Source: a virus. From it: DNA of 26,433 nucleotides. The stretch covers positions 1 through 26,433 of the IMG/VR virus record IMGVR_UViG_3300035680_000077. The stretch is one strand, 5' to 3'. Of this stretch, positions 1-26,433 are shown one piece after another (position 1 is the stretch's first letter; each line of letters begins with the position of its first letter). The position numbers were made by a program, and so were the translations under genes. The notes below the pieces were generated by a model that saw nothing but the letters and a program-made list of their open reading frames with translations, was not told where the DNA came from and ran no database searches.

Positions 1-93
1 ATGGAAACGATAACAGGATATTTCAAAAGAATATTTCCTATACCGATTGCCCCAATGGTTCTTATAACTTTTGGATTTCTGGCGATGTCCTAA
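1..93 (+). CDS. Short hydrophobic peptide at window edge, possibly partial
   Basis: A 30-codon frame starts with ATG at the first base of the window and ends in TAA. The product is mostly hydrophobic from about residue 12 (isoleucines, prolines, leucines, phenylalanines), so it could be a single membrane segment. The frame is open to the window edge, so this may be the tail of a longer gene whose start lies outside. It lies 21 bases upstream of the next plus-strand gene and reads the same way, which fits membership of the left-end cluster of small genes. No family was recognised. Confidence 0.3.
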   Translation: METITGYFKRIFPIPIAPMVLITFGFLAMS

Positions 94-114
94 TGCTTCC
101 TTCGGAGTATTGAT

Positions 115-453
115 ATGAAACTAATTGAACCATTGGTTAAGGCTTTTAGCCTTTTAGAACCCCATCAAAATAGCAAAGATATCAGGGATGCAATGACCTA
201 TATCGATGAAGCTTTGCGTATTTTAGAGAGCAGTCGTCAGCCTGATTCCCCCAAACAGTTTGAATGCTTTTGGGGTGATAACTATCGGGCTACCCATGAG
301 AAATCTATTTTGGAATATCACACGATTGAATTTTTCACCGAGGAACGGGGCTACGAATATGACCATAGCAAATCAATCAATGCCCTCGAAATTGGTCAAC
401 AAATCGAGTTGGGCGATCCCTTTTCGATTCATTGGGTTAGGAGGATTAAATGA
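115..453 (+). CDS. Hypothetical protein, 112 aa
   Basis: The frame starts at an ATG with a GGAG element about 10 bases upstream and ends in a TGA that overlaps the next ATG (ATGA). The first 40 residues look helical, with regular leucines and charged residues; the rest is acidic and rich in aromatic residues, with no metal-binding or nucleotide-binding motif visible. I do not recognise a family. Its place at the head of a cluster of small overlapping phage genes suggests an accessory gene, but nothing in the sequence points to a specific role. Confidence 0.7.
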   Translation: MKLIEPLVKAFSLLEPHQNSKDIRDAMTYIDEALRILESSRQPDSPKQFECFWGDNYRATHEKSILEYHTIEFFTEERGYEYDHSKSINALEIGQQIELGDPFSIHWVRRIK

Positions 454-626
454 TTAATGCGAATAAACGCATTACAGAAGAACAAGTGGAATGGTGGATT
501 GGAAGCGACCACCTTTCCCCTAGCGAATTAATTGAATTATTGACCGCACTTATCAATGGGGAATACACGATCCCAAATTTTCGTGCAGATGTTTTGGAAT
601 TTTCGGAGGATACAAATCATGCCTAA
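450..626 (+). CDS. Hypothetical protein, 58 aa
   Basis: This small frame starts at an ATG overlapping the previous stop by 4 bases (ATGA), preceded by GGAGG in the tail of the upstream gene, and ends 8 bases inside the next gene. Coupling on both sides is the main argument that it is real. The product is acidic, with tryptophans near residues 15-16 and a leucine-rich helix around residues 27-35. It has no recognised domain. Its tail carries the ribosome binding site of the next gene. Confidence 0.6.
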   Translation: MINANKRITEEQVEWWIGSDHLSPSELIELLTALINGEYTIPNFRADVLEFSEDTNHA

Positions 627-1125
627 TTGGTGCTATAACAGATTGACCATTGATACCACGACTGAGGGTGGTAAGAAGCTGGCGAAAGCTTTTGAACCGA
701 AGTATGAGGACGGAGAGTCTAAGTTTCTTCATGCCAAGCCATTTCAAGACTTATTGCCATGCCCTCAAGAGCTTTTAGAAACCCAAGCTACTTTTTCAAA
801 AGAGCCAACCGATCAACAAATCCGCAATAAAGAAAAGTATGGGCATACCGATTGGTATTCATGGAATGTGGCTAATTGGGGGACTAAATGGGATGCACGA
901 GTCGAGGACTTTGACGATAGCGATCCCAATCAGATTTATGTTTATTTTGAAACGGCTTGGAGTCCGCCTGTTGAATTTATGAAGTGGTTTGCAAGCCAAT
1001 ATCCTGATGCCTACTTCCGCAACGAGTATGACGAAGAGGGTATGCATTTTGAGGGCGTTACAGAGAACAGTAAAAAAGATGGTTTTATAGACGAATGTTT
1101 TGACAAGGAAGAAGAAAATGATTGA
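619..1125 (+). CDS. Api92-like ferredoxin-fold phage protein
   Basis: The 168-residue product starts with MPNWCYN, the characteristic opening of the Api92-like family (DUF1281 type) found in phages and integrated elements. Further hallmarks are a DWYSWNVANWGTKWD block near residues 78-92 and an FETAWSPP block near 110-117. The biochemical role of the family is not known to me. I chose the ATG at 619 because GGAGG sits just upstream and the family signature starts there; an in-frame start 63 bases earlier would add residues that do not belong. The C-terminus is strongly acidic. It overlaps its neighbours by 8 bases on both sides. Confidence 0.85.
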   Translation: MPNWCYNRLTIDTTTEGGKKLAKAFEPKYEDGESKFLHAKPFQDLLPCPQELLETQATFSKEPTDQQIRNKEKYGHTDWYSWNVANWGTKWDARVEDFDDSDPNQIYVYFETAWSPPVEFMKWFASQYPDAYFRNEYDEEGMHFEGVTENSKKDGFIDECFDKEEEND

Positions 1126-1588
1126 TATTGAAAATATGAGTTTTACCGATAATCACATGGCTGTTCAAAATCCCACAGTTAGCGATTGTGGGAGGTGGAC
1201 TGTTTCACCAAAGGATTACGGCTTTAGGATAGATGGGACGGGTGGCGGATGCACCGCATGGGTTAAGCAGTGCGAGAACGGCATCGTAGTCCTTACCAAT
1301 GGTCATTTAAGCCACACGCTGGGAGAGTCTGGAAGTCCCTTTGTCATGTGCTTTTATGATGGCTCAGAGGATGGCGAAAACTCTTGGGGCAATCGTCTTG
1401 CTTGCACCGATCTATTTGTAGGAGTCCTACCAACCGATCTAAAAACGCCTGATGGCTGGGTGGTGGATTATAAAACTGCCGTGCAGATCATCAACCAAGT
1501 CTATAACAAAGCCGACCTCTTTATCGATGCGGATCAGGCTTTAGCGTTGGTGGATATATTCAAAAAAATTGATTTAGCGAACACTTAA
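1118..1588 (+). CDS. Hypothetical protein, 156 aa
   Basis: The start is taken as the ATG at 1118, inside the tail of the Api92-like gene, with AAGGAAGAAG as the ribosome binding region; an in-frame TTG 18 bases earlier is less likely. The product has a glycine-rich stretch (GTGGGCTAW near residues 40-48), a mid-region with several cysteines and aromatic residues, and a helical C-terminal third. It looks like a compact soluble protein. I do not recognise the family. Ten bases separate it from the next gene, so it belongs to the same transcription unit. Confidence 0.7.
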   Translation: MIDIENMSFTDNHMAVQNPTVSDCGRWTVSPKDYGFRIDGTGGGCTAWVKQCENGIVVLTNGHLSHTLGESGSPFVMCFYDGSEDGENSWGNRLACTDLFVGVLPTDLKTPDGWVVDYKTAVQIINQVYNKADLFIDADQALALVDIFKKIDLANT

Positions 1589-1598
1589 GGAGAAGCAC

Positions 1599-2048
1599 AT
1601 GGGCTTAGATATGTATTTAACCGCAAAGCGGTATTTATTCAAGGTTAGGGCTGGAGATAAAGCGATTGCAGAAGCTATTGGCAAGCTTGATCTGAATCAC
1701 AATGGAATGAGGGTTAAGGAAATCGCCTGCGAAGCCATCTATTGGCGTAAAGCAAATGCCATCCATAATTGGTTTGTTCAAAATGTGCAATCAGGGGTCG
1801 ATGATTGTCGGGAATATTATGTAACTCGTTCCCAGCTTCAGAGCTTATTGTCGGTGTGTAAAAAAGTTTTAGCCGAACCATCTAAATCGGAGGAGTTACT
1901 TCCCCCAATGGCTGGCTTTTTCTTTGGTTCAGCCGAAGTAAATGAATGGTATTGGGATGATCTTAAATCTACGATTGGGGGATTGAATGACATCCTTGCA
2001 GACTCCGTAACTCAAGAGTGGGAATTTTATTATGCCTCGTCATGGTAA
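1599..2048 (+). CDS. Conserved phage protein of the MGLDMYL type
   Basis: The 149-residue product begins MGLDMYLTAKRYLFK, an N-terminus I know from many phage proteins of unknown function. A WRKANAIHNWF block lies near residues 49-59 and a YWDD block near 113-116. There is no signal peptide or membrane helix. AAGGAG stands about 7 bases before the ATG. It overlaps the next gene by 17 bases. The family is widespread in phages, but its activity is not established as far as I know. Confidence 0.8.
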   Translation: MGLDMYLTAKRYLFKVRAGDKAIAEAIGKLDLNHNGMRVKEIACEAIYWRKANAIHNWFVQNVQSGVDDCREYYVTRSQLQSLLSVCKKVLAEPSKSEELLPPMAGFFFGSAEVNEWYWDDLKSTIGGLNDILADSVTQEWEFYYASSW

Positions 2049-2250
2049 AAACCCGTTTTACAAAGAGCGGGATAGGCTTAGACAAATAAACGAAGCGATT
2101 GATTACATGGAGTCTATGTTACCAACCACCTCCGATGCGTTAAAAGCCCTTCTTATTCGCAATATTGACCAATCTAAAAAACAAGCTCAAACTATCTTAA
2201 ATCAAATGATTTTGGATGGCTACACAGGAGAAAACCATGGACGATCTTAA
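2032..2250 (+). CDS. Hypothetical protein, 72 aa
   Basis: A basic, helical 72-residue product starts at an ATG inside the end of the previous gene. The N-terminus (MPRHGKNPFYKERDRLRQ) is very basic and is followed by two predicted helices rich in leucine and methionine, which could support nucleic-acid or protein binding. No family was recognised. The end overlaps the start of a 25-codon membrane peptide by 14 bases. Confidence 0.6.
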   Translation: MPRHGKNPFYKERDRLRQINEAIDYMESMLPTTSDALKALLIRNIDQSKKQAQTILNQMILDGYTGENHGRS

Positions 2251-2314
2251 AGCTGAAGATATTATTTGCACCTTTTTATTTGGTATTTTTATTGTGGCGT
2301 TCTGTTTTGTATAA
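2237..2314 (+). CDS. Tiny single-pass membrane peptide, 25 aa
   Basis: A 25-codon frame starts at an ATG preceded by ACAGGAGAAAACC, a good ribosome binding site. After a short acidic head it is almost entirely hydrophobic from residue 9 to the end, enough for one membrane helix. It is the last plus-strand gene of the left cluster, and its final 26 bases overlap the end of the converging TOPRIM gene on the minus strand. A chance frame cannot be excluded at this length, but the ribosome binding site and membrane profile favour a real peptide. Confidence 0.45.
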   Translation: MDDLKAEDIICTFLFGIFIVAFCFV

Positions 2315-3086
2315 GGCTGGATAATGATTCCCCAGCCGTTTCCGCTCCAACCCGAAGCTCGTAGTCGTTGAAGTCCTCCCCCTCATTGGGCGATACCCAA
2401 TAGGGGAGGGATGACTGTTTAGCTACCCTGATACCCACAATGTCATGGTCAGCCACTATGAGCGAGTCAGGGTAAGCCTTTGCCATTTCGGATAGGTTAG
2501 ATGCTGAGAAACATACTACGATCTTGTAGCGTGTTTTAATCGTTTTCAAAGCCCTACGGATCGATAAAGCCGTGGCATATCCTTCACACAAAATAACCTG
2601 TCCTTTGTTATCAAAGATCGCAGAAGCGTTCTTGGTTTTCTGTCCGCTTAAAAACTTCTTATTGCCCTCTGGATCGATCAATTGACATCCAACCAAATCC
2701 CCATTAATCCGCATTGGGATTGCCAGCACCTCGTTCCAAACCCATCCCTTTTCTTCTGGAAAGCCCTTTTTCACTAAGTAAGGGTGAGGCTTTTTGACGG
2801 CATTATTTAGGATGTATGCTGCCTTACCGCTTGCCCTGGAATTGTTCTTGGCAACATCGATCACAACTTTTGGCTTTCGGATTACTTGTAAAGGGTCATG
2901 CTTGCCACGAAAGCTAATAGGTTTCTCGTGGACTGCCCAATTCTGCACCGCACCCGTTATCCCATCGAATATATACGAGCCATTCTTTTTGTTTGGCTTA
3001 TCAACAGTCCTACATCTTGTCCATTTATCGTGAACCAAGTGATCGATGATTAGTCCATGCTTCTCTGCAAACGATTCAAAATTCAT
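2289..3086 (-). CDS. TOPRIM domain protein, phage primase-like
   Basis: The 265-residue product has the catalytic core of a TOPRIM domain: VILCEGYATALS near residues 164-175 supplies the conserved glutamate (E168), and VADHD near 211-215 supplies the DxD metal-binding pair. An EGEDFND block follows at 235-241. The N-terminal 100 residues resemble the region before the TOPRIM fold in phage primases, and HPYLVKKGF (101-109) is typical of this group. Such proteins make RNA primers, usually fused to or partnered with a helicase. No Walker motifs are present here, so any helicase function must be a separate protein. The start codon overlaps the methyltransferase stop by 4 bases. The gene ends against the plus-strand left cluster. 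Confidence 0.85.
   Translation of the reverse strand: MNFESFAEKHGLIIDHLVHDKWTRCRTVDKPNKKNGSYIFDGITGAVQNWAVHEKPISFRGKHDPLQVIRKPKVVIDVAKNNSRASGKAAYILNNAVKKPHPYLVKKGFPEEKGWVWNEVLAIPMRINGDLVGCQLIDPEGNKKFLSGQKTKNASAIFDNKGQVILCEGYATALSIRRALKTIKTRYKIVVCFSASNLSEMAKAYPDSLIVADHDIVGIRVAKQSSLPYWVSPNEGEDFNDYELRVGAETAGESLSSLIQNRTPQ
2315..2337. terminator. Hairpin between converging operons
   Basis: GGCTGG and CCAGCC (6 base pairs, 11-base loop) form a hairpin directly after the last plus-strand stop and inside the 3' end of the minus-strand TOPRIM gene. In the leftward reading it is followed by TTATACAAAA; there is no long U tract on either strand. The position between two converging units suggests a weak bidirectional terminator. 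Confidence 0.35.
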
Positions 3087-4318
3087 AGCATTCCCTTTTC
3101 TACCATTTCAACCCGCTCTCCAATCCATTTCATGCATGGGACTGCCATCGAATTACCCATCGCTTTATACCGAAGACTGTCGGGAGATTCGGGCTTGCCT
3201 CTCCAAGCGATGTTCGTATAGTTATCTGGGAATCCTTGGAGTCTTTCGCATTCGACAGGGGTTAGCCTACGAACCGCCATTTGCTGGGCAATAAAAGTTT
3301 GAGCATGATGACTTTGGACGGAGGGTCGGAGTGCTTGGAGGGCTGGGGTTACTTCCAAAGGGGTGGCACTAAAGTTACCCGCTATTGCATCTTCCCGAAT
3401 GGAATACGCCACTCCTTGAGTAGCGGCCGCATCAAGGGTATACATCAAACCTTCATCATTCCAACCACGCCCATTCTGGGCCTTATCTCTGCCTGAGATA
3501 TCCTGTAATGCAATCGGCACATTACCACCACCCGTCCCCCAGCGAGAGGTTACAGTCTGGCAAACATCACCCATCTCTCTTACTCGGGAGTCTGCTGGGT
3601 GAGTTTCATACACACAAGGGATTAGTCTTCCGCTGTATGCGTCTTGTCCGCTATAAGCTCCGGGGTGGGTATCTGCACAGAGTGTTCCAACTGTTCTTTG
3701 GATGCCGTTGCCATCAAAGCGTCCTTGAGAACTGTTGGAAGTTTTTTCCCTCGATTTTCTGCTCTCCTCAGTATCCCTTGACAAGCAATCTGGCTCAAAA
3801 AGAACCTTTGATGCAGAGACCCAGTCTCCAAGACATCCGACAACAAAGACTCTTCTGCGTCTTTGGGGGATTCCGAAATACTGAGCGTCAAGCACTCGGT
3901 ATGCGAACCCATACCCGAGTTCTGCCACCGCCCCGAGGAAGGAACCAAAATCCCGTCCACCACTTGAACTGAGGACACCTGGGACGTTTTCCCAAACAAA
4001 CCATTTGGGTTTGAATCGATCAAGAATTCCAGTATAGACAAGGGTGAGGTTTCCTCTTGGGTCTTCGAGTCCTTTCCTAAGTCCTGCGACTGAGAATGCT
4101 TGGCATGGTGTTCCTCCAACCAAAAGTTCAACTGTTCCATTGATGTTCCACTCCTTATATTTTGTGATGTCCCCAAGATTTGGGACTGTTGGGTAATGAT
4201 GATTTAAAACTGCCGATGGGAAGGTTTCGATCTCGGCATAGCCAATCGGATCCCAGCCTAAGGGATGCCAAGCAACTGTTGCTGCCTCCACCCCCGAACA
4301 CACTGATAAGTATTTCAT
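3083..4318 (-). CDS. DNA (cytosine-5-)-methyltransferase
   Basis: The 411-residue product carries the ordered motifs of C5-cytosine methyltransferases: an SAM-binding motif I variant (LSVCSGVEAATVAW, residues 4-17), the catalytic PCQ of motif IV (71-73, nucleophile C72), ENV of motif VI (110-112), QRRRR of motif VIII (152-156), RLTPVECERLQGFPD of motif IX (351-365) and GNSMAVP of motif X (388-394). All key residues are intact. The stretch of about 180 residues between motifs VIII and IX is where target recognition lies. No restriction endonuclease gene is adjacent, so this looks like a solitary phage enzyme that would mark phage DNA or block host restriction. It overlaps its upstream neighbour by ATGA. 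Confidence 0.95.
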   Translation of the reverse strand: MKYLSVCSGVEAATVAWHPLGWDPIGYAEIETFPSAVLNHHYPTVPNLGDITKYKEWNINGTVELLVGGTPCQAFSVAGLRKGLEDPRGNLTLVYTGILDRFKPKWFVWENVPGVLSSSGGRDFGSFLGAVAELGYGFAYRVLDAQYFGIPQRRRRVFVVGCLGDWVSASKVLFEPDCLSRDTEESRKSREKTSNSSQGRFDGNGIQRTVGTLCADTHPGAYSGQDAYSGRLIPCVYETHPADSRVREMGDVCQTVTSRWGTGGGNVPIALQDISGRDKAQNGRGWNDEGLMYTLDAAATQGVAYSIREDAIAGNFSATPLEVTPALQALRPSVQSHHAQTFIAQQMAVRRLTPVECERLQGFPDNYTNIAWRGKPESPDSLRYKAMGNSMAVPCMKWIGERVEMVEKGML

Positions 4319-4491
4319 CGTATTTTCCTTATTTTTTGTTTTATTAGTTCTACATCTTCTTCTGCATTAAGCTGGTCAATAATATTTTTCCAGCCTCTCC
4401 TTCTGCCCACGCCTAGATACCAATTTGCCAAATAGGTAATCCGCTCCTCTGGTGTGTTTAGTCTGCACTTAGCCCATGGATCTTTTTTCAT
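4315..4491 (-). CDS. Hypothetical basic protein, 58 aa
   Basis: A 58-codon frame is linked to both neighbours by 4-base ATGA overlaps: its ATG overlaps the helicase stop and its TGA overlaps the methyltransferase start. That double coupling is strong evidence for a real gene. The product starts MKKDPWAKCRLNTPEERITY, has a basic GRRRGW patch near residues 29-34, and ends in a charged helix. It has no recognised family. Charge and position suggest a small nucleic-acid-associated protein, which is inference only. Confidence 0.7.
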   Translation of the reverse strand: MKKDPWAKCRLNTPEERITYLANWYLGVGRRRGWKNIIDQLNAEEDVELIKQKIRKIR

Positions 4492-5969
4492 GCCTGAACC
4501 CTCGCTTTAGACTTACTGTAAGCAATGATGCGACTCTTAATCCATTTCATGGTTGGAGCAGATGTAGGTAATGGTTCTACTCGGATGCCATTGGGGTACA
4601 CGGAAAACTTCTCTTTGTATTTCATGGCAGCCCACCCGTCCTTATATCCCTTTAGCTTGCCGTAATACATCAACTCAGCATAGAACTGGCGGTTGTCAAT
4701 CTGGAGCTTGCGGTTAGTTTCTGCAAGTTCTTGGAGTTCGCCCGGTATGGTTAGGATTTGCTTTAGCGGACGCTCGTAACCGCACTCGCCACAGATATTG
4801 CTTTTGAATGTCCATAACGCTTTGCACTTCGGGCAGACTGCTTCTTTCTTTTCCCGCTCGGTAGGTTCTTTCTTAGCCTTCTCTTCGGAGCTATCTAAAG
4901 TCTTAACTCCTTCGGTATACAGATTGTCCCAGTCGCTTCTAAACCGCAAGAAATTACCCGAGTGATCAAGCCAAAGACCAAACTCTTTACCTTCGTGCGG
5001 ACGCATGACTCTACCCATCTGTTGCACATGGGATGAAAAAGACTTTGAGAATGGTCTAGCAGATACTCCGATCATTACATCGGTTACATCAAACCCTCTA
5101 GTAAGAATGTCAGTCGCAATCAATCCATGAATTTCGGTGTCTGGTTTAGAGAACTCCTCAATGGTTAAACGTTTGTAGTCATCGTCTTCTTTATAGGATA
5201 TGGACTCAAACCGATAGCCAGCCTCGGCAAATCCCTTGACTAGGTCTCTGCCATGATCTACGCCCGAACAGAATACGATTGTCTTTCTTGGGCCGCCAAA
5301 GATTTCATGCGTCTTTTTAATCCATTCGTTGACTACATCGCCTGTAATTGCCATGCCACGTTTGGAAACTTCAGCTTCTTTCCATTCGCCAAATGAGTTC
5401 TTCTCAGCTCCTGTCATGTCAATCTCTTTGGCTACAAATACTTTCAAAGGGACTAACCAACCTTTCTCTACCAAGTCGCCAGTCGGAGTAGCTCCTACCA
5501 CATGGGTATAGATATCTCCTAAGCCTTTAGTAAATGGGGTGGCAGTTAATCCAATAGCACGGATGTGTGGATTTTTATTGAGGAACTCAACTGTTTTCTT
5601 ACGGACGATATGACACTCATCCAAAATAATAAGGTCGATGTCTGGGAATGAATCCCTTCTCTCAAGGGTCTGTGCAGAACAAACTTGGATTCGCTCCGAT
5701 GGTCTTTCTCTCCAATGACCAGCTTGCATAACTCCATGCTCGATGCCGTACTTAGACAGTCTGGCACTCGTCTGGTCAACTAAGACTATCCGATCTACAA
5801 TCATGGCGGCTTTCTTGTACCCTTCGGATACTCGCCTCATGATCTCCATCGCTACCTCGGTTTTACCGAAGCCTGTGGATGCATACAGTAGTTGTCTTAT
5901 GTGTCCTTGTTTGAAGCCTTGCTTTATTTGCTCCACCACTTCTTGTTGGTGTGGTCTTAACTCTAACAA
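4488..5969 (-). CDS. DEAD/DEAH-type SF2 helicase with C-terminal zinc ribbon
   Basis: Motifs in order, for the 493-residue form: LRPHQQEVV at the N-terminus (4-12), Walker A STGFGKT (31-37), DECH (117-120), TATP (142-145), ATDILTRGFDV (285-295) and QMGRVMRP (317-324). A four-cysteine zinc ribbon follows (C379, C382, C393, C396), then a tail containing GYKDGWAAMKYKEKF (441-455), seen in phage helicases of this type. It should unwind DNA with ATP during replication or recombination. I chose the TTG at 5969: AAAGGAG lies 6 bases before it and the conserved region starts there. A GTG at 6074 would add 35 unconserved residues with a poor ribosome binding site. It overlaps the next gene by ATGA. 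Confidence 0.9.
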   Translation of the reverse strand: MLELRPHQQEVVEQIKQGFKQGHIRQLLYASTGFGKTEVAMEIMRRVSEGYKKAAMIVDRIVLVDQTSARLSKYGIEHGVMQAGHWRERPSERIQVCSAQTLERRDSFPDIDLIILDECHIVRKKTVEFLNKNPHIRAIGLTATPFTKGLGDIYTHVVGATPTGDLVEKGWLVPLKVFVAKEIDMTGAEKNSFGEWKEAEVSKRGMAITGDVVNEWIKKTHEIFGGPRKTIVFCSGVDHGRDLVKGFAEAGYRFESISYKEDDDYKRLTIEEFSKPDTEIHGLIATDILTRGFDVTDVMIGVSARPFSKSFSSHVQQMGRVMRPHEGKEFGLWLDHSGNFLRFRSDWDNLYTEGVKTLDSSEEKAKKEPTEREKKEAVCPKCKALWTFKSNICGECGYERPLKQILTIPGELQELAETNRKLQIDNRQFYAELMYYGKLKGYKDGWAAMKYKEKFSVYPNGIRVEPLPTSAPTMKWIKSRIIAYSKSKARVQA

Positions 5970-5985
5970 CTTTATCTCCTTTACT

Positions 5986-6003
5986 ATCAGGAAACCGCCT
6001 GAT
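5986..6003 (-). promoter_or_regulatory. Hairpin just upstream of the helicase ribosome binding site
   Basis: ATCAGG and CCTGAT form a 6-base-pair stem with a 6-base loop, ending about 6 bases before AAAGGAG of the helicase gene. A stem in this place can influence ribosome access at the TTG start. No T tract follows, so it is not a terminator. Confidence 0.35.
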
Positions 6004-6025
6004 GTCGGTACAAAATAATGGGCGG

Positions 6026-6076
6026 GGGTGGCTGGCGTTGATCTCCAGCTTCTGGAAAATGTTTTGTTCGCCACCC
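6026..6076 (-). promoter_or_regulatory. Composite stem in the ParB-helicase spacer
   Basis: Two stems can stack: GGGTG (6026-6030) with CACCC (6072-6076), and GCTGG (6031-6035) with CCAGC (6045-6049), giving 10 pairs with a 22-base bulge on one side. A CCAG in the bulged strand offers a competing partner for the same GCTGG. This lies in the 262-base spacer upstream of the helicase gene, which holds no other convincing gene. A regulatory leader is possible. Confidence 0.3.
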
Positions 6077-6203
6077 TATCCGAAGTGTGTGGAAAATAAG
6101 GTAAACCACACTACTTTTTCAAACGCAAACAGCACACCCTCGTATCAACCTACGAATTCACCCCCATAAGTCTGGTGAGGTACTTACGCTCCGTATGTGA
6201 AGC

Positions 6204-6222
6204 GGAAAATCGTGCGTTTTCC
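6204..6222 (-). terminator. Hairpin 9 bases after the ParB-like gene
   Basis: GGAAAA and TTTTCC (6 pairs, 7-base loop) form a stem shortly after the ParB-like stop codon in the leftward direction. No U tract follows the stem, so termination would be weak or partial, or the hairpin could protect the mRNA end. Its position makes it a candidate for tuning helicase-operon expression relative to the ParB-like gene. Confidence 0.3.
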
Positions 6223-6231
6223 CTCATTACG

Positions 6232-7065
6232 TTATGCAGCTTTTGAGACTTGCTTCTTCCAGTAATTCACTTGCTTTAATAATTCCGCATTCTTCTGCTG
6301 ATAAGCGTCTCGAGAAGCAGTTAAGCCTTTGATCTGTGCTTCTTGGCTCTTGATGGTGGCACGAAGCTCATCAATTAATTCTTGTGCAGATTGCTTATCT
6401 TCTTCGGACGCATCCATGCCTTTGACTGCTAACTTCGCCTTGAGTTCTTCGTTCTCCTCCGCTATGGCTTGGAACTCAGTTGCCATCTCTTCAATCTTTT
6501 GTTCCTTCTCATCAACGACTGGATCGGGTGGAGTCTCTGGTTTGGCTTTTTTTGTTCGACCCATCTTCGATGTGTCCATCGTATACTCAACACCGCCACG
6601 AGTTACTTTACGAGCTGTTGGTTGAGGAGTGTTCATTTCCTTACGAATCTTATCTACGAATGTCGCTGATACACCGCAAACTTCTGCGATCTTGATATTG
6701 TTCCACTCGCTCCATTCAAAATCTTCCAAAAGAACAAGAACGGATCTGCGTTTATCGGCATTGGTTCTGCGTAATCCGTGCTTATCGTTGGCACTGACGG
6801 CAAATAGAATCGCATCTCTGCGTGAACCATCATGGACTTCGGCTTCAATTTCTGCAAATGCTGCTTGTTTGTGGGCAAAGAAACGATGCCAGCCGTCTGC
6901 TAGGTGGTAGGTCTTACCATCAAAAAATACTGTTACTGGCGGCATCTTGCCACCTTCACGGATTACTTCTGCGTATTCTCTGACGGCATCTTCAATGATC
7001 TTGTCACGAACCTGCAAATCGCCATCTACATTGATTTTTTCTAACCTTATTTTTTCTAGTTTCAT
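6232..7065 (-). CDS. ParB-like N-terminal domain protein with C-terminal coiled coil
   Basis: The 277-residue product has a ParB/sulfiredoxin-type N-terminal domain with the hallmark ADGWHRFFAHK (56-66), a helix-turn-helix segment near residues 122-141 (NNIKIAEVCGVSATFVDKI), a basic proline-rich linker (about 150-185), and a heptad-like coiled coil from about 187 to the end. ParB-fold proteins bind DNA and, in the original family, CTP; phage members act in partition, transcription control or as nucleases. No ParA is in the window, so plasmid-like partition is not indicated. GAGGAAACA precedes the ATG. It is first in the leftward replication operon and follows an unusually structured leader. 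Confidence 0.85.
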   Translation of the reverse strand: MKLEKIRLEKINVDGDLQVRDKIIEDAVREYAEVIREGGKMPPVTVFFDGKTYHLADGWHRFFAHKQAAFAEIEAEVHDGSRRDAILFAVSANDKHGLRRTNADKRRSVLVLLEDFEWSEWNNIKIAEVCGVSATFVDKIRKEMNTPQPTARKVTRGGVEYTMDTSKMGRTKKAKPETPPDPVVDEKEQKIEEMATEFQAIAEENEELKAKLAVKGMDASEEDKQSAQELIDELRATIKSQEAQIKGLTASRDAYQQKNAELLKQVNYWKKQVSKAA

Positions 7066-7092
7066 TGTTTCCTCTTTTAGTTATTACTACTC

Positions 7093-7152
7093 TTATATGA
7101 CACCCGTTCCTCTTTTGGTGGACGCACCTCGCCTACCCAGTGCGTCCTTCAA
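7093..7152 (-). CDS. Putative 19-aa leader peptide of the ParB-like gene
   Basis: A TTG start at 7152 has AAAGGAGG six bases upstream, the strongest ribosome binding site in the leader. The frame encodes MKDALGRRGASTKRGTGVI and stops 27 bases before the ParB-like ATG. The 8-base-pair hairpin at 7120-7147 lies inside the frame, so ribosome movement would open it. The same frame is open upstream to 7227, so this could instead be the end of a degraded gene. Evidence is limited to the ribosome binding site and position. Confidence 0.3.
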   Translation of the reverse strand: MKDALGRRGASTKRGTGVI

Positions 7153-7256
7153 CTGCTTCCTCCTTTGGAGCCACAGCACCCGACAGTCGTTCGTAGAGTC
7201 GGCACTATCTTCGCCACCGACCTTGCACTATTACATCTACTTACCCCCAGTAGTGC
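7120..7256 (-). promoter_or_regulatory. Structured leader with mutually exclusive hairpins
   Basis: Four stems fit the sequence upstream of the ParB-like gene: GCACTA (7225-7230) with TAGTGC (7251-7256); GTCGG (7198-7202) with CCGAC (7217-7221); the same GTCGG with a second CCGAC (7180-7184); and an 8-pair stem GGACGCAC (7120-7127) with GTGCGTCC (7140-7147). The two GTCGG pairings exclude each other, as in attenuators and riboswitches. This matches no known RNA class that I recognise. Confidence 0.4.
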
Positions 7257-7300
7257 TTGTATTTATCCCGCTGGTGTACTCAAAGCCGTCCAGGATAAAC

Positions 7301-7331
7301 CTACAAAAGAAAAACCCCTTGGGGTTGTTCT
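7301..7331 (-). terminator. Leftward terminator-like hairpin 3
   Basis: AACCCC and GGGGTT (7313-7326) form a tight stem, followed in the leftward reading by TTTTTCTTTTG. The tight G+C stem with a T-rich tail is a good intrinsic terminator shape. It is the last of three leftward hairpins before the ParB-like leader and would shield it from upstream transcription. Confidence 0.55.
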
Positions 7332-7397
7332 AAGGTGAAGTTGCTTAATAAATGGATCTCGATCATTTACTAAACACTCAGAACAACCCGAAGGGGT
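7314..7397. repeat. 18-base inverted repeat, 48-base spacer
   Basis: The arm at 7314-7331 is the reverse complement of the arm at 7380-7397 with one mismatch. Each arm also holds its own small GGGG/CCCC-type dyad. The pair may form a larger RNA stem or be two copies of one terminator or binding element in opposite orientation. Nothing in the spacer looks coding. Confidence 0.5.
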
Positions 7398-7446
7398 CTG
7401 GTCGAAATCAACTTACCACACGGACTTCACTCCGCCATAAAACTTT

Positions 7447-7490
7447 AACACAAAAGAGCCAAACAAAATATGTAATTTACGCTTGGCTCT
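7447..7490 (-). terminator. Leftward terminator-like hairpin 2
   Basis: AGAGCCAA (7455-7462) pairs with TTGGCTCT (7483-7490), 8 pairs with a 20-base A+T-rich loop. In the leftward reading the stem is followed by TTTGTGTT. It resembles an intrinsic terminator with a long loop. It may back up hairpin 1 or end a short RNA starting between them. Confidence 0.5.
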
Positions 7491-7540
7491 AACTATCTTT
7501 ATCCGATAACGATGGAAGGTAGTTGAAATAAATATAACAC

Positions 7541-7587
7541 AAAAATAAAAAAAGTGGGCGGCACGTGAGAGGAGACTAAACCGCCCA
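7541..7587 (-). terminator. Leftward intrinsic terminator 1, after rusA
   Basis: TGGGCGG (7555-7561) and CCGCCCA (7581-7587) form a G+C-rich 7-pair stem with a 19-base loop. In the leftward reading it is followed by CTTTTTTTATTTTT, a classical U tract. It lies about 115 bases after the rusA stop and is the obvious terminator for that gene. Confidence 0.7.
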
Positions 7588-7670
7588 TAAGAACTACCAA
7601 GGAAAAAACAAAGAAACAGGACAATTGTACTGTATAAATAAACAGCATTAGTTGCCTATTTTTTAAGCGC

Positions 7671-7690
7671 ATCCTCAAACGTTTGGGGAT
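7671..7690. promoter_or_regulatory. 20-base near-perfect palindrome after rusA
   Basis: ATCCTCAAAC is followed directly by GTTTGGGGAT; the two halves are reverse complements except for one position, which is a G-U pair in RNA. No T tract follows on either strand, so it looks more like a protein-binding dyad or an mRNA-end hairpin than a terminator. It starts 10 bases beyond the rusA stop. Confidence 0.35.
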
Positions 7691-7700
7691 AGCTAAGTGT

Positions 7701-8030
7701 TTACCCTAATACTATCTTTACCATTCCACCAGTCTCGTCTGCTCGTTCTACCGTGATCTTTTTAAAGCATCGGTCATTGACCCCCAAGGCTAGAGACATC
7801 CCGTCTAACCCCGCTTTCATGCTTGCTAGGAGGTTATCAAGGTCGTAATGTCTTTTACTGGGTGGGTAAAAGATAAGATGCAGTTCCGAGTATTCCTTGG
7901 TCGGGATCTTCTGTTCCTTGGTTAAATAAAAACACATTTCCTTATATTCTTTAGTGGCTTTAGCCTTTGTAGCCCAGTGGGTTTTGACATTGGGCTTTAG
8001 TGGAGCTGGCGGCCAAGGGAAGGTAAGCAT
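7701..8030 (-). CDS. rusA: RusA family Holliday junction resolvase
   Basis: The 109-residue product matches the length and motif order of RusA endonucleases: a proline-rich N-terminus (FPWPPAPLKPN), a basic central part, and DLDNLLASMKAGLDGMSLALGVND near residues 63-86 described here by its key residues D63, D65, N66, D76 and D86. These aspartates bind metal and cut four-way junctions in the family. The role is resolving recombination intermediates and branched replicating phage DNA before packaging. It stands alone on the minus strand, divergent from the recombination operon that starts at 8057, and is followed by a strong terminator at 7541-7587. Its own promoter was not clear, and its ribosome binding site (AAGG) is weak. 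Confidence 0.88.
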   Translation of the reverse strand: MLTFPWPPAPLKPNVKTHWATKAKATKEYKEMCFYLTKEQKIPTKEYSELHLIFYPPSKRHYDLDNLLASMKAGLDGMSLALGVNDRCFKKITVERADETGGMVKIVLG

Positions 8031-8056
8031 CAGGGTTTGCCTTATTAAAAAATATT

Positions 8057-8086
8057 TTGCAATACTTGAGAGACAATGTGTACAAT
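8057..8086 (+). promoter_or_regulatory. Promoter of the recombination and modification operon
   Basis: TTGCAA (8057-8062) and TACAAT (8081-8086) are separated by 18 bases, with TG-rich sequence before the -10 box, a good sigma-70-like arrangement. It lies in the short gap between the divergent rusA gene and the long plus-strand operon, about 33 bases before the first ATG with a ribosome binding site. Confidence 0.55.
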
Positions 8087-8094
8087 CTATTGTA
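8081..8094. promoter_or_regulatory. Palindromic operator candidate over the -10 box
   Basis: TACAATCTATTGTA is a perfect 6-2-6 dyad whose left half is the -10 hexamer of the plus-strand promoter. A protein bound here would block transcription of the operon. A related sequence, ACAATTGTA, occurs at 7621-7629. The binding protein is unknown; the ribbon-helix-helix protein at 11143-11433 is a candidate by inference only. Confidence 0.4.
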
Positions 8095-8118
8095 TATTAA
8101 TAAAAAACGAGGAATTCA

Positions 8119-8166
8119 ATGCAGCAGATACTAATTCTATTATGCACCCCAGGGGTATACAAATGA
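8119..8166 (+). CDS. 15-aa leader peptide coupled to the nuclease gene
   Basis: The ATG at 8119 is preceded by ACGAGGAATTCA, a well-spaced ribosome binding site, and is the first start after the promoter. The peptide MQQILILLCTPGVYK is hydrophobic, and its TGA overlaps the nuclease ATG (ATGA). The nuclease ribosome binding site (AGGGG) lies inside this frame. The arrangement points to a translated leader coupling translation of the operon's first enzyme to its mRNA. It could be dispensable chance sequence, but the spacing is precise. Confidence 0.5.
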   Translation: MQQILILLCTPGVYK

Positions 8167-9041
8167 TTATTACTAATAAATATGGACTGCCACAAACATT
8201 TGTGAATGTCGTAGAGCGTCCTACGTATACCAAGGGCAAAGCCCATATGTCGGTTACGGAGCTGTTAAACAGCCCACAGATTGTGCAATTAAAGGCTAAG
8301 TACTCCGAACAGATTGAAGTCGATGTGACCGATATGATATGGGCTGTATTTGGTACGGCAGTCCATCATGTCTTGGAACAGGGCAAAGATCCTAACCATA
8401 TCGTAGAACAAAGACTCCATGCCGATATAGACGGCTGGCATATCTCAGGAGCTATTGACCTTCAGGTCGTCCACGAGGATGGCATTGAGGTTAATGACTA
8501 CAAGACTGTCGGAGTATGGGCGGTCATGAATGAAAAGAAGGAATGGGAACAACAGCTCAATATTTATGCGTGGCTCGTTGAGACTGTCAAAAAGACCCCA
8601 GTAAATAAGCTAAAGATTATTGCCATCATCAGGGACTGGAGTGCTAGGGATGCTGAGAATCGGGAAGGATACCCTGAGAAACAGGTAGCTACCTTGGATA
8701 TCAAGCTTTGGTCGATGGAAGAGCGAGAAGCTTTTATTAAAGAGCGTATCCACCTTCATAGTGAAGCCCTGTTTGCAACCGATACCAACGAAGACCTACC
8801 ACCCTGTACTCCAGAGGAATGTTGGGAAAAACCAACAACTTATGCGGTTAAGAAAGAGGGTGGAGTTCGCGCGAAGTCTGTCCATACCACGAAAGAAGAG
8901 GCGGAATTGGCATTAGAAAGTACTGGTAAGGGATATTTTTTAGAAGTCCGAGCTGGTGAAAGAACTCGTTGTGCCAAGTTCTGTCAGGTTTCTCCTTGGT
9001 GCAAGCAGTACAAAGACTATTTGGAGGAGCAAGCCAAATGA
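8163..9041 (+). CDS. PD-(D/E)XK family nuclease (RecB/Cas4/YqaJ-like)
   Basis: The 292-residue product shows the PD-(D/E)XK order: GTAVHH (64-69), GAID with the metal-binding D99, then DYK (112-114) supplying the acid and lysine, and QLNIY (131-135), the QxxxY motif of RecB-type exonucleases. The C-terminus holds five cysteines (C215, C220, C270, C274, C280), with C-x3-C-x5-C in the last three; related nucleases use C-terminal cysteines for an iron-sulfur cluster or metal. It probably resects DNA ends for the ERF annealing protein downstream. I chose the ATG at 8163, behind AGGGG; an in-frame ATG at 8076 lies inside the promoter and cannot be the main start. Confidence 0.85.
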   Translation: MIITNKYGLPQTFVNVVERPTYTKGKAHMSVTELLNSPQIVQLKAKYSEQIEVDVTDMIWAVFGTAVHHVLEQGKDPNHIVEQRLHADIDGWHISGAIDLQVVHEDGIEVNDYKTVGVWAVMNEKKEWEQQLNIYAWLVETVKKTPVNKLKIIAIIRDWSARDAENREGYPEKQVATLDIKLWSMEEREAFIKERIHLHSEALFATDTNEDLPPCTPEECWEKPTTYAVKKEGGVRAKSVHTTKEEAELALESTGKGYFLEVRAGERTRCAKFCQVSPWCKQYKDYLEEQAK

Positions 9042-9265
9042 TAGACGCTAAGTACTATAACAACGGCAAGATCAAGATTGGATCTGAGCATTACCTTAAT
9101 CCGTTAAGGAAAAAATACATTGAAGAAGATCACGATATGTTGGAGATACAGAAGTATTTAATTCATGATCCAGCCATTCTTAATCGTCAGTATTGGAATC
9201 AAAAAATTTTATTGCTTATTAGTTGTTTTGTTTTATTAGTTGTTTGTTTGAAAGGAATGAAATGA
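9038..9265 (+). CDS. Small protein with C-terminal membrane anchor, 75 aa
   Basis: The ATG overlaps the nuclease stop (ATGA) and is preceded by GGAGGAGC. The product starts MIDAKYYNNGKIKIGSEHYL, has a charged helical middle, and ends with a hydrophobic stretch (about residues 56-71, leucine, isoleucine and valine rich) followed by a lysine, as in tail-anchored single-pass membrane proteins. It is sandwiched by two 4-base overlaps. No family was recognised. The cytoplasmic part may recruit another operon product to the membrane, by inference. Confidence 0.7.
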   Translation: MIDAKYYNNGKIKIGSEHYLNPLRKKYIEEDHDMLEIQKYLIHDPAILNRQYWNQKILLLISCFVLLVVCLKGMK

Positions 9266-9483
9266 GTGCAAACGATACACAGGTTGGTGGCAATCATTAC
9301 GCCAAGCAGGAAATACAGACTTGGGACTATATTGCGGCCAACCAAATTGGGTACTTTGAAGGGAATGTTATTAAGTATGTATCAAGATGGAAGCAAAAAG
9401 GTGGGATAGAGGATCTACGGAAAGCACAGCACTACCTTAGTAAGTTGATTGAAATTTCATTAAACACACAGGAGAAAGTATGA
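9262..9483 (+). CDS. DUF3310 family protein
   Basis: The 73-residue product carries the signature of DUF3310: QVGGNHYAKQ near the N-terminus (7-16), then a conserved helix (NVIKYVSRWKQKGGIEDL, 36-53) and AQHYLSKLIE (56-65). The domain is common in phages and occurs in T7 gp1.7, a nucleotide kinase, but most members are this domain alone and their activity is not settled. It has no P-loop. Possible roles are nucleotide metabolism or DNA binding during replication. The start was set at the ATG in the overlap with the previous stop, where the family signature begins; GAAAGGAA is the ribosome binding site. Confidence 0.85.
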   Translation: MSANDTQVGGNHYAKQEIQTWDYIAANQIGYFEGNVIKYVSRWKQKGGIEDLRKAQHYLSKLIEISLNTQEKV

Positions 9484-9623
9484 AAAAGATAATCGCTGTT
9501 TTATTTATTGCCATGATGTCTACAAGTGTTATGGCTCAGGTTAAATGTGAATCCGATGGTCGTGGCGGTATGTGCTGTTGGGATATAGGTAAGCAAGGAC
9601 CATGGAGACCAATTGGTTGTTAA
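9480..9623 (+). CDS. Exported small cysteine-rich peptide, 47 aa
   Basis: This 47-codon gene overlaps the DUF3310 stop by ATGA, with AGGAGAAAGT as ribosome binding site. The N-terminus MKKIIAVLFIAMMSTSVMA is a textbook signal peptide with a probable cleavage after VMA. The predicted mature peptide has 28 residues and four cysteines, including an adjacent pair (GGMCCWD), plus a GPWRPIGC tail, so it may be disulfide-stapled in the periplasm. No family was recognised. It is unexpected in a replication operon; envelope modification or superinfection exclusion are possible roles, without direct evidence. Confidence 0.7.
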   Translation: MKKIIAVLFIAMMSTSVMAQVKCESDGRGGMCCWDIGKQGPWRPIGC

Positions 9624-9632
9624 GGAGAAATT

Positions 9633-9788
9633 ATGGAAACATCACAGGAATTAACTTTAAAGTTTATGTTGGCATTGGCATCAAACCCAGCATACACAAG
9701 CCCAGACGAAGACTGGGAAACGGACGCTTTTAATATTTACACAATGGCACAAACATTAACTCACCTATATTTAGGGAAAATCGCATGA
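9633..9788 (+). CDS. Hypothetical protein, 51 aa
   Basis: The ATG follows TAAGGAGAAATT, a strong ribosome binding site, 9 bases after the exported peptide gene, and the TGA overlaps the ERF start (ATGA). The product is acidic and probably helical (METSQELTLKFMLALASN at the N-terminus), with no cysteine and no membrane helix. Coupling to the recombinase gene suggests an accessory of that protein, by position only. No family was recognised. Confidence 0.65.
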   Translation: METSQELTLKFMLALASNPAYTSPDEDWETDAFNIYTMAQTLTHLYLGKIA

Positions 9789-10465
9789 GCGTATATAAAA
9801 AATTACAACAAGCTAGGGTAGCTTTACAAGGAAAGAAACTAACCAAGTCGGGTAAGAACAAGTTTGCTGGCTACGAATACTTCGAGCTGGGAGACTTTCT
9901 ACCTACGATCCAAACAATCTGCAATGATGTTGGGCTATGCGGGGTATTGTCATTTAACAACGAGATGGCGTACTTGCAGATTAACGATGTTGTGGACGGC
10001 ACATCCATCATGTTTACCTCACCCATGAGTTCGGCTGCTCTCAAAGGTTGCCATGATGTACAGAACCTAGGTGCGGTGCAGACCTATCTTCGTAGGTACT
10101 TATGGACTAACGCATTTGAGATTGTGGAGCATGACGCTCTGGACGCTACCTTGGGAAAGGATGAGCCACCCAAAAAGATAGAAGCCAAGGTTGAAAAGAT
10201 CGAGCCAAAGATTGAGAAACCAAAGCCAACCAACGGCCCATGGCAAATATCCTTGGCAGACAACGAGGATATCGGTGCGTGGATGGATACCCTCGGAGCT
10301 GGGTGCGATGCCCTTCTGTCTTTAACTACCAGCGTGGACGATGTGGCAACAATCTTTAAGACCAATCGCTCTGTCTTTGACAAGGCAAAGGCATTGGATG
10401 AGGTCGGCTATTCCAAGCTCATGGAAAAGTTTTCAGCAACCAAAAAATCATTAACAAAGGCATAA
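9785..10465 (+). CDS. erf: ERF family single-strand annealing protein
   Basis: The 226-residue product matches the ERF superfamily of phage recombinases: FAGYEYFELGDF (27-38) is the family's 'Y.Y....D' block, and QNLGAVQTYLRRYLW (93-107) is its conserved 'G....YarRY' block. ERF proteins form rings on single-stranded DNA and anneal complementary strands during phage recombination and genome circularisation. A flexible lysine, glutamate and proline-rich linker (about 125-150) separates this core from a small C-terminal domain of unknown type. The upstream PD-(D/E)XK nuclease is its natural exonuclease partner. The start overlaps the preceding stop by ATGA. Confidence 0.9.
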   Translation: MSVYKKLQQARVALQGKKLTKSGKNKFAGYEYFELGDFLPTIQTICNDVGLCGVLSFNNEMAYLQINDVVDGTSIMFTSPMSSAALKGCHDVQNLGAVQTYLRRYLWTNAFEIVEHDALDATLGKDEPPKKIEAKVEKIEPKIEKPKPTNGPWQISLADNEDIGAWMDTLGAGCDALLSLTTSVDDVATIFKTNRSVFDKAKALDEVGYSKLMEKFSATKKSLTKA

Positions 10466-10466
10466 C

Positions 10467-10739
10467 ATGGAATATTTAAATACTGGTGGTTTATTTGTAT
10501 CAACAATTCGTACGACAGAAAAGTCTCCCGATTACTTTGGCAGTATCAAAGTGGATCGCTCTTATCTAAAGTTTCTTATGGAACAGCACGATGAGGATGG
10601 CGTTGAAATTAAGCTGGGTGGCTGGAAAAAGCAATCTCCCAAAACAGGAACTAAGTTTATTTCCCTATCAGTTGATACCTATGTCAAGAAAGACGAAGCC
10701 AAGCCAGTTATCAACGATAAGGACGAGTGGGAAATCTAA
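10467..10739 (+). CDS. Small phage protein, possible ssDNA-binding accessory
   Basis: The 90-residue product has the pattern of small beta-rich proteins found beside phage recombinases: an early GLF, then SPDYFGSIKVD (20-30), a GGWKKQSPKTGTKF block and a SLSVDTYVKK strand, ending in a short acidic tail (DKDEWEI) like the tails by which single-strand binding proteins recruit partners. I infer a single-strand-binding or recombination-accessory role from this and from its place one base after erf. No catalytic motif is visible. It shares one base with the next gene (TAATG). Confidence 0.65.
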   Translation: MEYLNTGGLFVSTIRTTEKSPDYFGSIKVDRSYLKFLMEQHDEDGVEIKLGGWKKQSPKTGTKFISLSVDTYVKKDEAKPVINDKDEWEI

Positions 10740-11155
10740 TGGAAACCAGTCAATTTGAAGCTAAAAAAATAGCCTTGAAGCAGACAAAGGATGGTCATGT
10801 GTTGAATCTGGCTATCCATCCAGACGAGATCCCCGATGAGATCCTTCGGGACTTTGTGGGTGCTAGGTATATGGTGGTGATGGTTCGCCTAGCGGATACC
10901 GAAGTTCCCATGGTTCGGTCTGAGGAATACGCTGGTGCTAGGCTAGTCAAACAGGCTGGAATGATATGCCGGGATCAGAAGTTTTGGGATTTCTTACACG
11001 ACCAAGGATATATTTTTGATCGTAAAGAAACAGTGGCGGTAGATTGGCTATGTAGTTACCTCAATGTTGCGTCCAGAGCTGAACTCAAGACAAATGAAAA
11101 GGCGCAATATCTTTTTGAACAAATAAATGCAGAGTATAAAAAATGGAAAAACTAG
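10739..11155 (+). CDS. Conserved phage hypothetical protein, 138 aa
   Basis: The start at 10739 uses the ATG in TAATG. The product has an N-terminal beta-rich half containing IPDEILRDFVGARYMVVMVR and an LVKQAGMICRD block, then a C-terminal helical half where an aromatic FWDFLHDQGY precedes a region of small residues and basic charge. I recall similar proteins near recombination genes in other environmental phages, without an assigned function. It overlaps the ribbon-helix-helix gene by 13 bases. There is no signal peptide or membrane segment. Confidence 0.7.
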   Translation: METSQFEAKKIALKQTKDGHVLNLAIHPDEIPDEILRDFVGARYMVVMVRLADTEVPMVRSEEYAGARLVKQAGMICRDQKFWDFLHDQGYIFDRKETVAVDWLCSYLNVASRAELKTNEKAQYLFEQINAEYKKWKN

Positions 11156-11433
11156 TCCCCTATTCACTTTACCTCCCAGAGGCACACATTAAAAAGCTGA
11201 AGTCTATGGCGAAGAACCGTAAAGCATCTAGTTTTATTCGAGATGCTTTGATTATGGCGTTGGATAAGACCGATGAGTATTCCAGTGGCTATAACAAGGG
11301 TCTCAAGGATGCCTGTGGAATTATCAAAGACAATCCCGAGGCTGGCTTGATTGCCGTCCGTGGAAAATCTTTAAATGACATTCTTGTTAAACAGATTGAA
11401 ATATTGAGGCACGAACCAAAATGCCAAAAATGA
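11143..11433 (+). CDS. Ribbon-helix-helix DNA-binding protein
   Basis: The first 45 residues match the ribbon-helix-helix (CopG/Arc-like) fold: a short beta strand (YSLYLP, 7-12), a helix with AHIKKLKSMAK, a turn, and a second helix starting with SSFIRDALIMAL. Such dimers insert their beta strands in the DNA major groove and usually repress their own operon. The remaining 50 residues are helical and of unknown role. It lies in the middle of the long operon, and the palindrome at 8081-8094 over the operon's promoter is a plausible target, by inference only. It overlaps both neighbours by 13 bases. Confidence 0.75.
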   Translation: MEKLVPYSLYLPEAHIKKLKSMAKNRKASSFIRDALIMALDKTDEYSSGYNKGLKDACGIIKDNPEAGLIAVRGKSLNDILVKQIEILRHEPKCQK

Positions 11434-11639
11434 ATCAAGAAACCGTATTGGATTTAGTACGTGAGATAGAAAAATTAATGATTGAGGAGCAGGCTGAATA
11501 TGTCAATGCTTTTGCGGCTTCCTTGTATGTTGCCTGCGTTTCGGCTAACAATCTAGGAATGGCTAAAGAAACATTTTTGGCTAACTGTGAAACATTATTT
11601 GATAGCGATAAAAAAGAACAGATGAAGGAACTTCAATGA
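11421..11639 (+). CDS. Hypothetical helical protein, 72 aa
   Basis: The product is acidic and almost all helical (leucine, glutamate and alanine rich), beginning MPKMNQETVLDLVREIEKL. The ATG lies 13 bases inside the ribbon-helix-helix gene and the stop overlaps the next start by ATGA. No family was recognised. Small acidic helical phage proteins often act as protein inhibitors, which cannot be shown here. Confidence 0.65.
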   Translation: MPKMNQETVLDLVREIEKLMIEEQAEYVNAFAASLYVACVSANNLGMAKETFLANCETLFDSDKKEQMKELQ

Positions 11640-11809
11640 ACGACCAAGACAGAAGAGATTGTTTTGCCTTTATGTTAACCGTTGGGTTTGCCATGAAAGG
11701 TGAAATAAATCCCAAAGCAATATGGGAGATGGCAGATATGCTTGTCGAAGCCCGTAATGCACCCCCAGAGGAGGGGATTGTTGCGATTAAAAGGAAAACT
11801 AAGAAATGA
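11636..11809 (+). CDS. Hypothetical protein, 57 aa
   Basis: This 57-codon gene is joined on both sides by ATGA overlaps, with ATGAAGGAAC before the start. The product starts MNDQDRRDCFAFMLTVGFAM, has a helical middle and a basic lysine-rich tail (IKRKTKK). The hydrophobic patch at residues 9-20 is too short for a membrane helix. No family was recognised; the double overlap is the main support. Confidence 0.6.
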   Translation: MNDQDRRDCFAFMLTVGFAMKGEINPKAIWEMADMLVEARNAPPEEGIVAIKRKTKK

Positions 11810-12003
11810 AAGAACCAATTCCATTCGCTGGATATGTTGAGATTGACGAAGACACAAAGAAGTATTGCTCGTCTTGCATGAACTATAAGTCTTTTGAAAA
11901 TGGCAAGATTGTCCAGACCGCCAATAAAAATATTAAACGTTTTAAATGTTTTGATTGTTTGGCAAAAGCCAGTGTTCGTAGATACGCTAAGGAGAACGCA
12001 TGA
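11806..12003 (+). CDS. Small zinc-ribbon protein, 65 aa
   Basis: Two CxxC knuckles (C21, C24 and C48, C51) spaced 23 residues apart form a probable zinc ribbon, followed by a basic tail (KASVRRYAKENA). Proteins of this size and pattern are common in phages and usually bind nucleic acid or a host polymerase subunit. There is no catalytic motif, so this is a binding module. Its start and end both lie in ATGA overlaps. The specific target is unknown. Confidence 0.7.
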   Translation: MKEPIPFAGYVEIDEDTKKYCSSCMNYKSFENGKIVQTANKNIKRFKCFDCLAKASVRRYAKENA

Positions 12004-12350
12004 ATCCTACACACATTAGTAAGTCGATGGATGGCATGATGGCCAAGTCCCACAATTGTTTTCCTATCGGGCCAAAGGCGTCTTCCAAACAAGCATGGCT
12101 AGAAGATAAAGACTTGTACCTTGGGGATGTAAGTGGCATGGAACGGATACTAACACCAGTCATTCTTGATACCGATATGCATCAAAAAATATATCTCATG
12201 GATGCCATTACTGGGACTCTTTATAAAATTCAAGGCGGTAAGTGCATGAGTTCTGATCAACTGCATCTAAAACGATTTAAACAAGACAATAACCTAGCCA
12301 ACAGACTTATGAAGGTAAAGGGTGATCAATTAAGTGGGGATATATTATGA
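12000..12350 (+). CDS. Hypothetical protein, 116 aa
   Basis: The ATG overlaps the zinc-ribbon stop and the TGA overlaps the next ATG. The N-terminal third is rich in methionine, serine and lysine; the middle (LTPVILDTDMHQKIYLMDAI, about 51-70) is beta-like; the last 40 residues are basic and helical. No motif of a known enzyme was seen. No family was recognised. Confidence 0.65.
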   Translation: MNPTHISKSMDGMMAKSHNCFPIGPKASSKQAWLEDKDLYLGDVSGMERILTPVILDTDMHQKIYLMDAITGTLYKIQGGKCMSSDQLHLKRFKQDNNLANRLMKVKGDQLSGDIL

Positions 12351-12778
12351 GAGAGCCAACACAAAGATTCTGGGATGCCATGATTATTAAGTCGTGGCAA
12401 AACTTTGATAGTTGCTACAAGCTCAACATATGGGCAAGGGAAGAGTTTGGTAAGTATCCTCAACATTTAGAATTAAAACGTACACAAAACTGTTTTGGTA
12501 GCGGGACTCAAGGGGTGCGTGTTTGGGTGGCTCAATATATGCCAGCTTTAAGTGAGCAGTTATTTGCACTACCCAAGGAAAGACACATAGAGTTATTGGA
12601 TTGGCTTGCAAAGAGCAAGGTTGATTCTTTGTCTTCCAAAGGTTCAAAAGTCAGCAAGTATTACCATGCAGCCAGAAGTGCAATGAAAGCCGCAGAAAGA
12701 AGAGCAACACAAAAAACTTGGTCAGATAATTTAGAGAAAACTCTTAATCGTAATAATCGATGGACAACAGTTAAATGA
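12347..12778 (+). CDS. Hypothetical basic helical protein, 143 aa
   Basis: The product is helical and basic, especially in the C-terminal 45 residues (AARSAMKAAERRATQKTW region). Aromatic residues cluster in the first third (FWDAMIIKSWQNF). The basic tail suggests nucleic-acid binding. I considered an antiterminator role because of size, charge and late-operon position, but no Q- or N-like signature was found. The start and end lie in ATGA overlaps. Confidence 0.65.
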   Translation: MREPTQRFWDAMIIKSWQNFDSCYKLNIWAREEFGKYPQHLELKRTQNCFGSGTQGVRVWVAQYMPALSEQLFALPKERHIELLDWLAKSKVDSLSSKGSKVSKYYHAARSAMKAAERRATQKTWSDNLEKTLNRNNRWTTVK

Positions 12779-12948
12779 TGGTCACAATGCTTAATATGTT
12801 TGCTTTGTTCGTAGCCACCTGTGCTGTGCTTATCTTTGCCGTGGTCTTTGCCTTCTTCCTGTTCATTATGTATGCCTGTATACACATTGGGTGGAGAGAG
12901 ATTAAAGGAATATCGATGTCTGAGTTATGGGAGAGGATTCAGAAATGA
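12775..12948 (+). CDS. Small membrane protein, 57 aa
   Basis: The product has a long hydrophobic stretch (about residues 5-36, rich in leucine, valine, phenylalanine and alanine), enough for one long or two short membrane helices, followed by a charged C-terminal tail (WREIKGISMSELWERIQK). Two ATGs stand in tandem at the start, the first in an ATGA overlap with the previous gene. Holin-like size is noted, but there is no endolysin nearby in the window. No family was recognised. Confidence 0.65.
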   Translation: MMVTMLNMFALFVATCAVLIFAVVFAFFLFIMYACIHIGWREIKGISMSELWERIQK

Positions 12949-13595
12949 CATTCTTAGTTGCTAACATACCACCAGTCAAATGCTTTGTGCGTAGAGAGTT
13001 TCTTTACAACCACGAGTCAGGGCATGGAGAACTAGAGCCATGCGTATGGATGACTGCCAAGGCGATCAAGGGTCAAGCGTTTCGCATAGAGTCGATGCTA
13101 ACTAACTATGGGGCGTTGTACGACAAGCTACCAATCCATGCCTATGTATGGAAAGAAGTAGCCGAGCCGTTGCCGTTAGATCATTTACAGATATGGGATT
13201 GCCTATCATATGACATGGCGGTGATTGAGAAGTCAAACCTACGTGGGCTAAAGGTCAAGTTCTTTGGTAAAGACAAACAGTTTCACTTTGGCAACTACCT
13301 GTTTACCATTGACTTTGCCTCGCCCGAATCTAACAGACTAGATACTAGCTTTTCAGAGGGTGTTGAGGAGCATAAGTCGTATAACTTTATACGCCTAGAT
13401 AACGGGCAGTTTGCCTGCCAGCCCAACAATCGTTGCTTATGGTATGACGTATCGCTTGTGCCTGCTGTCTTAAAGACCCCTGACTTCAAGATACCCACCG
13501 AGGTATATAGCGTTGAGAACCACGCTAAGTGGAGTGCTAAGGATGAATGGTTTTATAACTTTGAAAATATAGAAGAAAAACAGGGGATTCAATGA
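12945..13595 (+). CDS. Conserved phage protein upstream of the dpdA-like gene, 216 aa
   Basis: The start is the ATG in the overlap with the membrane protein gene; the product begins MTFLVANIPPVKCFVRREFL. Conserved-looking blocks are GHGELEPCVWMTAKAI (27-42), a long aromatic-rich middle with LQIWDCLSYDMAV, and a C-terminal block with LWYDVSLVPAV. There is no signal peptide or recognised enzyme motif. I recall related proteins in other environmental phages with no assigned role. ATGA coupling to the transglycosylase gene makes it a candidate third component of that pathway, which is inference from position only. Confidence 0.7.
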   Translation: MTFLVANIPPVKCFVRREFLYNHESGHGELEPCVWMTAKAIKGQAFRIESMLTNYGALYDKLPIHAYVWKEVAEPLPLDHLQIWDCLSYDMAVIEKSNLRGLKVKFFGKDKQFHFGNYLFTIDFASPESNRLDTSFSEGVEEHKSYNFIRLDNGQFACQPNNRCLWYDVSLVPAVLKTPDFKIPTEVYSVENHAKWSAKDEWFYNFENIEEKQGIQ

Positions 13596-14329
13596 TTCAT
13601 TATCATGGGTTGCCTATTACACCAGCAACAGTTGCAAACTATGCGGTGCAAGCTGGTCATGCATTTGTGTCTTTTGCTCACCCTGACCAAATTGGAACAG
13701 CCATTGAAGTATGCCAATCATTTGCTTTAGACAATGGTGCGTTTAGTGCTTGGAAGTCAGGCAAGCCCATTAAAGATTGGACTGAGTTCTACGATTGGGC
13801 ATTAAACCTTAAAAAAGTACCATCGTGTGATTTTGCTTGTATTCCAGATGTAATTGATGGAACAGAAGCTGACAATAATGCTTTGCTAAAAGATTGCCCA
13901 TTACCACATTGGTTTGGTTCTCCTGTATGGCATTTGCATGAATCTTTAGAAAGATTAGAGCAGTTGGCTAATACCTATGTTCGGGTCTGCTTGGGTAGTT
14001 CAGGCGAATATGCCACAGTTGGCACTAACGCTTGGTGGTCAAGAATGGGTGCTGCTATGCGAGTTATTTGCGATGATATGGGAAGACCTATATGTAAACT
14101 ACATGGGCTTAGAATGTTAGACCCCGCAGTATTTACTAAGTTTCCATTTAGCTCTACAGACAGCACAAACATTGGCAGAAATGTAGGCATAGATAAACAT
14201 TGGAAGAATGGTAATTATCCACCTCCCACTAAAGAAGCTAGGGCGCAAGTAATGAGATCTAGAATTGAATCTCATAATGCCCCGCCAGTATGGAACTTTA
14301 TGCAAGTAGAACAGGATGGTTTATTTTGA
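13592..14329 (+). CDS. dpdA: DpdA-like 7-deazaguanine DNA transglycosylase (TGT superfamily)
   Basis: The 245-residue product resembles the short phage DpdA enzymes, relatives of tRNA-guanine transglycosylase that exchange guanine in DNA for a 7-deazaguanine base. Visible features in order: YHGLPITP near the start (4-11), FVSFAHP (25-31), DNGAFSAW with candidate catalytic D47 matching the DSGGFQ block of TGT, IPDVIDG (84-90), VWHLHE (112-117), CLGSSGEY (133-140) matching the GG..GE substrate loop, and KLHGLRMLDP (169-178) followed by SSTDSTNIGR, where D190 sits at the nucleophile position. It is far shorter than tRNA-acting TGTs and lacks their zinc-binding cysteine cluster, as expected for DpdA. 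It is coupled to queD by a TTGA overlap. No biochemical proof is possible from sequence. Confidence 0.8.
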   Translation: MIHYHGLPITPATVANYAVQAGHAFVSFAHPDQIGTAIEVCQSFALDNGAFSAWKSGKPIKDWTEFYDWALNLKKVPSCDFACIPDVIDGTEADNNALLKDCPLPHWFGSPVWHLHESLERLEQLANTYVRVCLGSSGEYATVGTNAWWSRMGAAMRVICDDMGRPICKLHGLRMLDPAVFTKFPFSSTDSTNIGRNVGIDKHWKNGNYPPPTKEARAQVMRSRIESHNAPPVWNFMQVEQDGLF

Positions 14330-14697
14330 AATTAACTCAAACTTTTTTCTTTGATGCTGCACACACTTTAAACAGAGCAGTTAATGTTTATGACCATATC
14401 AAGTCTAAAAACATACATGGACATACCTACCACGCTAGTATTTCGATAGAGGGTGAACCAAACAAAAATGGCATGGTTAAGGATTTTAAGGATATAAAAC
14501 AAGCTGTAGATGCTATTCGCTACGCTTTAGACCATGAACTACTAGACAATGTCCCTGAACTTGGTATTCCAACCTTAGAAAACCTTTGCTTGTTTATTGC
14601 AAAAAAACTTAAAAGTATTAATGTTTGCGAAGTAACTGTAGAACGAAAAGCTTTAGGTGATAAATGTACTTATACATTAGAAAAGGAAGAAAAATGA
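14326..14697 (+). CDS. queD: QueD-like 6-carboxy-tetrahydropterin synthase
   Basis: The 123-residue product fits the QueD/6-pyruvoyl-tetrahydropterin synthase family: zinc-binding histidines in FDAAHTL (H13) and IHGHTY (H31, H33), a GMVKDF block (49-54), LDHELLDN (68-75, catalytic D69 and H70), PTLENLC (82-88) and VER with E107. QueD turns dihydroneopterin triphosphate into carboxy-tetrahydropterin, the second step of preQ0 synthesis. The catalytic cysteine four residues before HGH is Ser27 here; I recall serine at this place in a proteobacterial QueD-like subgroup. The start is a TTG overlapping the dpdA stop (TTGA), with AGGAT upstream; an ATG 36 bases earlier would add unrelated residues. 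With dpdA it points to phage DNA modification. Confidence 0.88.
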   Translation: MKLTQTFFFDAAHTLNRAVNVYDHIKSKNIHGHTYHASISIEGEPNKNGMVKDFKDIKQAVDAIRYALDHELLDNVPELGIPTLENLCLFIAKKLKSINVCEVTVERKALGDKCTYTLEKEEK

Positions 14698-14915
14698 CTA
14701 ATTGGACTACCAAAGATCGTTATAATACATCACCCCCACACATTGTTGATAGCGGAGCAAGCCCGAAAACCTTGTCGGATTTTATTGCCCAAGAGCAACG
14801 TTTAGAAATGCTAAGAGACCATATCCACAAACTCTATGAAGAAATTCATAGGTTAAGGGACGAGAACGCTAGACTTAAAAGAGAAATAGAGAATTGGATG
14901 GACGGAAGATGCTAG
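14694..14915 (+). CDS. Small coiled-coil protein, 73 aa
   Basis: The ATG overlaps the queD stop (ATGA), with AAGGAAGAAA as ribosome binding site. The first 30 residues are polar and proline or serine containing; the rest is a charged amphipathic helix with heptad-like spacing (LEMLRDHIHKLYEEIHRL region), a probable coiled coil. It may form a dimer or bind another operon protein. No family was recognised. Confidence 0.65.
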   Translation: MTNWTTKDRYNTSPPHIVDSGASPKTLSDFIAQEQRLEMLRDHIHKLYEEIHRLRDENARLKREIENWMDGRC

Positions 14916-15019
14916 AACTTATGCAAACTTTGTTAGCCGTATTTGGAGTTGGCATCGCTCTGGCTTTGGTTTTATTTTTATTGGTGTATTTAATGATGAA
15001 GTTTTTTCATCTCAAATGA
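14909..15019 (+). CDS. Tiny membrane peptide, 36 aa
   Basis: The frame starts 7 bases inside the previous gene behind GGACGGAAG and stops one base before the DUF1364 gene. Residues 5-30 form one strongly hydrophobic helix (leucine, valine, alanine, phenylalanine), ending in a short basic tail (KFFHLK). It is most likely an inner-membrane peptide. At this size no family can be assigned. Confidence 0.55.
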   Translation: MLELMQTLLAVFGVGIALALVLFLLVYLMMKFFHLK

Positions 15020-15020
15020 A

Positions 15021-15308
15021 ATGTACCGTAACCAAAAACTTTTAGAGATAGTTCGTAATTCTCCATGCCAGAATTGTGGTTCTCAGAACGGCACAGTCTG
15101 CGCGGCTCACTCTAATCAGCTCCGTGACGGCAAGGGTAGATCCCTCAAGGCTCACGATTTTCGGGTAGCGGCTTTGTGTTTTCGTTGTCATTCCAATCTG
15201 GATCAGGGATACCAGATGGATAAGGAAGAACGCAGGGAATTATGGGAAGAAGCCCACCGCAAGACGATTGCCTGGCTATTTGAGAACGATCACTTAGTCG
15301 TCAAGTAA
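15021..15308 (+). CDS. DUF1364 family protein, putative HNH-like nuclease
   Basis: The 95-residue product carries the DUF1364 pattern: CQNCG (C16, C19), TVCAAHSNQ with H30 and N32, a GKGRSLKAHD block (37-46), then LCFRCHSNLDQG (C53, C56, H57, D61). The paired CxxC knuckles and the His/Asn residues resemble zinc-bound HNH-type nucleases found in the recombination regions of lambdoid phages. It may cut DNA or branched intermediates, but catalysis has not been shown for the family as far as I know. It is the last plus-strand gene, and its stop codon directly abuts that of the converging virion operon. Confidence 0.8.
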   Translation: MYRNQKLLEIVRNSPCQNCGSQNGTVCAAHSNQLRDGKGRSLKAHDFRVAALCFRCHSNLDQGYQMDKEERRELWEEAHRKTIAWLFENDHLVVK

Positions 15309-18300
15309 CTACTTAGACTTACGGATGTCTTCCATCTGTTTGGCAATGTCCGACATTAGGATCTTGATACGGTTCATCTCAGCCCGTTTGTCATCGGTAT
15401 TAATGTCTTTACTATTCTCAATAATACGGCTTTGTTTGCGTAACTCAGCCAACTGTTTGGTAGCTTTGTCATAGACTTTGGACAGGGCAATCTTGTCACC
15501 CTTCTCTTCCATAATCTTGGTGACTTTCTCCATATCTCCCAGCTCGGCATAGTGACGCATATCCGCCAAAGCAGACTGTAGCCTGGCGTTATTCTCATAA
15601 AACTGAGTCATATACTTAGATTGGGTCTCTGGCTCGGTTTTAATAAATCCCATAGCCAAGGTATCAATCACAGGCTTACGAACCCGTGTACCCTCTCTAA
15701 ATGGCTCTACGGCTAGATCTGCGGTGGACGCTGCGGTAGCACCCATCCATCCTAAATAGGACTTGATAAAGTAATCCATCTGGACTGGAGAAATACCCTG
15801 TGCGTCTGGGTTAAATGTCAAAACTTTTGCGGCTCCTTCGGATACACCGCCCAGTGTTTGAGCTATAACACTAGTCCTATTGGTCATACGCTCTTGCTTA
15901 GACAGTCTTTCCATACCAGCAGATTCAATCGGCGCCCCTGTGAAGCTGTCCTTATTTGCATAGATGTCAATCAAAGGCTTAATCATCTGTGGCATTGGGT
16001 TTAAAGAGAAGGTGTCCATGAGGATGTGATTTAAGCGTTCTGCAAAGACCTTACCTTCTACGCCCTCGTCAGCCAACTGTTCGTAGGTTCTCTCGGCAAT
16101 CGTCCCCAAAGCACCAATCTCAAATGGCTTAGGAATACGGAATGCCACATCACCAATCTTGAACCACCAGAAGTTATCCCGATCCCAACCTTCCCGTCTT
16201 TGGAAGTCTTCATCGTCCTTGTAGATTCCATAGAGGAGAACCGATGCCAGCATGATGGCACTGGACATGGTCATAAAGCGTTGGGCTTTTTGCTTATCAG
16301 ACAGGCTTGTTTCTTTGCCAGTCGTGGCGTTATAGATTAAACGATAGGTTGGTGTGATACCGTCTCTTCCAAGTTTATAAAGACCTTGTAAACGGGCGTT
16401 AAAGAAGGGAACTAACGAAGCAATGACTTTGACAGTACGGAACTGCCCTTGCATCGAGAAGTCCATTAAGTCTCTGGCTGCAAAGGATGCTTCAAGATGG
16501 GACTTACCGCTGTCCCGTAATTTTCTATATAGAGCTAGACGGTTGGCGTTCTCAAACTTATTACCTAATTCGTTATAGTTATTTAATAAGTCTTGGAACA
16601 TCCCTTTAATTTTTTCAGGGCTATCAAGAATGGTTGTTTCTTTAATGCCCTTGTCGATTAATCGCTTAATCATCTTAGCCTGGTCGCCTTCGTGAGCTGT
16701 ACCCATCTCAAAGATACCGCCACCAGCCAACGCTGCCATAAAAGTTGGATCGCCCTTTTTAGACATCCGTAAGCCGTTATATACGTTCTCAATCATATTC
16801 GGGCCTAACTCTGATACTGCGGCAGAGGACATCGAATCACGGATTAAGTTGCGGATCTTATAGGCTGGGGATAGGGTGACACCATACCGTAAGGCATTTG
16901 TAAACCCTTTGGCAATATCCAAGAACGCACTCTTAGGACCTAGATAGGAAATTGTAGAGATAGCGTCTACTAGATCTGGATCGGATAAGGCGTAGTGAAC
17001 GGTCTTACCATTCTCCATAAACTTAATAGTATTGGGAGGGTACTTGCCATCCATAGGCTTAACCTTCTCCGCGGCTCCCATAGATTCCGCATCGTTAATG
17101 GTTTGATTGGTTGCCTGATTTTTCATCGAAGCAGACAGGATGTGAGACCAATTCAAAAGCACATTCTCCATGAGGTCGTTGACCTTCTTCTCCCCGCCTT
17201 TTAAAGCCTTGGAGAAGTACTGGCCTGTTAATTTAGAGGATGCGTTAACGGCATCTACACTACCGTCTTCCATTTGTTTATAGAATGGGATGTAGTAAAT
17301 GTCGTTAGAGAAAACCTGATAGGCAGCGTTATCAATTAAACCTGTCTCTCTTGCAATATCCAAGACCGACTTGTTTAATTGATTTTCTTCCTGTAAGGCT
17401 TTGTCATAGAGTTCTTTACGGGATTTACCATTTAACTTGCCTTGGGATAATTTATCCCGCAACTGAATGGTAGCGTCATCAAATGACCGTTTATCAGGAG
17501 GCATCCGTGCATCACGATTCAGAGCTTTCCACATTTGATATTGGTCTACCTCAGTGCCTAATGGCTCTAGGATTGCCAGCAAGCCTTTTGTATTGGGACG
17601 AATATCTAACGCTCCGTCCTTCAAGTAAACCTGACCATGCTCTAAAAGTCCCTGTAAACCGCCATCGATGGACTTCGATAAACGAGCCATCATATAGCCT
17701 TCGGTTGAGTACTTTTTGATTGCTCGGAACTCGTCAAAGACACCCGTAATAAACCGCTCAAAGAAGTTATCTTTTAGATTCTCAAACTTCTGTCCTACGG
17801 TAGCCTCTTCTTGAACAAACTGTTTACGCAGTAAGTTCTTTTCATCTTCAGTCAGCCCTTCAAAGGTACCCTTCATTTCTTTTTGAAATAAAGTTCCTTG
17901 ACCAGATGCGCCCTTTTTGCCCGTTGGTTTCTGACCAAAGCTATATCCTCTAGATATAATCCGATCGCCAATCATATCAATATCTTCGCTAAGAACAGAC
18001 TCAGAAGTTCTGATCAAACGATCTAAGGCAGATTCGTAGTCCTTGTTGATGCCAAGAATCTCTCTAATTAACTGTACTAATTTGGTAAATGCGGTCTTCT
18101 CGCCAACTTTAATCTCGCTCAAGAAGGTTTGCATATCCTTATCGGTTAATCCCCAAGAAACTAACTCATCAATGTTGCGTAATGCGTTAATTTCTTTGTT
18201 ATATATCCGTTGCATAAACGGAGTAAGTTCCTTCTTTGCAATTTTTTCGTTGTAGTATTTGACAACCTGATTGCGTAAATCGTTTAATTCAACCACCAAT

Positions 18301-21245
18301 TTATCGTTCTTAGACTCCGTGAATAGTTGACCGCTGGTGGCAACGTGCAACAACTCATGCAAAATAGTTGTATAGTTCATGCCAGATGGATAGCCAAATT
18401 GATTGTCTAATATGGCTGCACCATTGAGATTTAACTCTATATTGGCTAATATGTTGGCAGAATAATCAAAGTTTACAGAACCTTTAGCTTCCATCATTTT
18501 GACTGGTCTTTTACTACCAGAATGAATAACAAAGCTCAACTTAATGCCACGGGCTTCGATCTCTTTGATCCGCTTGTTTACCATTTTGGCAATTACTTTA
18601 GCAAACTTATTAGGTGCGTTCTTGACAGACCAGTCAGATACCTCGGTAATTGTTTTGCCAGTTAATTCTTTTTCAAGAAGTTGATCTTCTTTGGAAATCT
18701 TAGATGGTTTGCCGCCTTCCCGAGACTCTAAAGTTCCTTTTCCTTCAGCGTCTCCCTTAAACTCTTCTGCAATAGCCTCCTCTGGAGCGCCTTTTAGCTT
18801 GTTCTCTAGGTATTCAATGTTGTTTTGAATGGACTCCAAATCCCTTATGACACGAATGTTTTGGGGCGTTGGCACGAATCCACCATCAACCGATGTGCGG
18901 ATTAGTTCTCTAAAGTCACTAACACCACCGTCTACGCTATTTAGATCTACATCGGCTGCCGTTAGGATGTTTTGCTCAATAGCAATCCTTAATAAATCAT
19001 CAAGGAACATACCGCCCTTGCGGAATAGACGATTGGGAATCCGTTTATCAATACCAATATCAGCCCTCTCGGACGGATCAATTCCAAAGCCCATCATCCA
19101 TTTCTTAAATTCATCTGGCTCTTTTTCAAGTTTTTCTTTGCGTTTATACAGCTCTAGTATTTCTACTTGATCGGGATTTGGATTAACAAGAACATTTTCG
19201 GTTAACTCCCTTTCGCCATCCTTGTACTTGGCAAAACGTTTTTTGCCCTTTTGAACAATGGTTCCGTATTTAGTCTGGATGTTTCCCTCTGGATCAATGA
19301 ACACAAACTGTTCTTGACCTTCCGCCTTACCTTCTATTTCTAGGGGAGGATTGAGGATGTCATAGATATATTGAGGGGTAAGGAACTCAGTACGATTTAG
19401 ATAAGTGTCAATATTGTCTTTAACTATCTGGCTCTTTGATTGATCCTTAAATGCCATCAACTTAGCACGGACTCGATCGGCATTCTCAGGGACGGATAAG
19501 TCGGCATTAAGTACTTCTGGATCTTGATAGATTGTAGCGACTGGGTTAATGCCTAAGCCTTTTAAGACTTCTGACGAAACAATATTATTAAACGCAGACA
19601 GGGCGGCTTTATCTACATCTTTAGACTGTATAAACTTGTCATATTCATCGTAAATCTTCTTGATCTCTGGGCGGTCTTTAAAGCCTTTAATCATGCGGTC
19701 ACGAAGAGCCTTAGCATCTGCCTCTGGAGTGGTCGTAGCCTCGGTAATCTGGGTAGGCGTTTCCGATACAGGCAGAGGTTGGAACTCGGGCCTTGTTAGG
19801 TAGTCTTCAATATTCTTACGAATCGTAGGATTGGCTTTTGGATACCTTTTAAGGTAGTCCTGAAGAGCTTCTTTAACCTTAGCTGCTTCTTGTGGGTTAG
19901 CAATATCTGCACCCAAAATATCTTGGTTTTTATACAGATTAGCCTTGGGAGAGATACCAAAAGACCTAATGCGGTCGGCATCAAAAGTACGATCTTTAAT
20001 CTGCTCTGGGCTGGCAATCCCATACTTCTCTCTAAAGCCCTCCTCAGACAGTTCTGAGGTAGCGGTAGGGGCAAACTGAGTACGCTCGCTAGGAAAGATC
20101 GTAGTGCCGTCAGGATTGACAATAATCGGGGTATAAACTCCGCTACCCTCTACGGTGGGGTCATAACCAATTGCTAGATTTACTTGTTGTGGTTGAAGGG
20201 TTTCGGCTGCCTTACGTTTGGCTTCTTCCAGTTGGGCTTTGGCTCTCTCTAACTCAACCGCATTCGCTTTATTTAAAAAACTGGCAGGTAGACCAAATAA
20301 AGCACCACCAACAGCTCCAAGACCAGCGGCTGCACCTACTCCCTTAAGGACATCTGTTTCGGGTGCTACACCCTGTAATTGAACATTTGAGATTAATTGA
20401 CCGCCACCCTCTTCTACGGCTTCGCTGAGGGTCTCGCCCAAGGTTCCACGGATAATCCCTGTCTTGGGGACTCCAGCCATGCCACGAGTTAAAGCTTTTT
20501 CAATGGTAGAGCCAGCTCCAAAAGATGTGCCAACTGTAAGGGCTGCGGCTTGAACGGCTGCCATACGACCACGAGATAAAGCCTCTCTCATGGCGGTTTG
20601 ATCATCAACGCCCTGACTAATTAATTCGTTATAAACATTCTCATAGGTTGCTGTACCAATGTCTGCGCCTTGCATGGTAGCGCCTGTACCAATCGCACCA
20701 CGAACACCCGCTTTGGCAAAGACATCATCGGTAGCGTTTTTCATGGCTACTTTGACTACGCCACGAGTCAATAAGCCACCGCCCATTGTTCCAATTAGGT
20801 TGGGAATTTGTTCAAAAATAAAGGAGCTAAGTAAAGCTGGATCTTTAAGAGTCTGCCCAATAGCAGTACCAGCCTCATCTAAAAGACCTTCTGCTTGGGA
20901 AATCTTTTGACTTCTTAGAGTTTCTTTAGCTCTTAATGCAGGCGACTTGGCTTCTTCGGAAAATGCTTCAAGCCGTTTACCAACTCCTTGAAGTCCCGTG
21001 GTTTCATCTGGACGTCCTGTGATAAGACCAGAAACTTGCCCCGGAATCTGAAGCAATGAGCCAATTCCTTTACCAATTGGAGCTACAACATCGGTAGCCA
21101 TTTCACCAATGGTTCTGCTTTGTTTGGCTAATATCTCAGGAAATTGGGGGAGAATATCTCGCTCAATGGCATTTTTAATTTCTTCAGGCGCCATTGTGTC
21201 AGGGAAACTAACCTGACCGACCCCTTCGACATTGACAATCGGCAT
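15309..21245 (-). CDS. Giant polyvalent internal virion protein, 1978 aa
   Basis: The start MPIVNVEGVGQVSFPD with an EEIKNAIERDI helix is a common N-terminus of podoviral internal virion proteins. A glycine- and alanine-rich hydrophobic region follows (about 50-320). HELLH at residues 963-967 is a zincin-type metallopeptidase motif. Around residues 1440-1800 the pattern (LRYGVTLSPAYKIRNLIRDS and later SPVQMDYFIKSYLGWMG) matches the large polyvalent protein-associated domain LPD38. The last 110 residues are a charged coiled coil. Such proteins are packed in the particle and probably enter the cell with the DNA to help ejection or counter host functions. It is last in the leftward virion operon. 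Confidence 0.8.
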   Translation of the reverse strand: MPIVNVEGVGQVSFPDTMAPEEIKNAIERDILPQFPEILAKQSRTIGEMATDVVAPIGKGIGSLLQIPGQVSGLITGRPDETTGLQGVGKRLEAFSEEAKSPALRAKETLRSQKISQAEGLLDEAGTAIGQTLKDPALLSSFIFEQIPNLIGTMGGGLLTRGVVKVAMKNATDDVFAKAGVRGAIGTGATMQGADIGTATYENVYNELISQGVDDQTAMREALSRGRMAAVQAAALTVGTSFGAGSTIEKALTRGMAGVPKTGIIRGTLGETLSEAVEEGGGQLISNVQLQGVAPETDVLKGVGAAAGLGAVGGALFGLPASFLNKANAVELERAKAQLEEAKRKAAETLQPQQVNLAIGYDPTVEGSGVYTPIIVNPDGTTIFPSERTQFAPTATSELSEEGFREKYGIASPEQIKDRTFDADRIRSFGISPKANLYKNQDILGADIANPQEAAKVKEALQDYLKRYPKANPTIRKNIEDYLTRPEFQPLPVSETPTQITEATTTPEADAKALRDRMIKGFKDRPEIKKIYDEYDKFIQSKDVDKAALSAFNNIVSSEVLKGLGINPVATIYQDPEVLNADLSVPENADRVRAKLMAFKDQSKSQIVKDNIDTYLNRTEFLTPQYIYDILNPPLEIEGKAEGQEQFVFIDPEGNIQTKYGTIVQKGKKRFAKYKDGERELTENVLVNPNPDQVEILELYKRKEKLEKEPDEFKKWMMGFGIDPSERADIGIDKRIPNRLFRKGGMFLDDLLRIAIEQNILTAADVDLNSVDGGVSDFRELIRTSVDGGFVPTPQNIRVIRDLESIQNNIEYLENKLKGAPEEAIAEEFKGDAEGKGTLESREGGKPSKISKEDQLLEKELTGKTITEVSDWSVKNAPNKFAKVIAKMVNKRIKEIEARGIKLSFVIHSGSKRPVKMMEAKGSVNFDYSANILANIELNLNGAAILDNQFGYPSGMNYTTILHELLHVATSGQLFTESKNDKLVVELNDLRNQVVKYYNEKIAKKELTPFMQRIYNKEINALRNIDELVSWGLTDKDMQTFLSEIKVGEKTAFTKLVQLIREILGINKDYESALDRLIRTSESVLSEDIDMIGDRIISRGYSFGQKPTGKKGASGQGTLFQKEMKGTFEGLTEDEKNLLRKQFVQEEATVGQKFENLKDNFFERFITGVFDEFRAIKKYSTEGYMMARLSKSIDGGLQGLLEHGQVYLKDGALDIRPNTKGLLAILEPLGTEVDQYQMWKALNRDARMPPDKRSFDDATIQLRDKLSQGKLNGKSRKELYDKALQEENQLNKSVLDIARETGLIDNAAYQVFSNDIYYIPFYKQMEDGSVDAVNASSKLTGQYFSKALKGGEKKVNDLMENVLLNWSHILSASMKNQATNQTINDAESMGAAEKVKPMDGKYPPNTIKFMENGKTVHYALSDPDLVDAISTISYLGPKSAFLDIAKGFTNALRYGVTLSPAYKIRNLIRDSMSSAAVSELGPNMIENVYNGLRMSKKGDPTFMAALAGGGIFEMGTAHEGDQAKMIKRLIDKGIKETTILDSPEKIKGMFQDLLNNYNELGNKFENANRLALYRKLRDSGKSHLEASFAARDLMDFSMQGQFRTVKVIASLVPFFNARLQGLYKLGRDGITPTYRLIYNATTGKETSLSDKQKAQRFMTMSSAIMLASVLLYGIYKDDEDFQRREGWDRDNFWWFKIGDVAFRIPKPFEIGALGTIAERTYEQLADEGVEGKVFAERLNHILMDTFSLNPMPQMIKPLIDIYANKDSFTGAPIESAGMERLSKQERMTNRTSVIAQTLGGVSEGAAKVLTFNPDAQGISPVQMDYFIKSYLGWMGATAASTADLAVEPFREGTRVRKPVIDTLAMGFIKTEPETQSKYMTQFYENNARLQSALADMRHYAELGDMEKVTKIMEEKGDKIALSKVYDKATKQLAELRKQSRIIENSKDINTDDKRAEMNRIKILMSDIAKQMEDIRKSK

Positions 21246-21251
21246 GGATTT

Positions 21252-22961
21252 TTACTGTCCTAGTGATCGTGTCTGTGGATTGTATTTGATTACTGATGTT
21301 CTAGGTGCAGATATGTTTGAAATCCTTGCGTCTTTATATAGCTGTTGATAGATTGGATCCGTGCTAATAAATTTTGTATATGCTTCTTCTTGTTTGGCTG
21401 TTCTAGGAACTCCTTCCATAAAGAAACTTTTTAATACTCTATCGTTATAGTTTTTAAAGTTATCTCTTGCCCTATCTAGATCTACAGACTGTTGAGCAAG
21501 ATTGCGTCTTTTTATTTCTTCACCATAGTACAAACCTTCTACTTCTGATTTGTTTAATGCACTCATTTCAGCAGCCCGTCTAGCCTTCGATGCGGCTAAA
21601 GTCTCTACGCCCTTAGCACCGCCAGCACCAATGTTAGTAAACGCATAAGGCGAAGTTCCACCTAACATTCCAAGTCCAGCTGCCAATAAAGCTAAGTTAC
21701 GATCTTCGGCAGCACTCTTTTTAATGGCTTCCCTATCTTCTTTGCGTTGAGCAACTATTTCAGCAAAGATATCTCGCTCGGCTGCTTTAGGAGGATTGGT
21801 ATATTGAGCTATTTCTTCTGGGGTTAGGGCTGGCGCGGCTGGTGTAGCAGGCTCTTTCTTGGCGGTTTCTTTCTTTTTAGATGGTTGACTATACCCACTA
21901 AATGACGTTTGACCAGACGCTGGATCAATTACATCACTGAGGTCTGGACGAGGAACAAAAATATCATCAGGAGGTAAATCTTCAAAACCACCCATCGTGC
22001 TACCGCCATATTGGAAGTGCTTAACCTCACCGCCAGAAGCAAGACCAACCATATAGTTTCTAGTCTCTCGTGGTAGATTGCCAATACCGCCTTCTGATCT
22101 CAAAGCACGATCTAATCTGCCCGGACCTGCGTTATAGGCTGCCGCTGCCAACGCTGGATCTTGGTATTTGTTGTACATTTTCTTTAAGTAGGAAATACCA
22201 CCTTGGATATTTTCCATAGGATCTAAAGGATTAACCCCTAACTCTTTAGCGGTTCCAGGCATCAATTGCATAACGCCTAATGCACCAGCTTTTGATTTAG
22301 CGGACTCTGGGTTAGCTAGATTACCTGTTTCTTTATACAGCACATGGACAGCTAACCGAGGATCTACACCTTGACGGGTTGCCTCTTGAATAACCAAATC
22401 CTCATACTTATGACTACCCTTTTTGACTGCTGGCATGGATGCTGTAGCTGGAGCGTTTTCAACAGGAATCCCTGCTTTTGCTCGTTCAGCAGCAAATGAT
22501 TGAGGAATAATTTCTTTTACTTTGCTTGGAATGTTGGAGAGCATTGCGTATAACTGCTCTACAGGCACACCAAACGATTCCATACGAGACTTGCGAATAC
22601 GATCTTCTTCATCATCTTCTACATCACCGCCTTCATCAAAGGCAATAATTCCACCGCCAGCGTACTGTCTTTCAGGAACGGGGATTTGAGCAACGCCCAT
22701 GTTGTCAACTGCTGGCTGTTCTGCCATAGCATTAGTAGCCATGACTTGCTCTAGTACAGAAGGCTGTGGCTGATTACCACCCTGTAGGGCTTGCATACGA
22801 GCAACGGCTTCTGCCATCTCTGCCTTACGCCCAAGGATCGGGGCAAGCATATCTTCACGGATTTGACCCTTTTGAGCCATCTGCATAATCAGGATTTGTG
22901 GAAGTTTTGCTAAGTCGTCAATAGACTCAGTTTGTTGTTTTAGTGCGCCTAATATGCTCAT
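21252..22961 (-). CDS. Virion-associated lytic transglycosylase (SLT, GH23)
   Basis: The 569-residue product contains a soluble lytic transglycosylase domain at about 185-285: VLYKETGNL with catalytic E211, GALGVMQLMPGTAKELG (226-242), and AAAAYNAGPGRLDRAL (272-287). It cleaves peptidoglycan glycan strands, most likely to open the cell wall for DNA entry. The N-terminal region (ILIMQMAQKGQIREDMLAPI, 23-42) and the glycine motif AGGGIIAFDEGG (101-112) recur in related podoviral proteins. The C-terminal 250 residues are alanine-rich and helical without a recognised domain. It sits 3 bases after its upstream neighbour and 6 before the giant protein gene. There is no signal peptide, as expected for a particle-borne enzyme. 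Confidence 0.9.
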   Translation of the reverse strand: MSILGALKQQTESIDDLAKLPQILIMQMAQKGQIREDMLAPILGRKAEMAEAVARMQALQGGNQPQPSVLEQVMATNAMAEQPAVDNMGVAQIPVPERQYAGGGIIAFDEGGDVEDDEEDRIRKSRMESFGVPVEQLYAMLSNIPSKVKEIIPQSFAAERAKAGIPVENAPATASMPAVKKGSHKYEDLVIQEATRQGVDPRLAVHVLYKETGNLANPESAKSKAGALGVMQLMPGTAKELGVNPLDPMENIQGGISYLKKMYNKYQDPALAAAAYNAGPGRLDRALRSEGGIGNLPRETRNYMVGLASGGEVKHFQYGGSTMGGFEDLPPDDIFVPRPDLSDVIDPASGQTSFSGYSQPSKKKETAKKEPATPAAPALTPEEIAQYTNPPKAAERDIFAEIVAQRKEDREAIKKSAAEDRNLALLAAGLGMLGGTSPYAFTNIGAGGAKGVETLAASKARRAAEMSALNKSEVEGLYYGEEIKRRNLAQQSVDLDRARDNFKNYNDRVLKSFFMEGVPRTAKQEEAYTKFISTDPIYQQLYKDARISNISAPRTSVIKYNPQTRSLGQ

Positions 22962-22964
22962 AAT

Positions 22965-23900
22965 TTATTTTCCAAACATATTGTAAAGACCAAGTCCTGT
23001 TATGCCCATACCAGCTAATTGACTAGCAAAACTAGGTGGAGGCGTAGTCTGAGACCCAGAGCTTGCGGTCTGTGTTAATGGTACACCACGGGCTAAGTTG
23101 CTCATAGTCTCAATACTGGTTAATGGATAGTTCAATCTAGACATTAAGTCTTGATACTGAGCATCTAATTGTTGTTGCTGAACGCCACGCTGGAGGTCAC
23201 CATATGCACCTTGAGTCTTAATACGGTCAATGTCTGAAGCTTGTTGAGCAGTACCTAAAGCACCGTAAGTTTGACCCAACTGACCATAAGTTTGACCTAG
23301 TTGACCGTAACCAGCAGCTTGAGCCAATTGCGCTTTTTGTGCTGCTTCAAAGGCGTTCTGCATTCCTGTAGCTTGGATGTTTCCTAATTTATTCTGTAGA
23401 TTACGTTCTTGTTCAGTTTGCGAAAGTAACTGTCTAGCGCCACCATAAGTACCTTGACGGGCTGCGGCTAAATTACCAGACATTAAACCTTTTTGTGCAT
23501 CCCTTGTGGCTTCTGCTTTGTTAACGTCAATAACATTTTGAGAGTAAGGAGACATATACATAGCGGTTTGCTCTGGGCTTAACATAGAACCCAACGCACC
23601 CAAACCTAAAGCGGTAGAACCAACACCTAACTGAGCCGCACCCGTACCTGTACCAAACTGAGTAGGTGTTGCCATCTGCCCTAACTGAGTTCCTATCTGT
23701 TGCTGCATAGGAGACAAACCAGCCACACGACCTGACCCTGCTAGACCAGCTTGTTGTAACGGAGCGCCATAGGTAGTTTGATAGTCTTTAGATAAAAGAG
23801 TCTGTGCCGTAGGAAGCACACCACCAGCACCAGTAATATACGGGCGTAAGACCTCTGGGACGTCTGTTAGTGCTGTTGATATTGAGGTAGAAGTTGCCAT
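22965..23900 (-). CDS. Glutamine- and glycine-rich virion protein, 311 aa
   Basis: The composition is typical of podoviral internal or tail proteins: rich in glycine, glutamine, alanine and leucine, with almost no cysteine. A tandem heptapeptide repeat (YGQLGQT twice, then YGALGT) lies at residues 198-216. A helical stretch near 120-190 (TRDAQKGLMSGNLAAARQG) resembles proteins I know from marine and freshwater podoviruses. It precedes the transglycosylase by 3 bases. AAAGGAC is the ribosome binding site. The exact position in the particle cannot be told. Confidence 0.7.
   Translation of the reverse strand: MATSTSISTALTDVPEVLRPYITGAGGVLPTAQTLLSKDYQTTYGAPLQQAGLAGSGRVAGLSPMQQQIGTQLGQMATPTQFGTGTGAAQLGVGSTALGLGALGSMLSPEQTAMYMSPYSQNVIDVNKAEATRDAQKGLMSGNLAAARQGTYGGARQLLSQTEQERNLQNKLGNIQATGMQNAFEAAQKAQLAQAAGYGQLGQTYGQLGQTYGALGTAQQASDIDRIKTQGAYGDLQRGVQQQQLDAQYQDLMSRLNYPLTSIETMSNLARGVPLTQTASSGSQTTPPPSFASQLAGMGITGLGLYNMFGK
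23264..23310 (-). repeat. Tandem 21-base coding repeat
   Basis: Two 21-base units in tandem, with a partial third, encode the YGQLGQT heptapeptide repeat. The units differ at several positions, mostly silent, so the repeat is kept at protein level rather than being a recent duplication. Confidence 0.6.
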
Positions 23901-23909
23901 ATTAGTCCT

Positions 23910-25640
23910 TTACGCAGGAAGATACTTGCGTGGGTTGATTTGTTTGCCTTGCTTTGGGTTGCCTGTACGAGCTTTGCGTATCTTATCCATCATAGAATAT
24001 AACTGTTTTGCACCAGCCTTGGAAGAACCATTACCTAAATGACTAACCACATCGGCAGGGATAACAAACTCCCCATCTGCTAAACGGGCTGGTTGCTTAT
24101 CGTTAATTGTGGCAGGGATAGAGTCTGACATTCCATCTCCACCACCTGATAAAAATCTAGGAGTGCCACCTTCAGCAAACTGCTGCATACCACCTACAGC
24201 ACCTTCATTAAAAGCTGGCTGAGAGAGTCTACTTAGGGCTAGATTTGGCATACCGCCAAAAGCATATCCCATACCAAATAAACCCTTTTGGAGATTGCCC
24301 TGATCCATGCCCATAGCAGAGTAATCACCGCCTAGTTCATCATCTACTTGACCGCCCATAGCGTACAAAGTACTTTGTGAGGTAGGCAAACGAGCATATA
24401 GATTTTCACCTTCTCCGCTACGACCATAAAAGGTCTCACCAATAGATACATCACGGCTTGGATTAGGATTAAATTGATTTTTGCTAACCACATCAGCGGC
24501 ATAATCTCTTTGGCTAATAATGCTTGCCATAGCTCGGTCATATTCAGCTTGGCTAATTGCGTTAGCTCGTTTTGCTTCTTCAAGGTATTTACGTTGCTCT
24601 TCCATACCAGCAAGGGTTGATTCACCAGCAATAACTATTCCAGCCATTTTCATTGGATCTATGCCTGTTTTGGCTGCTAATTTAGCTGCTTCTTTAGCTG
24701 TCATTTCTCCAGCACCAAGCAAGTTTTGAATACCCTCACCAGTTCTTGCTACTTCCGATACCCCAGTTGTAGGAAGTTCAGTAACGTATTTAGCAGTCCC
24801 ACTCACTGCATCGCCAGCTTTTGTTCCCATCCTGTCCAAGAAAGAAGGTGGTGGTGGAGGGGCAGGGGGATTATATACACTAGGCAAGCCAGGATCTACA
24901 TCAAAATATCCAGGATCAATATTTGGTGTTATAGGTGGTGGCGGAGCTACATTACCCAACTCTACTAACGGTTCATATGGCACTGAATTTAATAATTCTG
25001 GAGCAGCTTCTTTAGCTACTGCCTCAGTTAAAGATTGTGTTGTCCCTTCAGTACCAGGAGGTACAGCGCCACGCATATAATCACCTAGTTCTGCACTAGC
25101 ATAAGCTGTGGCGCCACCTATTACAGCACCTTTAAGGTCAGCTCTTTGAAGAGAAGAACCTGTACGCATTAGTCCAGCACCTCTAGCTGCACCGTAACCT
25201 ACTTGTAACGGTACTGGAGCGCCTGTTGCTGCAAGAGCTACTTGACCAACAGTTGACCAACCACCCGGAATTGTCTTTGCTACCTGTTTATCAAAATCTG
25301 CTAATCCACGACTAGTAGGTTGAACAATGGCTTTTTCTATAGGTTGAAATATCTGTGTGCCTAACTTATTAGCAGCTTGATTAATATCACCAATAATAGG
25401 AGTAGTATTAATTGTTTTGTTTAGACCACTGCCAGGATTAAATGGGTTAATAGATGCAATTGCAGGGCTAATATATTTTTTATAAAAGAATTCGGGTAAA
25501 CCCGTATCTGGGTTTCTTGTTCCTGATCCGCCTAAAGCTTTTAAGATGCCTGCTTCTTGAGGATTAATATGGGCGAGGATAGTATCGCCATAGCGACCTT
25601 TGCTTTGAAGTTCTTTAGCGAGTGTTTTTAAGCCTGCCAT
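23910..25640 (-). CDS. Virion structural protein with C-terminal ADGEFVIPADVV motif, 576 aa
   Basis: The C-terminal 100 residues carry a pattern common in podoviruses of aquatic bacteria: glycine-rich GG motifs, then DSIPATINDKQPARLADGEF and VIPADVVSHLGNGSS, with a basic LPA tail. The middle holds polyproline segments (NPPAPPPPPSFLDR near 255-268) and alanine-rich helices. The N-terminal third contains ATGAPVPLQVGYGAARGAG-like small-residue stretches that could insert in membranes. It is probably an internal or tail-associated particle protein; its biochemical activity is unknown. It is followed by the 311-residue virion gene after 9 bases. Confidence 0.75.
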   Translation of the reverse strand: MAGLKTLAKELQSKGRYGDTILAHINPQEAGILKALGGSGTRNPDTGLPEFFYKKYISPAIASINPFNPGSGLNKTINTTPIIGDINQAANKLGTQIFQPIEKAIVQPTSRGLADFDKQVAKTIPGGWSTVGQVALAATGAPVPLQVGYGAARGAGLMRTGSSLQRADLKGAVIGGATAYASAELGDYMRGAVPPGTEGTTQSLTEAVAKEAAPELLNSVPYEPLVELGNVAPPPPITPNIDPGYFDVDPGLPSVYNPPAPPPPPSFLDRMGTKAGDAVSGTAKYVTELPTTGVSEVARTGEGIQNLLGAGEMTAKEAAKLAAKTGIDPMKMAGIVIAGESTLAGMEEQRKYLEEAKRANAISQAEYDRAMASIISQRDYAADVVSKNQFNPNPSRDVSIGETFYGRSGEGENLYARLPTSQSTLYAMGGQVDDELGGDYSAMGMDQGNLQKGLFGMGYAFGGMPNLALSRLSQPAFNEGAVGGMQQFAEGGTPRFLSGGGDGMSDSIPATINDKQPARLADGEFVIPADVVSHLGNGSSKAGAKQLYSMMDKIRKARTGNPKQGKQINPRKYLPA

Positions 25641-25662
25641 ACAAGCCTCTTAGAGTTAAAGT

Positions 25663-25962
25663 TCATACAATAGTCACCGTTACAGTCCCCACACTAGCTG
25701 TGGCTGATACTCCAAATAGATAAGAAATATAAGGTACAACAATTCGCAAGTCTTCGCCAACCTGAAATACAGTGCCGTCTGGCAAATTGTACCCCGATGT
25801 TGGTAGATTTAATAGCCGTAAGCCGTCCATTTGTAAAGGAGTATTGGAGTCGCCTTGCGCAAAGTAAAGCCTTAATGCCCCAATTAACTGCGCCATGTGC
25901 TGTTGGTCGTATTCGACTGGAGCCAGAGGTAACGCTGGCGCACGGAACCGTTGCATTCCCAT
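25663..25962 (-). CDS. Small virion-module protein, 99 aa
   Basis: The product starts MGMQRFRAPALPLAPVEYDQ, has a helix (QQHMAQLIGALRLYFAQGD), a beta-rich middle (LLNLPTSGYNLPDGTVFQVG) and a strand-rich threonine and valine tail. Such small proteins commonly stand beside tail or head-completion genes in podoviruses. Its ATG overlaps the upstream stop (TAATG). No specific function was recognised. Confidence 0.7.
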   Translation of the reverse strand: MGMQRFRAPALPLAPVEYDQQHMAQLIGALRLYFAQGDSNTPLQMDGLRLLNLPTSGYNLPDGTVFQVGEDLRIVVPYISYLFGVSATASVGTVTVTIV

Positions 25963-26433
25963 TATCTACGCCCATCTGGTCTGCCATCCAATCTAGGACT
26001 GCCTAACTGCCATTGGACGTTTAAGTCAGATGATTGAATCTGAATAGCCATCTGTCTAGCCCTAGCCCGCATAAAGATTTGCTCAGTATATACGTCTACC
26101 GAGGTCTCAATAACCTGCTGAGATTCTGTATTGGAATATGCGTTGCCAGGAAAGTTTCGTGGTTTTATTAACATTGTGACCGCAGGCAAGGTGGCAGTCG
26201 ATCCCGCAAAGTTAAGGTCAGGGATAATCCGTTTGGTCAGGATAAACTGATCCCCGTCCACAAGATCAAAGTCTGACGAGGCAATATAAGAGGTCATTGC
26301 CGTTGTGTCATCGTTTAAACCCTGCTCGTGGTTATAGATAATACTGTCGGCAATCATTGCGGTCTGGACTACTAGCTGGGAGATATTAACGGTATAAGTG
26401 CCTATTCCGCCTGTACCCGTTCCTAGAGCAGTA
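25962..26433 (-). CDS. Virion structural protein, 5' end outside the window
   Basis: The frame is open to the right edge of the window, so only the last 156 residues are seen. The visible part has a LGTGTGGIGTYTVNISQLVV segment, a beta-rich middle with TLPAVTMLIKPRNFPGN, and a C-terminus with FMRARARQMAIQI, then VQWQLGSPRLDGRPDGRR. This C-terminal block recurs in tail or DNA-stabilisation proteins of podoviruses and is the basis for the call. It ends in TAA overlapping the start of the 99-residue gene. The internal ATG at 26357 is not the start. Confidence 0.65.
   Translation of the reverse strand, partial: TALGTGTGGIGTYTVNISQLVVQTAMIADSIIYNHEQGLNDDTTAMTSYIASSDFDLVDGDQFILTKRIIPDLNFAGSTATLPAVTMLIKPRNFPGNAYSNTESQQVIETSVDVYTEQIFMRARARQMAIQIQSSDLNVQWQLGSPRLDGRPDGRR

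Follow-up and report, generated by a model that had tools for sequence, protein, structure and literature searches.

A short dpdA gene and the queD-like gene that overlaps it in a phage genome probably form a cassette for 7-deazaguanine modification of DNA, to which the phage contributes a single precursor-supply gene. In the proposed mechanism, the short DpdA would replace selected guanines of phage DNA with a 7-deazaguanine, either preQ0 or the amide ADG, by TGT base-exchange chemistry with D190 as the nucleophile and D47 as the general acid/base. The bacterial host would contribute FolE, QueE and QueC, and the phage gene overlapping dpdA downstream, here a host Ser-type QueD, would raise precursor supply; in related phages a YhhQ/VUT-type transporter would take the place of QueD, and rarely QueE would be added. 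The benefit that we infer for DpdA, along with this substrate and inserted base, is that sites would be hidden from host restriction.

The window (the whole stretch of 26,433 nucleotides analysed here, from viral record IMGVR_UViG_3300035680_000077) carries the dpdA-like gene at 13592..14329 on the plus strand, where an ATG start opens a 245-aa TGT-fold transglycosylase. The queD-like gene (PTPS/COG0720) follows at 14326..14697 on the same strand and encodes 123 aa when read from TTG. The two share a TTGA stop/start overlap at 14326..14329, visible in the sequence as a preliminary description of this DNA had claimed, and queD is best read from the TTG at 14326; its longest ORF begins at an ATG at 14290, inside dpdA. 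Across 46 queD-bearing relatives and the window, the 3' end of dpdA is TTGA in 39 of 47 copies and TTAA in 7, while in locus L035 dpdA ends in ATGA and queD lies upstream of it. The operon reaches beyond the two genes described earlier, to an upstream gene at 12927..13595 (plus strand) that overlaps dpdA by ATGA and to a small downstream gene coupled to queD by an ATGA at 14694-14697; the operon is thus compact, with ATGA overlaps flanking the pair. Purifying selection acts on dpdA as well as on queD: among pairs passing a saturation filter, the median dN/dS of the former was 0.061 (508 pairs) and that of the latter 0.123 (258 pairs, highest value 0.552).

The upstream gene belongs to phrog_3704, is present in only 5 of the 80 viral dpdA loci analysed (L002, L003, L004, L006 and L020) and is not core to the locus. 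Its PHROG label, 'ferredoxin', looks doubtful, and Pfam gave no match to its protein at E ≤ 0.1. Elsewhere in the window, an open reading frame on the minus strand (15309-21245) encodes a protein of 1978 aa, very large for a phage. The C5-cytosine DNA methyltransferase named in the preliminary description is indeed encoded, at 3083..4318 on the minus strand (PF00145, 2e-52), at a position that gives no link to dpdA-queD; the doubly modified genome proposed from it is speculation drawn solely from the presence of that gene.

Profile searches place the 245-aa protein in phrog_887, 'queuine tRNA-ribosyltransferase' (3.2e-69). No family was matched in Pfam or NCBIfam at E ≤ 0.1, nor in PADLOC at E ≤ 1; the Pfam TGT family PF01702 was absent from these matches and from the families of the 26 aligned members, and the bacterial DpdA equivalog NF041059 was likewise not matched in NCBIfam (E ≤ 0.1). 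Searches of PDB sequences with the protein or its profile each returned one chance-level match, and hhalign comparisons with E. coli TGT (0.2%) and with the bacterial DpdA of locus L271 (0.6%) were weak. An AlphaFold2 model was built from 26 sequences (pLDDT 88.2, pTM 0.87). Foldseek alone gave nothing at E ≤ 0.001; its leading hits were TIM barrels, with tryptophan synthase alpha at the head, and the first TGT, arcTGT 1j2b, came at rank 23 (TM 0.59). With VIA-align, applied to 999 of the 1000 top-ranked Foldseek chains, all 50 rows listed belonged to the TGT superfamily (Z 16.0-13.5 over 211-233 residues), headed by Cap10-CdnD 9ntn_B (Z 16.0) and arcTGT 1j2b (15.5), with Thermotoga TGT 2ash (14.4), Zymomonas TGT (about 14) and DpdA 7ui4 (13.6) lower down. 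The non-TGT folds preferred by Foldseek are ruled out by this comparison, and the predicted structure is a TGT-superfamily TIM barrel, a fold whose absence would have told against the earlier reading. Matches of the model in BFVD include phage 'queuine tRNA-ribosyltransferase' models.

The active-site motifs, D47 in DNGAF, D190 in SSTDSTN and the CLGSSGEY loop, all fall where they had been placed before. Neither D47 nor D190 varies among the 26 aligned sequences, and in an hhalign comparison with the DpdA of phage 9g (96.1%) the 9g motifs LDSGAFSA and SCDSS fall on these two residues. The base-exchange chemistry of TGT enzymes and the 9g alignment together point to D190 as the likely nucleophile and D47 as the likely general acid/base. 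The tRNA TGTs also have a C-terminal zinc site, CxCxxC...H; no Cys is invariant or nearly so in the alignment of 26 sequences, so a zinc site of the TGT type is absent by sequence. Further DpdA subfamilies were reportedly described in a 2023 NAR paper, from which the name DpdL is said to come; a literature search for that name gave unrelated papers only.

The position behind dpdA appears to be a slot for precursor supply. A scan of viral contigs with dpdA gave 481 relatives, and among the best 80, which were analysed, queD adjoins dpdA in 46 (45 at +1 and 1 at -1), a VUT/YhhQ-type precursor transporter lies near dpdA in 18 (16 at +1 and 2 at +2), the two occur together in none, and neither is found in 16, one of which is cut off within dpdA. 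In these last 16, no known supply gene adjoins dpdA, which weighs against the cassette reading. The slot counts among the best 80 of 481 exclude a chance neighbourhood of two unrelated genes, and when queD alone was the query, dpdA adjoined it in each of the 26 loci obtained (23 of the contigs were already in the dpdA scan). The one transporter scanned matched PF02592 (Vut_1) over the cut-off (1.6e-12), and its best NCBIfam match, TIGR00697 'queuosine precursor transporter', was under the cut-off. Like queD, the transporter has a possible start that overlaps the dpdA stop by 4 bases in 16 of 18 cases: in 12 this is the start of the longest ORF, and in 4 more the longest ORF begins 36 bases further upstream in frame, with TTGA or ATGA at the dpdA stop. 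Acinetobacter phage AB3P2 and the viral loci L153, L157, L158, L159 and L162 have a transporter gene adjacent to dpdA as well; in a Nitrosomonadales MAG (L179) it lies 216 bases downstream of dpdA.

A few loci add QueE. In L075 it stands beside the pair and matches the equivalog TIGR04508 at 314 bits, over a cut-off of 240, and in L011 it is an intact ORF of 209 aa directly upstream of dpdA; a broken QueE in L011, suggested by a TAA counted within the match, was rejected on that ground. Slot content needs at least 11 changes on the 75-row dpdA tree, whose bootstrap had not settled; the well-supported branches force only 2 for queD, 3 for VUT and 5 for none. In L044 (8699-8911), the start of the longest queD frame, MELYASRT inside dpdA, remains while a different short gene replaces queD after dpdA, an apparent trace of gene swapping at the slot. 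Six of the 80 loci (L006, L038, L054, L062, L063 and L079) have a PAPS-reductase-like ATP-pyrophosphatase (cluster 39; PF01507, 3.6e-05) no more than 3.5 kb from dpdA. Bacterial loci speak against a close tie between dpdA and a supply gene: among 60 bacterial loci with dpdA relatives, a queD-like frame is adjacent in 2 only (58 of 60 are without queD) and a transporter is near dpdA in 1. Two Acidobacteria MAGs (L186 and L221) have dpdA followed by a Cys-type queD, which is an independent pairing. Phage YhhQ homologues have been described, in the account of their distribution, as uncorrelated with any specific phage group (PMC6884629). The titles and abstract openings of the literature searched describe neither the dpdA-transporter slot, the dpdA-queD slot nor a Ser-type QueD.

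The identification of the second gene as a QueD homologue stands for family and fold but not for the QueD signature. The protein matches Pfam PTPS PF01242 (2.1e-25, 89.4 bits over a cut-off of 22.4), and VIA-align superposes it on E. coli QueD 4ntm with Z 15.0 (rmsd 2.7, 112 aligned). Its zinc ligands H13, H31 and H33 and the pair D69 and H70 are invariant in 25 of 25 sequences. Against TIGR03367 (QueD), however, it scores 79.2 bits, below the cut-off of 89.25, and Ser27 replaces the catalytic Cys in the motif SxxIHGH. This Ser, aligned to the Cys of 2oba and 4ntm, is present in 46 of 46 relatives and in the window, and the residue after it varies across the 46 copies (E 20, K 16, N 6, R 2, Q 1, T 1). 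Among the signatures given for the family are CxxxHGH for PTPS-I and ExxHGH for PTPS-III (PMC5041015). The Ser-type QueD fits neither the PTPS-I nor the PTPS-II signature, and the ExxHGH of PTPS-III is found in only 20 of the 46 copies.

That Ser27 marks a dead gene was considered and rejected, given the median dN/dS of queD, the invariance of the Ser and the existence of host copies. The latter were surveyed in 60 genomes of the family of Variovorax guangxiensis, of which 33 have a PTPS and 21 exactly one match; of these single-PTPS genomes, 19 are Ser-type, 1 is not and 1 is unclassified. In the Ser-type-only genomes queE lies within the same locus of about 3.3 kb in 18 of 19 and QueC is present in 19 of 19. 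Host loci with the Ser type (SxxI/VHGH) are L254, L260, L261, L273 and L275-L293. Ser-type queD was also found in dpd islands, namely dpdC-dpdB-dpdA-dpdB-queC-queE-queD with dpdE nearby in Variovorax guangxiensis (L271) and dpdC-dpdB-dpdA-dpdB-queC-queD in Cupriavidus necator (L272), where queE was not seen in the island. Judged from these sequences, the Ser-type QueD is a host type that is common beside queE in the Variovorax family. On the QueD tree, which has long branches and an unsettled bootstrap, the phage copies form one clade (99/96) within the Ser type, and nearest to them is a copy from a Variovorax-family genome (97/80, with the same unsettled bootstrap). Since the phage clade lies within the Ser type and hosts have Ser copies, Ser27 would most simply be inherited from a bacterial QueD of the Ser kind rather than arise by decay.

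Two further arrangements were seen in the course of this survey. An unannotated human gut phage record, MT835580 (L178), carries dpdB, dpdA, dpdB, queE, a Ser-type queD and queC consecutively, and no second PTPS was found in the 50 of its 55 kb that were covered. In the Variovorax family and two Roseateles genomes, triple-PTPS fusions occur as one frame of 379-743 codons with three HGH motifs, of which only the middle one has Cys, adjoining queE (L294-L296, L298-L301, L257 and L258).

With only QueD encoded beside DpdA, the preliminary description had left the remaining pathway genes either to the host or to another part of the phage genome. Bases 13740-40172 of the contig IMGVR_UViG_3300035682_000039 (60,291 bases) match the window at 100% identity, and an exact 127-base terminal repeat marks this contig, by that sign, as a complete genome. 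None of queC, queE and folE was found in this contig (QueE by one query), which turns aside a location elsewhere in the phage genome and favours the host as the source. Across viral records, most of which are fragments, QueC (PF06508) was over the cut-off in 0 of 27 and FolE in 0 of 30, the 60,291-base contig included in both cases; one partial QueC match in another record (G018) was under the cut-off at 16.1 bits. QueE, searched with the L075 protein as a single query, was found in 3 of 32 viral records, again mostly fragments and with L075 itself one of the three, and was absent from the window and the 60,291-base contig. On the bacterial side, the 60 loci with dpdA relatives belong largely to Burkholderiales and Pseudomonas, and QueC and a full TGT were present in 11 of 11 searched genomes carrying a dpdA relative. 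As all the dpdA-bearing genomes searched have both, host supply of the queC, queE and folE steps is plausible.

The predicted modification of DNA draws support from the TGT fold and from the nearest studied relatives, which occur in phages with measured dADG. Among 50,697 phage records, 115 hold a relative of the window DpdA (Vibrio 43, Salmonella 24, Escherichia 20), as do many bacterial genomes; the protein of Escherichia phage PhiR5_1, whose host is E. coli C, is 48% identical. DpdA is 40% identical to MED16 gp38 over 241 columns and 32% identical to gp032 of Salmonella phage 7-11 over 229 columns, and both of these phages are reported, in the accounts of their modification genes, to have dpdA without preQ0 genes (PMC8306585; PMC6884629). 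MED16 DNA is given as containing dADG at about 0.13% of G, and its authors state that the restriction enzymes tested were inhibited minimally (PMC8306585). For 7-11, Table 2 of PMC6884629 lists 50 dADG per 10^6 nt, or about 0.02% of G, so the measured relatives span about 0.02-0.13% of G. A base so sparse, with minimal inhibition of restriction in MED16, makes protection doubtful and another main target possible. Such low levels also hint that insertion may be specific for certain sequences.

Such a target could be tRNA: the cassette would raise the content of queuosine or preQ bases in the tRNA of host or phage, and with it translation. QueD and precursor transporters are also used for tRNA queuosine, and the PHROG label of DpdA, 'queuine tRNA-ribosyltransferase', agrees with this. 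We consider it very unlikely: the enzyme has only 245 aa, no invariant Cys and no TGT-type zinc site by sequence, a full TGT is already present in the 11 searched genomes with a dpdA relative, the nearest studied DpdA relatives are tied to DNA, and Ser-type queD is found in dpd DNA islands too. A protein target is still less probable in our judgement. There, the short TGT-fold enzyme would bind or handle 7-deazaguanine on a protein, helping the phage to attack a host protein or evade one. The model would be Cap10 of type IV CBASS, a member of a protein-deazaguanylation system; it is reported to be a transglycosylase in remodelled form and to bind a CD-NTase at its NDG-modified N-terminus (PMC11996544). 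Cap10-CdnD heads the VIA-align rows and the levels of DNA base in phages with DpdA relatives are tiny, but the Z of Cap10 is tied with that of arcTGT, DpdA has no PADLOC match at E ≤ 1 (a set that may not include Cap10), and none of 27 phage records held a QueC/Cap9-like gene scoring above the family cut-off. The exchange chemistry also seems to be kept, since the invariant D47 and D190 have their counterparts in 9g DpdA.

The other doubt concerns the base rather than its target. If the QueD-like protein were a changed PTPS with another product, the DNA base would be neither preQ0 nor ADG, and the universal Ser in place of the catalytic Cys, followed by a residue that gives neither CxxxHGH nor a constant ExxHGH, could be read in that way. 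This has a slim chance at best, as the Ser type is the sole PTPS found in 19 of the 60 Variovorax-family genomes, with queE in the same locus in 18 and QueC in all 19. Less remote, although still on the doubtful side, is a combined reading in which the slot for one supply gene is swappable (Ser-type QueD or a VUT/YhhQ importer, in few cases with QueE) and the Ser-type QueD represents a PTPS class of its own, so far unrecognised, that dispenses with the catalytic Cys and works by Ser-based chemistry or towards another product; the phage might then use a base other than preQ0/ADG, or the enzyme might act mainly on something other than DNA. A DNA 7-deazaguanine cassette with one phage supply gene is the reading we prefer as the probable one. 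Counting against it are the sparse base in relatives, the fold tie with Cap10, the weak sequence links to bacterial DpdA and E. coli TGT, and a QueD that falls short of its signature and family cut-off.

The base levels measured so far are very low. Where a relative carries a precursor gene or importer of its own, modification may be stronger, which would make the role of short DpdA enzymes testable. A Ser-type QueD that is the sole PTPS found in 19 sampled QueC-bearing genomes calls into question the catalytic Cys thought to be essential.

Among known systems, the singleton DpdA enzymes of MED16 and 7-11 are of the same length class, share 32-40% identity and the same catalytic motifs, and leave the precursor pathway to the host; they differ in having no preQ0 gene, whereas here a supply gene overlaps dpdA. 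The full pathways of 9g and CAjan (folE, queD, queE, queC or gat-queC, and dpdA) likewise combine a transglycosylase with QueD, and 9g DpdA aligns with the D47/D190 motifs, but the pair in the window has only QueD, 9g DpdA is 317 aa long against 245 aa here, and 9g QueD retains its Cys (SKCRHLHGH). Cap10 of type IV CBASS has a TGT-superfamily fold and the top structural row, tied with arcTGT, although its Cap9/QueC-like partner was not found in the phage and the catalytic Asp pair is conserved here. The bacterial dpd islands of Variovorax and Cupriavidus hold a Ser-type queD as well, whereas no dpd name occurs among the scanned neighbours of the phage pair and the phage DpdA fails NF041059. 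On the preferred reading, the phage DpdA would use a host-made base, and the gene overlapping dpdA would be a swappable source of precursor.
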